In this document: piece after piece, positions 1 to 64,000 of the stretch | Layout of the letters: the number at the start of each line of letters is the position of its first letter | Numbering within the stretch: position 1 is the first letter of the stretch | Assembly: GCF_000980815.1 (NCBI RefSeq) | Contig: NZ_CP011311.1 | Location: forward strand, 496,001-560,000 | DNA length: 64,000 nucleotides | Origin: Corynebacterium camporealensis | GTDB lineage: Bacteria; Actinomycetota; Actinomycetes; Mycobacteriales; Mycobacteriaceae | Direction: 5' to 3' | Notes under the pieces: generated by a model | What the model saw: the letters and a program-made list of their open reading frames with translations, nothing else | The model's database searches: none | Told to the model about the DNA's origin: nothing | Made by a program: the position numbers and the translations under genes

Positions 1-17
1 AAAGCGGGTGCGGACAT
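1..17 (-). CDS. Start of a small gene after dtsR2, possibly the acyl-CoA carboxylase epsilon subunit (partial)
   Basis: Only the first codons are in the window: ATG at 17-15, reading M-S-A-P-A and then leaving at base 1. A good ribosome site, AAGGAG (24-29 on the minus strand), lies 6 nt before the ATG, and the dtsR2 stop codon is just upstream, so translation is probably coupled. In Corynebacterium glutamicum a small epsilon subunit gene (accE) follows dtsR2, which is why that identity is proposed; six codons cannot prove it. Confidence 0.45.
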
Positions 18-29
18 GTTGTGCTCCTT

Positions 30-1562
30 TTAGAGGGTGATGTTGCCGTGCTTCTTCGGCGGTTGGGACACGATCTTGCGCTCGAGCAGACGCAGGGCCT
101 CAGCGAGATAACCACGCGTTGCGGCTGGCTCGATGACGCTATCGACCAGGCCACGCTCTGCTGCAGCATAAGGATGCAGGAACTGCTCGGCGAGTTCTTC
201 CTCGCGCTGCTCGTCGGCATCGTCGCCGTAGATGGCGAGTGCTGCCTGGGAGGCCTGGGTCACTGCAATTTCCGCGGTCGGCCAGGCGTAGACCAAGTCT
301 GCGCCGAGGTCCTTAGCGCCCATGAAGACATAGGCCGGACCGATGGCCTTGCGGGTAATCACAGTCAGAGTACCGACGGTGGCCTCAGCCTGCGCGAACG
401 CCAGCTTCGACGCGCGACGCAGCAGGCCCGACTTTTCTTCCTCCGGCGTCGGCACGAAACCGGGGGAGTCAACGAACTGGATCACCGGGGTGTTGAAGGC
501 ATCGCAAGTGCGGATGAAACGCGCGGCCTTCTCCGAGGCAGCCGAATCAATCGCGCCGGCCAGCACCAGCGGCTGGTTGGCGACGATGCCGACCACGCGG
601 CCTTCGATGTAGGCAAAGCCGGTGATCATATTCTCCGCCGCCTGGGCGGAGAGCTCAAAGAAGGTATCCGGATCCACGACGGTGTTGATGACCTCGCGCA
701 TGTCGTAGGCCTCAGCAGCGTTGTCCGGGATAACCGCGTTCAGTGGGCGCTCGCGCTCACCGATGTTGTCCGCGATGGAACCTTCGGCAACTTCGGCAGC
801 CACGCGCGGGGCCTCGGCGCGGTTGTTGGCCGGCAGGTAGGCCGCAATATCGCGGGCCAGCGATACGGCCTGCTTGTCGTCCTCGGCCACCAGGTGCGCG
901 GTACCCGCGTTCGCGTGGACGGCGGCGCTGCCGTACTCGGCAGGCTCCGCACCGGCGATGTGACCGGCAGCTTGGTGGAGGTTGGTGCCTTCGGTGACGA
1001 TGAGGACATCGGCAAGCGTGGGCGCAAAAGCAGCCGCACCAGAGGTATCACCAACAACGACGCTAATCTGCGGGATCAGGCCGGAGGCGCGCGTAATCTG
1101 CGCCAGGGTGCGTGCGTAGCCAGCAAGCGTGACGATGCCCTCCTGCACACGTGGGCCAGTCGACTCATACAGGCCAATGACCGGCACACCAGTCTTCATG
1201 GCGAGCTCATAAATCTTGCCGAGCTTTTCAGCGTAAACCTCGCCTAAAGTGCCGTCGAAGACCGTAGCGTCCTGGCTAAAAATGCAGACCTTGCGGTCTT
1301 CGACCGTGCCGTAACCGGTGATAATGCCATCGGTATACGGGCGGTCGTGCTCGCGACCAAACGCGGTCGAGCGATGGCGCGCCAGGGCGTCAGTTTCGAC
1401 GAAAGAGCCGGCATCGACGAGAGCCTCCACGCGCTCACGGGCGCTGAGGCGACCTGCGGAGTGGGTATCTTCCAGAACCTGCGACCCCATCGGGGCACGC
1501 GACTGCTCGAGGCGGCGGGCCAGCCCCTCGATCTTCCCAGCAGTGGTTTTCGGATCAGTCAT
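30..1562 (-). CDS. dtsR2: Acyl-CoA carboxylase carboxyltransferase (beta) subunit, DtsR2-like
   Basis: This 510-residue protein is the carboxyltransferase half of an actinobacterial acyl-CoA carboxylase. It transfers CO2 from biotin on an AccBC-type subunit to acetyl-, propionyl- or longer acyl-CoA, for fatty and mycolic acid synthesis. Both crotonase-fold halves are visible: the N-terminal GRLSARERVEALVD region, STGPRVQEG, the C-terminal half with NQPLVLAGAID and FVDSPGFVPTPEEE, and the usual C-terminal KHGNI tail. It lies on the same strand as the 538-residue paralogue at 2990-4606, but a phosphoesterase gene separates them. No ribosome site precedes the ATG; instead TAGACT ends 8 nt upstream, which suggests a leaderless mRNA. 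The substrate cannot be read from the sequence. Confidence 0.92.
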   Translation of the reverse strand: MTDPKTTAGKIEGLARRLEQSRAPMGSQVLEDTHSAGRLSARERVEALVDAGSFVETDALARHRSTAFGREHDRPYTDGIITGYGTVEDRKVCIFSQDATVFDGTLGEVYAEKLGKIYELAMKTGVPVIGLYESTGPRVQEGIVTLAGYARTLAQITRASGLIPQISVVVGDTSGAAAFAPTLADVLIVTEGTNLHQAAGHIAGAEPAEYGSAAVHANAGTAHLVAEDDKQAVSLARDIAAYLPANNRAEAPRVAAEVAEGSIADNIGERERPLNAVIPDNAAEAYDMREVINTVVDPDTFFELSAQAAENMITGFAYIEGRVVGIVANQPLVLAGAIDSAASEKAARFIRTCDAFNTPVIQFVDSPGFVPTPEEEKSGLLRRASKLAFAQAEATVGTLTVITRKAIGPAYVFMGAKDLGADLVYAWPTAEIAVTQASQAALAIYGDDADEQREEELAEQFLHPYAAAERGLVDSVIEPAATRGYLAEALRLLERKIVSQPPKKHGNITL

Positions 1563-1570
1563 AGTGCTCG

Positions 1571-1576
1571 AGTCTA
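1571..1576 (-). promoter_or_regulatory. Probable -10 box of dtsR2 (leaderless start)
   Basis: TAGACT on the minus strand, 8 nt before the dtsR2 ATG and with no ribosome site between. This is the spacing expected if transcription starts at the A of the start codon. No convincing -35 hexamer was seen. Confidence 0.45.
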
Positions 1577-1601
1577 CAAGCCCTTTCTCTTATCGCAGCA
1601 A

Positions 1602-2888
1602 TCAACGGGAACTTCCAGTGGAACTTCCGCTGGATGATAGCGATGAACCTGGATTATCGGAACTTGCATCTGGGTGCGAGGCGGCCCCGGGGATGCGGAC
1701 GTAGCCGGGGAACTTTGCGGGAGCGTCGAGTTCTTGGCGGATGATGGACATGTCAACGCCTAGGTCTTTGGCGAAGACGGTGCGGGTGCCGGTGTAGACG
1801 GCGGCGTCATTCGCGTTGAATTCGAAGACGCGGGCGCCGCGCAGGGTGTGTTGTTTCGGGGTGCCATCGGCAAGCCCGTAGGTGCCGAAACCGGTGCCGG
1901 GGCCGTAGCCGAGCTCGATGCCGAAGTAGTTGCCCATGTAGGTGTTGATGTGGTCGTGCCCGCAGTACATACCGCGGATATCGCCGCGGGCTTGGGCGGC
2001 GGCATAGATACCGGAGTTAAAGGCGCCGACGTAGACGTCTTCGTTCTTATCGCCGACGATGCCATGCGTTTCCACAGCGCGCTTGTGGTCGATGAGGCCG
2101 TCGTTGTACGGCCCGCCGAACCACATGTCGCGGTGTTCAAAAGTAGGGATGTGGAAAAACATAAGTCCTTCGATGGTGTGGCCAGCCTGCTCGGCTAGGG
2201 CATCGGATGCCTGGGTATACCACTGGATTTGTTGCGGGTGGATGTAGTCGTAGCTGGGCAGTTCCTCGGCGTTCTGGCCGCCTAGTTCATCTGGGCGGTA
2301 GCGACCGGAGTCCAGAAGCCAGAAGGCGAAGCGGGGGCGGTGGGCATCGTGAAGCGTGAGCAACGTATTGGATGCGCCGTAGCCACCAGTTTCAGCCGGG
2401 GCGTTGCAATTGTGGCGGTAGCTGCGGATGAACTCCACCATCTGCGCATGGCGCACACCGGTGTTGTTGTCCTCAGCGGAATCTTCGTCGTGATTGCCGA
2501 AGGTCAACGCCCACGGGATGCCGCGTTCCTCCATGGGAAGAACCACGTTGTTAATCGCCTGGTAGACCTCCTCCGCGGTGGAAGGATCGCCGTTGATGAC
2601 ATCGCCGTTGATCAACGCGAACCCGGGCTTTTCCTCATCGAGTACCTTGCCCATGAACTCGATGGTGCGGGTATCGGTGAGGTGATTGTCCTGGGTGTCG
2701 TTGAACTGGATGACCTTGAATGCTCCAGAGCGGTCAAAATTGAGTTCTATGGAGTTGTCTTTCGCCGCTAGCTGAGGAGCGGCAGCTAGCGGCGCCGCGA
2801 TAGCGGGGGAAGTTGACGCCACCGCGGTGGTTGTTGCGGCCGCCAGCAGTGAGCTGGAGGCCAAGAAATTACGTCGGGACAGTGCCAC
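1602..2888 (-). CDS. Tat-exported metallophosphoesterase
   Basis: A 428-residue calcineurin-like phosphoesterase that probably acts outside the membrane. The N-terminus has a twin-arginine signal (S-R-R-N-F-L at residues 4-9), then a long Ala/Thr/Ser stretch with an AxA-type cleavage region near residue 31. Metal-site motifs are present in order: NDTQDNH, GDVIN, FGNHDED, HIPTFEH and CGHDHIN. The layout resembles the Dcr2/YvnB-like purple-phosphatase-related family. The start is GTG at 2888, chosen because AAGGAG lies 6 nt upstream and the Tat signal starts there. The tail after about residue 405 is a Ser/Gly-rich low-complexity stretch, perhaps a cell-wall linker. The gene sits between the two dtsR genes; its substrate is unknown. 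Confidence 0.85.
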   Translation of the reverse strand: MALSRRNFLASSSLLAAATTTAVASTSPAIAAPLAAAPQLAAKDNSIELNFDRSGAFKVIQFNDTQDNHLTDTRTIEFMGKVLDEEKPGFALINGDVINGDPSTAEEVYQAINNVVLPMEERGIPWALTFGNHDEDSAEDNNTGVRHAQMVEFIRSYRHNCNAPAETGGYGASNTLLTLHDAHRPRFAFWLLDSGRYRPDELGGQNAEELPSYDYIHPQQIQWYTQASDALAEQAGHTIEGLMFFHIPTFEHRDMWFGGPYNDGLIDHKRAVETHGIVGDKNEDVYVGAFNSGIYAAAQARGDIRGMYCGHDHINTYMGNYFGIELGYGPGTGFGTYGLADGTPKQHTLRGARVFEFNANDAAVYTGTRTVFAKDLGVDMSIIRQELDAPAKFPGYVRIPGAASHPDASSDNPGSSLSSSGSSTGSSR

Positions 2889-2989
2889 AGTGCTCTCCTT
2901 ATATACAGAGGGATTAATCAGTCACTGGGAGAGATTAAGCCCCTGGGGTAGCGCTGGGATGACCAGAAAGTAAATACTTATCGAATAAT

Positions 2990-4606
2990 TTAGAGCGGAA
3001 TATTGCCGTGCTTGCGCGCCGGGCGAGCAACATTCTTGTCGGAGTACAGGCGCAGGTTCTTGGCAATCTGGGTGCGGGTTTCAGAAGGCAGGATGACTGC
3101 GTCGATAAGTCCGCGCTCCGCGGCCTTATACGGGTTGAGCATCTGGTCTTCGTACTCGCGCTCGAAGGACTTGGTCAGCTCGGCAACATCGATGCCGCCT
3201 TCCTGGGCCTTCTTGATTTCCTTGCGGTAGATGAAGCCCACGGCACCGGCAGCGCCCATCACGGCAATCTGCGCGGTCGGCCACGCCAGGTTGACGTCGG
3301 CGCCCAAGCCCTTGGAGCCCATCACGCAGTACGCGCCGCCGTAGGCCTTGCGCAGGGTGACGGTGATCTTCGGGACGGTGGCCTCACCGTAGGCGTAGAG
3401 CAGCTTCGCACCGCGGCGCAGGATGCCGGCGTGCTCCTGGGAGGTGCCAGGGAGGAAGCCGGGGACATCGACAAGCAGGACCAGCGGAATGTTGAAGGAA
3501 TCGCAGGTGCGGATGAAGCGTGCGGCCTTCTCGGAGGAATCGATATCCAGGCAGCCGGCGAGGACCTGCGGCTGGTTGGCCACGAAGCCAACGGTCTGGC
3601 CTTCGATGCGACCGAAAGCCACGACGACGTTCTCCGCGCGGTCGGCTTGGATTTCCAGGTACTCGCCGTCATCGGTGATGGCCTCAATGACGGTCTTGAT
3701 GTCATAAGGCTGGGTCGGCGAATCCGGGATGAGGGTATCCAGGGTGAGGTCGTCGGCGGTTTCCTCGTCGAGTTGCGGATAAGGCTCGAAAGGCGAGCGC
3801 TGGCGGTTATTCGACGGCAGGAAGCCGACCAGGTCGTGGACCCAATCCAGGGCGTCTTCGTCGGAGGACGCGGTGTAATGGGAGTTACCAGCCTGGGCCA
3901 TGTGGATATCAGCGCCACCGAGTTCTTCCTGAGTGACTTCCTCGCTGGTGACTGTCTTGATGACGTCCGGGCCGGTGACGAACATCTTGGACTTTTCTTT
4001 GACCATGACCACGAAGTCGGTCAGGGCAGGGGAGTAGGCGTTGCCACCAGCGCACGCGCCCATAATGACGGAAATTTGCGGGACGACGCCGGATGCTTCG
4101 ATGTTCTGGTAGAAGGTCTGCGCAATCCAGTCCAGGGAGACCGCACCGTCCTGGATGCGGGCACCGGCACCTTCGTACAGGCCGATCAGGGGGCGGCCCG
4201 TGGTGACGGCGAGCTTTTGGATCTTTACCATCTTTTCGCCATAGACCTCACCGAGCGCACCGCCGAAGACGGTACCGTCCTGGCTAAAGATGCAGACTTC
4301 GCGGCCATCGATGGTGCCCCAGCCGGTGACAATGCCATCGGTGGACGGACGCTTAGCGCCCATGCCGAAGTCGGTGGTGCGGTGCTTGGCCAGCATGTCC
4401 GTTTCGACGAAGGAACCCTCGTCGAGCAGGTAATCCAAGCGTTCGCGCGCGGTGAGTCGACCGGCGGCGTGCACCTTCTCGTGGGCAGCATCGCCCATCG
4501 GCGCTTTGGCCTCGGCACGCCGACGTTTCAGTTCCGCGATTTTCTCCGCGGTGGTCGTGACGTCGTTCAAGCTATCGAGTTCCGGCAAATGTGAGGAAAT
4601 GGTCAT
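2990..4606 (-). CDS. dtsR1: Acyl-CoA carboxylase carboxyltransferase (beta) subunit, DtsR1-like
   Basis: This 538-residue protein is the longer paralogue of the product at 30-1562. By position and length it matches DtsR1/AccD1 of corynebacteria, the beta subunit of acetyl-CoA carboxylase. Visible landmarks include [46 protein letters not shown] (acyl-CoA pocket), [26 protein letters not shown], and the C-terminal KHGNIPL. The ATG at 4606 has no ribosome site but has a perfect TATGAT box 8 nt upstream, so a leaderless transcript is likely. A CRP/GlxR-like palindrome lies about 50 bp upstream. The activity should need the AccBC biotin subunit. Confidence 0.93.
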
Positions 4607-4614
4607 GTTTTGGA

Positions 4615-4620
4615 ATCATA
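4615..4620 (-). promoter_or_regulatory. -10 box of dtsR1 (leaderless start)
   Basis: TATGAT on the minus strand, 8 nt before the dtsR1 ATG. No Shine-Dalgarno sequence lies between them. The -35 region 17 bp further up reads TGTACG, a poor match. Confidence 0.55.
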
Positions 4621-4655
4621 GATACTTTTAGCCTACGCGTACAGCATTTGCGCAA

Positions 4656-4671
4656 AGTGATTTCCATCACA
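4656..4671. promoter_or_regulatory. CRP/GlxR-like binding site upstream of dtsR1
   Basis: On the minus strand the 16 bases read TGTGATGGAAATCACT. This fits the TGTGA-N6-TCACA consensus of the CRP-type regulator GlxR of corynebacteria in all but the last base. The site is centred about 57 bp before the dtsR1 start. The match is seen directly; binding is inferred. Confidence 0.5.
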
Positions 4672-4733
4672 AAACTAGTTTCCGCTGGTCAAACGTGAAT
4701 AATCCCTCACATTTTTCTCTGTCTGTGGCGTGT

Positions 4734-6242
4734 CTAGGCCTCCACTGGCACCCACGCGTAGCCAAAAGCATCCAACTCCACCGGCCCTAAGTCCACTGGT
4801 TCCTCGGAGAAGTTGAACAGGCACAGCGTCTTACCGCGTTGGAAACCGAAGACGGCCTTCTCGCCGGTCTCGACCAGTTCCATGTCCTGTTCGGCATCGT
4901 GTAGGTCGGGCGAGGTTTTGCGCGCTGCAATTAGTTCGCGCACGCGGTTGAGCAGCGAATGGGCATCGTCACGCTGCTCGGCCACGGAGGTGCCTTCGCC
5001 ACCGACGATGGGGCGGCGGGTCTGCAGGGCAGTACTAAATCCTGCACCCGGGCCCGGTTCCCACTGCATCGGGGTGCGCACGGCATAACGGTCCGGCAGT
5101 TGCGGGGCATCACCCATGCCAATCTCATCGCCGTAGTACAAAAATGGGGCACCCGGCAGGGCCAGCAGCAATGCATAGAGCATCTCGATGCGGCGCTGGT
5201 CATGCTGCATCAACGGTGCCAAACGCCTAGCGATGCCCACGTGAGCACGCATTCCTTCGTGGGGCAGGTAGGCATCGTAAAGCAATTCGCGATTAGCCGC
5301 ATCCACCATCTCCAAGGTGAGCTCGTCGTGGTTGCGCAAGAAATTGCCCCACGCACAGCCCTTCGGCAGCGGCGGCATTTCACCGAGGATGTCGTAGATA
5401 GGGGTGGCATCCGACATCGCCATCGCCTGGTAAATCCGCGGCATGAGCGGGAAGTTAAACACCATGTGGAAGCGATTGCCCTCGCCAAAAAATTGCATGG
5501 TCTCCGCCGGGGGCTGGTTGGCTTCGGCAATCATGATGGCTTCGGGGTAGTGCTTATCGATGAACGCACGAATTGACTCAATAAACTCAATCGTCTCCGG
5601 CAGCGACTCACCGCCGACTTCATCGCGCTCGTAGAGATAGGGAATTGCATCGAGGCGGAAGCCGTCGAGGCCCTTGTCCATCCAGAAGGAAATGATCTTA
5701 AAGATTTCCTCGTGCACGGCCGGGTTGTCGTAGTTGAGGTCCGGCTGGTGGGAGTAGAAACGGTGGAAGTAGTACTGCTGGCGCTCCTCATCCCAGGCCC
5801 AGTTGGAAGTTTCCACATCGGTGAAGATGATGCGGATTTCCGGGTAGCGGTCCGGGTTGTCGCTCCAGACGTAGTAGTCGCCGTAGGGTCCGTCCGGGTC
5901 CTTGCGGGAAGCTTGGAACCACGGGTGCTGGTCGCTGGTGTGGTTGAGCGCCAGGTCCGTCATGATGCGAATGCCGCGGGCATGGGCTTCCTCGACGAGC
6001 TCGTCGAAGTCGTCCATCGTGCCGTAATCGGGATGGATGTCGAAGTAGTCGGCGATGTCGTAGCCGTCATCACGCAGCGGGGAAGCGTAGAAAGGCGAGA
6101 GCCACAAGCAATCGATGCCGAGCCATTTGAGGTAGTCCAATTTGGCAATCACACCGCGTAAGGTGCCCACGCCTTCGCCTTGGTGGTCGTGGAAACTACC
6201 TACTAAGGCTTGGTAGAACACTGCGTTGTCGTGCCAGCTCAT
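4734..6242 (-). CDS. treS: Trehalose synthase (maltose-trehalose isomerase), short GH13 form
   Basis: A 502-residue GH13 enzyme very close in sequence to actinobacterial TreS, which interconverts trehalose and maltose in the cytoplasm. Supporting motifs: LGIDCLWLSPFYASPLRDDGYDI near the start, DLALNHTS, DGPYGDYYVWSD, the nucleophile region DGFRLDAIPYL, the acid/base in MIAEANQPP, and FLRNHDELTLEMV with the third carboxylate. It is about 90 residues shorter than typical TreS, mostly at the C-terminal beta domain. It is the last gene of the trehalose importer operon; its start overlaps the stop of the small membrane gene by 4 bp. That context supports conversion of imported trehalose to maltose. 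An alpha-glucosidase is the main alternative. Confidence 0.85.
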   Translation of the reverse strand: MSWHDNAVFYQALVGSFHDHQGEGVGTLRGVIAKLDYLKWLGIDCLWLSPFYASPLRDDGYDIADYFDIHPDYGTMDDFDELVEEAHARGIRIMTDLALNHTSDQHPWFQASRKDPDGPYGDYYVWSDNPDRYPEIRIIFTDVETSNWAWDEERQQYYFHRFYSHQPDLNYDNPAVHEEIFKIISFWMDKGLDGFRLDAIPYLYERDEVGGESLPETIEFIESIRAFIDKHYPEAIMIAEANQPPAETMQFFGEGNRFHMVFNFPLMPRIYQAMAMSDATPIYDILGEMPPLPKGCAWGNFLRNHDELTLEMVDAANRELLYDAYLPHEGMRAHVGIARRLAPLMQHDQRRIEMLYALLLALPGAPFLYYGDEIGMGDAPQLPDRYAVRTPMQWEPGPGAGFSTALQTRRPIVGGEGTSVAEQRDDAHSLLNRVRELIAARKTSPDLHDAEQDMELVETGEKAVFGFQRGKTLCLFNFSEEPVDLGPVELDAFGYAWVPVEA

Positions 6243-6424
6243 TGGAGATCCTTCCTCTTAGCTCGCCAGGTTAAATAAGTAAGTCCGCAGAATACTGCGG
6301 CCACTAGCCCCGGCCAAATAGCCGGGTCAGGCTGGAATATATTGATCACTGCTTGCACTACGGCCACTAAGGCGAAGAAGCCTAAGAAGCCGAGTGCGGT
6401 ATCCCAGAGTAGTTCGCGGCGCAT
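6239..6424 (-). CDS. Small two-helix membrane protein of the trehalose operon
   Basis: A 61-residue protein with two hydrophobic stretches (about residues 9-29 and 36-53) and a basic C-terminal tail (RAKRKD). It starts on the last base of the permease stop (TAATG) and overlaps treS by 4 bp, so all three are translationally coupled. Corynebacterial tus loci also contain a small membrane protein gene of unknown role. No domain is recognised; a permease-associated helper is a guess from position only. Confidence 0.7.
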   Translation of the reverse strand: MRRELLWDTALGFLGFFALVAVVQAVINIFQPDPAIWPGLVAAVFCGLTYLTWRAKRKDLQ

Positions 6425-7245
6425 TAGGCCTTTACTCCGCCGGCGGTCAAGCCTGCGACGATGCGGTGCTGGAAGACCAGCACCATAATGACCAAGGGGA
6501 TGGTCACCAGTGCGCCCGCAGCCATCGTGGCCGCATAGGGGTATTCGAAGGAGCTAGGACCGGAAAAGCGCGCGATGGCCACGGTGACCGGCTCGGTCGC
6601 GGTCGTCGATAGCTGTCGGGCCAACATAAACTCATTCCAGGTCGTGATAAACGCGATGATAGCGGTTGTAAACAACGCTGGTGCGGCCAGCGGCAGCAAA
6701 ATCAGCCGGAATGCCTGGCTTCGCGATGCCCCATCCACCCGGGCTGCTTCCTCCAATTCCCACGGTAGCTGGCGGAAAAAGCTGAGCAGCGTGTAGATGG
6801 TCAGCGGCAGTGCGAAAGAAATATTCGGAATGATCATCGCGCGGTAGGTACCAATCCATTCCAGGCTGCCGAAGAGCTGGAAGAGCGGGGTGACCAAAGC
6901 GATGGCCGGGAACATCGAGGCTGCCAGGATGATGCCGGTGACAATGCCCTTGCCCGGGAAGTTGTAGCGGGCCAGGGCGTAGGCGGTAAACACGCCAATG
7001 GCCACGGCAATCGCGGTGGTGACCAGGGAGATGAACAACGAGTTCCCCAGCGCGCCGAGGAAGTCATTGCCCTTGTCGGTGGCCAGTGCGTCGCGGAAGT
7101 TATCCAGCGTGATGTGGGTAGGCCATGGGGTGGTATCGAAGGTGTAGTCCTTGTGGCGTAAGGCGGTAACCACCATCCAGTAGAAGGGCGCGAGACCCCA
7201 GAACATGATGAAGATGATGCCTGCGTAATGACCGAAACTACGCAT
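6424..7245 (-). CDS. Trehalose ABC transporter permease, MalG/TusG type
   Basis: A 273-residue inner-membrane permease of the carbohydrate uptake-1 family with about six hydrophobic segments. The EAA loop that docks on the ATPase is clear: ELEEAARVDGASRSQAFRLILLPLAAP. The C-terminal segment TIPLVIMVLVFQHRIVAGLTAGGVKA is the usual MalG ending. The ATG has AGAAGGGAG about 8 nt upstream and lies 3 bp after the partner permease. Neighbouring treS and similarity of layout to the C. glutamicum tus and mycobacterial lpqY-sugABC systems suggest trehalose as the substrate. Confidence 0.88.
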   Translation of the reverse strand: MRSFGHYAGIIFIMFWGLAPFYWMVVTALRHKDYTFDTTPWPTHITLDNFRDALATDKGNDFLGALGNSLFISLVTTAIAVAIGVFTAYALARYNFPGKGIVTGIILAASMFPAIALVTPLFQLFGSLEWIGTYRAMIIPNISFALPLTIYTLLSFFRQLPWELEEAARVDGASRSQAFRLILLPLAAPALFTTAIIAFITTWNEFMLARQLSTTATEPVTVAIARFSGPSSFEYPYAATMAAGALVTIPLVIMVLVFQHRIVAGLTAGGVKA

Positions 7246-7248
7246 GAT

Positions 7249-8226
7249 TTAGGCTCCCTTCTGCTTGGAAAAGTCCGCGCCCAAAAAGCGCACCAGGATG
7301 AATGCGACGAAGAAGATCAGCAAGAAGATCAGCGTTGAGAGCGCCGAGGCGGAATTGAAGTTGCCCTGCCGCATGTCCTCGACGACCAGCTGTGAAATCG
7401 TGGCAGTCGGGGCGTTGGAGGAGGCCGAAATCATAATCACTGGCAGGTCGTACATGCGCAGCGCGTCCAGGGTGCGGAAGAGTACTGCCACCATGAGCGC
7501 GGGGCGCACCAGCGGCAACGTAATCCGGAAGAAGGTCTGGACGCGATTGGCGCCATCGACTTTCGCGGCGTCATACACATCCCGCGGAATCATTTGCAGA
7601 CCTGCCAGAATCAACAGCGCCATAAACGGCGCGGTCTTCCACACGTCCGCGATAATTACGGCCATGCGCGCGTAGAAGGGGTCGGTGGTCCAGGCGATGT
7701 TGGCATCGAGAAGAGAGTTCACTATGCCATCGGGGGCGAACATGAACTGCCACAGCTTCGCCGTCACCGCAGTCGGAATGGCCCACGGAATCAGCACCGC
7801 CGCGCGGACCAGACCGCGACCGCGGTAGTTGCCGTTCATAATCAACGCCATGAACAGACCCAGGATGGTTTCCAGCAACACCGTGGTGACAGTAAAGAAC
7901 AGCGTGACGCGCACTGCGGGCCAAAAGTCCGTCGCAATCACACCCGGCGGGCAGGCAGACGCCATACCCGTGGCGTCCATACAGCGGTTGTTAATCCAGT
8001 ACAGGTAGTTCTCTAGGCCGGCAAAGCCGCCTTCCTCGAAGAGGCCCGTTTCTGGATTCAGCTGCCTATTGCCCTGGAAGGACAAAAAGATAGCGCGGAT
8101 AATCGGATAGCCAATCACCACCGCCAACGCAATGAGCGCCGGTGCGATGAGCATGGCCACATGCCCGTACCGCCGCGAGCCCTTCTGCTTGGACTTGCGC
8201 GGCTGAGGAACCTTAGTTGCAGTCAC
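7249..8226 (-). CDS. Trehalose ABC transporter permease, MalF/TusF type
   Basis: A 325-residue permease with a basic cytoplasmic N-terminus (PRKSKQKGSRR), then six or more hydrophobic segments and the EAA-like loop DVYDAAKVDGANRVQTFFRITLPLVRP. The GTG at 8226 is chosen as start because GAAAGGA lies 6 nt before it; another GTG at 8247 is open in frame but has no ribosome site. It pairs with the MalG-type permease just downstream. A stem-loop lies between this gene and the binding-protein gene upstream. Confidence 0.87.
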   Translation of the reverse strand: MTATKVPQPRKSKQKGSRRYGHVAMLIAPALIALAVVIGYPIIRAIFLSFQGNRQLNPETGLFEEGGFAGLENYLYWINNRCMDATGMASACPPGVIATDFWPAVRVTLFFTVTTVLLETILGLFMALIMNGNYRGRGLVRAAVLIPWAIPTAVTAKLWQFMFAPDGIVNSLLDANIAWTTDPFYARMAVIIADVWKTAPFMALLILAGLQMIPRDVYDAAKVDGANRVQTFFRITLPLVRPALMVAVLFRTLDALRMYDLPVIMISASSNAPTATISQLVVEDMRQGNFNSASALSTLIFLLIFFVAFILVRFLGADFSKQKGA

Positions 8227-8303
8227 GCTGATTCCTTTCTTGTTCACCAGTGATAAAAATCATAGCCCCCGACACCGGTGAGATCCCGGCGCCGAGGGCT
8301 AAA

Positions 8304-8326
8304 GGGAGAACATTTTCAGTTCTCCC
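8304..8326 (-). terminator. Stem-loop between binding protein and permease genes (attenuator or RNA-stabilising hairpin)
   Basis: GGGAGAAC and GTTCTCCC form a perfect 8-bp stem with a 7-nt loop. On the minus strand it is followed only by TTT. A second, imperfect stem (AGCCC...GGGCT, 8264-8300) follows. A weak terminator that lets part of the transcripts continue into the permeases would explain extra binding protein; this is inferred. Confidence 0.55.
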
Positions 8327-8358
8327 GTTTAAGCGACATGGAAGTCTTCCCTAAGGAC

Positions 8359-9636
8359 TTACCCCTGGGAAGCAGACTCGATGGCTGCCTTCATGTCGGT
8401 GGTGGCATCGTCGACAGACTTGCCGTCGGTCAGCGCTGCGTAAGCGTTGTCCTGGATAGCCTTAGAAATCGCTGCGTAGAACGGAGACACCGGACGCGGT
8501 GCGGCGTTTTCCAGGGATTCCTTCAGAGCCGGCAGGTACGGGTGCTGCTCAACCAGGGACTCATCGTCGTAGATGGAAGCCAGAACCGGCGGGAAGGAAG
8601 CCTCAGCGAAGGACTTCTGGTTTTCTTCGTTGATGATGAACTCCATGAACTCCAGTGCGGTGGCCTTGTTCTCGGAGTTGATGTTGATGCCGTTGTTGTA
8701 GCCACCCAGGGTGGAGACACCAACGCCGTCCTTGCCGACCAGCGGCTGCACCTCGAAGTTCAGACCTGCATCCTCAGAGTTGGCGAACATGTACGGCCAG
8801 TTCACAGCGAAGGCGGTATCGCCCTCGGTGAAGGTCATGTTGGTCTCTTCCTCGGTAGCTGCGGTGGAATCAGCAGAAATGGTGCCGTCTTCGTAGGCAT
8901 CGACCATGGCCTGCAGGCCTTCCTTGGACTCTTCGGAATCCACGGTGACGTTGCCATCGTCGTCTAGCACGGAACCGCCCCAGCCTTCCATGAAGCCTGC
9001 GGTGTTCAGGGCCAGGCCCTCGTACTGCTTTAAGGTCATGGTCAGGCAGTCGGTGTCCTCTTCGAGTGCCTCACATGCCGAGCGGATGTCGTCGAAGGTC
9101 TCCGGAGCCTCATCGACCAGGTCGGTGTTGCGGAACAGCAGCTGACCGTTGGTGTTCTGCGGCAGGGCGTAGAGGGTGTCGTTGTAGGTTGCCGACTCCA
9201 CGGTGGAATCCAGCAGGGAAGAGGTGTCGGTCTCGAAGTCATCGGTAAGCGGCTGCAGCCACTGGTTTGCGGCGAACTCCGCAGTCCAGGTGACATCGAG
9301 AGCCATGACGTCGTAGTCAGCGTTGCCGGACTGCAGGGACTGCACCAGGGTCTCGCGCTGGGCGTCAGCCTCACCGGCCAGCTCGCTCAGGGTGACCTCT
9401 TCGTCCGGGTGCTCTTCGTTCCACTTCTCGATGATCGGAATCAGCTTGTCGGTGTCATTCTTACCCATCGCAAAAGTGATGGGGCCGCGGCCGTCACCAC
9501 CGTTGGCATCGTCGCCGCCGGCAGCGCCGTTCTCCGATGCGGAATCATCAGAGGAACAACCCGCCAATACAAGGGCAACAGTAGCGGTGGTGGCGATAGC
9601 GCCAGTGCGCGCGGAGCGCAGGAAGGATTTCTTCAT
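8359..9636 (-). CDS. Trehalose-type ABC transporter substrate-binding lipoprotein
   Basis: A 425-residue extracellular solute-binding protein, family 1. The signal peptide ends in a lipobox (V-L-A-G-C at about residues 22-26), followed by a Ser/Asp/Gly-rich linker, so it should be lipid-anchored outside the membrane. The start ATG at 9636 is preferred to one at 9711 because GAAAGG lies 9 nt upstream and the signal peptide begins there. The acidic mature protein ends with TTDMKAAIESASQG. It comes before the two permeases and after the ATPase gene, matching TusE/LpqY in a trehalose importer. Confidence 0.87.
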   Translation of the reverse strand: MKKSFLRSARTGAIATTATVALVLAGCSSDDSASENGAAGGDDANGGDGRGPITFAMGKNDTDKLIPIIEKWNEEHPDEEVTLSELAGEADAQRETLVQSLQSGNADYDVMALDVTWTAEFAANQWLQPLTDDFETDTSSLLDSTVESATYNDTLYALPQNTNGQLLFRNTDLVDEAPETFDDIRSACEALEEDTDCLTMTLKQYEGLALNTAGFMEGWGGSVLDDDGNVTVDSEESKEGLQAMVDAYEDGTISADSTAATEEETNMTFTEGDTAFAVNWPYMFANSEDAGLNFEVQPLVGKDGVGVSTLGGYNNGININSENKATALEFMEFIINEENQKSFAEASFPPVLASIYDDESLVEQHPYLPALKESLENAAPRPVSPFYAAISKAIQDNAYAALTDGKSVDDATTDMKAAIESASQG

Positions 9637-9676
9637 GGAAATACACCTTTCGGAAAACATCTGGTGACTCAAAAAT

Positions 9677-9704
9677 AAGTTATTTCCAACCAGAACCGAA
9701 CCAA
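9677..9704 (-). promoter_or_regulatory. Candidate promoter of the binding-protein gene
   Basis: On the minus strand TTGGTT (9704-9699) and TAACTT (9682-9677) are 16 bp apart, about 40 bp before the ATG. It would let the binding protein and permeases be made separately from the ATPase. The match is modest. Confidence 0.3.
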
Positions 9705-9727
9705 TTTCCAATTATTCCTACGAAATG

Positions 9728-9743
9728 GGGGTGAAAACACCCC
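9728..9743 (-). terminator. Short stem-loop directly after the ATPase gene
   Basis: GGGGTG-TTTT-CACCCC on the minus strand is a perfect 6-bp stem with a 4-nt loop, touching the ATPase stop codon. Only CCATTTCG follows, so termination is probably weak. Confidence 0.45.
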
Positions 9744-10733
9744 TTAAATCCGTGCCCCCGTGTCCGGATGGAAGCGATGCGCGGCCGCAGGATCGAAGCT
9801 CATGTCTACCTTGTCGCCCCGGTGGGGTACCTCACCGTGCTCGGCACGGGCCACCATGCGCCCCTCAGGTGTCAGGGCATAAACATAGGATTCGGCACCG
9901 AGTTCTTCTATGATGTCGACTTCGCCGTGCAACACCGCGGGGCCTGCAGCACCAATCGTCATTGCCTCCGGGCGCACACCAACGCGATGTCCGTCGTAGT
10001 CAAAGATATTCATGGCAGGCGAGCCGATGAAGCCGGCGACGAATTCGTTGGCGGGGGCATCGTAAAGCTCGCGCGGTGGTGCCACCTGCTGCAAAATGCC
10101 ATCTTTGAGCACAGCCACGCGGTCGCCCATGGTCATCGCCTCGACCTGGTCGTGGGTCACATACACCGTCGTGGTGCCCAGGCGCTGCTGCAAGCTGGCC
10201 AGTTCCGCACGGGTTTGCACGCGCAGCTTCGCATCCAGGTTGGACAGCGGCTCGTCCATCAAAAACACCTGCGGGTTACGCACAATCGCACGCCCCATGG
10301 CCACGCGCTGGCGCTGACCGCCCGACAGGTCCTTCGGCTTGCGCTCCAGATAATCCTGCAGGCCCAAAATCTCCGCGGCCTCTTCCACCTTGGCGCGAAT
10401 CTCCTGCTTAGGAAGCTTTTGCAGCTTCAGCGCAAAACCCATGTTCTCCGCCACAGTCAGGTGCGGGTACAACGCATAATTTTGAAACACCATCGCAATA
10501 TCGCGCTGGCCGGGCTCTAAACCGGTGACGTCTTTATCACCAATCAAAATCCGCCCACCGGAGGTTGGCTCCAAGCCCGCCAAAGAGCGCAGCGTAGTGG
10601 ACTTTCCGCAGCCAGACGGGCCCACGAGCACCAGAAACTCACCGTCTGCGATATCTAAGTCCAGGTCCTTTACCGTCGGCGTCGATGCGCCTGGATACGT
10701 AATGTTGACCTTTTCAAAAGTGACCTTTGCCAT
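9744..10733 (-). CDS. Carbohydrate ABC transporter ATPase, MsiK/UgpC/TusK type
   Basis: A 329-residue ATPase of sugar importers. Walker A is VGPSGCGKST, the Q-loop FQNYALYPHLT, the signature LSGGQRQRVAMGRA, Walker B VFLMDEPLSNLD and the switch YVTHDQVEAM. A C-terminal regulatory OB-like domain follows from about residue 235 (VGVRPEAMTIG). It is somewhat short for this family (usually about 360-380 residues). It is first in the trehalose gene row and divergent from birA, with only 50 bp between. No ribosome site precedes the ATG; TAGGGT at 10745-10740 ends 6 nt before it, so the message may be leaderless. Confidence 0.9.
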   Translation of the reverse strand: MAKVTFEKVNITYPGASTPTVKDLDLDIADGEFLVLVGPSGCGKSTTLRSLAGLEPTSGGRILIGDKDVTGLEPGQRDIAMVFQNYALYPHLTVAENMGFALKLQKLPKQEIRAKVEEAAEILGLQDYLERKPKDLSGGQRQRVAMGRAIVRNPQVFLMDEPLSNLDAKLRVQTRAELASLQQRLGTTTVYVTHDQVEAMTMGDRVAVLKDGILQQVAPPRELYDAPANEFVAGFIGSPAMNIFDYDGHRVGVRPEAMTIGAAGPAVLHGEVDIIEELGAESYVYALTPEGRMVARAEHGEVPHRGDKVDMSFDPAAAHRFHPDTGARI

Positions 10734-10769
10734 GCGCTTACCCTAGCAGCACGTGGCGGATTCGGCGGG

Positions 10770-10775
10770 TATTCT
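10770..10775 (+). promoter_or_regulatory. Probable -10 box of birA (leaderless start)
   Basis: TATTCT lies 8 nt before the ATG at 10784, with no ribosome site between. It supports that ATG over the in-frame upstream ATG at 10727, which would lie inside the divergent ATPase gene. Confidence 0.45.
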
Positions 10776-10783
10776 CTAAGCCC

Positions 10784-11518
10784 ATGACCGGACTTGATAT
10801 CGCGCACCTGCGCCACGCCTTGGCCTTAGAGTTTCCTCGCATTGACCACGTCCGCGAAACTGGCTCCACCAACGCAGACCTGCTTAACGATGCCGCACCG
10901 CTGAACCGCGCCGTCCTGTTTGCCGATGTGCAAACCTCCGCCCGCGGCCGCCTGGGCCGTTCCTGGAGCGCACCTGCCGATGCCCAACTCATCACCTCGG
11001 TCATGCTGCTTCCAGAATCCGTTGAACACCTGGGCACCCTGCCCTTGGCCGCCGGCCTGGCCGTGACCGATACCGTCGACGGCGCTGTGCTCAAATGGCC
11101 CAACGACGTGCTTTACGACGGCAAAAAGCTCTGCGGCATCCTCGCCGAACGCGCAGGCGACGGCCGTGTCGTCTTAGGTATCGGCCTGAACGTTTCTTTG
11201 ACCCGCGAGCAGCTCCCCGTCTCGCACGCTACTTCGTTGCTGTTGGAAGGACACTCCACCGACCGCACTGTGGTCGCCGAGTCGTTGCTACGGAACCTGT
11301 CCACCCGCCTGGACCAGTGGGAATCCCAGTCTCCGGAATTGCTCGATGACTACCGCGCAGTTTGTTCCACGCTCGGCCAACAGGTCCGCTTGGAAGCCCC
11401 CGGCGGTGACATCGTTGGTCGCGCCGACGGCATCGGCGAGGATGGCAGCATTAACGTCGGCGGAAAGTTCTACTACGCTGGGGACATCACCCACCTGCGA
11501 CCAGCGGAGGATGCATGA
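10784..11518 (+). CDS. birA: Biotin-[acetyl-CoA-carboxylase] ligase
   Basis: A 244-residue BirA that attaches biotin to carboxylase carrier domains such as that of AccBC. The catalytic domain shows ETGSTNADLLN, then the biotin-AMP loop equivalent SARGRLGRSWSAP, the KWPNDV motif, and GKKLCGILAE, followed by VVLGIGLNV and the C-terminal SH3-like part. It lacks the N-terminal HTH of E. coli BirA, as in other corynebacteria, so it should not act as repressor. Proximity to the dtsR genes fits its role. It overlaps the next gene by 4 bp (ATGA). Confidence 0.93.
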   Translation: MTGLDIAHLRHALALEFPRIDHVRETGSTNADLLNDAAPLNRAVLFADVQTSARGRLGRSWSAPADAQLITSVMLLPESVEHLGTLPLAAGLAVTDTVDGAVLKWPNDVLYDGKKLCGILAERAGDGRVVLGIGLNVSLTREQLPVSHATSLLLEGHSTDRTVVAESLLRNLSTRLDQWESQSPELLDDYRAVCSTLGQQVRLEAPGGDIVGRADGIGEDGSINVGGKFYYAGDITHLRPAEDA

Positions 11519-11955
11519 GCTTAATGAAGATGGGACGCGGCGAAGTCGTGCGTGCAGACGTCACGACTCCTTTCCGTGCGCTCATTTTCCCGTTACTCGA
11601 GCTCATCCTCATTACCGGCTTGGCCTGGATCGCCATCGGTTGGGCCGATATGCAGGGCATCGATGCGATGTTGCGCAACGCCATCGTTGTCATCTGGGCA
11701 GCCTTAATTACCTGGCGCTTTGCGATGCCCGTCTACCACTCCCGCCGCAAACGCTTCATCGTGACCAATCGTCGCGTCATCGCCCGCGAGGGCAAGCACA
11801 TCGACTCCATTCCGCTGTCCGATATTCGCGGCGCACGCCGTCGCCGCGGCGGCATCTCCTTGGCCATCCATGGCTTTGAGCGCCCAATGTTCTTCCCGCA
11901 AGTACCGAAGAGCAAACAAATCGAGGCGATTATCAACGAACCCCGCTGGCCCTAA
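11515..11955 (+). CDS. PH-domain-like membrane protein
   Basis: A 146-residue protein with two transmembrane helices (about residues 22-42 and 52-70), then a cytoplasmic bacterial PH-like (YdbS/DUF2244-type) domain containing FIVTNRRVIAREGKHIDSIPL and DIRGARRRRGG. It starts within the birA stop and shares its transcript, as in C. glutamicum where a similar gene lies between birA and purK. Its molecular role is unknown. Confidence 0.75.
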   Translation: MSLMKMGRGEVVRADVTTPFRALIFPLLELILITGLAWIAIGWADMQGIDAMLRNAIVVIWAALITWRFAMPVYHSRRKRFIVTNRRVIAREGKHIDSIPLSDIRGARRRRGGISLAIHGFERPMFFPQVPKSKQIEAIINEPRWP

Positions 11956-11961
11956 CTTTTC

Positions 11962-11989
11962 CTGCCGTTCTGACCAGGCAGAACGGCAG
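11962..11989 (+). terminator. Strong stem-loop after the birA operon
   Basis: CTGCCGTTCTG and CAGAACGGCAG form a perfect 11-bp stem with a 6-nt loop, 7 bp after the stop codon. Only two T residues follow, so it may be a protein-dependent or tail-less actinobacterial terminator. Confidence 0.6.
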
Positions 11990-11998
11990 TTATCCACA
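11990..11998 (+). other. Single DnaA-box-like nonamer
   Basis: TTATCCACA matches the strict DnaA box consensus exactly and sits between the operon-end hairpin and the HNH gene. No second copy was noticed nearby, so it is not an origin. Chance occurrence is quite possible. Confidence 0.35.
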
Positions 11999-12030
11999 GG
12001 CAAAAAATTTTCTCTTTCGGGGGTTGCATC

Positions 12031-12052
12031 TGACTTCTTAACGTAGAAGTCA
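12031..12052 (+). promoter_or_regulatory. Inverted repeat with -10 box overlapping the HNH gene start
   Basis: TGACTTCT and AGAAGTCA are perfect 8-bp arms around TAACGT; the last arm base is the A of the start codon. TAACGT ends 7 nt before the ATG and no ribosome site is present, so it fits a leaderless promoter -10 box. A protein bound to the repeat would block transcription. Confidence 0.5.
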
Positions 12053-13026
12053 TGAGTAAGATTTCGGCTTTGGCTACAGCGCTGGGCTCTGCGATGGACC
12101 TTCTCGCAGAGGCCGCTGCTGAGCCTGCCCGCGTGGAGTTGCTGCCAGTACCGGTGGCAAAGCGTGTGCGCAAACTTGTCGATGTCTACTTCGGCACCAC
12201 CCGCTTTAGCAAGAAACAGCGCCAGGCCGTCGCCGCTGCCCGCGCGAATGATCACGACCTGCCGACGCTAGAGGTTATTGAGCGCTACGCGCGTCGCGCT
12301 GAAACCCAAACCGTGGCCTGGAATTTCCGCTTGCAGATGTGCCAGACCCGCGCCGACGCCGTGCAGATGGAAGTACTGGCACGCGAGAAGATGCCGCCGA
12401 AAGAAAAGAAGGAAGAACCCGGCGTGCGTTTGCGCCGCGGCAAGAAATACTGGACTTGGGCAGTGACCGGCCCATCCGACCTGGTTGCCGAACTCCACAA
12501 CCAAGCCAAGACCCTTACCGAGGTCGAAGAGCTGTTTAGCACCGGCGCCGCCAAGTCCGAGGTGGTCACAAACGTCGTGATTAACCTCAACGAGCTGGTC
12601 AAGGTCTGCTTCGACGAAGAAGAAGTCACGCTTCGCCTGACCAATGGCTCTACGCTCACCGGCGCTCAGCTTGTCGAGCGCACGCTAGCCGAATGCGGCC
12701 TCGTTACCCTCATCCACCCGGTCGAAGGACCGATTAACCTCTACCGCGCAGAGCGCTTCGCCTCCTGGAAACAGCGCCAGATGGCCGCCGCCGAGAACCC
12801 GATGTGCCCCTGGCCAGGCTGCTATAAACCAGCGGATGAGTGTCAGGTTCACCACCTCCAAGCCTGGATTCAAGGCGGGGAGACCAACCCGAAGAACCTC
12901 ACCACCGCATGCAAGTACCACAACCGGGTCAATGCCGATGACCCGAATGCCCCGCCGAAGCGCGGTCGCCTGGCGCGGGTGAATGGAAAAATCCAGTGGG
13001 TCCCGCCCTGGGCAGCTGCCTGTTAA
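12052..13026 (+). CDS. DUF222-type HNH endonuclease
   Basis: A 324-residue protein of the actinobacterial DUF222 plus HNH family (the 13E12-repeat type). The N-terminal two thirds are charged and helical. The nuclease motif lies near residues 251-296: MCPWPGCYKPADECQVHHLQ, then W-I-Q-G-G-E-T-N, N-L-T-T-A-C and YHNRVN, giving the paired Cys and His ligands and the catalytic His pair. Such genes are scattered copies in actinobacterial genomes, often with unknown target. It sits between birA and purK, where the other genes are housekeeping, so it may be an insertion into a conserved row. Its start appears leaderless and overlaps an inverted repeat. Confidence 0.85.
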   Translation: MSKISALATALGSAMDLLAEAAAEPARVELLPVPVAKRVRKLVDVYFGTTRFSKKQRQAVAAARANDHDLPTLEVIERYARRAETQTVAWNFRLQMCQTRADAVQMEVLAREKMPPKEKKEEPGVRLRRGKKYWTWAVTGPSDLVAELHNQAKTLTEVEELFSTGAAKSEVVTNVVINLNELVKVCFDEEEVTLRLTNGSTLTGAQLVERTLAECGLVTLIHPVEGPINLYRAERFASWKQRQMAAAENPMCPWPGCYKPADECQVHHLQAWIQGGETNPKNLTTACKYHNRVNADDPNAPPKRGRLARVNGKIQWVPPWAAAC

Positions 13027-13073
13027 GCAGCGGTTGGGCTTTGCCCTGCCGCCGCTTCGGCATGCCCGGGGGC

Positions 13074-13079
13074 TAGTAT
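13074..13079 (+). promoter_or_regulatory. Probable -10 box of purK (leaderless start)
   Basis: TAGTAT ends 7 nt before the GTG start of purK. The AGGGG in between is too close to serve as a normal ribosome site. Confidence 0.45.
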
Positions 13080-13086
13080 TAGGGGC

Positions 13087-14259
13087 GTGACTAACGAAGC
13101 TAAGCCCACTGTTGTTGTTTATGGCGACGGTCAATTGGCCCGCATGATGCAGCCGGCCGCCGCGGAGCTGGATATCCACCTGCGGGTGTTGGCCAGCTCG
13201 GAGTCGAATTCCGCCGCGCAGGTCATTCCCGACCGCGTTCTCGGCGATTACCACGATTACGACGTACTTTACGATGCCGCCCAAGGCAGCGACGCCGTCA
13301 CCTTCGACCACGAGCACGTCCCCAACGAGCATCTGCACGCGCTTATCGATGCCTCCTTCAACGTCCAACCCCAACCCTCCGCCTTGATTCACGCCCAGGA
13401 CAAACTCGTCATGCGTGAAAAGCTGGCAGAACTCGGCGTTCCGGTCCCGCGTTTTAAGGCCATCGAGTCCGTCGAAGATGCCCGCGCCTTTTCCGAGGAC
13501 GTCCACGGCCAGATTTGTCTGAAGGCTCGCCGCGGCGGCTACGACGGCAAGGGCGTCTGGTTCCCCGACCCAGCCGAGTTCGAATCGCTGGTCAAAGAAC
13601 TTCTCGACAACGACACCCCGCTGGTCGCCGAAGAAAAAGTCGCCCTGACCCGCGAACTCTCCGTCCTGGTCGCCCGCGCGCCGGGCGGTGAGGTCCGCGC
13701 CTGGCCAGTCGCCGAATCCGTCCAGCGCGACGGCGTCTGCGCCGAAGCCATCGCACCTGCACCCGACCTCGACCCAGAGATGGCCGAGAAGGCCGCTGGC
13801 ATCGGCCGCACCGTCGCCGAGAAGCTCGGCGTTACCGGCGTGCTCGCCGTTGAGCTTTTCGCCTTCGACAACAACGGCATCGAGGATGTCTCGGTCAACG
13901 AGCTGGCGATGCGCCCACACAACACCGGCCACTGGACCCAGGACGGCTGCGTGACTTCCCAGTTCGAGCAGCACCTGCGTGCAGTTCTCGACTGTCCGCT
14001 CGGCTCCACCGAGACCCTGGCCCCGTACACCGTCATGGCCAACGTGCTAGGCGCACCGGAGGATCCGGAGATGCCCATGCGCGACCGCGTTCGCGAAGTC
14101 ATGCGCACCTACCCGCAGGCCAAGATTCACCTCTACGGCAAGGATCACCGTCCCGGCCGCAAGATTGGCCACGTCAACGTCGTCGGCACTGATGCCGAGG
14201 AAACCCGCCGCATCGCCCGCACCGCCGCCCACTTCTTGGTCGCGGCGAAGTGGGACTAG
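13087..14259 (+). CDS. purK: N5-carboxyaminoimidazole ribonucleotide synthase
   Basis: A 390-residue ATP-grasp enzyme that makes N5-CAIR from AIR, bicarbonate and ATP in purine synthesis; PurE next door uses the product. Features: [13 protein letters not shown] at the N-terminus, [10 protein letters not shown], the ATP-grasp run [38 protein letters not shown] and the metal-binding [14 protein letters not shown]. The start is GTG at 13087 with a -10-like box just before it. purE follows after 22 bp with its own ribosome site, so the two should be cotranscribed. Confidence 0.94.
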
Positions 14260-14281
14260 AAAATTACCGAAAGGACCTTTT

Positions 14282-14788
14282 ATGTCGGCTCAAGTAGGCC
14301 TCATCATGGGCTCAGATTCCGATTGGCCCACCGTCGAACCCGCTGCCGAAGTACTCGCAGAATTCGGCATCCCCTTCGAAGTCGGTGTCGTCTCCGCTCA
14401 CCGCACCCCGGAGAAGATGCTTGCCTATGCCAAGCAAGCCCACACCCGCGGCCTGAAGGCGATTATCGCCTGCGCGGGCGGTGCAGCTCACCTGCCGGGC
14501 ATGGTCGCGGCAGCCACTCCGCTGCCAGTTATCGGCATTCCGCGCGCACTCAAGGACCTCGACGGACTCGACTCGCTGCTGTCCATCGTTCAGATGCCTG
14601 GTGGCGTACCGGTCGCCACCGTCTCTATTGGCGGTGCGAAGAACGCCGGTCTGCTTGCCGCACGCATCCTGGGCGCCGGCGACCCGAAGCTGGTGGAAAA
14701 GATGGCCGCCTACCAAGAAAACATGGCCAAAGAAGTAGAGCAGAAGGACGCGAACCTCCGCGCCCGCCTTTTGGGGGAAGAAAACTAA
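14282..14788 (+). CDS. purE: N5-carboxyaminoimidazole ribonucleotide mutase
   Basis: A 168-residue class I PurE that converts N5-CAIR to CAIR. The motifs [23 protein letters not shown] (catalytic His) and [11 protein letters not shown] are present, and the length is normal. The ATG at 14282 is supported by GAAAGGA about 7 nt upstream. Its 3' end overlaps the convergent ribokinase gene by 4 bp. Confidence 0.95.
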
Positions 14789-15672
14789 CCCGGAAGCTCG
14801 CTCTTTAGGTTCGGATACGAAGCCTGGGCGCCATTGCTGGTGACGGCAAAGGCGCCGACGCGGGCGGCGTAGAAGGCGGCATCGATAAGTGTGTCGCCCT
14901 GCAGCAGGCGTGCACACAGCGCGCCGGCGAAGGCATCGCCTGCACCAGTGGTATCGACGACGTCGACGCTCGGGGTGGGAATTTCGACGAATTCGTCCTC
15001 GGCGACCAAGGCGCCTGCCGAGCCGAGGGTGAGCACGACGGAGTTGAAGCCGGCATCGCGAAGCCCTTGGGCAAGCTCGCGTGGGCTGCCCTCAGTAGGG
15101 CCGCCAAACTGGGCGAGAATCAACCCCGCCTCGTGTTCGTTGGCAATAAGCGGATCGGCCTTCAACAATGCGTCTTTGTCCACGGCGATGACCGGGGCGA
15201 GGTTGACGACGACGCGGCCGCGGGCGGCATCGACAGCTGCGGCGAAACCCTCAGCAGGAATTTCGCCCTGCAACAGCACCATGTCGGCGGAGCCAACCAA
15301 GGAGGACTGGTTGGTGACGAAGGGGGCATCGACAAGCGCATTGGCACCAGGGGAGAGGACGATGGTGTTCTCGCCGGCGGCATCGACAGTAATGAGTGCG
15401 AGGCCGGTGTTGGTGTCGACGACCTCAACGGCGGTGGTGTCAACGCAATCCATGTGTGCCATCGCGGGTTCGGCATAAGCATCGGAACCAACGGCGCCGA
15501 CGAAGGAGACATCCGCACCCAGGCGCGCGGCCGCAACGGCCTGGTTCGCGCCCTTGCCACCAGCGCTGACCTGCCCGCCGGAACCGACGAGCGTCTCGCC
15601 GGGCTGGGGATGTCGCTGCGTATGAATCACCACATCGGCATTAATCGAGCCGACGACCACCAACTTATTCAT
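14785..15672 (-). CDS. rbsK: Ribokinase (PfkB family)
   Basis: A 295-residue sugar kinase that should phosphorylate ribose or a related nucleoside sugar. It has the ribokinase substrate motif [16 protein letters not shown], the SINAD start signature, NEHEAGL, and the anion hole [13 protein letters not shown] with the catalytic Asp. It lies convergent to purE and next to a divergent YdcF gene. Ribokinase is the best call because the GSINADVV and GGKGANQ motifs match it; another PfkB kinase is possible. Confidence 0.85.
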
Positions 15673-15692
15673 GCGCTCTAGCCTAGCGTGCC

Positions 15693-15698
15693 TAAACT
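15693..15698 (+). promoter_or_regulatory. Probable -10 box of the YdcF gene (leaderless start)
   Basis: TAAACT ends 8 nt before the ATG at 15707. The same hexamer at similar spacing precedes the GntR gene and the second ATPase gene. Confidence 0.4.
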
Positions 15699-15706
15699 AG
15701 TTGGTT

Positions 15707-16171
15707 ATGCACGCGCCACTTCTTGTTCTCGGCTCGCGGGTGACCAATGGGGAACCCGGGAAGCTGCTTGTCACGCGCCTGAACAAGACGCTAGAGATGG
15801 CGCGAACCTACCCCGGAGACATCATTGTTTCCGGCTACGGCGAGGCAGATCCGATGCGGCGTTATTTGGAAGCGCGTGGAATTCCGGCGGAGCGCATTAT
15901 CTGCGAGCGGGCGGCCTCGAGTACGAATGAGAACTTGGAGAATGCCCGGCGCCTGGCTCCGGACGCGGTGGTGCTGCACACAGTGACCAATGATTTTCAC
16001 GGTCTGCGCACGCGGTTGTGGGCGTGGCACTTAGGTATTCCGGTGAAACTGCACCTGACGGCAACCCCGTGGGCATTGAAGCCGCGCAACTACATTCGGG
16101 AGATTTTTGCGACGCCGCATTCGGCAGCACGGATTGTGTGGCGGCGGATTAAAGCCGCTCTAGAGCCTTAG
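15707..16171 (+). CDS. YdcF/SanA-like DUF218 protein
   Basis: A 154-residue DUF218 protein. The family pattern is visible: LVLGSRV at the start, DIIVSGYGEADPMRRYLEARGIPAERI, ERAASSTNENLENARRL, then VVLHTVTNDFHGLRTRLWA. DUF218 proteins (YdcF, SanA, ElyC) are linked to cell-envelope and peptidoglycan lipid carrier processes, but no reaction is established. Unlike SanA and ElyC it has no N-terminal membrane helix. The ATG at 15707 is preferred to a TTG two codons earlier. It overlaps the RNase H-like gene on the other strand by 23 bp. Confidence 0.75.
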   Translation: MHAPLLVLGSRVTNGEPGKLLVTRLNKTLEMARTYPGDIIVSGYGEADPMRRYLEARGIPAERIICERAASSTNENLENARRLAPDAVVLHTVTNDFHGLRTRLWAWHLGIPVKLHLTATPWALKPRNYIREIFATPHSAARIVWRRIKAALEP

Positions 16172-17195
16172 CGATGCCACGCTGCAACGTCGCCTGCGCC
16201 TGCTTGCGGGGGTGAGCAATCGCGCGCAGACCCATGTACGCAATCTGGTCGGCCGCGCGGTTGAGCGGGTCGCCGGAATGACCCATGACGCGGCGGATAT
16301 CCACCTCGCAGGAGTCCTGTATGTCGTGCCAGGCTTGTTGGAAGCGCGAACGCGAACCAGAGGATAGTCCGCGCCAGCGCCGGCCGGGGCGCTTGGCTTT
16401 CGCGGTTTGGCGGTGGACGATGTGGTCGACAGCTTCCAGCGCGGCGACGGAATCGCACTCAATAATCGCTTTGGACGCACCGACTTTGAGCAGGTATTTC
16501 AACGCCAAGGTTAGCGCTTCGAGTTCGAGCTCATCAGTGCCGGCGGTGGTCTTGTAGGTGCGCAGTCGGTAATCGCCATTGCCCACGACGAAGCATACGG
16601 AGCCTTTGAAGACGGTGTCGGAGGAGGCATCGGTAGCTATGCGCACCGTGGCGTTGTCCTCCCAGGATGAGGCCTGCGAGAAGTTCGGCCACCAGTGCGC
16701 CTGTGGGGTTTCCTTCGCGACGGTTTCTTTCTTCCGCGGCGCCTCGCCTTCCTTCTTGGCTTGACGGGCCACGCGCCGGGCCTGTTGGGAGCGCACGGAG
16801 CTCGCACTTGACGATGCCCTATTCTCCTCCGCAAAGCTTCCTGTCACCGTGTACCCGCGTTTTTCTAGCGCAGCACGCAGCGCGGCTTGGCGGCGGCCGG
16901 TGACAATCCACACCCGACCTTTGATGTTCTTTAAGGCGCGTTCGAGTTCGCGGACGGTGGCGCGGACGATGTCGCTGCCATCGCGAAGCTGGCCTTTGCG
17001 GATGAAGCGAGTCTTCTTGGTATTGACCGCAATGACCCAGCCTTCGACCTTGCCGTTCGGGGCGGAGTCCCAGCGCTCATCCCACAGCGCGATCGCGACA
17101 TGGACCGGCGCAGAACGCATCTCCGCGGTGACTTTACGGGTGCCGTAAGTTCGCGATTGCGTGCCGGTGAGTGCGGACAGCTCGAGTTCTTCCAT
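16149..17195 (-). CDS. RNase H-fold protein with N-terminal extension
   Basis: A 348-residue protein. The N-terminal half (to about residue 115) contains VHVAIALWDERW and VWIVTGRRQAALRAAL, resembling a degraded or paralogous RNase H-like half. A basic linker rich in Arg, Lys and Ala follows (about 120-170). The C-terminal half has the RNase H type I pattern: IATDASSD (first Asp), ELELEALTLALKYL (Glu), IIECDSVAAL (Asp) and GHSGDPLNRAADQIA (Asp). It should cleave RNA in RNA-DNA hybrids. An in-frame TTG at 17261 would extend it, but that codon lies inside a regulatory palindrome, so ATG 17195 is chosen; its GGAGG is unusually close (2 nt). Confidence 0.75.
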   Translation of the reverse strand: MEELELSALTGTQSRTYGTRKVTAEMRSAPVHVAIALWDERWDSAPNGKVEGWVIAVNTKKTRFIRKGQLRDGSDIVRATVRELERALKNIKGRVWIVTGRRQAALRAALEKRGYTVTGSFAEENRASSSASSVRSQQARRVARQAKKEGEAPRKKETVAKETPQAHWWPNFSQASSWEDNATVRIATDASSDTVFKGSVCFVVGNGDYRLRTYKTTAGTDELELEALTLALKYLLKVGASKAIIECDSVAALEAVDHIVHRQTAKAKRPGRRWRGLSSGSRSRFQQAWHDIQDSCEVDIRRVMGHSGDPLNRAADQIAYMGLRAIAHPRKQAQATLQRGIAKALERL

Positions 17196-17242
17196 CTCCT
17201 CCAGTAAAGCACGCCGGTTACCCCCGTCGGGGTCACAGGCTC

Positions 17243-17271
17243 TTGGCAGATTGTTGAACAACCCCTAGGAT
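17243..17271 (+). promoter_or_regulatory. Promoter of the transporter-ycsI operon with embedded GntR-type operator
   Basis: TTGGCA (17243-17248) and TAGGAT (17266-17271) are 17 bp apart, a good sigma-70 promoter. Between them lies TTGTTGAACAA (17251-17261), which fits the TnGTnnnACnA consensus of FadR-type GntR regulators. The same 11-mer precedes pxpA. A second palindrome, TGATGCGCATCA (17271-17282), follows the -10 box. The regulator at 19335-19949 is the obvious candidate to bind. Confidence 0.65.
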
Positions 17272-17322
17272 GATGCGCATCACAACTGAATGTGCGACGT
17301 GCATCACGGAAGGGAATGCAAA

Positions 17323-18552
17323 GTGAGTGCTGAAACATCCTCAGCTTCGCCACAGTCGGCGAAGAACCCGCCTAAGGGTCTCGGTGCGATGGCCGGTGCC
17401 ATGTTCCTCATGGCGACCTCGGCTATTGGCCCAGGCTTTTTGACCCAGACTTCGGTCTTTACCGTTCAGATGGGTGCGGCTTTCGCTTTTGCGATTGCGC
17501 TGTCTATCATCGTTGATATCGCCATCCAGCTTAACGTGTGGCGCGTGCTGTGTGTCTCCGGCATGCGCGCGAACGAGCTGGGTAATACCGTCCTGCCGGG
17601 CCTGGGTTGGTTCCTGGCCGTGTTGGTGTTTATTGGTGGCATTGTCTTTAACATCGGCAACATTGCCGGTGCGGGCCTCGGCTTGAATGCCATGCTGGGC
17701 ATCGATGCCCGCTGGGGTGGCGTGATTGCCGCCGCGATTGCGGTGTTTATCTTCTTGTCCAAGCGCGCCGGTATGGCCCTGGACCGCCTGGTCGCCGCAC
17801 TGGGCGCGATCATGATCCTGCTGATGCTGTACGTGGCGATTGTCAGCCAGCCGCCCGTCGGCGAGGCCCTGAAGCAGACCGTCATGCCAGAAGAAGTCGA
17901 CTTCTTCGTGATCACCACCCTGATTGGTGGCACCGTCGGCGGCTACATCACCTTCGCAGGTGCACACCGCCTGATTGACTCCGGCCTGGCTGGTCCGGAT
18001 CACGTTCGCCAGATCACTACCACCTCGGTGCTGGGCATCATCATTACCGGTATTATGCGCGTGCTGCTCTTCCTGGCTGTGCTGGGTGTTGTCAGCACCG
18101 GTGTGGCCCTGTCTGAGGACAACACTGCTGCCGATGCCTTCTACCACGCCGCCGGCGAATTCGGCCTCCGTGCCTTCGGTGTCGTCCTGTTCGCAGCTGG
18201 TCTGTCGTCTGTGGTTGGTGCGTCCTACACCTCGATTTCGTTCGTGACCACCCAGAAGGTCGCACCGCGTACCCGCAACTTCCTGACCGTCGGCTTCATC
18301 GTGGTCTGTGCAACGCTGTTTGCGATTATGAACTCCGCACCGCAGACCCTGCTGATTTTCGCAGGTGCCTTCAACGGCATTATCCTGCCGATTGCCTTCG
18401 CGCTGGTCATGTGGGTTGCCTTCAAGCGCCGCGACCTCATGCAGGGCATAAAGCAGCCGATGTGGCTGTTGATTGCCGGTGCTGCTGCGCTGGTGCTGGA
18501 AATCTACATCGGTATCAATTCCATTTCTGGCATTACGGAGCTGTTCGCTTAA
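17323..18552 (+). CDS. NRAMP-family transporter of the 5-oxoproline cluster
   Basis: A 409-residue membrane protein with about 11 hydrophobic segments, of the NRAMP superfamily and resembling Bacillus YcsG, whose gene also lies with ycsF and ycsI. The first helix reads SAIGPGFLTQTSVFT: the DPGN metal motif of true Mn/Fe NRAMP proteins is absent, and the sixth-helix MPH motif is replaced by GAHRL. The cargo is therefore probably not a transition metal; import of 5-oxoproline or a related compound would fit the cluster but is inferred. The GTG at 17323 is chosen because AAGGGA lies 7 nt upstream. ycsI follows after 3 bp. Confidence 0.75.
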   Translation: MSAETSSASPQSAKNPPKGLGAMAGAMFLMATSAIGPGFLTQTSVFTVQMGAAFAFAIALSIIVDIAIQLNVWRVLCVSGMRANELGNTVLPGLGWFLAVLVFIGGIVFNIGNIAGAGLGLNAMLGIDARWGGVIAAAIAVFIFLSKRAGMALDRLVAALGAIMILLMLYVAIVSQPPVGEALKQTVMPEEVDFFVITTLIGGTVGGYITFAGAHRLIDSGLAGPDHVRQITTTSVLGIIITGIMRVLLFLAVLGVVSTGVALSEDNTAADAFYHAAGEFGLRAFGVVLFAAGLSSVVGASYTSISFVTTQKVAPRTRNFLTVGFIVVCATLFAIMNSAPQTLLIFAGAFNGIILPIAFALVMWVAFKRRDLMQGIKQPMWLLIAGAAALVLEIYIGINSISGITELFA

Positions 18553-18555
18553 ACT

Positions 18556-19329
18556 ATGTCTATGACTCCAGCTGAAGTTCGCGAGTACGCCCGCCAGCAC
18601 GACATGATTACCACCGCGGGTCATGCCCCAGGTTTCATGCAGGCCAACCTGTTGGCCGTGCCGCAGGAATACGCCTTCGACTTCCTGCTGTTTGCGCAGC
18701 GTAACCCGAAGCCGTGCCCGATTGTGGGCGTGCTGGAAGCCGGGCAGTACTCCTCCGAGCTGCTGCCGGGCGGCGATATCCGCACCGACATCCCGGGCTA
18801 CCGCGTGTTTGAAAACGGCGAATTGGTTGCAGAGCCTGCCGATGCCCGCGAGTACTACAACGATGACATCGTCAGCTTCCTCATTGGTTGCTCTTTTACC
18901 TTTGAGACCGCCCTGCAGGATGCCGGTATTAAGCTGCCGCACATTGAGCAGGGCAAGAACGTTGCGATGTACAAGACGAACCGCGCCTGCAAGCCCGCTG
19001 GTGTCTTTTCCGGCCCGATGGTGGTGTCCATGCGTCCGATTCCGGAAGATCGCGTCGTCGATGCCGTGCGCATTGCCTCGCGCTACCCGTCGGTGCATGG
19101 TGCGCCGGTGCACATTGGTGACCCTGCATCGTTAGGCATTGCAGACTTATCGATGCCCGACTTCGGCGAAGCCGTCGACATCCCGGACAACCACGTCCCG
19201 GTGTTCTGGGCATGCGGCGTTACCCCGCAGGCTGCGGTGATGGATTCCAAGCCGGGCCTGGCGATTACTCACGCTCCCGGCAAGATGCTGGTCACCGACA
19301 TCAAGGACTCGGAGTATCTGATTCCTTAA
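18556..19329 (+). CDS. YcsI-family putative hydro-lyase / D-glutamate cyclase-like protein (DUF1445)
   Basis: A 257-residue protein of the YcsI/DUF1445 family. Recognisable stretches are [47 protein letters not shown] and [11 protein letters not shown]. The mammalian homologue, D-glutamate cyclase, converts D-glutamate to 5-oxo-D-proline reversibly, and bacterial members often lie beside 5-oxoprolinase genes, as here. A role in handling 5-oxoproline is therefore likely. It is 3 bp after the transporter gene and clearly cotranscribed. Confidence 0.8.
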
Positions 19330-19334
19330 GCGTC

Positions 19335-19949
19335 TTAGAGGATGTCGAGAATGCGCACACAGGTGCGCTCGAGGCTGTCGTGCGAAAGCTCGGCGGCCTC
19401 TTGGCGTTTTCCAGCCGCAATGAGCTTGGCCAGCTCGATGTTGCCGTCAATGTGGTCTGCGTGCAGGCGCGGGTAGAGCGGAATGACCAACAGGAAGGTC
19501 AGGCGCATGCGTGCTAGCAGGTTGCCCATCTCTTCGTCGAGGGTGGGCGAGTCCAGCGAGGCAACCAGCTTGCGGTGGAAGCGCTGATTGATAGAGGAGA
19601 CCATCTGGTGCTCGCCGCGCAGCGCGTGCGGAATCGCGGACTGGGTAAGCTCCACGAGCTCCTCTGGGTTGGGGAAGTAGCCCCAACGCACACCAGAAGG
19701 CTCGATGGCCGCACGGGCGCGGTAGAGGTCCTGGACGTAGTCTGCATCCGGGGTTGCGATAAACACCCCGCGGTTGGGGATGCGCTCTACGAGCCTTTCT
19801 GCAGTGAGCTTGGCGAAGGCCTCGCGCAACGTATTGCGGGAACAGTTAAAACGCTCAGCGACCTTTACCTCGCTGAGCTGCTGACCGGGTTCATATTCGC
19901 CTTCAGAAATGGCCTCACGCAGGGCCACGGCTACGGACTGGGAGAGCAT
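19335..19949 (-). CDS. GntR-family regulator, FadR/FCD subfamily
   Basis: A 204-residue DNA-binding regulator. The N-terminal winged helix contains VALREAISEGEYEPGQQLSE, then FNCSRNTLREAFAKLTAERLV and the wing PNRGVFIATP. From about residue 75 an all-helical FCD ligand domain follows, with metal-site-like residues in DLYRARAAIEP, INQRFHRKL and HADHIDGNIELAKLI. It is convergent with ycsI. Palindromes TTGTTGAACAA in front of both operons of the cluster match the DNA consensus of this subfamily, so it probably represses them until a metabolite (perhaps 5-oxoproline) binds. ATG 19949 is preferred to an in-frame start at 19997. Confidence 0.85.
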   Translation of the reverse strand: MLSQSVAVALREAISEGEYEPGQQLSEVKVAERFNCSRNTLREAFAKLTAERLVERIPNRGVFIATPDADYVQDLYRARAAIEPSGVRWGYFPNPEELVELTQSAIPHALRGEHQMVSSINQRFHRKLVASLDSPTLDEEMGNLLARMRLTFLLVIPLYPRLHADHIDGNIELAKLIAAGKRQEAAELSHDSLERTCVRILDIL

Positions 19950-19957
19950 GAGAAAGA

Positions 19958-19997
19958 AGTTTAACGAACATAACAGCTCCGCGCCGGATGTTGTCAA
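19958..19997 (-). promoter_or_regulatory. Promoter elements of the GntR gene
   Basis: On the minus strand a perfect TTGACA (19997-19992) is followed after 18 bp by TTATGT (19973-19968). A second box, TAAACT (19963-19958), ends 8 nt before the ATG and would give a leaderless message. The -35 box lies 2 bp from the repeat array of the divergent ATPase gene, so events on the array could affect both genes. Confidence 0.45.
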
Positions 19998-19999
19998 AG

Positions 20000-20118
20000 A
20001 TCTAAAGGATCTAAAAGTTCTAAATCGCGAAGCGAAATCTAAAGGATCTAAAAGATCTAAAGTCGACAGCGAGATCTAAAGGATCTAAAATTTGTCTACC
20101 AAATCTAAAATATCTAAA
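20000..20118 (+). repeat. Array of ATCTAAA repeats with 9-bp period in front of the ATPase gene
   Basis: Nine exact ATCTAAA copies start at 20000, 20009, 20037, 20046, 20055, 20074, 20083, 20103 and 20112, plus TTCTAAA at 20018 and a worn GTCTACC at 20094. Within groups the step is exactly 9 bp; groups are 19 or 20 bp apart, as if one unit had decayed or been replaced. The array covers the whole gap from the GntR promoter to the ribosome site of the ATPase. Its units overlap the predicted -10 box. It resembles iterons for a DNA-binding protein, with the adjacent ATPase the natural candidate. Confidence 0.9.
20063..20091 (+). promoter_or_regulatory. Candidate ATPase promoter inside the repeat array
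   Basis: TCGACA (20063-20068) and TAAAAT (20086-20091) are 17 bp apart. One repeat unit fills the spacer and another overlaps the -10 box, so the bound array would control this promoter directly. The -35 sequence lies in one of the gaps between repeat groups. Confidence 0.5.
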
Positions 20119-20128
20119 GAGGACGAAC

Positions 20129-21253
20129 ATGGTTAGCAACAATCCTTTTCGACCTAGCTTCGGTAGTTCACCAGCCGTCTTGGCTGGCCGTGACGACGAA
20201 GTAGGGGACTTTACGTATGGTCTTCTCGCGGGAATCGGTAGTTTGCAGCGAGCAGTTCTCATTAGCGGCCCTCGCGGTGTTGGTAAGACTGTGTTGTTGA
20301 ACGCCTTTGAGGAACAAGCTAAGGCCAATGGTTGGGTTGTTGTTCGAGCTACAGCGAATAAGAAGCTCGAAGAGAAGCTGACGAATACGGCCTTGCCCAA
20401 AGCTTTAGAACAGTTGGATTACACAGCCAACGAGCCAGGACGCAAGGTATCGGGAATCTCTGTTGCCGGAATCGGATCGATCTCGACGGAAAACCAGCCC
20501 AGTGAAGTTGTACCGACCATTGAGACGCGACTGCGGGAGCTTGTCGTTGCTGTCAGTGAACAGGGGGCTGGAGTCCTTATCACTATCGATGAAATGCAGG
20601 CTGCACCGATTGACCAGGTAGCTGCTCTCGCCACCGCGATCCAAGACGTGTTGCGCGATGATTTGGATATTGCCTTCGCTGCGGCGGGGTTAACCAAGGG
20701 CATTGAGGAATTACTAGAACACGACGGTACGACGTTTATGCGTCGTGCAGATCGTATTGAGCTAGGACCAATTTCAGATGAGGCGGTCGCGGAAGTTTTA
20801 ACGACGACTATTCGCAACAACGGCAAAGATATTGCTGACGATGCTTTGAAAAGCGCGGTGTCGTTAATTCAGGGTTATCCCTTCCTCGTGCAATTGGTGG
20901 GTGCGATGGTGTGGCTGGAATCAGAAAGAGCCAATACAGACCTAATCACAGAAGAACTTATTGACAAGGTCGAGCCCACAGTGGTGAGCCAAATGGGCAG
21001 GCAGATCCACTCGGTGGCATTGAAGCACGTTCCACCTCGGGAGATGGAGTATCTCTTTGCGATGGCAGAGATCTCTGCGGAAAGCGGTGAAAAAGCAGTA
21101 GCGACCGGCCAGGTGGCAAAGCATCTGGGCGCGGCCGCTAACTCATTGTCCATGGCACGTAGGTCCCTGATTGAGCGAGACTTAATCCAAGCTCCAAGCT
21201 TTGGGCTCGTGGAGTTTAGGTTGCCGCATCTCAGGGAGTACCTGCTGCGTTAA
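20129..21253 (+). CDS. AAA ATPase with C-terminal winged-helix-like domain, first of two paralogues
   Basis: A 374-residue ATPase of the AAA_16/archaeal-ATPase type, distantly like Orc1/Cdc6. It opens with NPFRPSFGSSPAVLAGRDDE, then Walker A SGPRGVGKTVLLN (about 47-59) and Walker B GVLITIDEMQAAP (about 147-159). Downstream are TFMRRADRIELGPIS and GYPFLVQLVG. The last 70 residues (ATGQVAKHLGAAANSLSMARRSL...VEFRLPHLREYL) look like a winged helix. The ATG has GAGGA 5 nt upstream, just past the repeat array. Its paralogue at 26585-27742 shares the same layout and motifs. DNA binding to the array is inferred; biological role is unknown. Confidence 0.8.
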   Translation: MVSNNPFRPSFGSSPAVLAGRDDEVGDFTYGLLAGIGSLQRAVLISGPRGVGKTVLLNAFEEQAKANGWVVVRATANKKLEEKLTNTALPKALEQLDYTANEPGRKVSGISVAGIGSISTENQPSEVVPTIETRLRELVVAVSEQGAGVLITIDEMQAAPIDQVAALATAIQDVLRDDLDIAFAAAGLTKGIEELLEHDGTTFMRRADRIELGPISDEAVAEVLTTTIRNNGKDIADDALKSAVSLIQGYPFLVQLVGAMVWLESERANTDLITEELIDKVEPTVVSQMGRQIHSVALKHVPPREMEYLFAMAEISAESGEKAVATGQVAKHLGAAANSLSMARRSLIERDLIQAPSFGLVEFRLPHLREYLLR

Positions 21254-21257
21254 TTGA

Positions 21258-23003
21258 TTAGTCGATGGTGGCAATCACCGTCGCGGAATCCAGGCGGTCG
21301 CCTTCGGAGGCGAGCAGCTTGATGGTGCCGGTGCGCGGGGCCTTGATGGCAGATTCCATCTTCATGGCCTCGACGGTGGCGATGGCATCGCCTTCTTCGA
21401 CACTGTCGCCGTCGGAGACGTTCCAAGCGACGAGGTTGGCCTCGAAGGGGGAGGTCACCGCGTTGTCGTCGGCAGCTTGGGCGCCAGCGGTCGACGGTGC
21501 GGTCTGCGGGCTGGCGGAGGCGTTGGCGCTGAAGAACTCGACAGGAACACCGATGTTGACCAGCTTGCCGTCGATTTCCACAGCGACGTTGCGGCGCTGG
21601 TTGTAGATGGCCTCGACGTTCTCGACCTGGTTGGCCGCGGATGGGCGGTAGTTGTGGTCGACCCAGTCGGTGTAGAGACCCAGGTCGTTGGAGACCAGGG
21701 CAGGCTCGTCGACCATGTCGCGGTGGAAAGGCAGCACGGTGCGCACGCCGGTGATGTCGAACTCGCGCAGAGCCTGGCGCGCACGGTTGAGGGCAACCTC
21801 GCGGTTCGGGCCCCACACAATCAGCTTGGCCACGAGCGAATCGTAGTACGGCGGAATGATGGAGCCGTTGCGTACTGCGGAGTCGACGCGGATGCCTGGG
21901 CCGGTTGGTGGCTCGAAGGAGACGATGGTGCCTGGGCAGGGTGCGAAGCCGTTGAGGATGTCCTCGGCGTTGATGCGGAATTCGAAGGCGTGGCCGTGAA
22001 TCTCTGGATCGATGTTCTCGCCGTCTTGGATGCAGGAGAGCTTTTCGCCTGCGGCGATGCGGAACTGCTCGGCGATGATATCGACGCCGGTGACGACCTC
22101 GGTAACCGGGTGCTCGACCTGGACACGGGTGTTGACCTCGAGGAAGGAAATGGTGCCGTCCTCAGAGACGATGTACTCGACGGTGCCGGCACCGGTGTAG
22201 CCGACCTTGGCGCAGATGGCGCGGGCGCCTTCGTGGATGCCGTTGCGCTGGGCATCGGTAAGCGCAGGCGCCGGGGCCTCTTCAATGAGCTTTTGGAAGC
22301 GACGCTGGGTGGAGCAGTCGCGGGTGCCGAGCACGACGACGTTGCCGTGGGTGTCAGCAAGCACCTGGGCCTCGACGTGGCGCGGGTTGGTGAGGAACTT
22401 CTCGACGTAGCACTCAGCACGGCCGAAAGCCTCCTGGGCCTCACGGCCTGCGGAGTTGAAGGCACCTTCGATTTCGTCGAAGTTGTCGACGACCTTCAGG
22501 CCGCGTCCGCCGCCGCCGTAGGCAGCCTTGATGGCGATTGGCAGGCCGTGTTCTTCGGCGAAGGCGTGGGCTTCTTGCCAGTCATCAATCGGGTCGGAAG
22601 TACCTGGGGCGAGTGGGGCGCCTACTTCTTCGGCGACGCGGCGGGCGGCAATCTTATCGCCGAGCAGCTCGATGGCTTCAGGCTGGGGGCCAACCCAGAT
22701 CATGCCGGCATCGGTAACCGTGCGGGCAAACTCGGCGTTCTCAGAGAGGAAGCCGTAGCCGGGGTGGACGGCGTCGGCACCTGCGCGCACTGCGATGTCG
22801 AGCAGGGCCGGGACGTTCATGTAGGTATCGGCGGCGGTGTTGCCGGGCAGGGCGTAGGCTTCGTCGGCAACCTGGGTGTGCAGGGCGCCAGCGTCGGCTT
22901 CGGAGTAGATGGCGATGGACTTAATGCCCAAATCACGGGCCGCGCGGGCAATGCGCACGGCGATTTCGCCACGATTGGCAATCAGGACGGTATTAATCTT
23001 CAC
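21258..23003 (-). CDS. accBC: Biotin carboxylase with biotin carrier domain (AccBC type) in the 5-oxoprolinase operon
   Basis: A 581-residue fused alpha subunit. The biotin carboxylase part starts VLIANRGEIAVRIARAARDLG, with the glycine-rich ATP loop KAAYGGGGRGLKVV, EKFLTNPRHVEAQV, EVNTRVQVEHPVTE and the carboxylase C-domain. After an Ala/Ser/Pro-rich linker (about 500-515) the carrier domain has VEAMKMESAIKAP; the Lys near residue 548 is the biotin site. It is the last gene after pxpA and the pxpB-pxpC fusion and overlaps the latter by 11 bp, so it belongs to that operon. Biotin carboxylase genes are known companions of pxp genes, but why is unclear. It is convergent with the ATPase gene, 4 bp apart. 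Confidence 0.88.
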   Translation of the reverse strand: MKINTVLIANRGEIAVRIARAARDLGIKSIAIYSEADAGALHTQVADEAYALPGNTAADTYMNVPALLDIAVRAGADAVHPGYGFLSENAEFARTVTDAGMIWVGPQPEAIELLGDKIAARRVAEEVGAPLAPGTSDPIDDWQEAHAFAEEHGLPIAIKAAYGGGGRGLKVVDNFDEIEGAFNSAGREAQEAFGRAECYVEKFLTNPRHVEAQVLADTHGNVVVLGTRDCSTQRRFQKLIEEAPAPALTDAQRNGIHEGARAICAKVGYTGAGTVEYIVSEDGTISFLEVNTRVQVEHPVTEVVTGVDIIAEQFRIAAGEKLSCIQDGENIDPEIHGHAFEFRINAEDILNGFAPCPGTIVSFEPPTGPGIRVDSAVRNGSIIPPYYDSLVAKLIVWGPNREVALNRARQALREFDITGVRTVLPFHRDMVDEPALVSNDLGLYTDWVDHNYRPSAANQVENVEAIYNQRRNVAVEIDGKLVNIGVPVEFFSANASASPQTAPSTAGAQAADDNAVTSPFEANLVAWNVSDGDSVEEGDAIATVEAMKMESAIKAPRTGTIKLLASEGDRLDSATVIATID

Positions 23004-24549
23004 GGTTTTCTCCCACTAATTCGAATTTCACTTGTGCGCCGGGCGGTAGCTGGGCGGCGACGTCGATGTCTTCTTCCACCACGGTGGCCACGACCGGGTA
23101 ACCGCCGGTCACGGCGTGGTCGCGCATGAAGATGACGGGTTGGCCATTCGGTGGAATCTGTACGGAACCGGCGACCATGCCTTCAGACGGCAGCTCGCCG
23201 TCGCGGACGCGGGCAACGGTGGTATCCCCGGCGTTCAGGCGCAGGCCGACGCGGTTGGAATCACCCGAGACGGTCCAGGTGGTGTTTAAGAAGGTAGCGA
23301 CGTTGTCGCCGAACCAGTCGTCACGCGGGCCGAGTACGCAGCGCAAGGTGGCAGCGGTGCGACCACCAGGACCTTCCTGGACGCGCAGGGGGTTGGTCAG
23401 CTGGGCGTCGGTCATGCCGGACGAACGCGGCAGCACGCCGATGACATCGCCGGCAGAAACCGGGTCGGGGCCGAGTCCGGACAGCACGTCGGTGGCTGAG
23501 GAGCCGAGCTCGGAATCGGAGATGATGCCGCCGCGGATGGCGATGTAGTTGCGCATACCCAGACCAGCCGGGTCGATGCGGATGACCTGACCGGCCGTGA
23601 CGAGGACGGGGCGGGCGAGGTGGACGGGCATCTCGCCAAGCCGGACGCGGGCTTGGGCGCCGGTGACACACACGACGGTGTCGGTGAGCGCGCGCAGTTT
23701 CATGCCGCCGATGTTCTCGAGCACGGTGGCGTTGCGCGAGTTGCCCACGGCGATATTCGCCGTAGCTGCCGATGCCCGGTCAGCCGCACCCGAGGGCGTG
23801 ACACCGAGGTCGCCGGAACCGGGACGGCCCAGGTCCTGGAACAAGGTGAGCAGGCCGGCATCGAGGACTTCCATGCGCGGCAGGCGCGCGGGGGAGCGCT
23901 TGGCCTGATTGTGGTGGTCGACGAGCTCTGGAAGTGAGTCGACGGCGCGGTAGCGCACGCGGTCACCGGGCTGGACGAGCGCCGGAGGGGTGGCATGCGA
24001 ATCCCACATCGGGGTATTGGTCTGGCCGAGCAGCTGCCAGCCGCCGGGGGAGACGCGCGGGTAGACCGCGGAGAATTCACCGGCCACGGCGACGGCGCCG
24101 TCGGGAACCGCGGTACGCGGGTTCGAGCGGCGCGGGATGGCCAGCGCATTGTCCGGGTTAGTGGGCGTGCAATAGGTAAAGCCCGGGGCGAAACCACCAA
24201 AAGCAGCGGTGAACTCGGTGGAGGTGTGCCACTTGATGACGGCCTCACGAGACATGTCCAGCAGGTCGGCTACTTCGTCGACGTCTTCGCCGTCGTAAAG
24301 CACATCGATGTCCACGGTGCGGGCTTCTGCGGCCTTGGCGGCACCGGGGTGGAAATCGTGCAGCTTCTCGGCGGCCTCGCGGGCGGCGTTGGGGGATTCG
24401 AAGGTCAGCAGCAGCGTGGTGGCAGCGGCAATGCAATCGACTTGGGCGCGCAGCGGTTGCGCGGTGAGCGCAGCATGCCAGTCCATGACCTGGTTGAGGT
24501 TATCCAGGTCGACTAGCAGCGCGCGGGAACCTACAGCGTTGATATGCAT
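22993..24549 (-). CDS. pxpBC: 5-oxoprolinase subunits B and C, fused (KipI-KipA type)
   Basis: A 518-residue fusion. The first 210 residues are the KipI/PxpB part (NAVGSRALLVDLDNLNQVM; FTYCTPTNPDNALAIPRRSNPRTAVPDGAVAVAG; SPGGWQLLGQT). From about residue 225 the KipA/PxpC part follows (LEVLDAGLLTLFQDLGRPG-like start, GVTPSGAADRAS, MRNYIAIRGGI, and SNRVGLRLNAGDTTV, SEGMVAGSVQIPPNGQPVIFMRDHAVTGGYPVVATV). With PxpA they hydrolyse 5-oxoproline to glutamate using ATP. In many bacteria B and C are separate genes. The start overlaps the pxpA stop by one base, showing tight coupling. A urea-amidolyase-like or allophanate-type enzyme is the alternative, less likely beside pxpA. Confidence 0.88.
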   Translation of the reverse strand: MHINAVGSRALLVDLDNLNQVMDWHAALTAQPLRAQVDCIAAATTLLLTFESPNAAREAAEKLHDFHPGAAKAAEARTVDIDVLYDGEDVDEVADLLDMSREAVIKWHTSTEFTAAFGGFAPGFTYCTPTNPDNALAIPRRSNPRTAVPDGAVAVAGEFSAVYPRVSPGGWQLLGQTNTPMWDSHATPPALVQPGDRVRYRAVDSLPELVDHHNQAKRSPARLPRMEVLDAGLLTLFQDLGRPGSGDLGVTPSGAADRASAATANIAVGNSRNATVLENIGGMKLRALTDTVVCVTGAQARVRLGEMPVHLARPVLVTAGQVIRIDPAGLGMRNYIAIRGGIISDSELGSSATDVLSGLGPDPVSAGDVIGVLPRSSGMTDAQLTNPLRVQEGPGGRTAATLRCVLGPRDDWFGDNVATFLNTTWTVSGDSNRVGLRLNAGDTTVARVRDGELPSEGMVAGSVQIPPNGQPVIFMRDHAVTGGYPVVATVVEEDIDVAAQLPPGAQVKFELVGENRED

Positions 24550-25310
24550 TACAGAAAGCTCCGGATGTCGATGTCGCGGCGGTGCAGCTCATCGATAACG
24601 TTGCGCAGCAGCTGCACCGAACCTGGCGAGTCGCCGTGGGTGCACACGGACTGCGCATCGACGGCGAGCTTGGTGCCATCCACAGCGGTAATCGAACCGG
24701 TCTCGGCGACTTCAATGACGCGGTTGACTACGTCTTTTTCATCGTGAAGCACGGCGTTGGGCAGGGTGCGGGAGACCAGGGTGCCGTCCGGATTGTAGTT
24801 GCGGTCGGCAAAGGCCTCGCGCACGACGGTCAGGCCGGACTTTTCGGCCAGGTCCACAGCGACGCCGCCGGGAAGCAGCATCACCGGCAGGTCACCGTAG
24901 GCCTTGATGCCATCGATAACTGCCTGGGCTTGCTCCTTGTGGTGCACAATCGCGTTGTAGAGCGCGCCGTGCGGCTTGACGTACTGCACCTTCGTGCCCT
25001 TCGCGCGGGCTAAGGCGTCGAGGGCGCCGATTTGGTAGGTGACTTCGTCGGCAAGCTGCTCCGGGGAGTAATCGATGAAGCGGCGGCCAAAAGCTGCCGG
25101 ATCGTTGTAGGCCGGGTGGGCGCCGACGACGACGCCGGCCTCGGCGGCATCGCCAAGCGTGCGCGCAATGGACTGCGGGTCACCGGCGTGGAAACCAGTG
25201 GCCACGTTTGCGGAAGAGACCATCCCGAGCATCGCATGGTCGTCGGCCACCGGGTTGCCCGCAGTGGTCTCGCCCAGGTCAGCGTTCAGGTCAATGTGTA
25301 AAGAGGACAT
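24549..25310 (-). CDS. pxpA: 5-oxoprolinase subunit A (LamB/YcsF family)
   Basis: A 253-residue PxpA that acts with PxpB and PxpC to open 5-oxoproline, a damage product of glutamine and glutathione. Family marks are IDLNADLGE near the N-terminus, NVATGFHAGDP, VGAHPAYNDPAAFGRR, YVKPHGALYN and VCTHGDSPGSVQLL. It is the first gene of the pxpA-pxpBC-accBC operon. The start has only a weak ribosome site (GGATGG). The leader contains the same palindrome as the NRAMP/ycsI promoter, which indicates joint control. Confidence 0.92.
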   Translation of the reverse strand: MSSLHIDLNADLGETTAGNPVADDHAMLGMVSSANVATGFHAGDPQSIARTLGDAAEAGVVVGAHPAYNDPAAFGRRFIDYSPEQLADEVTYQIGALDALARAKGTKVQYVKPHGALYNAIVHHKEQAQAVIDGIKAYGDLPVMLLPGGVAVDLAEKSGLTVVREAFADRNYNPDGTLVSRTLPNAVLHDEKDVVNRVIEVAETGSITAVDGTKLAVDAQSVCTHGDSPGSVQLLRNVIDELHRRDIDIRSFL

Positions 25311-25327
25311 GCAACACCATCCCTCAA

Positions 25328-25340
25328 ATTGTTGAACAAT
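25328..25340. promoter_or_regulatory. GntR-type operator in the pxpA leader
   Basis: ATTGTTGAACAAT is a 13-bp palindrome containing TTGTTGAACAA, identical to the site in the NRAMP/ycsI promoter 8 kb away. It lies 18-30 bp before the pxpA start and downstream of a possible -10 box TACACT (25360-25355), where a repressor could block transcription. Confidence 0.6.
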
Positions 25341-25389
25341 CCTTAATGAAGGACAGTGTAGTCCGCGTCACGACCTTTTGTGAAGACGG

Positions 25390-26532
25390 TTACGTTTGTT
25401 TACGGAAGGTGGGGGCACCCACCTTCCGTGGGGTACCCACCTGTCCTGCGAATGGATAGTCGGTGTAACCGTGTTGGCCACCAGTATAGAAGGTCGACTC
25501 ATCCGGCGTGTTGAGTTCGAGACCCTGCTGCCAGCGCTCCACGAGGTCCGGGTTGGCGATGAGCAACCGACCTACAGCCACGGCATCGATGTGGGACAGA
25601 TTGACTAAGGAGGTGGCATCGTCAAGCTGGGTGTACGCGGCGAAACCATTATTGCCGATGACCTTGGTGACCCCGTTGCTGCGCGCACGGGTGGCGAGAT
25701 CCGTAATGAGCGGGCCGTCGCACTCGGCGTGCAAGAAAGAGATATAGGCCAAGTTCAGCTCGCTTAAGCTATCGATGACCACACGATACGTCGCCTGCAC
25801 ATCCTGCTCATCGTCCTCAATCACGCCCTGGACGTTGTGCTGCGGGGACAAGCGCAACGCGACGCGGTCACCACCGATTTCCTCAGCGACCGCACGCACG
25901 ACCTCCACCAGCAGGCGCGCACGATTTTCCGGCGAACCGCCGTATTCATCGGTGCGGTGATTCGACGTGGGGCCTAAGAACTGGTGCAGGATATAACCAT
26001 TCGCACCGTGGATTTCCACGCCATCGATACCGGCATCGACCGCGCGTCGGGTTGCCTGGCGGAACTGATCAACCACGCGCGGAATCTCATCGTGCTCCAA
26101 CGCGCGGGGCACGGGACACTCCTTGCGGGACTCCCAATCACGCACCGCGGTACCCGACGCAATCGCCGACGGGGCCTCCGGCTGTTGGCCATCCAACAAC
26201 TCCGGGTGGGACAAGCGACCGCCATGCATCACCTGCATGAAGATGGTGCCACCGCGGGCGTGGACGGCATCGGCAACCTTGCGCCAACCTTCCTGGTGCT
26301 CAGGCGTTTCAATACCTGCCTGGCCAGGGAACGCACGGGTATTGACCGCCGGAAACGTGCCCTCAGTAACAATCAGGCCCGCACTTGCGCGCTGGGAATA
26401 GTAATCCACATGCAACTGCGTCGGCGTACCCGAACGGCCTGCCCGCGAACGGGTCAACGCTGCCATCGTCACGCGATTGTTCAAGTCATAACGGCCCACC
26501 CGCAGCGGGCTAAAGAGCGAAGAATCAGTCAT
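25390..26532 (-). CDS. Old yellow enzyme family NADH:flavin oxidoreductase
   Basis: A 380-residue FMN-dependent ene-reductase of the NemA/xenobiotic-reductase type. It shows LFSPLRVGRYDLNNRVTMAALTRSRA, GLIVTEGTF, FMQVMHGGRLSHP, GVEIHGANGYILHQFLGPTSNHRTDEYGGS with the His-Asn active-site pair, and VGRLLIANPDLVERW. Such enzymes reduce activated C=C bonds. The last 15 or so residues (GTPRKVGAPTFRKQT) are not typical and are encoded by a short palindromic element, so the original stop may have been lost when that element arrived. It is on the same strand as pxpA, with a gap of about 80 bp. Confidence 0.85.
   Translation of the reverse strand: MTDSSLFSPLRVGRYDLNNRVTMAALTRSRAGRSGTPTQLHVDYYSQRASAGLIVTEGTFPAVNTRAFPGQAGIETPEHQEGWRKVADAVHARGGTIFMQVMHGGRLSHPELLDGQQPEAPSAIASGTAVRDWESRKECPVPRALEHDEIPRVVDQFRQATRRAVDAGIDGVEIHGANGYILHQFLGPTSNHRTDEYGGSPENRARLLVEVVRAVAEEIGGDRVALRLSPQHNVQGVIEDDEQDVQATYRVVIDSLSELNLAYISFLHAECDGPLITDLATRARSNGVTKVIGNNGFAAYTQLDDATSLVNLSHIDAVAVGRLLIANPDLVERWQQGLELNTPDESTFYTGGQHGYTDYPFAGQVGTPRKVGAPTFRKQT
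25403..25440. repeat. Palindromic element inside the 3' end of the OYE gene
   Basis: CGGAAGGTGGG and CCCACCTTCCG are perfect 11-bp arms around a 4-nt loop (25403-25428). A second, shorter palindrome GTGGGGTACCCAC (25428-25440) follows directly and repeats the AGGTGGGT-CCC(C)CAC pattern. No T-run follows on the minus strand, so it is not a classic terminator. It could be a REP-like repeat; a search for other copies was not possible. Confidence 0.6.
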
Positions 26533-26584
26533 GCCCGGTGCAACAGTGGCGGGGTGGGGCAGTATTCCCTAAACGTGTTGAGCC

Positions 26585-27742
26585 TTAATAGTCGGAAATC
26601 AGGTTGGCTGCGTGTTCGCGCAGGAAGTCACGGAGATAGGGAAGGGCGAAATCCACTTTGCCGTGGCCCGCTTCAACGATGATTTCAGCGTCGATAAGTC
26701 GACGTCGGTAGTTGCCAATATATGCTGCTTTTCGTCGCATACGCTGGGCAATATCAGAAGTATTGGAAGGGCCATCGTCCTGCGCCATCTTGAGCAGGAA
26801 CGTCCGGTCGACATCAGAGAGTTCTTCTAAAGCGGGGTAATGCAGGAGTCGACCGAGTTTTACTCGTGCCTGATCGATGCCCTTTCGGGCAGCGTCGTAA
26901 GTAATACGGTTGTTCTCGATGGCTCGCACGCAGCAGAGACCGACAAGTTGAATCATGAACGGGTAACCCTGACAAGCTTTTACAGCTAGTTCGAGAGCGT
27001 CTGGTTCCCATTCAAATGGCGTGGTGGTTAGAGGCTCTTCAAGTGCCGCCTTCACATCTGCGTCAGACACACGCCCAAGTTCCAAACGCTCTGCTCTTCT
27101 TAGGAACGTAACCGGGTTGGTATTGCCCGAGGAGTCATGGCTGGCTAGGAGCGGCTTGATTGACGACGGGATGCCAGCCATAGCGACAGCGATTTCTTCG
27201 TCTTCGCGAACGAGATGTTGGATTGTGGCTCCGAACTCTATGACCTCCTGGCTGTGCTGGTGATGCATCTCGTCCAAGGTGATGAGCACACCAGTCGGCG
27301 CTTGGCCGGCGATTCGATCCTGTTCACGTTGGAAAGCAAAAAGGTCTTTTAGGGCTGAACGCAAAGAGTATGAAGAGTTTTCTAGAGACGTGGTGTCCCA
27401 GTCGACGCCCAATCCGAACCCATGGAGGGAAAGCTGTAATCCCTTAATTTCGCGACGGTTGATGCTCAGCTGCTGGATGATTGCTTTACGTAGCCGCTCG
27501 CTAAAACCGGTGGTTGCCGTTTCACTCAATACGCGCCATCCGTTTTCTCGAGCAACGTCTTCAAGACGATTGAGTAGGACCGTCTTGCCAATGCCTCGTG
27601 GGCCGACGACAAGGGAGATTCTTTCATGTGCTCCCGGCCCATCATCAAGTGCGTACTGGAAATTTTGGATCGCTTCATCGCGGCCGACCAGAAGGGGTGG
27701 GTTAACTCCAAGCGAGGCTTTGAACGGATTCTTTGGCTGCAT
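26585..27742 (-). CDS. AAA ATPase with C-terminal winged-helix-like domain, second of two paralogues
   Basis: A 385-residue paralogue of the ATPase at 20129-21253. The shared features are the NPFKASLGVNPPLLVGRDE opening, Walker A VGPRGIGKTVLLN, Walker B GVLITLDEMHHQ, TFLRRAERLELGRVSD, GYPFMIQLVG, and a C-terminal winged-helix-like part (SDIAQRMRRKAAYIGNYRRRLIDAEII...VDFALPYLRDFL). The ATG at 27742 has no ribosome site; TAAACT ends 7 nt before it, so it looks leaderless (a TTG two codons earlier is also open). Upstream is a different array of short repeats with nearly the same period. The pair of ATPases bracket the accBC-pxp-OYE genes. Function unknown. Confidence 0.8.
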   Translation of the reverse strand: MQPKNPFKASLGVNPPLLVGRDEAIQNFQYALDDGPGAHERISLVVGPRGIGKTVLLNRLEDVARENGWRVLSETATTGFSERLRKAIIQQLSINRREIKGLQLSLHGFGLGVDWDTTSLENSSYSLRSALKDLFAFQREQDRIAGQAPTGVLITLDEMHHQHSQEVIEFGATIQHLVREDEEIAVAMAGIPSSIKPLLASHDSSGNTNPVTFLRRAERLELGRVSDADVKAALEEPLTTTPFEWEPDALELAVKACQGYPFMIQLVGLCCVRAIENNRITYDAARKGIDQARVKLGRLLHYPALEELSDVDRTFLLKMAQDDGPSNTSDIAQRMRRKAAYIGNYRRRLIDAEIIVEAGHGKVDFALPYLRDFLREHAANLISDY

Positions 27743-27749
27743 AGTCAAC

Positions 27750-27755
27750 AGTTTA
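27750..27755 (-). promoter_or_regulatory. Probable -10 box of the second ATPase gene
   Basis: TAAACT on the minus strand ends 7 nt before the ATG. The -35 position (about 27773-27778) falls on the first unit of the repeat array and reads AAGCGT, a poor -35 hexamer. Transcription may therefore depend on whatever binds the repeats. Confidence 0.5.
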
Positions 27756-27766
27756 GGGCAGCGCCC

Positions 27767-27814
27767 TTATGAACGCTTGTGAACTTTATGAATTTTGTGA
27801 ATGCTTGTGAATTT
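27767..27814. repeat. Array of TTRTGAAY repeats with 9-10 bp period in front of the second ATPase gene
   Basis: Five units on the plus strand: TTATGAAC, TTGTGAAC, TTATGAAT, TTGTGAAT, TTGTGAAT. Their TGAA cores start at 27770, 27780, 27789, 27798 and 27808 (steps 10, 9, 9, 10). In gene orientation the unit is RTTCAYAA. The array overlaps the -35 position of the ATPase promoter. Its sequence differs from the ATCTAAA array of the paralogue, though the step is the same. Confidence 0.8.
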
Positions 27815-27892
27815 GGCGCGGAGTGGAGACGAAACATAACTCTGTCGGCTCTTGTACGCTGACGGTGTCACCACTTTGAATGAGGAGGCAGT

Positions 27893-28393
27893 ATGGCAGG
27901 TTCGCCCGAGAACATCCTGTTCTACCTGCCGGAAGAGCAGGAAGCGGAGATTCGGGAGGTCTTCGCCAAGCTTGCTGAACGTGGCCTGCCGGAACAAAAG
28001 CAAACTCCACACATTACGGTGACGTTCTCCCCAAAGATGGATCCGGACGTGGTGGAACTAGCTCAGGAATTGCTGCCGCCACTGGTTCCGAGTCAACTGC
28101 GTCGGGTGGGCACCGTCGTATTCGGTACCAAGCGAAAGCAGACTGTGGCGTGGTTGCTGGAAGCCGATGAAGAACTCGAAGCAACCGCTCGTCAGTTAAG
28201 TGCTGCGAATCCGGATGGTCGGGGAGAGCGCTGGACTCCTCACATCACGATGGGGCTGCGGTTACCGCGGGAAACGGTACCGGAATACATCAAGGCTATC
28301 GATGAAGTAACCTCACCGCATCTGCGCTATCTCACTGCGGAACGCGCTTGTTATTGGCGACCACAAGAAAAGATTCTGCGGCAGTTTAACTAG
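27893..28393 (+). CDS. 2H phosphoesterase, 2'-5' RNA ligase (LigT)-like
   Basis: A 166-residue protein with the two H-x-T-x motifs of the 2H family: PHITVTFS near residue 40 and PHITMGLRL near residue 120. Members hydrolyse cyclic phosphodiesters at RNA ends or in nucleotides such as ADP-ribose cyclic phosphate. The ATG has GAGGAGG 5 nt upstream. It starts 150 bp from the second ATPase in divergent orientation, so the repeat array also lies in its upstream region. It overlaps the nuclease gene end by 4 bp. The substrate is unknown. Confidence 0.8.
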   Translation: MAGSPENILFYLPEEQEAEIREVFAKLAERGLPEQKQTPHITVTFSPKMDPDVVELAQELLPPLVPSQLRRVGTVVFGTKRKQTVAWLLEADEELEATARQLSAANPDGRGERWTPHITMGLRLPRETVPEYIKAIDEVTSPHLRYLTAERACYWRPQEKILRQFN

Positions 28394-28893
28394 AGCGGAG
28401 TGCAGTTTTCATCCACGCCATGGATGCCGAGTCCTTCGGCTTCGGCTTGCGCAACGGCATCGGCAACCTCGGGGTAGAAGCGGTCATTTTCGCCCACTAC
28501 CAGGGCAGTGCCTAAACCAGCAGCAGCGATTTCAGCATTGACGAAGACATCGTCTTTGAAGACTGCCGCCAACGTCCGGTCGTAACGATCGGTGCGTTCC
28601 TCGTCGTATTGCAGTTCAACCTCAGTACCGATGGGGAGGAGTTCTTCCAGGAAAGCGGTTGCTTCCTCGGCCATGCACTCGGTCGGGTTGCCAAAGCGTG
28701 CGAGCTCCGGCGTATCCACGTTGAGCAAACGCACGCGGATGGTGTCACCCCGGTGTTCTACATCGAGGGTGTCCCCATCGACGATGTAGGAGACGGTGTA
28801 GGGGTGGTCGGTGGAGGCATCATAAAGCAGCACGCCTCCGATGACCACCGCACCAACTGCCAGCACGCCGCCGAGCACCTTGAAGAATTTCAT
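28390..28893 (-). CDS. Secreted or membrane-anchored thermonuclease (SNase family)
   Basis: A 167-residue staphylococcal-nuclease-like protein. Residues 8-24 form a hydrophobic segment (VLGGVLAVGAVVIGGVL), a signal or anchor. The nuclease core shows VDGDTLDVEHRG, IRVRLLNVDTPEL (Arg, Asp), ECMAEEATAFLEELLP (Glu), and RTDRYDRTLAAVF (Arg), so the catalytic residues are present. It ends GLGIHGVDENCTPL. It probably degrades extracellular DNA or RNA with calcium. Convergent with the LigT-like gene. Confidence 0.85.
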   Translation of the reverse strand: MKFFKVLGGVLAVGAVVIGGVLLYDASTDHPYTVSYIVDGDTLDVEHRGDTIRVRLLNVDTPELARFGNPTECMAEEATAFLEELLPIGTEVELQYDEERTDRYDRTLAAVFKDDVFVNAEIAAAGLGTALVVGENDRFYPEVADAVAQAEAEGLGIHGVDENCTPL

Positions 28894-28977
28894 GTCCCTC
28901 CCAATGGGTCTTTCCTGATCATAGGAAAAGAAACCGCTCGAAGCGAACGTATGTGTGTCTACTTGTGAATCTTTTAG

Positions 28978-29030
28978 TTAGCCACATGTAGTAAAAATAG
29001 ATAATTGTTTACCTGGGGATATGTGGCTAA
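28978..29030. repeat. Ten-bp inverted repeat around an AT-rich core
   Basis: TTAGCCACAT (28978-28987) and ATGTGGCTAA (29021-29030) are perfect inverted arms separated by 33 bp of AT-rich DNA that includes GATAATTGTTTA. It lies between the divergent nuclease and lipoprotein genes and may be a two-site operator that loops, or the end remnant of a small element. Confidence 0.55.
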
Positions 29031-29031
29031 G

Positions 29032-29067
29032 TACCCCATTCGCAGGCCGCGAACTACCCCATTCGCA
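29032..29067. repeat. Direct repeat of TACCCCATTCGCA
   Basis: Two exact 13-bp copies at 29032-29044 and 29055-29067, 23 bp apart start to start, with AGGCCGCGAAC between. Just after the inverted repeat and upstream of the lipoprotein gene. Confidence 0.6.
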
Positions 29068-29150
29068 TTTTCAAATTGGCGATTAGTCGTACGCCAAAAC
29101 GTTCGAGAAGCGCACATCGATGTCCGGGTCGTTTCGTATCTTTAAATCAA

Positions 29151-29166
29151 CGCAGCGCTTGCTGCG
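29151..29166 (+). other. Stem-loop in the lipoprotein leader
   Basis: CGCAGC-GCTT-GCTGCG is a perfect 6-bp stem with a tetraloop, ending 14 nt before the ribosome site AAAGG (29180-29184). It may stabilise the message or control translation. Confidence 0.45.
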
Positions 29167-29191
29167 CTCTCTTCTCTCGAAAGGTACGTCG

Positions 29192-29662
29192 ATGTCTAAG
29201 TCGATTCCTCTATCTCTGCTTTCTCTTCTCGCCGTGGGTGCTCTTGCTGCATGTGGGTCATCTGCGGAACCGGAGGAAGCCCCTGAATCCAGTACTTCTT
29301 CCGTTGTGGAGTCGACCGAGTCGAGTACGGAAACCACAACTTCTGAAATGCAGTCAGCAGAACCCGCAGCACAACAGCCGGTTGAAGAACCAGCAGCGCA
29401 GCAACTGAATGAAGAGCCACAAGGGGAGCGGCGCCAGGTCATCGAGACCATCTATGAGGAAACCTATCCGATGCCGGGTGATGGACTCTTCTACGATGAA
29501 CCGGTAGTTGGCTTTACTGAGGCTCCTGGTCAAACCGAGCCCTACGAGATGAACAAGACGATTCGTGCCTGTGGTGATACGAGATTGCACCAGACCGGAA
29601 CGACGTTCTTTACGGACGGTACTTCCGGCTGGACTGCGCAGTGCGCTGACGCGATGAGCTAA
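29192..29662 (+). CDS. Small lipoprotein of unknown function
   Basis: A 156-residue protein with a signal peptide and lipobox (L-A-A-C, Cys near residue 21), then a long Glu/Ser/Thr/Gln-rich low-complexity stretch (about 24-78) and a more ordered C-terminal half with Y-E-E-T-Y-P-M-P-G-D, two Cys residues and GTTFFTDGTSGW. The ATG at 29192 has AAAGG 7 nt upstream; an in-frame earlier ATG at 29120 lacks a ribosome site. No family recognised. It is likely anchored outside the membrane. Confidence 0.75.
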   Translation: MSKSIPLSLLSLLAVGALAACGSSAEPEEAPESSTSSVVESTESSTETTTSEMQSAEPAAQQPVEEPAAQQLNEEPQGERRQVIETIYEETYPMPGDGLFYDEPVVGFTEAPGQTEPYEMNKTIRACGDTRLHQTGTTFFTDGTSGWTAQCADAMS

Positions 29663-29685
29663 CCCCCAGTCAACCGCCTACAACC

Positions 29686-29724
29686 TGTGACGTAGTGCAC
29701 GAATCTAGATAAGATGTCCCTATC
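29686..29724 (+). promoter_or_regulatory. Candidate promoter of the helicase gene
   Basis: TGTGAC (29686-29691) and TAAGAT (29710-29715) are 18 bp apart. Immediately after the -10 box come two direct copies of TGTCCCTATC (29715-29724 and 29728-29737), the transcript start region. Confidence 0.4.
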
Positions 29725-29754
29725 TCTTGTCCCTATCGGAAGGCCCCTACTTCG

Positions 29755-32700
29755 ATGAGCATTCAGATTACTGAAGAGTTTGCTGCGGCACTCGATGCGA
29801 TGAACTCCTGTCGCAATGTGCTGATTTCTGGCAAGGCGGGTACGGGTAAGTCGACTTTGTTGCGCACGTATCTGGACCAGGTAGGGGATAAGAACGTGCT
29901 GGTTACCGCGCCAACGGGTGTGGCAGCGCTCAACGTAGAGGGCTTTACCATCCACAAGGCGTTTGGTTTCCGGCCGGGGATGTTCCCGGAGGACATCGAT
30001 AAGCGTGGTGGCCAGTGGAGGCCCAGCGCGCAGGTATGGGATGTGCTGAAGAAAGTCGATGTGCTGGTCGTGGACGAGGTGTCCATGGTGCGTGCGGATC
30101 TTTTCGACATGATGGACCGCGCGCTCAAGCGTATTCGTCACAACCAGCAAGCCTTCGGTGGGGTGCAGCTCATCCTGGTTGGCGACCTGCTGCAGCTGCC
30201 GCCTGTGGTCACCCAAGATGAGCAAGAGCTTTTCGATGCCCACTGGCCCAGCCCCTTCTTCTTCGATGCGCATTGCTACAGCGAGCTTGAGCTGGAAGAC
30301 ATCAACCTCACCCAGGTCTGGCGTCAGAAGGACCCGACGTTCCTCAATATCCTCAACGAGGTCCGCGAGGGTGCAGTGGGGCAGGAGTCGCTGGATCTGC
30401 TCAACGAATGCGTCGACGAGGACTTCGAAGCCCCGAACGACTGGGTGACGCTGACCTCTCGGAAGAGGACCGTTGCGGAAATCAACCAGGCGCAGTTGGA
30501 TCGCCTGGATTCCGAGCAATTTACCCACACCGCTATACGCGCAGGCGAAGCCGACGACAGCTCCTTTAGTGGTACCGATGAACTCCACTACGCCGTCGGG
30601 GCGCGTGTGATGACGGTGATTAATGACCCGCAGGGGCGCTTCGTCAATGGCAGCTTCGGCGAGATTACTCGCGCGACCAGCACAGAAATCGATGTCCGCC
30701 TCGACGACACCGGTCAGACCGTCACCCTGCAACTGCATACCTGGGAAATCCGCCGACCGAACATGGAAGGCCGTCACCTTAGCAGCGAGGTCGTCGGAAC
30801 GATTACGCAGTTCCCGGTGATTTTGGCCTGGGCCATTACGATTCACAAAGCCCAGGGCAAGACCATCCCGAAGTGCTTCATCTACCTCAAAGGCGGCACG
30901 ACCACCGACGGACAGTTCTACGTCGCGCTCTCCCGTGCCGTCGACTTGGAGAACCTGCGTTTCAGCGCACCAGTCGAACCGCGCCACATCCGCGCCAACA
31001 ATGCACTAGTTCGCAAGGTTCGCCGCGAGGTCGCCACCGGCGTGGACAATAGTCGCGTCGTCTTCCTTTCCTTCGACGGCGTGAACTTCCGCGTCAGTGA
31101 ACATATCGCGCGTATTCACGCGGTCATCTACCAGGATGGCCAGCGCGTTGCGGACTTCGGCAGCTGGATCAACCCCATGGCTGACCTGGGTAAGTTCGGC
31201 GAGGTCAACAACATCCCTGCCGGCGGCTTAGCGATGGCACCTTCCCTCGCCGATTTCTGGCCTCTGCTGCTGCGCCAGGCCCAAGGTGGCATCGTCGTCG
31301 GCGACCGGCTTGCCATGCTCGAGCGCGCCGTTCGCCACCAAGAACGCGGCATGCAGGTTGCACTCGGCGTGGGCTACGACGCCGACGACTTCGACGTTGA
31401 CCTCAGCGGTACCGTTGAGGAACGCTGCGCACAGCTTGCGCAGGCGTACGAAAACGGCCTCATCAATCCCACCCGCGGCCAGGTTGTTCCGCCCGCAGAT
31501 GTGGATGCTGAGGGTGCGGTGTGGGTGCCGGGGTGGGCATCGCAAAGCAGCATGCTTCTCGATGCCACCCACGCCACCGATTCCGACCATGCCTGGGCTG
31601 CGATGTCGGGTGCGGAACGCCACCCGGAAAGCGTGGCTGAGGTGGAAGAATGCGCCGAATTGCTCGCCGATTGGGCCATTAGCCGCGGCCGCTGGAGTGA
31701 GGATATGCGCGACGAAGTCCTCAACCGTGCTGCTGCGATTACCAACTATCCAATCTCCATTCCCGCGCCGCTGAACGATGGACCGGACGTGCATACCCTG
31801 CTGCAGCCGGGCACCCGCGTTGCGTTTACCGGCCGCAACAACTTACTCGACGGACCTGCCGATGATGAGCGCCTGACCGAAATCTGCGAAGCCCGCAATC
31901 TCGAGTACAAAAAGGCCGTGTCCAAATCCCGTTGCGACGTCCTGGTCGCCGGCGATATCTCCTCGATGTCCCGTAAAGCCCAAAACGCCCGCGCTTTTGG
32001 CAAGCCGATTATCGCTCAGGAGGACTTCGAGAACTGGTGGCGGTCTGAGCAAGTACCTTCTCAGACCGTGGAAGCTAATGAGCCTGCGCCACCTCGTGAA
32101 CCAGAGCCCGTGCCTTACGATGCCCCCAGCTTCGACGATCTCTACGACGACCTCGAGGTCATCGAGGCATCCTCGCTGACACCCGGCATGCGCGTGGCCT
32201 TCCGTGGCTCCGTCGTGGTTGAAGGACACCTGTTTACCCACGGTCCGCAACTGCAAGCTCTGTGTGCGGACTTAGGCCTGGAGTACAAACAAGCCGTGAC
32301 CAAGACGCGTTGCGACGTCCTGGTCAGCGACAACTTGGATGCCACCGACGGCAAGACCGATCTGGCCCGTCGCCACAACAAACCCGTCGTGCGCACCGAG
32401 GACTTCACCGCCTGGGCCGCTCAGAAGATCGCCGAGCAGGTCGCCGAGGCCAACAACGCCAACGAAGAGGAGACCGTTGAAGAACCCGTCACCCCGACTC
32501 TGACCAACGAAGACGTGATGGCCTCTATTGCGCGGCCCACCGGCAGCGATGATTCCATTGCTAGTGATGAGGCCGGCCTAGATGCTGACGTCTACGATGA
32601 AGACTTTGGCGCTGCTCTACTCGAAAAGGCTGAAGAGCTCCGCGACCCGATGTATCCGATCAAGCAGGAAGTAAAGGCCGCGCCCTATAGTCCGCATCCG

Positions 32701-33006
32701 TTCAACGTGGATCGGCAGACTGCATTGCAGCAGCACCAAGTAGCGCCCTATCAACAACCGGCTGTTCCGGTCCCGCAGCCAGCGCATCCTGCACAGCGGG
32801 AGAAGAGCCAAGCGAGGAAGTACTTCAACAAGTTCGGCATCAGTGCTTTTGCTAGTGCGTTGTTGTTCTTCGGCATCGGAATTGGAGCTAGCACAAACAC
32901 CGACGACGCACTCATTGGAATCGTTGCCATCTTGTGGATGGTGGTCTCCATCGTGACGATTTACTTCGGCGTGTTGGCTGCCATAAAGGCGATCACCAAG
33001 AAGTAA
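29755..33006 (+). CDS. Pif1-like helicase with degenerate exonuclease-like region, two BRCT-like domains and C-terminal membrane helices
   Basis: A 1083-residue multidomain protein. The helicase domain covers about 1-420: Walker A GKAGTGKST (26-34), VLVVDEVS (103-110), VGDLLQLPP and a RecD2/Pif1-type TIHKAQGKT and VALSRA motif. Residues about 430-560 resemble a DnaQ-type exonuclease fold but start FLSFDG, without the DxE pair, so they are probably inactive. BRCT-like domains follow at about 681-762 (TRVAFTGRNNLL, CDVLVAG, W-W end) and 807-888 (MRVAFRGSVVV, CDVLVSD). After an acidic and Gln/Pro-rich linker, two hydrophobic helices (about 1027-1045, 1052-1077) end the protein. Membrane anchoring of a helicase is odd; DNA repair or defence are possible roles. 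Confidence 0.8.
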   Translation: MSIQITEEFAAALDAMNSCRNVLISGKAGTGKSTLLRTYLDQVGDKNVLVTAPTGVAALNVEGFTIHKAFGFRPGMFPEDIDKRGGQWRPSAQVWDVLKKVDVLVVDEVSMVRADLFDMMDRALKRIRHNQQAFGGVQLILVGDLLQLPPVVTQDEQELFDAHWPSPFFFDAHCYSELELEDINLTQVWRQKDPTFLNILNEVREGAVGQESLDLLNECVDEDFEAPNDWVTLTSRKRTVAEINQAQLDRLDSEQFTHTAIRAGEADDSSFSGTDELHYAVGARVMTVINDPQGRFVNGSFGEITRATSTEIDVRLDDTGQTVTLQLHTWEIRRPNMEGRHLSSEVVGTITQFPVILAWAITIHKAQGKTIPKCFIYLKGGTTTDGQFYVALSRAVDLENLRFSAPVEPRHIRANNALVRKVRREVATGVDNSRVVFLSFDGVNFRVSEHIARIHAVIYQDGQRVADFGSWINPMADLGKFGEVNNIPAGGLAMAPSLADFWPLLLRQAQGGIVVGDRLAMLERAVRHQERGMQVALGVGYDADDFDVDLSGTVEERCAQLAQAYENGLINPTRGQVVPPADVDAEGAVWVPGWASQSSMLLDATHATDSDHAWAAMSGAERHPESVAEVEECAELLADWAISRGRWSEDMRDEVLNRAAAITNYPISIPAPLNDGPDVHTLLQPGTRVAFTGRNNLLDGPADDERLTEICEARNLEYKKAVSKSRCDVLVAGDISSMSRKAQNARAFGKPIIAQEDFENWWRSEQVPSQTVEANEPAPPREPEPVPYDAPSFDDLYDDLEVIEASSLTPGMRVAFRGSVVVEGHLFTHGPQLQALCADLGLEYKQAVTKTRCDVLVSDNLDATDGKTDLARRHNKPVVRTEDFTAWAAQKIAEQVAEANNANEEETVEEPVTPTLTNEDVMASIARPTGSDDSIASDEAGLDADVYDEDFGAALLEKAEELRDPMYPIKQEVKAAPYSPHPFNVDRQTALQQHQVAPYQQPAVPVPQPAHPAQREKSQARKYFNKFGISAFASALLFFGIGIGASTNTDDALIGIVAILWMVVSIVTIYFGVLAAIKAITKK

Positions 33007-33098
33007 CCGTTGCTGCACCACGCAACGATGATGCCCCAGACGTCAGCACAGGTACTATAAAGGGCTAGACCAAATGCTTGTCCCTGGTAAAGATTTTC

Positions 33099-33114
33099 GA
33101 TAGGGCAGATAGGG
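33099..33114. repeat. GATAGGG direct repeat upstream of the osmoprotectant operon
   Basis: GATAGGG occurs at 33099-33105 and 33108-33114, 9 bp apart. Its complement CCCTATC occurs twice just before the helicase gene (29718-29724, 29731-29737), so both ends of that gene carry the motif in opposite orientation. The remaining intergenic DNA 33007-33218 has a short CGTTGC/GCAACG stem right after the helicase stop and no clear promoter. Confidence 0.35.
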
Positions 33115-33218
33115 GTAAATTAGTGCGTTTGTGCTGATACGCGGGCGAAAAAGCCGCAGCCTTTGTATCCTGGAGGAATTGAAACTTCTTTCGATACATT
33201 TATTTGATTGGTGAAGGC

Positions 33219-33860
33219 ATGGGAGAATTCCTCGCCCAGCGATGGCAAGACGTCGCGTTCCGGGCCTATCAGCACACCAGCCTTGTTCTGCAGTCGGTCC
33301 TGATTGCCTTTGTGATCGCATTGGTCATTGCGGTCTTTGTGGCACAGCGACCACGAGCTGCGGCACTGGCTAACTCGTTATCGTCAATCGGATTGACCCT
33401 GCCAGCACTGGCGCTTTTGGGTTTGGCTATTCCTTTGTTCGGCATCGGTACGGTGCCTTCGGTATTCATTGTGGTCTTCTACGCGGTGTTGCCTATTTTG
33501 CGTAATGCGATTGTGGGATTACAGGGCGTCGACGATGCGATTATTGAATCTGCGAAAGGTCAAGGCATGTCCGCAGCAGCCATTTTGTTCCGCGTGCGGC
33601 TCCCCCTGGCATGGCCGGTGATCATGACTGGTATTCGCGTCTCCACACAGATGGCCATGGGTATCGCAGCGATTGCGGCTTACGCACTCGGCCCGGGCTT
33701 GGGCGGATACATCTATTCCGGTCTTAGCCAGATTGGTGGCGCTAACGCTATTAACTTTGCCCTGGTGGGAACCATCGGCGTGGTGATCATCGCCCTCGTC
33801 GTGGACGTGATTCTCGCCGGCATTCAAAAACTCACCACCCCGAAGGGACTCACCGCATGA
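33219..33860 (+). CDS. Osmoprotectant ABC transporter permease (OpuCB type)
   Basis: A 213-residue permease with about five hydrophobic segments and the docking loop DDAIIESAKGQGMSAAAILFRVRLPLAWPVIMTGIR. It resembles the glycine betaine/carnitine/choline OpuC permeases. ATG 33219 is preferred to a TTG at 33204 because GGTGAAGG lies before it. First gene of a four-gene operon; overlaps the ATPase by 4 bp (ATGA). Confidence 0.87.
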   Translation: MGEFLAQRWQDVAFRAYQHTSLVLQSVLIAFVIALVIAVFVAQRPRAAALANSLSSIGLTLPALALLGLAIPLFGIGTVPSVFIVVFYAVLPILRNAIVGLQGVDDAIIESAKGQGMSAAAILFRVRLPLAWPVIMTGIRVSTQMAMGIAAIAAYALGPGLGGYIYSGLSQIGGANAINFALVGTIGVVIIALVVDVILAGIQKLTTPKGLTA

Positions 33861-35020
33861 GCAACGAACAAAAGAACAACCAGTCGGGGGCAGAGATCGT
33901 CTTCGAAGGCGTGACTAAGGCTTACCCCGGTCAGGACGAACCGGCGGTGGATAACCTCAATCTGACTATTCCGGCAGGCGAGCTCGTCGCTTTCGTCGGT
34001 CCGTCGGGCTGTGGCAAGACCACTTCACTGAAGATGATTAACCGCCTGGTCGAGCCCAGTGGCGGCAAGATTCTTATCAACGGCGAAGACGTCACCAAGA
34101 AGAACCCGACGGAGCTGCGCCGCGATATCGGCTACGTAATTCAGGGCGGTGGCCTGCTGCCGCACATGTCGGTTGCCGACAACATCGCGCTCGTTCCCAA
34201 GATGAAGAAGTGGGACGAGAAAAAGATCACCAAGCGCACTGATGAGCTGCTGGACATGGTCGGTCTGGATCCGTCGATTTACCGCGACCGCTACCCGCGT
34301 GAGCTCTCCGGTGGTCAGCAGCAGCGCGTCGGCGTGGCACGTGGTCTGGCAGCCGACCCGCCGGTCGTGCTCATGGACGAGCCTTTCGGCGCGGTCGACC
34401 CGATTACCCGCGCCCGTTTGCAGGATGAGCTGGTCTCTATTCAGTCGGAGCTCGGCAAGACTATCGTCTGCGTAACCCACGACATCGACGAGGCTATGAA
34501 GCTCGGCCACCGCATCCTGATTTTCGAACCAGGTGCCAAGATCAGCCAGTACGACGCCCCAGAAAACGTCCTGGCCAACCCGGCGAACAGTTTCGTGGAG
34601 GACTTCATCGGTTCCGGTTCCGCACTCAAGCAGCTGAACCTGCGTCGCGTATCCGAGATGGAGCTGATTCAGCCGCCGCGGGCCTACATTGGTGAGGATG
34701 CTGCGGAAGTCGCAAAGCGTGTGCGTGAGGCAGGGGAGGATTCCGTGGTCATCCTGGACGACCACGACCGCCCGCACGAGTGGTACGGCCTGCGCCAGGT
34801 CGAGCGCATGGATACCATCCAGGAGCCGAACGTCGACCTGGTCTCGGTGGTCGGTGCACGTTCCTCGCTTTCCGATGCCATGTCGGCCATGCTTGCATCC
34901 GCCCACGGCGGCGCACTGGTCACCAGCCGCGGCAAGTTCATTGGCGTGCTGCCTTATGACACCGTCAATGGCTACATTCGCCAGTTCAATGAGGAGGCGG
35001 CTGATAGTGGAGAAGTTTAA
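33857..35020 (+). CDS. Osmoprotectant ABC transporter ATPase with CBS-like C-terminus (OpuCA/ProV type)
   Basis: A 387-residue ATPase. Walker A VGPSGCGKTTSLKMINRLVEP is typical of ProV/OpuCA, with the Q-loop YVIQGGGLLPHMSV, signature LSGGQQQRVGVARGL, Walker B VVLMDEPFGAVDPITR and the H-switch CVTHDIDEAMKLG. From about residue 265 a tandem CBS-like region follows (VVILDDHDRPHEWYG..., DAMSAMLASAHGGALVTSRGKFIGVL), which in OpuA-type systems senses ionic strength. It supplies energy for both permeases of the operon. The next permease starts 14 bp inside its 3' end. Confidence 0.9.
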   Translation: MSNEQKNNQSGAEIVFEGVTKAYPGQDEPAVDNLNLTIPAGELVAFVGPSGCGKTTSLKMINRLVEPSGGKILINGEDVTKKNPTELRRDIGYVIQGGGLLPHMSVADNIALVPKMKKWDEKKITKRTDELLDMVGLDPSIYRDRYPRELSGGQQQRVGVARGLAADPPVVLMDEPFGAVDPITRARLQDELVSIQSELGKTIVCVTHDIDEAMKLGHRILIFEPGAKISQYDAPENVLANPANSFVEDFIGSGSALKQLNLRRVSEMELIQPPRAYIGEDAAEVAKRVREAGEDSVVILDDHDRPHEWYGLRQVERMDTIQEPNVDLVSVVGARSSLSDAMSAMLASAHGGALVTSRGKFIGVLPYDTVNGYIRQFNEEAADSGEV

Positions 35021-35759
35021 AGCGCTCAAAGGCGAAAATCGCTACCTCATCATTGGTATTCCGATCCTGGTCATCGTTGCGGTTGTTGGTTGGCTGATCT
35101 GGAATGCGAATGCAGCTCACGATGACATCGAGGCCCGCACCCTGGCATTAAATAACGTGCTGGTCATGACGGGTGAACACCTCTACGTGGTCATTATTTC
35201 TGCGATTTTGGTGATTCTCACCGCGGTACCGCTCGGCGTGATTTTGACGCGTCCGGCGACTAAGTCCTTAAGCCCCATCGTCGTCGGTATTGCCAATATT
35301 GGTCAGGCCGCCCCGGTCATCGGTGTTATCGTCTTGCTGGCTATCTGGCTCGGCTTTGGCGAAACCGTCGCGATTGCGGGCCTGTGGTTCTACGCTTTCT
35401 TGCCGGTACTGGCCAACGTCATTGCTGGCCTGCGTGGTGTGGACTCGGACCTCGTCGAAGCCTCCCGCGGTCTCTCGATGTCCCCGATGCAAGTCCTCTT
35501 CAAAGTCGAACTGCCCCTAGCCCTGCCCGTCATCATGACTGGTATCCGTACCGCCTTAGTGCTGCTGGTCGGCGCTGGTGCCTTTGCCACCTTTATTGAC
35601 GCCGGCGGTCTCGGCGGACTGATTACCGCAGGTATCACGCTGTATCGCAACTCGATTCTGATTTCCGGCGCACTGCTCATTGCCGCCCTCGCCCTCGCAG
35701 TCGAGTGGATTGGTCGCGTCTTAGAGGTCGCACTCACCCCGAAGGGGATGTTGTCATGA
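35007..35759 (+). CDS. Osmoprotectant ABC transporter permease (OpuCD type)
   Basis: A 250-residue permease with an N-terminal signal-anchor helix (YLIIGIPILVIVAVVGWLIW) and about six hydrophobic segments. The docking loop is DSDLVEASRGLSMSPMQVLFKVELPLALPVIMTGIR, matching the first permease. The start is GTG 35007 with GAGGAGG 9 nt upstream, inside the end of the ATPase gene. The stop overlaps the binding-protein start (ATGA). Two permeases with one ATPase is the normal OpuC arrangement. Confidence 0.87.
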   Translation: MEKFKALKGENRYLIIGIPILVIVAVVGWLIWNANAAHDDIEARTLALNNVLVMTGEHLYVVIISAILVILTAVPLGVILTRPATKSLSPIVVGIANIGQAAPVIGVIVLLAIWLGFGETVAIAGLWFYAFLPVLANVIAGLRGVDSDLVEASRGLSMSPMQVLFKVELPLALPVIMTGIRTALVLLVGAGAFATFIDAGGLGGLITAGITLYRNSILISGALLIAALALAVEWIGRVLEVALTPKGMLS

Positions 35760-36712
35760 AAAAGCTCATCGCAACTTTGACCATCGCCGCCTCCAGTGTT
35801 CTGGCCGGCTGTGGCCTGGGAACCGCGGGTGGTTATGTCCCTACCGGCGAACTGCGCGGCGAAATGGAAGGCGTTGATCTCGATGGCGCCACGCTTGCCG
35901 TAGGCTCGAAGAACTTCACCGAGCACATCATCTTGGGCAAGATGTACGCCATCATGCTGCGGTCTGCCGGTGCGAATGTGCAGGATTTGACCAATATTCC
36001 GGGTTCGTCGTCGGCTCGTCAAGCACTCGAAACCGGGGATATCAACGTCATGCCGGAATACACCGGTACCGCCTGGATTACCTATCTCGGCGAGGACGAA
36101 CCAGTAGCCGGTGAAGAAGAACAATTCCGCGCCGTCGCAGAAGCCGACAAAGAACACGGACTGACCTGGCTGCCTCCCGCGCCAATGAACAACACCTACG
36201 CTCTTGGTGCGACCGCCGAAACCACGGAAGAGTACGGCATCACCAGCGTCGACGACATCCACAACGTCCCCGAAGAAGAGCAAACCTTTTGTGCGGATGC
36301 TGAGGTAATCGCGCGTAACGACGGCCTGATGACCTTGCTGGACAGCTATGGGCTTCCTACACCGCCACGTGAGCGACTTAAGCAGATGGACAGCGGCGCG
36401 GTCTACGCCGGTATCGCTAACGGTGAATGCACCTTCGGTACGGTATTTGCTACTGACGGCCGCATCCCCGCGCTGAACCTGACCGTGCTGGAAGACCCGG
36501 AGGAGTTCTTCCCCAAGTACAACCTATCCCCGGTCGTGCGCACCGAGGTCTTCGAGGAGTACCCACAGCTGGAAGAACTTTTTGCACCGCTTAACGATGT
36601 CCTCACCGACGAACGCATGCAAGAACTCAACGCCCGCGTCGACGTCGACGGCGAAGACTACACCCAAGTCGCCCGCGACTTCCTTATCGAAGAAGGCTGG
36701 CTAGAAATCTAA
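35756..36712 (+). CDS. Osmoprotectant-binding lipoprotein (OpuCC/ProX type)
   Basis: A 318-residue extracellular binding protein. The signal peptide ends in L-A-G-C (Cys at residue 18). The mature part begins with the typical LAVGSKNFTEHIILGKMYAIML run and contains DVMPEYTGTAW-like (here INVMPEYTGTAWITYLG), both hallmarks of OpuAC/ProX-type proteins for quaternary ammonium solutes. C-terminal VDGEDYTQVARDFLIEEGWL is the usual ending. It is the last gene of the operon; a hairpin with a T-run follows at the stop codon. Confidence 0.9.
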   Translation: MKKLIATLTIAASSVLAGCGLGTAGGYVPTGELRGEMEGVDLDGATLAVGSKNFTEHIILGKMYAIMLRSAGANVQDLTNIPGSSSARQALETGDINVMPEYTGTAWITYLGEDEPVAGEEEQFRAVAEADKEHGLTWLPPAPMNNTYALGATAETTEEYGITSVDDIHNVPEEEQTFCADAEVIARNDGLMTLLDSYGLPTPPRERLKQMDSGAVYAGIANGECTFGTVFATDGRIPALNLTVLEDPEEFFPKYNLSPVVRTEVFEEYPQLEELFAPLNDVLTDERMQELNARVDVDGEDYTQVARDFLIEEGWLEI

Positions 36713-36734
36713 GCACACTTGATGCTTATTTTTT
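36710..36734 (+). terminator. Rho-independent terminator of the osmoprotectant operon
   Basis: TAAGCA and TGCTTA form a 6-bp stem with a 7-nt loop followed by six T residues. It overlaps both stop codons of the convergent genes. Confidence 0.7.
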
Positions 36735-38324
36735 GAAGATGAACTCGCCGCCGCGGATGGTGGCAAGCACTTCTGCGTTGGCGATTTCGTCGGGTGCTTG
36801 GTCAAGCAGGTTGCGGTCGAGCAGCACGATGTCGGCAAGGTAACCGGGTTCGATACGCCCCTTGACGCCGGCCCAGCCGGTGGCGGCGGCGGAGCCGACG
36901 GTATAGGCGTCGATGGCTTGGGCGATGGTCAGGCGGTCATCGGGGGAGTAGCACTGGCCGGTAGCGCTGAGTCGCTGGACGAAGGATTCCATGACCTTGA
37001 GTGGGTGGCCATCTGCAACTGGGCGATCGGAGCTGCCGGGCAGAATGCCACCGGCGTTGAGCACGCGGGCAGCAGGGTAAGCGATGCGGTAGCGATCCTT
37101 GCCGAGGATACGTGCCTGGTGATCGCCGAAGGTCGGCAGGAAACGCGGTTGGGTGGCAAGCGCAATTCCTTCGTCGGCCATGCGCTGGAGTTGTTCGTCG
37201 GAGCAGATGCCGCCGTGTTCGATGCGATGCGGGATGCGGGGACGGCCAAAGGTGGCATTGGCTTTGGTGATGGTGTCGAGGGCGAGGTCGATGGCGGCAT
37301 CGCCAAGTGCGTGCATAGCCAGGGACCAACCGCCGGCCGCGGCTTGGAGGGCTTCGGCCTGCATGAGCTCAGGATCGCGCTGGAAATAGCCGGAGTTGCC
37401 CGCGCAGTGGCAGTAGTCCTCGTGCAAGGCGGCGGTTTCGGAAGAGAAAGAGCCGTCGGTAAAGATTTTGGCGGGGCCGATTTGGAGGCGGTCATCGCCA
37501 AGCCCGGTGCGCAGACCCGCATCCATGGTGAAGGCTGCGGGATCGTCGGCGTGGTGATTGACGGGGTGGAGGACGTCGAAAGTAATCATGACCTGCGTGC
37601 GGTGCAGCAGGGCTTCCTCCTCGCGGGCGCGCTGGTAGGCGGCCAGCTCGAGAGGGCTGTGGCCAATCCAACCGCCGGCGATTCCGGCATCGGTAATAGA
37701 GGTCAAACCCTGGCTGGCGTAGACCTGTGAGGCACGCGTAAGTGCTTCGACCAGATGAGCTTCGCTTTTGGGCTCCAGCAGCTCATTGATAGGGCGCATG
37801 GCGTTCTCATCGAGCACGCCAGTGGCCTTGCCGTTGGCATCGGTGTTGATGGTGCCGCCGGGAATCGTCGTGGTGGGGTAGGCGCCAATTCCGGCGAGCT
37901 CAAGTGCCTGGGTGTTCACCGTAATGGCATGGCCGGAGTTGTGCTTGATGAGCAAAGGATGGCCGTCGGAAATCTGGTCGAGGATCTCGATGTCGAGGGG
38001 GCCATCGGAAAGCGCAGAGGGCAAAAAGCCCGAGGCAATCCCCCAGTGCTCATTGGACATGCCTGCAGAAATGGCATCGTAGACATCCGCGCAGCGCGTC
38101 GCGCTGCTGACGTCGATTTCCATGAGCGTCTCGCCGAACCAGACCGAATGCGAGTGCACATCATTAAAGCCCGGGAAAGCCCAGGCTCCGCCCGCGTCGT
38201 ATTCCCCCGTGGCCAAGGACATCTCACCCGGCGGGGTAATCGCCACGATACGACCAGCCCACACCGCGATATCCCGCAGGCCCTCGGGCAGATGCACATT
38301 TCGGATAATCAGGTCGAAGTTCAT
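36726..38324 (-). CDS. YtcJ-like amidohydrolase
   Basis: A 532-residue amidohydrolase-3 family enzyme. Metal-site pattern: FNDVHSHSVWFG near the N-terminus, IKHNSGHAITVN, FTDGSFSSETAALHEDY, LAMHALGDAAIDLAL, RIPHRIEHGGICS and PGSSDRPVADGHPLKVMESFVQR, then the C-terminal GRIEPGYLADIVLLDRN. Such enzymes hydrolyse amides, often of exogenous compounds; the substrate is not predictable. ATG 38324 is chosen because GAAAGA lies 9-10 nt upstream; ATGs at 38333 and 38363 are also in frame. It is convergent with the osmoprotectant operon. Confidence 0.82.
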   Translation of the reverse strand: MNFDLIIRNVHLPEGLRDIAVWAGRIVAITPPGEMSLATGEYDAGGAWAFPGFNDVHSHSVWFGETLMEIDVSSATRCADVYDAISAGMSNEHWGIASGFLPSALSDGPLDIEILDQISDGHPLLIKHNSGHAITVNTQALELAGIGAYPTTTIPGGTINTDANGKATGVLDENAMRPINELLEPKSEAHLVEALTRASQVYASQGLTSITDAGIAGGWIGHSPLELAAYQRAREEEALLHRTQVMITFDVLHPVNHHADDPAAFTMDAGLRTGLGDDRLQIGPAKIFTDGSFSSETAALHEDYCHCAGNSGYFQRDPELMQAEALQAAAGGWSLAMHALGDAAIDLALDTITKANATFGRPRIPHRIEHGGICSDEQLQRMADEGIALATQPRFLPTFGDHQARILGKDRYRIAYPAARVLNAGGILPGSSDRPVADGHPLKVMESFVQRLSATGQCYSPDDRLTIAQAIDAYTVGSAAATGWAGVKGRIEPGYLADIVLLDRNLLDQAPDEIANAEVLATIRGGEFIFKK

Positions 38325-38425
38325 GGCGGACATTCTTTCAAAGGCTGGCGGGACTAATTCCACAGGGTTAGTTGTGCATTCAGCCTAATAGAGCCGCCGG
38401 GCTGAACTGTTGTGTTTGGTCGTTT

Positions 38426-39421
38426 CTATTCGTCTGCATACTCCAGGATGAAACGGGCGATGTGGTTGAGTTCTTCCTCGGCGGCTTTGACCGCGCCGGG
38501 GGAGTTGATGATGCCGTGGTGGTTGCCGCGCAGATGACGATGCCGCACATCCACACCGGCGTGGGAGAGTTTGGCGGCGTACTCGATGCCTTCATCGGCA
38601 AGTGGGTCATTATCCACGGTGAGCACATAAGCCGGTGGGAGATTCTCCGGAAGCTCCGCGAAGAGCGGGCTGATGTCGCTGGCGGTGCGGTCTTCATCGT
38701 TGGCCAGGTAGCTGGTGGTGAAGTAATCCATCGTGCTTTTGACCAGCGGGAAACCTTCCTGCAGACGCTGATAGGACGCGCCGGTATCGAGGCGCTGCTG
38801 GGTGAGGTCAGTTGCCGGGTAGATGAGTGCTTGGGCGTGCAAAGGCAGGACAGAATCATCACCGGTGAACTCGTTGGCGAGAATGGCAGAGAGCTGTCCA
38901 CCCGCGGAGTCACCAACGACGCTGACGCCGGTGACGTGGAGATTATGCTCCGCGGACTAGTCGGACAACCAGCGCAGCGCGGTGCGGCAATCCTCGACCG
39001 CCGCGGGGTAAGGGTGCTCCGGTGCGAGGCGGTAGTCGACTGCCACCACGGGGTAGCCGGTGGCAATTGCTAGACGACGCGCCGGGGAATCATGGGTGGC
39101 CAAATCACCCATTACCCAGCCGCCGCCGTGAATGAACAAGATGGCGTGGGTTTCCGCAGTGCGGGCTTCGTGCGGACGTGGTTCATAGATGCGCACACCG
39201 AATTCATCGACGCGCAGATCGGTGGTATCGACAGGGGCGGTTTCTTCCAGTGCGGTGGCTTGTGCGGATGCAACGTAGACGTCGCGGAGGACTGGCACCT
39301 CCAGGCTTTCAAAGCGAACCGAACCGGCGTCGCGGAATTCCTTGACTACTGGCCAGGCATCTTCCGTAATTGGGCGACCAGAAAATTCATCGTGCTGAGT
39401 GTGAAATGGCTTATTTGTCAT
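38426..39421 (-). pseudogene. Alpha/beta hydrolase (HSL family) interrupted by one amber codon
   Basis: The reading frame runs 331 codons from ATG 39421 to 38426 but has an in-frame TAG at 38959-38957 (codon 155). Before it are FIHGGGWVMGDL (oxyanion hole) and VAVDYRLAPEHPYPAAVEDC; after it come VVGDSAGGQL (catalytic Ser), VDNDPLADEG (Asp) and HLRGNHHGI (His). The intact paralogue at 47185-48192 (335 residues) aligns along the whole length with a Ser/Asn in this region. So the gene is broken by a single base change, recently, or the base is a sequencing error. The truncated product lacks all catalytic residues. Confidence 0.8.
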
Positions 39422-39437
39422 GTGACTCAGGTTACAT

Positions 39438-39486
39438 AAAAAGACCCCAGGGGAGCAGGGAAATTTTCATCCATGCCCGCCTGGGG
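39438..39486 (-). terminator. Terminator after gabD
   Basis: On the minus strand CCCCAGG (39486-39480) pairs with CCTGGGG (39451-39445), with some inner pairing in the 28-nt loop, and TCTTTTT follows. It separates gabD from the broken hydrolase gene. Confidence 0.6.
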
Positions 39487-39515
39487 CCTTCGAACTGCGC
39501 TAGTGCGCTCGCGGT

Positions 39516-40985
39516 TTAGGCGTAGGGGTCGCGCAGGGCGAGGTACTGCACGCTGGTGTACTCGTCCAGGCCCTCGGCACCACCTTCGCAGCCCATACCG
39601 GACTGCTTCACGCCACCAAACGGTGCAGCGGCATTGGAGATAACGCCGGCGTTAAAGCCCATGAGGCCAAACTCCAGGCCGTCGGACAGACGCCAGAGGC
39701 GATCGGAGTTCTCCGTGAAGACGTAAGAAGCCAGGCCGTATTCGGTGTCGTTGGCGATGCGGATTGCTTCTGCCTCGTCCTTAAAGGTAAGAATCGGTGC
39801 AACTGGGCCGAAGATTTCTTCCTGGGCGACACGGGCGCTGCGGGGGACATCGGAAAGCACAGTCGGTGCGTAGAAGTAGCCATCCTTGTCCAGGGCCTTG
39901 CCGCCGGTGAGGACGGTGGCACCCTTGTCGACGGCGTCATCGACAAGCGAGGTGATGTTATCGAGTGCCTTCTGCTCAACCAGCGGACCGCAGGTGACAG
40001 TCTCATCAAGGCCATTGCCGACATTCAGCGCAGCAATCTTCTCGGCGAACTTGCGGCCGAACTCCTCGGCGACAGACTCGTGGACGATGAAGCGGTTCGC
40101 TGCGGTGCAGGCTTCACCAATGTTGCGCATCTTGGCACCCATGGCACCTTCGACTGCCTGGTCGATGTCGGCATCTTCAAAGACGATGAACGGCGCGTTG
40201 CCGCCCAGTTCCATCGAGGTACGCAGCACGTTATCGGCAGCAGCCTTGAGCAGGGTCTTGCCCACTGGGGTGGAGCCGGTAAAGGAGACCTTGCGCAGGC
40301 GGGAGTCTGCCATGAGCGGCTCAGAAATCGCAGAGGCAGAAGAACCAGCAACCACGTTGATAACACCAGCTGGAACGCCAGCATCAATCATGGTCTGTGC
40401 GAAGTACTGAGTAGTCAGCGGAGTGAGCTTCGCTGGCTTGACCACCATGACACAACCAGCAGCAATCGCCGGAGCAATCTTGCGGGTAGCCATCGCCAGT
40501 GGGAAGTTCCACGGGGTAATCAGCAGGCACGGACCAACCGGCTTACGACGGGTAATCATGCGCAGAGTACCCTCCGGCGCGGTTAGGGAGCGACCGTAAT
40601 CGCGTACGGTCTCCTCGCTAAACCAGCGCAGGTACTCCGCACCGTAGGTGACCTCACCACGGGACTCAGCCAGTGGCTTGCCCATCTCCAGGGTCATCAG
40701 GGCAGCGAATTCTTCGGCACGCTCGTGTACGAGCTCAAAGCCACGGCGCAGCAGCTCCGCACGGTCGCGCGGGGAGGTCTGTGCCCAATCGTCCTGGACA
40801 TCGCAGGCAGCATCCAGAGCAGCCTTGGCATCATCGGAGTTAGCAGAAGCCAGCGTAGCGATGACTTCACCAGTCGCCGGGTTTTCTACATCGAAGGTCT
40901 CATCAGAAGACGAGTCCACCCACTTGCCACCAATAAGCAGCTTGGTAGGTACCTTCTCGAGCAGTTCAGAAATGCTGACGGTCAT
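39516..40985 (-). CDS. gabD: Succinate-semialdehyde dehydrogenase (NAD(P)+)
   Basis: A 489-residue aldehyde dehydrogenase. Key motifs: PWNFPLAMATRKIAPAIAAG, GSTPVGKTLLKAA, MELGGNAPFIVFEDAD (general base Glu) and GEACTAANRF (catalytic Cys). It closely fits GabD, which oxidises succinic semialdehyde to succinate. Together with gabT at the other end of this gene block it completes a GABA route; with the alcohol dehydrogenase it could also take 4-hydroxybutyrate-derived semialdehyde. It follows the permease gene by 27 bp. Confidence 0.88.
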   Translation of the reverse strand: MTVSISELLEKVPTKLLIGGKWVDSSSDETFDVENPATGEVIATLASANSDDAKAALDAACDVQDDWAQTSPRDRAELLRRGFELVHERAEEFAALMTLEMGKPLAESRGEVTYGAEYLRWFSEETVRDYGRSLTAPEGTLRMITRRKPVGPCLLITPWNFPLAMATRKIAPAIAAGCVMVVKPAKLTPLTTQYFAQTMIDAGVPAGVINVVAGSSASAISEPLMADSRLRKVSFTGSTPVGKTLLKAAADNVLRTSMELGGNAPFIVFEDADIDQAVEGAMGAKMRNIGEACTAANRFIVHESVAEEFGRKFAEKIAALNVGNGLDETVTCGPLVEQKALDNITSLVDDAVDKGATVLTGGKALDKDGYFYAPTVLSDVPRSARVAQEEIFGPVAPILTFKDEAEAIRIANDTEYGLASYVFTENSDRLWRLSDGLEFGLMGFNAGVISNAAAPFGGVKQSGMGCEGGAEGLDEYTSVQYLALRDPYA

Positions 40986-41012
40986 AAGGGTTCCTTTCAG
41001 GGAATACGAGAG

Positions 41013-42515
41013 TTATTTCTCGTTGGAATCGGGTTTCGGGGCATTGGGGTCGATGGGGCGGCCGTGCTCATCGACTTCGTTGAGCTCAGCGAGCTTGGTG
41101 AAGTCTTCCGTGGCATCGGCAAAGCCTTCGTTCGGGTCGATTTCGTCGAAAGAACGGATGGTGCCGTCGCGTTCATCGCGGAAGAAGTCGCGGCCGTAGA
41201 CCACAGCGACCATGATGAGACCCGCGGCGAAGCCCCAGGTTGCGCCCTGGGCGGCCAGCACGGCGGCGGTCACACCAGCGATACCGAGGTCTTTTTGGTT
41301 CTTTGCTTCCATGATGCCGACGCGGACTGACACGAAGCCTTGGATGATCAGTGTGAGTGCTAGGCCGACGTTCAGAATCGGTTCGACGAAGGTGATGATC
41401 GGTAGGAGGAGCAGGCCGGTGTTGGTGCCCCAGCGGAAAGAACCAGCGCCACCGAAGATGGAGCGCATGGCGCGCTTGCCCTGCTTGTAGCGCTCGACAA
41501 TCACGACGTGCATTGCAGCCCACAGCGGACCACACATTGCGATGTCCGGGCCGATGATCGACATCAGCATGTTGCGGCCACCGAAGAGCAGGTGAGCGCG
41601 GGATGGGGAGTAGACCACGGCCTCGTCGGTACGCACGTGGTCAGCTTCTTTCAGAACGGCGTTGGCCTGCAGGACGTCACCGAAGACCACGATGTAGGCC
41701 GCCAGCACAGTCGGGATGGCGGTCAGGAACATCATTGCCGGTGGGAAGCCCAGTCCGAAGACGGTGTACTCATTCCACAAGGTGACAAAGTCTGGGTTGG
41801 AGAAGCCCATCTCGATATCCGGCCACGGTGCTTCGCCTGCCAGCGGGGCGACGAAGATGGCCACGAAGATGGCCGGCAGAATGCCCAGGGAGGCGATGAA
41901 GCGCCAGCCGGCGTTGCTTTGGCGCAACTTCGCAAACAGCTTCGAGTACATCAAGAAGAAGGCGATTGCTGCGCCGACGGCAATGGAGACAGGGAAGTTG
42001 TGGAAGTGGCCTTCGTCGCCAAACACAGAGAAGATAGCGGCGATACCAGCACCAAGCACGATGCCCGCGCGCAGGCCAGAGGGGATAACCCGGACGACCT
42101 TGGAGGCCAGTCCGGTAAGACCCAGCGTGATGGAGAATATTCCTAACATCAGCTGGAAACTAATCAGCGCCCAGACTCTTTCTGGGCCCTCCTCGAAGCT
42201 TTCGACGTAGACAATCAGCAGCGGAATAGCCGGGGTAATCCAGCCCGGAACTACCGGGTCGCCCAGCAGGTGGTGAATCAGGTAGAGCAGGCCGTTGAGA
42301 ATAACGACAGCCAGGGCGACCTCGAAAGGCATGCCCAATGCCTGGGTCATCAGCGGGATAGCACCGAGGTCGACCACGCACATGAACAGACCTTGTGCGT
42401 AGTCAGGCCACTCAATGCGGTAGTGCACGAAGGGCAGTCGAATCTGGAAGGGACCGGCCTTCCAGTGCGGTGACTCTTTGCCGATGCCCTCGTTATCAGC
42501 GAGATCTTGAGACAT
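41013..42515 (-). CDS. NCS2-like (solute carrier 23 type) permease
   Basis: A 500-residue membrane protein with about 12 hydrophobic segments, resembling the xanthine/uracil permease superfamily but not a clear member of a known-substrate group. Notable stretches: MTQALGMPFEVALAVVILNGLLYLIHHLLGDPVVPGWITPAIPLL, PSGLRAGIVLGAGIAAIF and PAMMFLTAIPTVLAAYIVVFGDVL. The cytoplasmic C-terminus is acidic. ATG 42515 is chosen (AGAGAAA upstream) over a start at 42557. It lies between the alcohol dehydrogenase and gabD; its cargo may be the substrate of this catabolic block. Confidence 0.7.
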   Translation of the reverse strand: MSQDLADNEGIGKESPHWKAGPFQIRLPFVHYRIEWPDYAQGLFMCVVDLGAIPLMTQALGMPFEVALAVVILNGLLYLIHHLLGDPVVPGWITPAIPLLIVYVESFEEGPERVWALISFQLMLGIFSITLGLTGLASKVVRVIPSGLRAGIVLGAGIAAIFSVFGDEGHFHNFPVSIAVGAAIAFFLMYSKLFAKLRQSNAGWRFIASLGILPAIFVAIFVAPLAGEAPWPDIEMGFSNPDFVTLWNEYTVFGLGFPPAMMFLTAIPTVLAAYIVVFGDVLQANAVLKEADHVRTDEAVVYSPSRAHLLFGGRNMLMSIIGPDIAMCGPLWAAMHVVIVERYKQGKRAMRSIFGGAGSFRWGTNTGLLLLPIITFVEPILNVGLALTLIIQGFVSVRVGIMEAKNQKDLGIAGVTAAVLAAQGATWGFAAGLIMVAVVYGRDFFRDERDGTIRSFDEIDPNEGFADATEDFTKLAELNEVDEHGRPIDPNAPKPDSNEK

Positions 42516-42547
42516 ACGGTTTCTCTTTTCTGGGAATATGCGGTTAA

Positions 42548-42576
42548 CCCGCACCACCTAGGGGAGGCGATGCGGG
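42548..42576 (-). terminator. Possible weak terminator after the alcohol dehydrogenase gene
   Basis: CCCGCA and TGCGGG form a 6-bp stem with a 17-nt loop that can pair further inside (ACCT/AGG). No T-run follows on the minus strand. Confidence 0.3.
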
Positions 42577-42615
42577 GTCAAGCAAAAAGAGGAGAGATAG
42601 GGGAAAAGGGGCGAC

Positions 42616-43734
42616 TTAGTCGAATTCGATGATCTGGCGCAGGGCCAGGCCGTCTTCGAGGTTGTCCATTGCTTCGTTGATGTCTTCGAGCTTGATGTGG
42701 GAGGAAATCAGGCCTTCGGCATTGAGCTTTCCTTCGCGCCACAGCTGCTCGTAGCGTGGGATGTCTTCGGTAGGGATGGAAGAACCCAGGTAGCTACCGT
42801 GGACGCGGCGGGCCTCGCTGGTCATCGTGAGCGGGTCAATACCGGTGATAGAACCCGGTGCAGGCAGCCCCACGGTGACGGTCAGGCCGCCCGGGCCGGT
42901 GATCTTGTAGGCGGTCTCCAGGGCCTTCGGGTGACCGGCGGCCTCAACCACAGCGTTGAATCGCTTGCCGGATTCCTCAGCCTCCGGGGAGGTCATCACG
43001 GAAGTAGCGCCCAGCTCGAGTGCCTTGTCGAGCTTGTCCTGCTGCATATCGATGCCCACAATCTCCTTCACGCCCAGAGCCTTGGCGGTGATGATCGCGG
43101 ACATACCGACACCACCCAGGCCAACAACGGCAACGGAGTCTTCCGGACCCGGCTTGACCTCGTTGATGATTGCACCGCCACCGGTCAAAATCGCGCAGCC
43201 GAAGATAGCAGCGATATCGGCAGGAACATCCTTGCCCACCGGCACGACGGAAAGCTCAGAAACCACAGCGTGGGTAGCAAAGCCGGAGACACCAATGTGG
43301 TGCTGGATGGTCTCGCCTTCACGGGTGAGGTGGCGGGAACCGCTAATCAGCGAACCCTCGTTGTTGGACTTGGTGCCAACCTCACAGGGCATCTTGCCGT
43401 TGGTCTTACAACCATCGCACTCACCACAACGCGGCAGGAAGGTCATCACGACATTGTCGCCCTCCTTTACGCGGGTCACACCCGGGCCGACCTTTTCGAC
43501 GATGCCTGCTGCCTCATGGCCAAGCAGCATCGGCAGCGGACGCGGGCGGTTGTTGTTGACCACGGAAAGGTCAGAGTGGCAGAGACCAGCAGCGGTCATC
43601 TTGACCAGCAGCTCACCCTCGCCAGGGGCGGAAAGGTCGAGCTCGCTGATGCTGATCGGCTGAGATTCTGCGTAGGGGCGGGGTGCCGCTGCGCGTTCCA
43701 GGACTGCGCCGCGGATCTTGAGAGACTCAGACAT
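42616..43734 (-). CDS. Zinc-dependent alcohol dehydrogenase
   Basis: A 372-residue medium-chain dehydrogenase. Catalytic zinc ligands appear in GLCHSDLSVV and LGHEAAGIVE; the structural zinc site is CGECDGCKTNGKMPC; the NAD-binding fold is VAVVGLGGVGMSAIITA followed by GIDMQ (Asp favours NAD). The start at 43734 (MSES) is chosen by alignment with the paralogue at 63161, which begins MSEKSIKIRGAVLE in step. It could oxidise a hydroxyacid or alcohol in the pathway that ends in GabD. Two GTAATCTG copies lie upstream (43777-43784, 43805-43812). Confidence 0.87.
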   Translation of the reverse strand: MSESLKIRGAVLERAAAPRPYAESQPISISELDLSAPGEGELLVKMTAAGLCHSDLSVVNNNRPRPLPMLLGHEAAGIVEKVGPGVTRVKEGDNVVMTFLPRCGECDGCKTNGKMPCEVGTKSNNEGSLISGSRHLTREGETIQHHIGVSGFATHAVVSELSVVPVGKDVPADIAAIFGCAILTGGGAIINEVKPGPEDSVAVVGLGGVGMSAIITAKALGVKEIVGIDMQQDKLDKALELGATSVMTSPEAEESGKRFNAVVEAAGHPKALETAYKITGPGGLTVTVGLPAPGSITGIDPLTMTSEARRVHGSYLGSSIPTEDIPRYEQLWREGKLNAEGLISSHIKLEDINEAMDNLEDGLALRQIIEFD

Positions 43735-43901
43735 ATTCATTCCAATCTGTCGCAACGAAAAGCCCGGGGAGAGATGCAGATTACCCTCGTGCTTTAGTGC
43801 GTTTCAGATTACTCTTCACACATATATCCCACACCGCTTTGATATGTAGAAAAACACACCATATTACTTTCGGTATGTGCAGTCCTATGTAGACGCAGTG
43901 C

Positions 43902-45677
43902 TTAACGATGCCCCCGTCCCAACGCCCGCACCCTCAGCGCCATTTGGATATCCAAACTGCGCTGACCGGTATCCCAGCCCGGTCCCAGAAGCCGCGTGGC
44001 GCGCTCTAAACGCTGGCGCACCGTGTTGGTATGCACATACATCGCCTTCGCCGCCGCGGAGACTCGCTGGCCGGACAAAAAGTACTGGTAGAGCGTTTCT
44101 TCTAAGTCGGTATCGTGCTCGTCGTCGTAAGCCGACAACGCACCGACGGCACGCGTGGTCAACAAGTCCAAAGCCCGCGAATCCGACCCCAGAATCAACC
44201 CCAGTGCGCCCAAGGTTTCTTCCGAGACCACCTGGTTGCTCACCTTTAAAGACATCGCTGCGCGCAGGTACTCCATCGTCATATCGTGGGCTTCTTGTGC
44301 CGACGTAGTCGAGGACAACGCAACTGCCGATGCGTAGGCCGTTTCTTCTGGATCTAGAACGTCGCGCAGCGCATCCTTAATCGACGAACGCGGCTGGACG
44401 AGTGCACAGAAATGCTCATCGTGCTTCGTCAGCGCGACTTCACCGCGGACCAGCTTTTCCAACTTCGTCCGCGAGAGATTCCCAGAAGGCATGTAGAGGC
44501 CTACGAAGTACAAATCATCGGGCTCGTTGAGGTCAATGCGCGTCATCTGCTTCAAACGCGCCTTTTCCTGCTCACCGATAGTGCCAATGGCAGCCGCGTA
44601 GACGAGATCGTCGACTTTGCGGCTGGTGGCTGAGGTTAAGGCTTCATCGAAAAGCGCAATGGCACTAAATGCAGCCGAGGCGTAGTCAATCACGCGGGAT
44701 TCCACCTCATTGGCATCGCGCTCAATGTAGATAGTGCCCAGGTGACGGCCATTAAAGTCCACCGGCGTCGCACCCACGCTATCTACATCCAACCCGGCAG
44801 TGTCCAGCGCACGGCCCTCAAAATCAGCGCCAATAAAACGCTCCTGCGCGGAGTTCCACAACGCCACCGGCGATTCCAACTCAGTGGACAGCACATCGGC
44901 AAGCTTCTGAAAGGTCGGCTTGGCCGACAGCACCTGCAACAACGCCGTACCCGCATGATTTAGCCGGTGCAGGTCCGCCACGTTGCTTTCCAGATCTTCC
45001 TGCGCCGCCGTCAACGCCGCCACGGATTCCTGCTGTGCCTCAATCACCCGGGAGGTTTCCAACGCCACGGACGTCAGCGCCCCCAGCATCGTCAGCGCCG
45101 TGATGTCTTCGGTGGTGTAGTTGCGCGGATGCCTATCACCCACCAGCAGCGCACCGATGGTCTCACCGTTAATTTGTACCGGCGCACCCAAAATGCCATG
45201 GATGCCCTCTGCCTGGACGGCATGGTCCACGTAATCCACGTGAGTAACCTGCGGGTCTTGGGCATGGTCATACGTCCACGCCGGCTCATTAGTCGCAGCC
45301 ACCAAGCCGAGGACACCAGTACCCATCGGCATGCGAATCGTGCGGAATTCTTCAGTCACCACACCAGAGGTCGTCAACACATTGGTCTTGCCACTATCTG
45401 GGTCATTCAGGCTGATGTAGCCAATATCTGAGCCGAGCAAGGTGCGCGCATGCTTAACGATGTCCCGAAACACCTGCTGCGCCGGCTTATCCTTATTGAG
45501 CAACTGCGCAACTTCCAACAGCTGCATCGACATGATGCGCCACTTCTGATTAGAAGTAATCGCAGCCTCCAAAGACCGCAGAGCCGCAATCTCTTCAGCA
45601 TTCAACTGCGAGCGCAACGCATCCGGAATCCGGGATCCAGTGGTGAGATGCCGTAGGACATATCTCAGCAAAGACAT
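43902..45677 (-). CDS. GAF-domain transcriptional regulator with PucR-type HTH
   Basis: A 591-residue regulator. The N-terminal part has a helical region and a GAF domain (about 75-215: LLGSDIGYISLND, MGTGVLGLVA, GILGAPVQINGETIGALLVGDR). A central region continues to about 500, and the C-terminal PucR/CdaR-type HTH reads SAAAKAMYVHTNTVRQRLERATRLLG near residue 560. It is homologous in layout to the regulator at 52927-54831. Position between the YkvI-like transporter and the alcohol dehydrogenase suggests it controls this catabolic block in response to a small molecule bound by GAF. Confidence 0.82.
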   Translation of the reverse strand: MSLLRYVLRHLTTGSRIPDALRSQLNAEEIAALRSLEAAITSNQKWRIMSMQLLEVAQLLNKDKPAQQVFRDIVKHARTLLGSDIGYISLNDPDSGKTNVLTTSGVVTEEFRTIRMPMGTGVLGLVAATNEPAWTYDHAQDPQVTHVDYVDHAVQAEGIHGILGAPVQINGETIGALLVGDRHPRNYTTEDITALTMLGALTSVALETSRVIEAQQESVAALTAAQEDLESNVADLHRLNHAGTALLQVLSAKPTFQKLADVLSTELESPVALWNSAQERFIGADFEGRALDTAGLDVDSVGATPVDFNGRHLGTIYIERDANEVESRVIDYASAAFSAIALFDEALTSATSRKVDDLVYAAAIGTIGEQEKARLKQMTRIDLNEPDDLYFVGLYMPSGNLSRTKLEKLVRGEVALTKHDEHFCALVQPRSSIKDALRDVLDPEETAYASAVALSSTTSAQEAHDMTMEYLRAAMSLKVSNQVVSEETLGALGLILGSDSRALDLLTTRAVGALSAYDDEHDTDLEETLYQYFLSGQRVSAAAKAMYVHTNTVRQRLERATRLLGPGWDTGQRSLDIQMALRVRALGRGHR

Positions 45678-45700
45678 ATCAGCACGCCTTCTAAATCAAA

Positions 45701-45740
45701 CAAGGACCATCAGAGACAATATAGCCCCTCATGGTCCTTG
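45701..45740 (-). terminator. Terminator after the YkvI-like transporter gene
   Basis: CAAGGACCAT and ATGGTCCTTG are perfect 10-bp arms with a 20-nt loop. On the minus strand TTTGATTT follows. It separates the transporter from the regulator gene. Confidence 0.65.
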
Positions 45741-45752
45741 CATAGTGGTCAC

Positions 45753-47096
45753 TTACTCTTGAGAGCCAGTTGGTGTGGCTCGGTTCTTAGCGGCACGGGA
45801 TCCCTTCGGGGTCGTTGCCTGCTTACCAGTGATAAGCGCATGGAACTTACCGATCTGGACTTGGGCGTCGGGGTCATCCGTATCGACCTCAGCCATGATT
45901 TCGGTGATGAAGGAGGACTCCGGAATCGAGGAGTTGCGTGCAATGGCAACCAGTTCGCGGGTTTCCTCTTCGGTCAGAGAATCCTTATCCTCGAAGCGCT
46001 TGCGCAGCAGCTCGCGTGCACGGCGACGCAGCTCGGACTCGCTCTCCAACTTCTTGCGATTCTTGATCCACGCAAAAGCGATGATGAACATGATCGCGAT
46101 ACCCATGTAGCCCAGGAATGGGTAGACCCAGTCAACGAGGTTGCTGAAGCCGATGAAGGACAGAACGAAGCCAATCAGCACGGAGATGACGTAGACCTTG
46201 TAGAAGTTCTCCGGCTTCTTACGGGTCAGGCGCTTGGCAAAGGCGTAGAACATACCAATCGCGGTGTTGTAGATCATGCCGTAGATGGCAATCGCCATCA
46301 GCACGCCTAAGTTCGGATGAATCTGGGAGATCATCTCCAGGGTTGGCATTTCTGCTTCGGTAACTGGACCAATGGAGATGTACAGGCCGCCGACCAGTAC
46401 AGCCAGCAGGAACAGGAAGCACAGGCCGCCCATGACGCCGCCCAGGCCAACTTCACGAGTATCGAGGAAGTTACCGCCAATAACGATGGTCATGGATACC
46501 ACCACGATGACGTTGAGGCCGACGTTGTTAATCGCAGAGACCCACCAGTTGGGCAGCGTGGTTGGGATGTCTTGTGCCTGCTGGTTCAGGGTTGCCCAGT
46601 CCGGGGAAGCGGTGAACACGGTGTACAGGGTGCCGATGGTCAGCAAGACAATGATGAACGGGGTAATAGCACCAATAGCGATGGTGACCTTATCCACATC
46701 CAACAGGCCAGTAAGCAGGGTGAGAACCAGCATCAGGCCGGCACCAATCCAGACTGGCCAGCCCCACTGCTGGTTTAGGTTGGTACCTGCACCAGCGAAC
46801 ATGGCGAAACCAATACAGAACAAACAGATAAGCGTGGAGATATCCAGCAGCTTCGACACGATAGGGGTAGAGACGGCATCGAAGACCGTGGTGTGCTCTT
46901 TAGCGCGGTGGTAAGAGCCGAGCTGCAGAATCGTGATACCGGAAATCATCATGGCCAGGGCGGTGACAACCGCACCGACGATGCCCATGTTGCCGAAGGC
47001 CACGAAGTACTGCAGTGCTTCGCGACCAGACGCGAAGCTGGCACCCGCGAGCACGCCAATAAAGGCCATCGCGATACCAAATGAACGTTTAAGCAT
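45753..47096 (-). CDS. YkvI-like membrane transporter
   Basis: A 447-residue protein with about 10-11 hydrophobic segments of the LeuT-like amino acid transporter fold. The start MLKRSFGIAMAFIGVLAGASFASGREALQYF, with unwound-helix glycines, is characteristic of the YkvI group. The cytoplasmic C-terminal 110 residues are charged and helical. The block around it (gabT, monooxygenase, esterase) suggests uptake of an amino acid-like or keto compound. No ribosome site is obvious at the ATG. It lies 88 bp after the esterase gene with a strong terminator in between. Confidence 0.72.
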   Translation of the reverse strand: MLKRSFGIAMAFIGVLAGASFASGREALQYFVAFGNMGIVGAVVTALAMMISGITILQLGSYHRAKEHTTVFDAVSTPIVSKLLDISTLICLFCIGFAMFAGAGTNLNQQWGWPVWIGAGLMLVLTLLTGLLDVDKVTIAIGAITPFIIVLLTIGTLYTVFTASPDWATLNQQAQDIPTTLPNWWVSAINNVGLNVIVVVSMTIVIGGNFLDTREVGLGGVMGGLCFLFLLAVLVGGLYISIGPVTEAEMPTLEMISQIHPNLGVLMAIAIYGMIYNTAIGMFYAFAKRLTRKKPENFYKVYVISVLIGFVLSFIGFSNLVDWVYPFLGYMGIAIMFIIAFAWIKNRKKLESESELRRRARELLRKRFEDKDSLTEEETRELVAIARNSSIPESSFITEIMAEVDTDDPDAQVQIGKFHALITGKQATTPKGSRAAKNRATPTGSQE

Positions 47097-47133
47097 TGTG
47101 GTGTCTTTCTAGGATGAGAAGGGAATAGGTATG

Positions 47134-47175
47134 AAAAAACTGGTCTTCACCGCAGCACCTGCGGCGAAGTCCAGT
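47134..47175 (-). terminator. Strong rho-independent terminator after the esterase gene
   Basis: On the minus strand ACTGGACTTCGCCGCAG (47175-47159) pairs with CTGCGGTGAAGACCAGT (47155-47139) around a 3-nt loop, with two mismatches, followed by a run of T. It ends the gabT-monooxygenase-esterase operon. Confidence 0.85.
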
Positions 47176-47184
47176 TAAGAGGGG

Positions 47185-48192
47185 TTAGAGGTCTTCTTCG
47201 CTCGAGCGGGCATGCTCGATGATGAACTTAGAAATGTTGCTCAATTCAGCTTCTCCACGCGCCATCACACCGGCAGAGGTAAACAAACCGTGGTGATAGC
47301 CGCGCAGGTGCTTGTAGATGACCTCGACACCGGCCTGGGCCAGCTTGGCAGCGTATTCGCCACCTTCGTCAGCAAGCGGGTCGTTGTCCATGGTCAACAC
47401 AATCGCAGGCGGGAGGTTCTCTGGCAGTTCAGCCAGCAGTGGGCTCAAGTCTGCGGTGCTGCGATCCTGGCCTTCTGGAAGGTAGGTGTCGATAAACCAG
47501 CGCATGGTATCGGCTACCAGCGGGAAACCTTCGGTGACTCGCTGGTAGGACGCACCCTTGCTCAGGCGCTCTTCGGTCAGGTCTACGACTGGGTAGATGA
47601 GGACCTGGGAGCTAATCGGTGCTACCGAATCGTCACCGGTGAACTCGTTGGCCAAGAAGGCCACCAGCTGACCGCCGGCGGAATCGCCGACCAAGCTGAT
47701 GTTGCTCACGTTCAAGCCATGCTCAGCGTTGCTGTCAGACAGCCAACGCAGTGCGTCACGGCAATCATCGTGCGCAGCCGGGTAGAGGTGCTCCGGGGCC
47801 AACCGGTAATCAACCGCTACGACAGGGAAACGAGTCTCCAGTGCGATTCGGCGAGCTGCCGAATGATGGGTTTCCAAGTTACCCATCAACCAGCCGCCAC
47901 CGTGGATGAAGAGCACGGCCGGAGTCTCATCGTTGCGATCCGACTCCGGACGCGGATCATAAAGACGCACTCGGAAATCTTTCACGTCGAAGTCCACGTG
48001 GCGCAGCGTCTCGCTTTCCTCCAGGCCATTGGCCGTGCAGGATTTCACGTACAGCTCGCGTACCTCGTCATAACCGTAGTTATGGAAGGCAACGGCACTA
48101 GCTTCGCGGAACCCGGAAAGTGCTTTCCAAGCGTCTGCGGTTACTGGACGGCCAGAGTACTCATCGTTCAAGGTGTGCATCTTTTGAGTCAT
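47185..48192 (-). CDS. Alpha/beta hydrolase, hormone-sensitive-lipase family esterase
   Basis: A 335-residue esterase with FIHGGGWLMGNL (oxyanion hole HGGG), VDYRLAPEHLYPAAHDDC, VGDSAGGQL (nucleophile Ser), TMDNDPLADEG (Asp) and HLRGYHHGL (His). It starts within the stop of the monooxygenase gene, so the two should act together: the monooxygenase makes an ester or lactone and this enzyme hydrolyses it. The intact copy of the broken gene at 38426-39421. A strong terminator follows. Confidence 0.87.
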   Translation of the reverse strand: MTQKMHTLNDEYSGRPVTADAWKALSGFREASAVAFHNYGYDEVRELYVKSCTANGLEESETLRHVDFDVKDFRVRLYDPRPESDRNDETPAVLFIHGGGWLMGNLETHHSAARRIALETRFPVVAVDYRLAPEHLYPAAHDDCRDALRWLSDSNAEHGLNVSNISLVGDSAGGQLVAFLANEFTGDDSVAPISSQVLIYPVVDLTEERLSKGASYQRVTEGFPLVADTMRWFIDTYLPEGQDRSTADLSPLLAELPENLPPAIVLTMDNDPLADEGGEYAAKLAQAGVEVIYKHLRGYHHGLFTSAGVMARGEAELSNISKFIIEHARSSEEDL

Positions 48193-49652
48193 TACTTCAC
48201 TCCGTAGTCTGCCAAATCAAGCTCGCGGGTCAGGTCCTGGTACTCAGCAACGTTGCCGGACCAGTTGTTAATAACCTTGCCATCTTCGTTCTTGTACCAG
48301 GAGGAGCAATCAGCGCTGAAGGCAGAGTTTTCGAGCTCTTCCTGCACGTGCTCGTTGAACTTCTCCAGCACCTCGGAGTCGACGTCCAGAGCGGTGTCTG
48401 GGTTGTCGCGCAGGTACTCGACAGCCTGGCGGATGTACTTGTCCTGCTCTTCCAGCATGGCCACCACGGAGTGGTGGTTCAGGTTGGTGTTCGGGCCGTA
48501 GAGCATGAAGAAGTTCGGGAAGCCATCGACAGCCATGCCCAGGTAAGCCTCTGGGGTATTACCCCAGCGCTCGCGCAGGTCCTGGCCGTTACGGCCGATG
48601 ATTGGCAGCTTGCCCTGGAATTCCTGAGCGTGGAAGCCGGTAGCAAAGATGATGACGTCAAACTCGTGCTCGACACCATCCTTGGTGCGGATACCCTTCT
48701 CGGTGAATTCCTCAATACCTTCGGTCTCCAGGGTGACGTTGTCACGGTTGAAGGTCAGGTAGAACTCATCGGAGCGCAGAATACGCTTACAACCGAAGGC
48801 GAAGTCCGGGGTGAGCTTTTCGATGAGCTCCGGATCCTCAACCTGGTTGCGCAGGTGAGCCATAGCCTGCTCGACGCCTTCTTCAGCAGCGTCAGTGCCC
48901 TGGCGGGTGCGCTCGAAGCCAGCCTCACGAACCTCGTGGATTTCCTCGCGGATCTTGCGGTAGGAATCCGGGTTGGACTTGAACTCTTCCTTCTCCTTCT
49001 CGGAGAAGATGATCTGGTCACGCGGCAGGATGTAGTTTGCGGAGCGCTGGAACACGGTCAGCTGCTCAGCGACCTTAGCTACCTCTGGCACCAGCTGGAC
49101 TGCGGAAGCAGCGTTACCGATGGTGGCAACCTTCTTGCCTGCCAGGTCTACGGAGTGATCCCAGGTTGCGGAGTGGAACTGCACGCCCTGGAACTTGTCG
49201 CGGCCCTTGAAGTTCGGGAACTTCGGGCGGGACAGCTGGCCCCATGCACCGACGAAGACGCGGCCGTAGAAGGTCTCACCCTGGTCGGTTTCAATCGCCC
49301 AGAGCTTGTCATCTTCAATCCACTCAGCATGGGTGATGCGGTGGTTGAGCTTGGTGTTGGAGTAGAGGTCGAACTCTTCTGCCATGTCCTTGAGGTAAGC
49401 CAGCATCTCGTCCTGGCCGGCGAACATGCGGGATACGCCGAGGTTCAGGAAGTAGGAGTAGCAGTAGATGAGTGCCTGGGTATCACACGCAGCACCCGGG
49501 TAGGTGTTGTCGCGCCAGACGCCGCCGACCTCATCGGCAGCTTCCAGGATGACGAAGTTGTCCAGGCCATCGCGGCGCAGCTGTGCGCCCATGCCCAGGC
49601 CGCCGTAGCCAGCGCCGAGGATGACTGCGTCGTAAATGTGCTTTTCGGTCAT
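48192..49652 (-). CDS. Baeyer-Villiger-type flavin monooxygenase
   Basis: A 486-residue FAD/NADPH enzyme. The FAD site is GAGYGGLGMGAQL near the N-terminus. The Baeyer-Villiger fingerprint FxGxxxHxxxW(D/P) is present as FQGVQFHSATWD, followed by the NADPH fold ATIGNAASAVQLV. A later ATGFHAQEFQG-type stretch fits the same family. It should insert oxygen next to a ketone carbonyl. ATG 49652 is chosen because GGAGGA lies 5 nt upstream. It overlaps the esterase start by one base and follows gabT. Confidence 0.87.
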   Translation of the reverse strand: MTEKHIYDAVILGAGYGGLGMGAQLRRDGLDNFVILEAADEVGGVWRDNTYPGAACDTQALIYCYSYFLNLGVSRMFAGQDEMLAYLKDMAEEFDLYSNTKLNHRITHAEWIEDDKLWAIETDQGETFYGRVFVGAWGQLSRPKFPNFKGRDKFQGVQFHSATWDHSVDLAGKKVATIGNAASAVQLVPEVAKVAEQLTVFQRSANYILPRDQIIFSEKEKEEFKSNPDSYRKIREEIHEVREAGFERTRQGTDAAEEGVEQAMAHLRNQVEDPELIEKLTPDFAFGCKRILRSDEFYLTFNRDNVTLETEGIEEFTEKGIRTKDGVEHEFDVIIFATGFHAQEFQGKLPIIGRNGQDLRERWGNTPEAYLGMAVDGFPNFFMLYGPNTNLNHHSVVAMLEEQDKYIRQAVEYLRDNPDTALDVDSEVLEKFNEHVQEELENSAFSADCSSWYKNEDGKVINNWSGNVAEYQDLTRELDLADYGVK

Positions 49653-49662
49653 AGTGTCCTCC

Positions 49663-49709
49663 AATTAGGGATAGTGGGGAGCCAAATAGGGATAGTGGGA
49701 AATAGGGAG
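49663..49709. repeat. Direct repeats AWATAGGGATAGTGGG between gabT and the monooxygenase gene
   Basis: AATTAGGGATAGTGGG (49663-49678) and AAATAGGGATAGTGGG (49684-49699) are 21 bp apart, two turns of the helix; a partial copy AAATAGGGAG (49700-49709) follows. They fill the whole 60-bp gap. Either an operator for internal control or a slippage duplication. Confidence 0.6.
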
Positions 49710-49712
49710 CGA

Positions 49713-51038
49713 TTAGTTCTCGCGGATAGCGGAAGCCAGTACGGAGAGGCCTTCGCGGAGCGTGGACTCGTTGATCACCAGCGGCGGCAGCAGGCGGATG
49801 ACGTTGCCATCCAGGCCACAGGTAAGAACAACGACGCCCTGCTGCTTACAAGAAGCAGCCACCTTGCCGGTCAGCTCAGCGTTCGGGGTGCCATCAGCGT
49901 TGACGAGCTCGAGTGCAATCATGGCGCCACGGCCACGGATCTCAGCTACGGTGTCGAGTTCGAGCAGCGGCTCGAGCTCTTCGCGGATGATGCCTTCGAT
50001 TTCCTGTGCGCGGGAGTTGAGGTCCTTGTCCTCCATCTCGGCGAAAGCAGCCAGGGAGGAAGCACACGCCACCGGGTTACCTGCGTAGGTGCCACCCAAG
50101 GAGCCTGGGCCAGGAGAATCCATGATTTCGGCGCGGCCGGTCACACCGGATACTGGCATACCGCCACCAAGGCCCTTCGCAGTGGTGATGAGGTCCGGGG
50201 TGATGCCCTCATGGTGGGAAGCGAACCACTTACCGGTACGGCACACGCCAGCCTGAATTTCGTCGACGACGAAGACAACGCCGTTGTCGTTGCACCACTT
50301 CTGCAGTGCCGGCAGGAAGCCTTCCGCCGGAACGACAAAGCCGCCCTCGCCCTGGATGGGCTCGATGACCACAGCTGCGAGATCGTCAGCGCCGACCTGC
50401 TGCTCGATGGCGCGGATGGTGCGCTGTGCAGCCTGCTCACCTGACAGACCATCACGCAGCGGGTAGGAACCCGGAACGCGGTAGATGTCAGATGCCAGGG
50501 TTCCGAAGCCAGCCTTGTAAGGCTTGTTCTTTGCAGTCATGGTCATGGTCAGGTTGGTACGACCATGGAATGCGGAATCGAAGACAACCACGCGGTTCTT
50601 GCCGGTGTGGTTACGAGCAATCTTCACAGCGTTCTCGATTGCTTCTGCACCGGTGGAAAACAGAACAGTCTTCTTCTCGTGATCGCCCGGGGTCAGCTCG
50701 TTGAGCTTTTCTGCTACCGCAACAAAGCCCTCGTAAGGAGCATTGAGGAAGCAGGTGTGGGTCAGGTGCTTGGCAGCCTCGCCAATAGCTTCAGCAACGC
50801 GCGGGTTGGAAGCGCCCACGGAGGTCACTGCAATACCGGAGGCGAAATCGATGAGCGAGTTGCCGTCGGCGTCGACCAGAACGCCGCCGTCGCCTTCGAC
50901 AATGTAGGCCGGAAGACCTGGGCCAAGCGCACGTGGCAGGGACTTCTCAGCCCGTTCCGCTAGCTTCTTGCTCTCCGGGCCGGGAATGGAAGAGTTAACC
51001 TTCCGCTCCTGGGGGAGGCGGTGAGAGATATCTTGCAT
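49713..51038 (-). CDS. gabT: 4-aminobutyrate aminotransferase
   Basis: A 441-residue class III PLP aminotransferase. It shows GGVLVDADGNSLIDFASGIAVTSVG, NAVKIARNHTGKNRVVVFDSAFHGRT, EPIQGEGGFVVPAEGFL, VDEIQAGVCRTGKWFA and the PLP lysine in ITTAKGLGGGMPVSGV. It transfers the amino group of GABA (or a similar omega-amino acid) to 2-oxoglutarate, giving succinic semialdehyde for GabD. ATG 51038 has AAAGGAG 5 nt upstream; the frame is open further but without support. First gene of the gabT-monooxygenase-esterase operon and divergent from a PucR regulator. Confidence 0.88.
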   Translation of the reverse strand: MQDISHRLPQERKVNSSIPGPESKKLAERAEKSLPRALGPGLPAYIVEGDGGVLVDADGNSLIDFASGIAVTSVGASNPRVAEAIGEAAKHLTHTCFLNAPYEGFVAVAEKLNELTPGDHEKKTVLFSTGAEAIENAVKIARNHTGKNRVVVFDSAFHGRTNLTMTMTAKNKPYKAGFGTLASDIYRVPGSYPLRDGLSGEQAAQRTIRAIEQQVGADDLAAVVIEPIQGEGGFVVPAEGFLPALQKWCNDNGVVFVVDEIQAGVCRTGKWFASHHEGITPDLITTAKGLGGGMPVSGVTGRAEIMDSPGPGSLGGTYAGNPVACASSLAAFAEMEDKDLNSRAQEIEGIIREELEPLLELDTVAEIRGRGAMIALELVNADGTPNAELTGKVAASCKQQGVVVLTCGLDGNVIRLLPPLVINESTLREGLSVLASAIREN

Positions 51039-51109
51039 GTCGCTCCTTTCGGGCTGGCTATGTGATGGAGTCAATTGTGGCCATTCTGTGTAAGCTACGG
51101 AACTAACAT

Positions 51110-51125
51110 TCTGGACAATTCCAGA
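51110..51125. promoter_or_regulatory. Inverted-repeat operator between gabT and its divergent PucR regulator
   Basis: TCTGGACAATTCCAGA has 6-bp arms around CAAT. It lies 36-51 bp before the regulator GTG and 72-87 bp before the gabT ATG. Divergent PucR regulators usually bind the shared promoter region, so this is the likely site. Confidence 0.45.
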
Positions 51126-51160
51126 GACGTTTTTGTACAGCTTGGATATAGGTGGCATAG

Positions 51161-52744
51161 GTGGAGGACTGGAAGACTGTAGGGGCTGCTCAGCAGCTGG
51201 TAGAAGATGAAATCCAGTTGCTCAGTATCGACTGGCTGCTCGCGCAACGCGACTTAGAACTGCGCCCACTGCACATAGCCGGCCAAGAATTTCACGTCGC
51301 GCACCCCTGTGAACTCGAAGACCCCACCGAATTCATCGGCCCTGGGGGAGTAGTACTCCTGACCGGACTCGCGTTTAAAGATCATCCCGCGGGCTTTACC
51401 GACTATGTTCGTCGCCTCGCCAAGCGCGGCATCACTGGTATCGGATTCGGCACCGGCCTGTACTTCGATAAACCACCCCGCGAACTTATCGACGCCGCCA
51501 AGGCACACGAGCTCACCCTCTTTGAAGTGCCCCTGCATATCCCCTTCGTGTCCATCTCGGCTGCTGCCTACAAAGAACAGTCCCGTCGCCGGGGTGCGCG
51601 CCGGGAAGAGTTCATCAAAGACTTAGGCAAACTTAGCGATGCCGCATCGAAAGGCCTGCGCCCACTGCTGCGCTCAGTCGCGACGACCTTGGACTGCCGC
51701 ATTTATCTCGCGGACGCGGACAGCCGCATTAAAGCTGCCGTGGTGTCACCTACCCGTGACCCACTGCCGGAAGCTATCACTAAAGAAGACCGCGAACTCG
51801 TCGCTGAAGTCATGAAACGTGGTTTCGGAAGCGCCTTTTCGGACAAAGGACGAACCGTCCTCAGCGTGACGGTGACAACCCGCGGCGACTACCACGAAGG
51901 GCTTATTGCCTCCACGGAGAAAAGCCTCGATCTTTACGGACGAACTCTGCTTAAACACGCCGCCGGATTGTGCGAACTACTCGTGCAGCGACCATCAGAA
52001 CTGCGCTTTAAACAAAACGGACTCAACACCTTGGCTCTGGGCATCCAGCTCGGCTGGACCGGCGATACCGATACCTTCCGCGACATCATCGCCTCTGCTA
52101 GCGATGCCACCGGCAAAATTCGTCCCGCCCTCGTGAAGTCCGACGACGTCCAAGCCCGTGACCGTTTCCACCAGAAACTCGATATGCGCCTCGAACAAGC
52201 CGGCCGCATGTTTTTCAGCCTCAACCTCGACGACTGCACACAGTTAGTACTCTTCCGCGGCGGCCGTTCAATGAAGGAACTGAAAGAACTACTCAGCGAC
52301 TTAAGGCATCGCCAGCGCATCGTCGTCGGAGGCCCCGTCGAGTGGGCGGAACTTTCCCAATCACTCATCGGCGAACTAGAGCGAATCGCATTCCGCGTGA
52401 AGACTGGCTCCATCGTCGGCGTGGAAAGCCGCGCCTTTAACTGGCTACACGATGCCGCCGACGTCCCCGCCCTGCGCAGCCGCGTCCAAGAAACCTGGGG
52501 CAAACTACACGCCTACGACGAATCCCACGACACCTACCTCCGCCGCACACTCGAAGTCCTGCTCCAGCATGGCATGCATCTTGGCGATGCCGCCGACATC
52601 CTCGGCGTCCACCGGCACACCCTACGCAAACGCGTATCCACCCTGGAATCAGTCCTCGAGGTCGACCTCGGCGATCCTTCAGTCAGAGCAGAACTGCTTG
52701 TGCTTGGAATGGCTATTGACCGGCAACGCTCAACGAAAAGCTAA
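51161..52744 (+). CDS. PucR-family regulator, divergent from gabT
   Basis: A 527-residue regulator. The N-terminal PucR ligand domain (about 15-140) contains LRPLHIAGQEFHVAHPCELEDPTEF and GVVLLTGLAFKDHPA. A central GGDEF-like region follows, and the C-terminal HTH reads LGDAADILGVHRHTLRKRVSTLESVL near residue 485-510. GabR of C. glutamicum is a PucR-type activator of gab genes, so the same role is probable here. The GTG start at 51161 has no ribosome site; TATAGG ends about 8 nt upstream, so it may be leaderless. The 182 bp after its stop hold no gene or clear terminator. Confidence 0.82.
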   Translation: MEDWKTVGAAQQLVEDEIQLLSIDWLLAQRDLELRPLHIAGQEFHVAHPCELEDPTEFIGPGGVVLLTGLAFKDHPAGFTDYVRRLAKRGITGIGFGTGLYFDKPPRELIDAAKAHELTLFEVPLHIPFVSISAAAYKEQSRRRGARREEFIKDLGKLSDAASKGLRPLLRSVATTLDCRIYLADADSRIKAAVVSPTRDPLPEAITKEDRELVAEVMKRGFGSAFSDKGRTVLSVTVTTRGDYHEGLIASTEKSLDLYGRTLLKHAAGLCELLVQRPSELRFKQNGLNTLALGIQLGWTGDTDTFRDIIASASDATGKIRPALVKSDDVQARDRFHQKLDMRLEQAGRMFFSLNLDDCTQLVLFRGGRSMKELKELLSDLRHRQRIVVGGPVEWAELSQSLIGELERIAFRVKTGSIVGVESRAFNWLHDAADVPALRSRVQETWGKLHAYDESHDTYLRRTLEVLLQHGMHLGDAADILGVHRHTLRKRVSTLESVLEVDLGDPSVRAELLVLGMAIDRQRSTKS

Positions 52745-52926
52745 AGCAGAAAACTATTTACGGTAGCGATTCAAATTTTTGGAGGCAGGCGGTCGGAGTG
52801 AGGTCTGAGTAAACCATTTTGAAGTGCTGTACTTCTTCTAAAAGCGTCATCTTAGGCGCGACAGACGTATGGTGAATAGTTTGCAACTAGTTTAAGTGGC
52901 TGTACAGAGAATTGGCGTACGCTGAA

Positions 52927-54831
52927 TCAGTCTAAGGCGAGTAGTGGCTCTTCGGAAGTAATTTTTGAAACAAGAGCGAAATGCAAATTCAGAAGACCAT
53001 GCCCTGTTCTCCAGTCGTCGCCTAAAACTTCATCGATTTTTCGTAGACGTTGCCGAATAGTGTTGACATGCAGATTTAGCTCTCGAGCTACCTTTGATGC
53101 TGAAAACTCGTAGGAAGCCGTCAATTTCAAGGTAGTGAAGAGATCAGATCCATGCATTTTGTCATGTTCCAAAATGGGGCCAAGAGTCTCGTTGATTAAG
53201 GCGATCTGATCTTCTCTTGAGATATTGCCCAGGGCCAATAGCCAAAAAGGCAAATTCTGTTTTGAGAACACTACATTTTTGGTGGACACTTGTAGATGAG
53301 TGACAGCGTTTAGATAACGGTGGCAAGAATAAGTTATGTTCTCGAGATCTTGAGAACAATCAAACTGATCTGAGACGAAGCCTAAAAGCCCTTTCTCCTT
53401 AAAGGTAAATATGTCGTTTAGTAGAGATACAACACGATCTATGCGCTGAGCTGTGGCGAAAAAGTAAACCATATTGGATGACTTGTAATAGATAACACCC
53501 GACGGAAGTAGATCGTAAATTGATTGATGGATTTCTCCCCAAGAATGCCAGTCACACCGAAGGGCAATAATCTTGCAAGATCGACCAGGGCTAATAGATA
53601 TGGATTGAAGTCGCTGTTTGAGTGCCTCGGGAAGAGACGAGTAGCCAAATCGGAGAAGATGAAATAGAGCCTCGCTATCCCATGAAAGCGATTCATCAGT
53701 CCGCTTGGGCGATAAGATACCGGGAAAGCTTAGTAGCCGTGCTGCCTTTTGAACTAAAAGTGGCTGGAAGGAGTCAGCACCATGGGACTCCATTACAAGG
53801 GCTCCCCAAGGGCTGGCCCCATTAAATAGCGCCCATGATTGAAAGGCCATCCCATCGAAGCTGAACGTCCTAAATTTTCCCGCCGCGTCCACAGATTGGA
53901 GCCAGTCTTTTAACTCACTGTACAACTTTTTGCTTAACGTAGGGTTCGAAGCTTTCGAATAACTAGTGAGATCTATGAGATTAATCGACGAGGAAAACCG
54001 CGCTTCGATGTAGGTCAAAATCTCTTGTATTGGATCGGGTCTGTTAGCTAGCTCGAACAATTTGTTGAGCTCAGACGCGTTAACTTCTAACCTCTCGATG
54101 GTTTTTTCTCTGGTAGTGAGGTCTGACTTTAACCTGGAAATTTTATTAGAATGATTGCTTTCTCTGTCGCAAAGTCGCAGAATGGCGGAACTGTACCAGG
54201 CGATTTTCTCTAGAACATAGATATCTGACGAGGGGTACACGCGCTCATGGCGGTCAGCGATAAAAAGGATGTATCCAAAATCATCCGAAGTGTCAAAAGG
54301 GACCCCTAGAAAAGCGCGAAATCCTTCTCGTTTCACTACCTTATCAAGGTTTTCACTGCGTATGAACGTGTCGTCCATTAGATAATTTGCTACTTGCAGA
54401 GGGCTATCCAATTCGAAGATTCTATTGGCGAGGCCCGAGTTGCTGGAAGTAGCTTCTTGAAATTCCTGTGTCCAAATGCCGTCTGACATCAAAATGGAAG
54501 AAACGGCTTCTTCACCCGACTGTACTTCCACTAGGTAGGCTGCGTCCACACCTAGCAACTGTCGTGTGAGACCAAGTATTCGCGGCAAAGCTAGATCGGT
54601 TGAAGCTTCTAGGCTGACTTCGTAAGCCACCTCCTGCAGCTCATTTACTAACCGTCTGAGGGTTCTATTTTCTGATGCCAAATTGTTCACCGTAATGAGA
54701 GAACGGCGTAAAGGTGCGGACTCGGAATCCGTCTTCAGGTGTTCGATGGATTGGCGGAAACGGGCGGACGGTAGCCGAAGCGCGGATTGCAGGTGCAGAT
54801 TTATCTCTTGGTTCGGTGCTTGTTGGTTCAT
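52927..54831 (-). CDS. GAF-domain regulator with PucR-type HTH, controlling the beta-oxidation operon
   Basis: A 634-residue homologue of the regulator at 43902-45677. The GAF domain (about 75-215) has LLGVDAAYLVEVQ, FLGVPFDTSDDFGYILFIADRHERV; a short coiled-coil-like helix (about 225-260) follows; the C-terminal HTH reads ASKVARELNLHVNTIRQRLRKIDEVLG near residue 585-615. Base composition is much richer in A+T than in the genes to the left, marking the start of a likely acquired segment. It is divergent from the thiolase operon, with 130 bp and a CRP/GlxR-like palindrome between. Confidence 0.8.
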   Translation of the reverse strand: MNQQAPNQEINLHLQSALRLPSARFRQSIEHLKTDSESAPLRRSLITVNNLASENRTLRRLVNELQEVAYEVSLEASTDLALPRILGLTRQLLGVDAAYLVEVQSGEEAVSSILMSDGIWTQEFQEATSSNSGLANRIFELDSPLQVANYLMDDTFIRSENLDKVVKREGFRAFLGVPFDTSDDFGYILFIADRHERVYPSSDIYVLEKIAWYSSAILRLCDRESNHSNKISRLKSDLTTREKTIERLEVNASELNKLFELANRPDPIQEILTYIEARFSSSINLIDLTSYSKASNPTLSKKLYSELKDWLQSVDAAGKFRTFSFDGMAFQSWALFNGASPWGALVMESHGADSFQPLLVQKAARLLSFPGILSPKRTDESLSWDSEALFHLLRFGYSSLPEALKQRLQSISISPGRSCKIIALRCDWHSWGEIHQSIYDLLPSGVIYYKSSNMVYFFATAQRIDRVVSLLNDIFTFKEKGLLGFVSDQFDCSQDLENITYSCHRYLNAVTHLQVSTKNVVFSKQNLPFWLLALGNISREDQIALINETLGPILEHDKMHGSDLFTTLKLTASYEFSASKVARELNLHVNTIRQRLRKIDEVLGDDWRTGHGLLNLHFALVSKITSEEPLLALD

Positions 54832-54916
54832 GGGTGTGCAAATAGTAATTTTCGTCGGCGAAATTGTAATTTAAAACACTAGTCCGCTGTGGCGTGGGAT
54901 GCAATACTGTTCGCTA

Positions 54917-54932
54917 AGTGATTGACATCACT
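54917..54932. promoter_or_regulatory. CRP/GlxR-like palindrome before the thiolase operon
   Basis: AGTGATTGACATCACT has perfect 6-bp arms and the GTGA-N6-TCAC core of the corynebacterial CRP-type regulator GlxR. It lies 30-45 bp before the thiolase start and 86-101 bp before the regulator start. Confidence 0.5.
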
Positions 54933-54961
54933 CTTAACGAAACTTCACAGAAAGGATTGGT

Positions 54962-56146
54962 ATGGGTCTTCAGTCTGCAAAGCGCAGTGAAAACAAACCC
55001 GTCATAACTGCGGCTGCGCGACTCCCTATTGGCAGGAAGAAAGGGGCGTTGGCATCACTTGACGGTGTAGGGCTTGGAGCCGAAGTCCTTAAGAAACTCG
55101 GTGAGGCCTTACCGAGCGGCAGTGATGACATCAGCGATGTAATTCTGGGAAATACTCTTTCGCATTATGGGAACCCTGCGAGGGTGGCGGCCTTAAAAGC
55201 AGGGTATGGCACTAATGTTCCCGCGCTGACTATTGATCGTCAGTGTGGTTCTGGAATTAACGCTGTAACCCTTGCTGCAAGCCTCTCTCAAACCCAGGAT
55301 GGCATTTACGTAGCAGGTGGGATGGAGAGTATGACGCATGAACCTCTACAGCTTGCACCACCACGTCGAAGCTTCGACTTCACATCGGTAAAGCCTTTGC
55401 GTAGAGAGCTTTCTACCGAGGCAGTTGGTGACCCGACTATGGGGCAAACTGCTGAAAATGTAGCGAGAATGTTCTCAATTAGCCGAGGTGAGCAGGATGA
55501 GTACGCACTTCGGAGTCAGGAGCGTTATCAAAGAGCGAAAGAGCTAGGGAAATACGAAGATTTCGTCATCGCTATGGAATTGCCTCATGGTGAAGAGTTT
55601 ACCGAGGACGAGCACCCGCGACCGGACACGAGTATTGAGAAGCTCTCCAAACTGCGTCCTGCATTTGACGTGCAAGGGACAGTGACGGCTGGCAATGCTT
55701 CAGGTCTTAATGATGGTGCTGCGGCCGTGGTAGTGACCGGCTCATCCTTAGCGAAGGAGCGGGACTTGCCTGTACTCGCTGAGGTCGGTCGGACGGTGGT
55801 CTCAGGTGTGGATCCCAACACCATGGGGTTGGGGCCAGTGCCCGCTATTAAAGAACTTCTGAGCAGAACTGGTCGGAGCATTGATAGCTACGACTTCATT
55901 GAAATCAATGAGGCCTTCGCTGTTCAAACGCTCGCTTGCATCAAAGAGCTAGGGCTCGATGTAGAAAAAGTGAATCCAAATGGTGGGGCTATTGCGCATG
56001 GACATCCGATAGCTGCTACCGGCTGCATCTTAGTTCAAAAGGTAATAAGTGAGCTCCGTTCAAGAGGAGGTGGCAGCGCAATCGTAAGTGCCTGCATTGG
56101 TGGCGGGCAAGGAATCGCAACCGAGATCAAAGTCAAAGGAGAATAG
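54962..56146 (+). CDS. Thiolase (acetyl-CoA acyltransferase)
   Basis: A 394-residue thiolase. Active-site residues are present: DRQCGSGINAVTLAA (nucleophile Cys near residue 96), NGGAIAHGHPIAATGC (His) and SACIGGGQGIA (second Cys). It cleaves 3-ketoacyl-CoA with CoA to acetyl-CoA and a shortened acyl-CoA. The ATG has AAAGGA 7 nt upstream. First gene of an eight-gene operon; followed 2 bp later by a 3-hydroxyacyl-CoA dehydrogenase. Confidence 0.9.
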   Translation: MGLQSAKRSENKPVITAAARLPIGRKKGALASLDGVGLGAEVLKKLGEALPSGSDDISDVILGNTLSHYGNPARVAALKAGYGTNVPALTIDRQCGSGINAVTLAASLSQTQDGIYVAGGMESMTHEPLQLAPPRRSFDFTSVKPLRRELSTEAVGDPTMGQTAENVARMFSISRGEQDEYALRSQERYQRAKELGKYEDFVIAMELPHGEEFTEDEHPRPDTSIEKLSKLRPAFDVQGTVTAGNASGLNDGAAAVVVTGSSLAKERDLPVLAEVGRTVVSGVDPNTMGLGPVPAIKELLSRTGRSIDSYDFIEINEAFAVQTLACIKELGLDVEKVNPNGGAIAHGHPIAATGCILVQKVISELRSRGGGSAIVSACIGGGQGIATEIKVKGE

Positions 56147-56148
56147 AA

Positions 56149-57021
56149 ATGCAGAAACTAACAAACGTTACGGTCTGCGGCGCAGGAGAAATGGGCGGCC
56201 AAATTGCGATGGCGGCAGCCCTAAATGGTTATACCGTTGCACTTTACGACATTAACGTGGACCAACTGAGTGCAACCTCTAGCCGCCTTGAGTCCTTAAC
56301 TAATCGATTCGTGGAGAAGGGGCGGTATGAAGAGCAAGTGGTCAAGGAAGCATTCTCAAACCTCACTTTCTACAACGACCTTTCAGAGGCATGTGCGCAG
56401 GCTGACCTTGTAATCGAAGCAATTGTCGAAGACCTTGGCGCGAAACGAGAGCTCTTCCGACAGGTGTCCTCATTGGTTGATGCAGGAACAGTGCTAGCAA
56501 CAAACTCATCAAGCATTGTGTCATCGAAATTAGCGGACAGCGTTTCTAATCCTTCACGCCTCTTGAATGTTCATTTCTTTAATCCAGCATTGATTATGCC
56601 GCTGGTCGAAGTTGTGCAAGGGCCGCATACGGATACTGAGCATGTTGAGACTGCGATTGAATTTGCTAGGAGTCTCGGCAAGACCCCAGTCTTAATTGAA
56701 AAGGAAATCTTCGGTTTCATTGCCAATCGTGTGCTGTCCGCCATATTCGATGAAGCTATCTACCTAAAGGAGCAAGGGGTCGCTTCCGTCGAAGCAATCG
56801 ATACAGCGGTCAAGCAGGGGTTAAATCACCCGATGGGGCCGTTTGAACTCTTGGATCTCACCGGCATTGATGTCAATTACAAGATCAAGAAGTTGGAGGC
56901 AGAAGATACCGGTGATGCAAAGGATGGGCCTTCACGGACTTTGTCGGAGCTGTATGAAGCCGGCCATCTCGGTAAGAAATCGGGGCGCGGTTTCTACGAA
57001 TATAAGAAAGGAGGAAAGTAA
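56149..57021 (+). CDS. 3-hydroxyacyl-CoA (3-hydroxybutyryl-CoA type) dehydrogenase
   Basis: A 290-residue NAD enzyme of beta-oxidation. The nucleotide site is CGAGEMGGQIAMAAALNGY with a following acidic residue in LYDIN (NAD). ATNSSSIVSSKLAD and LLNVHFFNPALIMPLVEVV carry the catalytic Ser, His and Glu. Residues 185-285 form the helical C-domain ending in KKSGRGFYEYKKG. Length is that of single-domain 3-hydroxybutyryl-CoA dehydrogenases. Stop and next start overlap by one base. Confidence 0.9.
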   Translation: MQKLTNVTVCGAGEMGGQIAMAAALNGYTVALYDINVDQLSATSSRLESLTNRFVEKGRYEEQVVKEAFSNLTFYNDLSEACAQADLVIEAIVEDLGAKRELFRQVSSLVDAGTVLATNSSSIVSSKLADSVSNPSRLLNVHFFNPALIMPLVEVVQGPHTDTEHVETAIEFARSLGKTPVLIEKEIFGFIANRVLSAIFDEAIYLKEQGVASVEAIDTAVKQGLNHPMGPFELLDLTGIDVNYKIKKLEAEDTGDAKDGPSRTLSELYEAGHLGKKSGRGFYEYKKGGK

Positions 57022-57788
57022 TGCCAAGCCAAGTAACTACAGAAAAGAGAAACGGCGTTGGAATTCTCACTATTGAACGAGAGGGACAGCTTAATGCCCT
57101 CAATGTTGAGGTGATGGATCGAATTTCTGCTGCACTTGATGAGTGGGAATATGACGATGAGATCGACGTAGTGATCTTTATCGGTGCTGGGACAAGAGCT
57201 TTCGCTGCGGGAGCAGATCTACAAGAGTTAGCTTCTTTGAGCCACCAAGAGGTCAGGGAGCGATACCCAATGGCGGGTTTGTTCGACCGTATTGACAACT
57301 ATCGCAAGCCCAGCATTGCCGCAGTAAACGGCATAGCGTTTGGGGGTGGATTCGAGTTGGCTTTGGCGTGTGATCTTCGTGTCGCTTCTCCTACAGCGGA
57401 ATTTCGATTTCCAGAAGTAGGACTTGGAATTATCCCGGGCGCCGGCGGTACGCAAAGACTTTCCCGCCTTCTTAATGAATCGATGGCTACCTACTTGATT
57501 CTTAGCGGCGAAGGTTTGTCTGCAGAACGAGCATTTGAAATGGGGCTTGTATGCCGTTTGGACGAAGACCCGCTCAATTCAGCTATCGAAATTGCGGATA
57601 CGCTTCGCGCCAAATCTTTAACTGCGATCCGATTTGCGCGCAGTGCAGTAAAACAAATCAACCCTTCTGGACACCAGAAGGAGCAACTTTATCAGGGGTT
57701 GGCGTTCGCCAGTGACGATCGCACGGAAGGCATTGATGCTTTCTTGTCTCGGCGAGCTCCTTCCTTCTCCGCAACTGATGCAACGTGA
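57021..57788 (+). CDS. Enoyl-CoA hydratase
   Basis: A 255-residue crotonase-family enzyme. The oxyanion-hole run AFAAGADLQEL and both catalytic glutamates are visible: GGGFELALACDL and FPEVGLGIIPGAGGTQRL. It should add water to 2-enoyl-CoA to feed the dehydrogenase upstream. It begins on the last base of the dehydrogenase stop codon. Confidence 0.9.
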   Translation: MPSQVTTEKRNGVGILTIEREGQLNALNVEVMDRISAALDEWEYDDEIDVVIFIGAGTRAFAAGADLQELASLSHQEVRERYPMAGLFDRIDNYRKPSIAAVNGIAFGGGFELALACDLRVASPTAEFRFPEVGLGIIPGAGGTQRLSRLLNESMATYLILSGEGLSAERAFEMGLVCRLDEDPLNSAIEIADTLRAKSLTAIRFARSAVKQINPSGHQKEQLYQGLAFASDDRTEGIDAFLSRRAPSFSATDAT

Positions 57789-57805
57789 AAGTGAAGGAAC
57801 ATGCT

Positions 57806-58054
57806 ATGAAACGTGATGAATACGTGACCAATGATTTGGGTTTCTTTAAGCCCAAAGCCTTTCGATTGTGGTCAACGATTGGAATTTTGTGCTTATCGGT
57901 AGTTGCTTTCTTGCCTATGAGCTTTAATACGCTGGTAGGAGAAACCGTCTTGGTGAACTACCTGCTAGTTGTGATTATGCTGGTTAGCCTGGCGGTTTTG
58001 ATTATTGACCTCAAGCCAGATCGCCAAGAGCGAGGAGGTCGCGACAATGTCTAG
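57806..58054 (+). CDS. Small two-helix membrane partner of the sodium symporter
   Basis: An 82-residue protein with two hydrophobic helices (about residues 20-40 and 46-66) and a charged C-terminus (DLKPDRQERGG). Its 3' end overlaps the symporter gene by 8 bp. Some SSS-family symporters, such as pantothenate permease with YhdT, have a similar small partner gene. ATG 57806 is chosen because AAGGA lies 9 nt upstream. Confidence 0.65.
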   Translation: MKRDEYVTNDLGFFKPKAFRLWSTIGILCLSVVAFLPMSFNTLVGETVLVNYLLVVIMLVSLAVLIIDLKPDRQERGGRDNV

Positions 58055-59540
58055 TGCAAACGTTCTCGCGCTTGTAATCTTGTTTGTCTACATGGCAACA
58101 ACGGTTGCAATTGGTCTATACGCGCACCGTAAGAGTAAGGGAGGATCTGCCAAGGACTTCCTTACTGGTGGCGGAGGTGCCGGCTTTTGGATTAATGGCT
58201 TTGCCATCTTCGCGGCCTTCGCTACGGGCGGTACGATGCTCGGAAATATTGGGCTGTCCTATCAAGGCGGTTGGGGCTATATTACGGCCTACAATGCTGG
58301 TGTCGCTGTTGGCTACCTGATCACGACGTTCTTCCTAGCGAAGATCATGCGAAACATGAATGTCGCGACTGTACCTGAGCTGGTGAAGGCTCGCTACAAT
58401 CACCGTTGGATGAACCTTGTAGTTCCGATAGTTCTTATTGGCACCCTAAGCGCATACATTGTCGCGCAGATGAAAATCGGTGGCCTTATCGGTGAACAGA
58501 TCTTTGGCATTCCTTACGGCTGGTCGGTGCTGTTGATCGGAGCTGTGTACGTCTTCTATACATTTGCAGGCGGCATGAAAGCAGTGACCCTGACGGACTT
58601 CCTGCAAGGCATGATGATGATTGCCGTCGTGCTCATTACAGGATTCATTGCAATCAATGCCAACGGTGGCCTTTCGGTCTATGAAGTCGCCCAAGGTATT
58701 AAGCCAGAGTGGACTCAGGCCGAAGTGTATAGTCCGATTTCCTATATTGGTGCCTTCTTGATTTGGGCTACTTGTAACGCAGTCCTGCCACATACCGTGA
58801 TGCGAATCTTTGCGGCAAAGAATGAGCGAACTGGTCGAGCTTCGCTCGCACTCGGATTAGGCCTGTACATTGTTACAGGCGTCGTGACTTGTGTCTTTGT
58901 TATTGCTGGCACGATCATTCTTACGGGTGGCGCGGAACTAGAGGATAATGACGCTGCATTCCTGCTGTTCCTCGATCAGGCTACGCCGGATTGGGTTCGT
59001 GGTCTTGCATTTGCTGCAATCTTCGCTGCTGTTATGTCGTCTGTTTCTGCGATGCTGCTGGCTTTGGCAGCGGCATTGTCGTACGACTTGATCGGCGAAA
59101 TCCGTCCCAATACGTCGGATGCTGCGCAAAGGAGAATTACAAAGCTGGGTATTCTCGGATTTGGTGTCCTTACCCTCGTCCTTTCGTTGAACCCGCCAGA
59201 ATTCCTAACCCTCCTGTACACAGCGGCTATGGGCCTTTTGGCTTCGTCCTTGTTCTTCCCAACTTTGCTGGGACTGTGGTGGCGAAGGATTGGAGGAACT
59301 GCGGCTTTTGCTGGTGCAACTGTCGGTGGTGTTTCGTACCTCATTCTGTTGTTCGGGTTCGACCTGCCTACCCTTTCGCAAGTGGTCTACTCGTTGCCGC
59401 TATCCGCAATTACTTGCGTCGTTTGTGCATTCATCTTTAAGCCGGCGAACTCCAGCGAACTGGAAAGGCTTACGATTGCGCACGAGCGTGAAGTAACCGA
59501 TGAAGAAGTACAAAGGTTCGAAAAAGAACTCAACACGTAG
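58047..59540 (+). CDS. Sodium:solute symporter (SSS family)
   Basis: A 497-residue transporter with about 13 hydrophobic segments. Typical SSS features: DFLTGGGGAGFWINGFAIFAAFATGGTMLG, VATVPELVKARYNHRW, and FAAIFAAVMSSVSAMLLALAAALSYDL, which carries the sodium-site serines. The C-terminal 25 residues are charged. ATG 58047 has GAGGAGG 8 nt upstream. It lies amid the beta-oxidation genes, so it should import the carboxylic acid substrate of this pathway. Confidence 0.88.
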   Translation: MSSANVLALVILFVYMATTVAIGLYAHRKSKGGSAKDFLTGGGGAGFWINGFAIFAAFATGGTMLGNIGLSYQGGWGYITAYNAGVAVGYLITTFFLAKIMRNMNVATVPELVKARYNHRWMNLVVPIVLIGTLSAYIVAQMKIGGLIGEQIFGIPYGWSVLLIGAVYVFYTFAGGMKAVTLTDFLQGMMMIAVVLITGFIAINANGGLSVYEVAQGIKPEWTQAEVYSPISYIGAFLIWATCNAVLPHTVMRIFAAKNERTGRASLALGLGLYIVTGVVTCVFVIAGTIILTGGAELEDNDAAFLLFLDQATPDWVRGLAFAAIFAAVMSSVSAMLLALAAALSYDLIGEIRPNTSDAAQRRITKLGILGFGVLTLVLSLNPPEFLTLLYTAAMGLLASSLFFPTLLGLWWRRIGGTAAFAGATVGGVSYLILLFGFDLPTLSQVVYSLPLSAITCVVCAFIFKPANSSELERLTIAHEREVTDEEVQRFEKELNT

Positions 59541-59589
59541 TTGAGTGCTTTTAAACCTGTTGACTTCTTGAGAGGAGCTTCTTAGAACG

Positions 59590-59997
59590 ATGTATAAGAC
59601 TCTTATAAGACCCCGTTACTCAGAGAATGATGCTGCCGGACATATAAACAATACGGTCTATGCAGTGTGGTTTGAGGACGCCCGACGCGAAATATTCAAG
59701 CTTTTCGTGCCTGATTTGGCTCCAGCACCGTGGAATCTGCTTTTGGTCCAAAGCAATATTACCTACAAAGCAGAAGTCACCTGGGTTGAACTGGTTGAAG
59801 TCTCAACGTGGGTAGCGCGTGTAGGCAATAGTTCCTTCACGTTGTATGAGGAAATGAGGCAAGAAGGGGACCTCAAGGCGATTTCCGAAGCGACCTACGT
59901 TCAAGTCGATTCAGTTTCTCGGTCTCCCGCTCCAATTCCTTCATCAATCGTCGAAAGTTTGGAAAAACACACAAAACTAGAGGGTGTGAAAGGATAA
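59590..59997 (+). CDS. Acyl-CoA thioesterase, 4-hydroxybenzoyl-CoA thioesterase family
   Basis: A 135-residue hot-dog-fold protein. The active-site Asp motif is RYSENDAAGHINNTVYAVWFEDARR near the N-terminus, matching the DxxGHxNN(x)xY pattern. It may release CoA from a dead-end acyl-CoA or from an end product of the pathway. A ribosome site (GAGAGGAG) lies before the ATG. The next gene starts 3 bp later. Confidence 0.87.
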   Translation: MYKTLIRPRYSENDAAGHINNTVYAVWFEDARREIFKLFVPDLAPAPWNLLLVQSNITYKAEVTWVELVEVSTWVARVGNSSFTLYEEMRQEGDLKAISEATYVQVDSVSRSPAPIPSSIVESLEKHTKLEGVKG

Positions 59998-60000
59998 AAC

Positions 60001-60780
60001 ATGTCTTCTAACGTTGAAAGTTTCGTTGAAAACAATGTGGGGTATATCTATCTCGATCGGCAAAAGAGCCGTAATGCACTGACCTTTGAAATGTTGCGCT
60101 CGATTGAGCTAACCGTTCGAGAGTGGTCCGTACAACCTGAGGTTCGGTGCATCGTCTTCTCCGGTAAAGGCAAAGCCTACTGTGCCGGTGATGACCTAAT
60201 TGACATGGGGACTTCAAAGTATCCTGTTCCTGAGGATAAGTTTGTTGAGTACCTAAGCGGTTACCCAGAGGCGTGTAAGGCGTTTCGAGAATGCCCCAAG
60301 CCGATCATTTGTAGCGTTCATGGCTATGCCCTTGGGGCAGGACTAGAGCTTGCCTTGTCCTGCGATTTGCTTATTGCTGAAAAGGGCTGCGGGATTGGAC
60401 TTCCCTTCGTGTTGAGAGGGTTCTCCTCCGGTACGCATTTACTGGCTCGGTTAACTAACCGGATGTTTGCCTCACGGCTTTTGTTCACAGGAGACATCGT
60501 TCCAGTAGAAAACCTTGAGGCTTTTGGACTAGTGCACTCACTTACTGAAGCAGATGAGCGCGAATCAAAGACGAAGAATCTTGCCGAAAAGATTGCTCAG
60601 CTTCCCACGAAGACCATCGGACTCATGAAAAAAGCCATGGATGCTTCGGATTCTTTGGACGAGAGGTCCGCCTGGGTAGTTCAGGCACAGTCCACAGTTA
60701 CAGGAACGCTCACTGAAGATTATGCAGAAGGTAGAAGGGCATTTGCTGAAAAGCGAGACCCCGTCTTTACCGGAAAGTAG
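60001..60780 (+). CDS. Enoyl-CoA hydratase/isomerase family protein with altered active site
   Basis: A 259-residue crotonase-family protein. The oxyanion-hole run CAGDDLIDM and the first glutamate position (GAGLELALSCDLL) are normal, but the second catalytic position, usually in a P-E-x-x-x-G run, reads LPFVLRGFSSGTHLL and lacks the glutamate. It is therefore probably an isomerase, dehalogenase- or hydrolase-like member rather than a standard hydratase. The operon already has a hydratase with both glutamates, which supports a different role. Confidence 0.8.
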   Translation: MSSNVESFVENNVGYIYLDRQKSRNALTFEMLRSIELTVREWSVQPEVRCIVFSGKGKAYCAGDDLIDMGTSKYPVPEDKFVEYLSGYPEACKAFRECPKPIICSVHGYALGAGLELALSCDLLIAEKGCGIGLPFVLRGFSSGTHLLARLTNRMFASRLLFTGDIVPVENLEAFGLVHSLTEADERESKTKNLAEKIAQLPTKTIGLMKKAMDASDSLDERSAWVVQAQSTVTGTLTEDYAEGRRAFAEKRDPVFTGK

Positions 60781-60786
60781 GTTGAC

Positions 60787-62427
60787 ATGAACAAGATAGT
60801 CGAAAAGAACTGCAGCACGTTCGAGTACAGGGAGGAACCGCTTGTTCGGTACCTCGAGGACATTGCTGAGCAAGACCCACAGAAGGAGGCGATCCTGTTC
60901 TATGGTTCATCGTTTAGCTACAAATGGTTAAACGAGACTGCAGAATTGCTCGCCCTGCGGTTGGCAATGGAGGGAGTAAGGAAAGGCGATGTAATTGCTG
61001 CATATATGCAAAACTGCCCCCAGTTTGTTGCTACCTATTTTGCGGCTCAGAAGCTTGGTGCTGTGATCAGCCCTTGCAACCCGATGCTCAAATCTAAAGA
61101 GCTCAAGTACCAGTTGGAAGATTTGGAAGCGGTTGCTCTGATTGCAAGCTCTGAATTGGTGCATGAGTTTGAGGCTTTAGATTCAACTTCAGTTCGCACT
61201 TTGATCGTGACGAGCTTTGACGATGTTCTTGATTTGGAAACTCATTCGAGTGAATATCGCTTCGCTCCACCTGCACGGTATGAGCCTAAGGCTGCTCATT
61301 TAACTTGGCAGGAGGCAGTAAGCCATAATAGCGAGGCAGAGTCCTACCGAGAGCATCTTTGCCCGGACGTACATTTCTCGGAAGATGTTTCGCTAATCAT
61401 CTACACTTCGGGTACGAGCGGATTGCCTAAAGGCGCGATGCTCTCGTATCGAAATTGCACTTTCAAAGCTAATTGCGTCGCTGCGAATTTTGAATACACT
61501 TCCGGGGATCGAGTTTCTGCCACGATGCCGATTTTCCATGTAGCCGGGATGGTTGTTGGTATGACAGCGGTAATCTCTGTTGGCGCTACTATGGTCCTGC
61601 AAGCGCGATTTGATGCTGAAGACTTTGTTGACTTGGCCGTACGGCATGGAATGACTTTCTCCTACACCACCCCGCCAATCAATGCTGCAATTCTGTCGAC
61701 TGGTCGTGGTAAAGAGCTCTCCATTCTTCGACAAAGCATTGGAACGAGCTTTGGATCGCAGATCACCGAGAGTCTCTCGGACGAATGGGAGGCTGCTACG
61801 GGGCAGAAGTTCTATGAATTTGCCTATGGTATGAGCGAAACTCATACAGCCGATACGATGACGCCTCCGGGTGGGATTGTATGGGGCAGCACCGGTTTGC
61901 CGACATTCTGCACAGATATCCAAATCTCTGATCCAGAAGATCGTTCTAGAATTCTCGGACCAAACGAATTAGGCGAGATTAGTATCAAGAGTCCTGCCGT
62001 CTTCCTTGGTTACAAGGGGAAGCCCGACGCTACTGATGCAGCGATGGTAGATGGGCGTTACTACACCGGCGATATGGGCCGAATTGATGAAAACGGGTAT
62101 CTATTCTTTGATGGACGTTTCAAAGAAATGATCAAATCGAATGGGTATTCAGTCTTCCCGGAAGAAGTGGAAAAGTATCTTCAGGACCATCCAGCTGTTA
62201 AGCAAGCTGTCGCCATCGGAGTCCCAGATCGCGTCCGCGGTGAGTCGGTCAAAGCCTTCATTGTCTTGAGAGAAGATGCATCTTCCTCTGTCACTGAAGA
62301 TGATATCGTTCAGTGGGCTCGAGATAACATGGCTGCTTACAAGTATCCACGTTTGGTTGAGTTTATCGATAAGGTTCCCGAGACTGCTACCGGAAAGATG
62401 CTTCGTGCGAAACTACGTGAAGCATAG
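60787..62427 (+). CDS. Acyl-CoA synthetase (AMP-forming)
   Basis: A 546-residue adenylate-forming ligase. Motifs in order: LIIYTSGTSGLPKGAMLSYRN (P-loop), PIFHVAGMV, FAYGMSETH, YYTGDMGRIDENGYLFFDGR (Asp), KEMIKSNGYSVFPEEVE and the catalytic Lys in TATGKMLRAKLRE. It should activate the imported acid to its CoA ester. It is last in the operon, 6 bp after the hydratase-like gene. Exact chain or ring type is not evident. Confidence 0.9.
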   Translation: MNKIVEKNCSTFEYREEPLVRYLEDIAEQDPQKEAILFYGSSFSYKWLNETAELLALRLAMEGVRKGDVIAAYMQNCPQFVATYFAAQKLGAVISPCNPMLKSKELKYQLEDLEAVALIASSELVHEFEALDSTSVRTLIVTSFDDVLDLETHSSEYRFAPPARYEPKAAHLTWQEAVSHNSEAESYREHLCPDVHFSEDVSLIIYTSGTSGLPKGAMLSYRNCTFKANCVAANFEYTSGDRVSATMPIFHVAGMVVGMTAVISVGATMVLQARFDAEDFVDLAVRHGMTFSYTTPPINAAILSTGRGKELSILRQSIGTSFGSQITESLSDEWEAATGQKFYEFAYGMSETHTADTMTPPGGIVWGSTGLPTFCTDIQISDPEDRSRILGPNELGEISIKSPAVFLGYKGKPDATDAAMVDGRYYTGDMGRIDENGYLFFDGRFKEMIKSNGYSVFPEEVEKYLQDHPAVKQAVAIGVPDRVRGESVKAFIVLREDASSSVTEDDIVQWARDNMAAYKYPRLVEFIDKVPETATGKMLRAKLREA

Positions 62428-63044
62428 ATTCGTTTGTTCCGTTCCTAGCGTTGGTTGATCATTCGAGATGGGCGGAGTACTTTCTTCTGGAAAGTTTGCA
62501 TATCGGTGTTTCGGTTAAGGCAGGAATTACCGTGAACATTGCGATCTAAACAGGCTTTTGGCGGCCGATGGCATATTCATGTCATTGGCCGCTTAGAGTG
62601 GTGCTGCTTTTCGGTGCGAATGGGAAGGTCCCTTGTATAACGAAATGAGCGTAGGCATTCCGCGTGCAGGTATCGTTATTGCTTTGCAGGCATGGGGCTG
62701 ATGGAGAGGGGCGTACTGCTCGGAAAGGGTTCAGGGGAGTCACCGTTTTCGGACATGCTTTCAGGAGTGGAAAATGCCTTGCGATAACTTGAGGTGACTG
62801 TGGTGGGTGTCGCAGCTTGCAGAGTGCGGATCAGAAAGATCTATCCGCAGGAACTCTGTCCAAACGGCTCTATCCAGTAGAAATTGATTGACTTAGTCGA
62901 GTTGAGCGAACTGCTCTCCATGAGAAGTTCTGGGGCACTGATGTTGAATTGCGGAGCATAGTTCAAAGTTCGGCGTCAAGGAGCGCTTACTGTTCTGTGG
63001 TTTCGTCTGTGCAAATAGAGGATTGTCAACTCTAATCGGTTTTC
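62428..63044. other. AT-rich stretch without a recognisable gene
   Basis: No frame longer than about 60 codons is open here and none resembles a known protein with confidence. A stem-loop GCGGCCGATG...CATTGGCCGC (62561-62592, one mismatch, 12-nt loop) lies 130 bp after the ligase stop and may end that operon, though no T-run follows. Short stretches around 62820-62960 read like worn coding sequence when frames are joined, so a decayed gene or element is possible but unproven. Confidence 0.4.
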
Positions 63045-63099
63045 TTTGTACTTTTTAATACAAACTTAAGCTAGTCTCCTGTTTGTAAATTTGTAATCT
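63045..63099 (+). promoter_or_regulatory. TTTGTA repeats upstream of the second alcohol dehydrogenase
   Basis: TTTGTA (63045-63050) and TACAAA (63059-63064) form an inverted repeat, and two further direct TTTGTAA copies lie at 63081-63097, running into GTAATCT (63093-63099). GTAATCT also occurs twice upstream of the paralogous gene at 42616-43734 in the same orientation. Likely regulator sites; the start of transcription is not clear. Confidence 0.4.
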
Positions 63100-63160
63100 T
63101 AGTCTCACTACCGACGAGCTGTCGCGTAACACACGCACTTAGTTGAGGAGAGTGAGACCG

Positions 63161-64000
63161 TTGTCCGAAAAGAGCATCAAGATCCGTGGTGCAGTTCTAG
63201 AAACCCTAGGCGCTCCACGCCCCTACGCTGAATCCCGCCCGCTTAACGTGCAGGAGCTGGAACTGGATGCACCAGGCCCGAACGAGGTTCTGGTCAAGAT
63301 TGCCGCTTCCGGTGTTTGCCATTCCGACCTGTCCGTGGTGAATAACAACCGCCCGCGCCCGCTTCCAATGCTGCTGGGTCACGAGTCCGCAGGTTTCGTT
63401 GAGGCAGTCGGCGAGGGCGTCGACGACCTGGAGATCGGCCAGCAAGTTGTGTTTACCTTCCTTCCGCGCTGTGGCGAGTGCCGCGAGTGCAAGACCGACG
63501 GCCAGATGCCGTGTTCGGTCGGCACCATCTACAACGAAGAAGGCTCGTTGATGCGCGGTACCCGCCGCCTGCACCGCGATGGCGAGCAAGTTCACCACCA
63601 CGTTGGTGTTTCTTGCTTTGCTACCCACGCTGTTGCTGCACGCGAGTCCCTGGTTCCGATTGGCAACGACGTTCCTTCCGATATTGCTGCAGTGTTTGGC
63701 TGCGCCATCCTCACCGGTGGCGGCGCAGTGCTCAACGAGATCAAGCCTGGTCCGGAGGACACTGTTGCCGTCGTCGGTATTGGTGGCGTGGGCATGGCTG
63801 CCATCATCACCGCAGTTGGCCTCGGTGTGAAGAAGGTCGTGGGCATCGATATGCAGGAGTCTAAGCGTCAGACCGCTCTGGAACTCGGCGCTGACGAGGT
63901 CTACTCCCCACAGGAAGCAGAAGAGCAGGGCCTGGTCTTCGACGGAGTTATCGAGGCTGCCGGCCATCCGAAGGCACTCGAAACCGCATTCAAGGTCACC
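63161..64000 (+). CDS. Zinc-dependent alcohol dehydrogenase, paralogue of the one at 42616-43734 (partial)
   Basis: The frame is open from TTG 63161 to the window end (280 codons, no stop). The protein begins MSEKSIKIRGAVLE and shows GVCHSDLSVV, LGHESAG, the structural zinc site CGECRECKTDGQMPC, and the NAD fold VAVVGIGGVGMAAIITA then GIDMQ. About three quarters of the expected 372 residues are present. TTG is chosen because GAGGAG lies about 10 nt upstream and it aligns with the start of the paralogue. Its higher G+C resembles the core genome, so the A+T-rich island ends before it. Confidence 0.88.
   Translation, partial: MSEKSIKIRGAVLETLGAPRPYAESRPLNVQELELDAPGPNEVLVKIAASGVCHSDLSVVNNNRPRPLPMLLGHESAGFVEAVGEGVDDLEIGQQVVFTFLPRCGECRECKTDGQMPCSVGTIYNEEGSLMRGTRRLHRDGEQVHHHVGVSCFATHAVAARESLVPIGNDVPSDIAAVFGCAILTGGGAVLNEIKPGPEDTVAVVGIGGVGMAAIITAVGLGVKKVVGIDMQESKRQTALELGADEVYSPQEAEEQGLVFDGVIEAAGHPKALETAFKVT

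Follow-up and report, generated by a model that had tools for sequence, protein, structure and literature searches.

Two paralogous AAA+ ATPase genes in a 64,000-nucleotide stretch of Corynebacterium camporealensis DNA ("the window") each stand behind a private array of short direct repeats, and we consider it likely that they encode stand-alone AAA+–winged-helix proteins, each acting on the promoter of its own gene by way of a private operator. On this reading each gene and its array would make up an autonomous unit: the encoded ATPase, of Orc/Cdc6- and SSO1545-like type, would bind the ~9-bp repeats over the gene's promoter with its C-terminal winged helix, one protomer per repeat unit, and would thereby regulate its own production. 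Unit position 4 would be read by residue 338, at the beginning of the recognition helix, and position 5 probably by residue 342; joint drift of protein and array would have given rise to dozens of codes. We infer physical binding of the ATPase to its array, ATP-controlled oligomerisation on it, the direction of control (repression is slightly favoured), and an output beyond autoregulation, if there is one.

Two ATPase genes behind unlike repeat arrays

Both open reading frames are present and encode the Walker motifs of the original prediction—GPRGVGKT and LITIDEM in ATPase-1, GPRGIGKT and LITLDEM in ATPase-2—and the two proteins, 36% identical, are the only copies found in the genome (E ≤ 1). 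Each gene does lie behind its own, unlike repeat (Table 1); the equal period also claimed for the arrays is approximate, at ~9.3 versus ~9.5 bp per slot. Array 1 is arranged in groups of 3+3+2+2 units at 9-bp spacing, with one slot skipped between groups, and its final unit abuts the likely ribosome-binding site. Tandem Repeats Finder reported positions 20000–20090 of this array (score 138, period called as 37 bp) and missed array 2. ATPase-2 starts at the ATG at 27742, with a TTG 6 bp upstream, and the position of the −10-like element fits a leaderless transcript. As far as the genome was searched, tandem arrays are confined to their own genes: the tandem form of array 1, exact or with one mismatch, occurs only here in 2.45 Mb, and TTCAYAARNNTTCAYAAR with at most one mismatch gave two matches in the same 2.45 Mb, both within array 2, with control matches at 0.

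Table 1. Features of the two ATPase loci (window coordinates)
Feature	Position	Strand	Description
Array 1	19999–20119	+	Direct repeat with consensus (G)ATCTAAAR, ten units of ~9 bp, ahead of ATPase-1
ATPase-1 gene	20129–21253	+	374 aa; AAA_16 domain and C-terminal winged helix
ATPase-1 loop, residues 102–119	20432–20485	+	Partly poorly modelled; second, weaker repeat association
ATPase-1 helix-turn-helix	21032–21175	+	Residues 302–349; recognition helix 337–349 in the model
ATPase-2 gene	26585–27742	-	385 aa; AAA_16 domain; C-terminal winged helix by alignment with ATPase-1
-10-like TAAACT	27750–27755	-	Starts 13 bp ahead of the ATPase-2 ATG
Array 2	27766–27812	-	Five direct repeats RTTCAYAAR, spacing 10/9/9/10 bp, ahead of ATPase-2

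Predicted fold and relation to known ATPases

An AlphaFold model of ATPase-1 (mean pLDDT 92.3) consists of an AAA+ core, a helical lid, and a C-terminal winged helix, with core followed by winged helix as in Orc1/Cdc6. A structure search with this model returned Orc/Cdc6- and SSO1545-like AAA+ folds, SSO1545 being the closest match, and both the winged-helix C-terminus and the Orc-like kinship expected from the original prediction are borne out at the level of predicted fold. Among sequence profiles, Pfam AAA_16 (PF13191) was passed by ATPase-1 (53.4 bits) and ATPase-2 (42.8 bits; cut-off 32.6), and the cut-off of 33.2 for PF01637 (ATPase_2/SSO1545) was reached by neither (27.9 and 14.2 bits). 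SSO1545 (PDB 2fna) and PABY2304 (2qen) are archaeal Walker-type ATPases, and neither is known to us to have a repeat array or a DNA code.

The first Foldseek matches were Cdc6/Orc1 structures, including one in complex with origin DNA, and one unit per ~9.3 bp is reminiscent of iterons; both points speak for an Orc/iteron-type replication or maintenance unit, with the array origin- or centromere-like and the ATPase its initiator. We regard this as very improbable, given that the Orc1/Cdc6 profile (TIGR02928) scored 18.8 bits on ATPase-1 against a cut-off of 181.3 (ATPase-2 was unlisted), that the chromosomal position of the gene varies between genomes, and that the array abuts the −10 box and start codon. 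Unlike those of the archaeal Orc1/Cdc6/Orc2 initiators (1w5t, 2qby, 2v1u), the repeats here sit at the promoter of their own gene and vary from one gene to the next.

As putative DNA-binding regulators, the ATPases resemble IniR, an actinobacterial regulator with an AAA+ domain predicted to be SSO1545-like. IniR is a mycobacterial signal-transduction ATPase that binds the iniBAC promoter and induces it, and differs from the 374-aa ATPase-1 in being 818 aa long and in carrying a MalT-like domain as well as a C-terminal one compared to SdiA (PMC5760070). The ATPase-1 model has no sensor domain of the MalT/IniR STAND type between the ATPase and DNA-binding domains. The ligand or effector domains of NB-ARC/STAND proteins (CED-4, Apaf-1, plant NLRs) are likewise absent from the ATPases here, whose winged helix, unlike theirs, appears to read DNA. 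The literature that we searched held no description of such ATPase and repeat-array units.

A widespread family with many repeat codes

Relatives were found in 163 of 201 genomes of the genus, the source genome included, and, outside the genus, 4 of 373 genomes of the class had a match at E ≤ 1e-30 with L235 as query, the latter a lower bound because scoring was limited to roughly five candidates in each genome. Among near-clade members, 210 of 238 had an upstream repeat score above all eight shuffles (201/228 without duplicate proteins). The last repeat unit ends a median of 19 bp ahead of the start codon; a TANNNT motif at −13/−12 is present at 102 of 178 family loci (97/170 without duplicate proteins), and no −35 element is conserved across the family loci. 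The 169 non-identical aligned loci resolve into 28, 36, or 60 codes when separate codes are required to differ by >3, >2.5, or >2 mismatches, respectively, and carry 97 distinct consensus strings, 70 without those containing undetermined letters. A count of 121 distinct strings among 208 loci was rejected as the number of codes because it included duplicates, undetermined letters, and spurious strings. Two genomes retain the array with the ATPase gene absent or reduced to ~20 codons, and in both places the neighbouring gene is the same as at an intact copy elsewhere.

Association between the recognition helix and the repeat

The winged helix had been expected to co-vary with the repeat unit and to be the most divergent part of the protein. 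We set the register of the units with a position matrix seeded with 18 nine-base strings picked by hand from the array scans. Of the 208 loci that had an adjacent pair, 31 were left out, either because their consensus looked spurious on inspection or because unit position 3 was not T, and associations were compared with a null in which repeat evolution was simulated on the protein tree, thus keeping phylogeny. The repeat was predicted best from where the recognition helix begins: of 337 windows, the nine highest-scoring all fell within residues 329–347 and all included residue 338, the best reaching z 5.73, at the floor of 400 simulations. N338 was associated with unit position 4 (p = 0.015 with every column at this position taken into account, a value that covers one of six unit positions and becomes ~0.09 if corrected for six), M342 with position 5 (own-column p = 0.010; p = 0.144 over all columns), and A343, more weakly, with position 7 (p = 0.244 over all columns). 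On held-out loci, residue 338 predicted position 4 with an accuracy of 0.72 versus 0.45, and residue 342 predicted position 5 with 0.67 versus 0.50, each ranking first of 357 columns.

The helix signal nevertheless leans on one residue, because in a scan without residue 338 the best helix window dropped to z 2.6 (rank 10), with windows at 102–119 leading at z 4.0. A contrast of column change with unit-position change over 72 edge-disjoint sister pairs, confounded by pair divergence, did not single out the helix, and its best columns were scattered. Predictions for new loci (19 candidates, of which 6 had no array, 2 were out of register, and 11 were scored) were correct 8, 6, and 6 times at positions 4, 5, and 7, whereas always choosing the commonest base gave 9, 3, and 4; these 11 are too few, too C-rich, and too close to training proteins for a verdict, four or five of them being at least 88% identical to one (identity 0.98, 0.93, 0.92, 0.91, 0.88). 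The covariation stands as an association across the family after control for phylogeny, mainly via residue 338, whose association with the repeat exceeds phylogeny; comparison of some 200 relatives suggests that the repeat is read by the protein's DNA-binding helix. Greatest divergence in the winged helix was not found, its mean column entropy being 2.04 versus 2.03 overall and 2.23 in the lid.

That the repeats are instead promoter or RNA elements unbound by the ATPase, their association with the helix reflecting shared ancestry or chance, would agree with the loss of the helix's lead in the scan without residue 338, with repeat-unit bases that follow phylogeny, and with non-helix columns scoring as high as M342 and A343 or higher (D208 for position 5, at 0.060; L18 for position 7; A76 for position 6). 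This seems very improbable to us: residue 338 still ranks first under the phylogeny-keeping null, and no Rfam family was found at 19800–28100. Conceivable, though doubtful, is a large family of mutually insulated, self-recognising Orc/NB-ARC-like units whose ATP-driven assembly nucleates only on the array of the unit's own gene, with the recognition helix and the 102–119 loop as DNA-reading parts that co-evolve with the operator rapidly enough to yield dozens of orthogonal codes, and the array perhaps the platform of a defence or selfish switch and not a simple operator. Should binding be confirmed, the family would offer a natural library of more than 150 protein–operator pairs with at least 28 clearly different codes on one small scaffold, would open both the winged-helix specificity code and the way orthogonal regulators evolve to direct testing, and would show Orc/NB-ARC-like AAA+ proteins at work as single-gene regulators in a genus where most of the genomes examined (163/201) carry at least one relative.

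Repeat pairs away from the ATPase genes

The own array might be merely the strongest site of a wider regulon, with single or diverged units elsewhere carrying the real function. In four of the 201 genomes, related to one another, tyrS is immediately preceded by a tandem TTTATCAA pair, making a second target possible there, and two more TTTATCAA tandem places (loci L334 and L338) have no explanation. Yet 30 of the 36 exact TTTATCAA tandem places in the 201 genomes are at an ATPase, and no other convincing tandem place was found in the source genome. Of 49 tyrS loci retrieved, 43 had an upstream region that could be parsed and 35 of these offered a local code to test, one of them spurious; only the three genomes already seen to have a matching code ranked first. 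We therefore consider a wider regulon distinctly unlikely, and rejected tyrS as a general second target, the array preceding it in those four related genomes only.

Genomic context and possible mobility

The ATPase genes bracket an accBC-pxp-OYE block in this genome, as originally described (the block's gene names come from sequence alone). The further proposal that the pair mobilises, maintains, or silences the block found no tie to rest on: in three other genomes (G006, G105, and G152) ATPase-1 still has GntR and accBC as neighbours, and in two of them, G006 and G105, the closest homologue of ATPase-2 is 1.2 Mb off or on another contig.

The locus might instead be a selfish or defence unit, in which the ATPase would serve as a sensor of NB-ARC/STAND-like type or persist as a selfish gene, and the private array would insulate paralogues; we think this unlikely. 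Genomes hold up to ten matches, fragments and stop-bearing copies among them; relatives occur on 117 plasmid records and 44 viral contigs; structural matches of the ATPase-1 model include plant NLR resistosomes and CED-4; and the NCBIfam Avs1b profile matched weakly (E 4e-4; 17.6 bits, where the cut-off is 1500). No defence profile came near its cut-off, however: DS41_1 of NCBIfam scored 15.9 bits against 370, and PADLOC gave weak matches only (best E 0.0016), mostly to the P-loop, with Avs1b over residues 40–251 at E 0.0029. The ATPase-1 model has no extra effector domain. Flanking gene families are common to 238 of 288 locus pairs at least 65% identical, so inheritance is for the most part in place. 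Nor are units within a genome more different than expected: among 49 pairs from 28 genomes, none lay within three mismatches and 2.1 were expected at matched identity, too few for a claim of within-genome insulation. Scans of viral contigs for two arrays returned 97 and 45 stretches, with single matches where listed. Neighbours, called from open reading frames (some spurious and antisense) and named by eye, revealed no general operon partner, no family being common to more than 32 of 240 loci; mnmA-like genes were neighbours at 32 of the 240.

Two ATPase genes with distinct repeat arrays

The 64-kb window, whose named relatives among the top matches belong to Corynebacterium, lies in a complete genome of 2.45 Mb, in which ATPase-1 and ATPase-2 (36% identity) are, as far as found, the only copies of the family. 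As the original prediction claimed, both open reading frames and both arrays are present, with ten units in array 1 and five in array 2, spaced at 9 or 10 bp or at about double that distance where a slot is skipped.

Coordinates of the features discussed (window numbering unless a locus is named)
Feature	Position	Strand	Description
Array 1	19999-20119		units (G)ATCTAAAR, upstream of ATPase-1
ATPase-1	20129-21253	+	374 aa; AAA_16 with C-terminal winged helix
ATPase-1 residues 102-119	20432-20485		partly poorly modeled AAA+ core loop; second repeat association
ATPase-2	26585-27742	-	385 aa; AAA_16 with, by alignment with ATPase-1, a C-terminal winged helix
Array 2	27766-27812		units RTTCAYAAR, upstream of ATPase-2
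Thermonuclease-like gene (named by eye)	28390-28893	-	one gene from ATPase-2
Orphan array, locus L363	~1500-1546		
Orphan array, locus L364	~1500-1625		

Allowing up to two mismatches, TCTAAARGATCTAAAR matched the window's genome eight times, with seven matches inside array 1; the eighth is isolated, has two mismatches and no additional units nearby, and is no more than the level of the reversed control (seven matches). The array 2 pattern, searched at its own spacing, matched at array 2 only. Among 201 genomes (200 assigned to the same genus, plus the window's own), exact TTTATCAATTTATCAA occurred in 36 places and its reversed control in none: 30 places were at an ATPase (24 of 30 fetched loci, recognized by profile, with the remaining 6 places lying within those arrays), 4 were directly upstream of tyrS, and 2 were elsewhere. 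ATCGTACA pairs were found at 11 places in 7 genomes, 7 of them at an ATPase; at the other 4, in two genomes, the ATPase gene is absent or shortened to its first codons.

Two side observations concern arrays away from an intact ATPase gene. The orphan arrays at L363 and L364 occur in one genome without a nearby ATPase gene and in another where the gene is cut to ~20 codons. In four related genomes (loci L331, L333, L340, and L359), a TTTATCAA tandem pair lies immediately 5' of the tyrosyl-tRNA synthetase gene (tyrS, named by eye, present in 199/201 genomes), and three of the four also have an ATPase with the matching TTTATCAA code, or repeat-unit sequence.

Upstream repeats across the family

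Homologs of ATPase-1 were detected in 163 of the 201 genomes at E 1e-10 or better, the window's genome included, with up to ten matches per genome in copy-rich genomes (ten re-scored), fragments and stop-bearing copies among them. Outside the genus, a Pseudarthrobacter query recovered homologs in 4/373 other genomes of the class at E 1e-30, a lower bound, and relatives appeared on 117 plasmid records, one phage record, and 44 viral contigs. The collected set comprised 292 open reading frames (273 full length; 263 after removal of duplicate proteins), including a sister clade defined by a profile score of 240 or less, whose record titles name several other phyla, many being metagenome bins.

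Direct-repeat scores exceeded all eight dinucleotide shuffles in 210 of 238 near-clade members with sufficient upstream DNA (201/228 with duplicates removed) and in 23/33 non-duplicate loci from searches beyond the genus set (L213-L299), versus 8/33 in the sister clade. Inverted repeats exceeded ten shuffles in 18/33 sister-clade members versus 1/39 sampled near-clade members; in sister-clade genes such as L260, L269, and L277, long inverted repeats precede the start codon in place of direct repeats. Thus, an upstream operator seems to be general to the family, with an architecture that depends on the clade.

Once the units were brought into a common register, an adjacent unit pair could be placed in 208 loci, roughly four fifths of which carry T as the third base. 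The 169 non-identical aligned loci carry 28, 36, or 60 codes when separated by more than 3, 2.5, or 2 mismatches, respectively.

Promoter geometry

Arrays had a median of five units (178 loci), and among 690 gaps between successive unit starts, 492 were 8-10 bp and 166 were 17-20 bp. A TANNNT hexamer begins 13 or 12 bp 5' of the start codon in 102/178 loci (97/170 with duplicates removed), and at any other position in at most 5 of the 178. No conserved -35 element was found across these loci. This layout places the array at the expected location of the -35 box and suggests leaderless transcripts, a pattern with which ATPase-2 agrees and from which ATPase-1 departs, array 1 extending to the likely ribosome-binding site.

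In the simplest account, the ATPase would assemble cooperatively on its promoter array, resulting in autogenous control. Repression fits the overlap of the array with the -35 region; activation would also fit, being compatible with the missing -35 box. A sensor or defense role is a hypothetical rival that would be compatible with the fold and the turnover. We found no account of this ATPase family or its arrays in the open-licence PubMed Central literature.

Covariation of protein and repeat

We analyzed 177 loci (effective number 97; 169 after duplicate removal), using each protein column to predict each unit position after training on other clades only. At a 50% identity hold-out, the leading pairs were residue 338 with position 4 (C predominating where the residue is N, K, or R, A where it is Q, and T where it is T), 342 with position 5 (M and V with T; T with G), and 343 with position 7 (Y with A; T with C); at 60%, D208 ranked slightly above 342 at position 5. 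Held-out accuracy was the best of 357 columns for 338 at position 4 (0.72 versus 0.45) and 342 at position 5 (0.67 versus 0.50); at position 7, residue 18 was best (0.74) and 343 ranked 8th.

Under a strict null in which unit bases evolved along the protein tree, values over all columns were p = 0.015 for 338-position 4, 0.060 for D208-position 5, 0.085 for 338-position 2, 0.144 for M342-position 5, 0.189 for L18-position 7, and 0.244 for A343-position 7. Because six unit positions were tested, 338-position 4 alone is near significance once corrected. Among 337 ten-residue windows scored against this null, the top nine fell within residues 329-347, each including 338 (z up to 5.73), and a second cluster was present at 102-119 (z up to 3.8); a new seed left the order unchanged. 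Without 338, the best helix window dropped to rank 10 (z 2.6) and 102-119 came first (z 4.0). The predicted covariation of repeat and recognition helix (residues 337-349) thus depends mainly on 338. Orc proteins make a second DNA contact, and by analogy the 102-119 loop may do the same. Three results count against the code: a contrast of 72 edge-disjoint sister pairs, confounded by pair divergence, gave scattered leading columns and did not pick out the helix; eleven additional loci were called correctly 8, 6, and 6 times at positions 4, 5, and 7, versus 9, 3, and 4 for the commonest base, in a sample that is small, close to the training proteins, and C-rich; and none of 49 within-genome pairs had units within 3 mismatches of each other, where 2.1 such pairs would be expected at matched identity.

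Inheritance and gene neighborhood

Flanking genes were compared for the 122 loci that had 6 kb or more of surrounding sequence. A flanking gene family was shared by 238/288 pairs at 65% protein identity or more (the most similar pairs including a few duplicate records), by 116/451 at 50-60%, and by 174/5512 below 45%. Because the two ATPases bracket the accBC-pxp-OYE block, it had been proposed that they may help mobilize, maintain, or silence it. In three comparison genomes (G006, G105, and G152), GntR and accBC still adjoin ATPase-1, while the nearest ATPase-2 homolog is 1.2 Mb away in G006 and on a separate contig in G105; the bracketing is therefore most likely incidental.

Thermonuclease-like genes, as near ATPase-2, also flank nine other fetched ATPase loci, two apparently being one site. 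An mnmA-like gene (named by eye) lies near the ATPase in 32/240 loci (for example, L009, L027, and L101), with cysteine desulfurase- or ligA-like genes, likewise identified by eye, also close by. The genes come in two or more arrangements, and the recurrent setting could mean either that the location is conserved or that it is a hot spot for integration.
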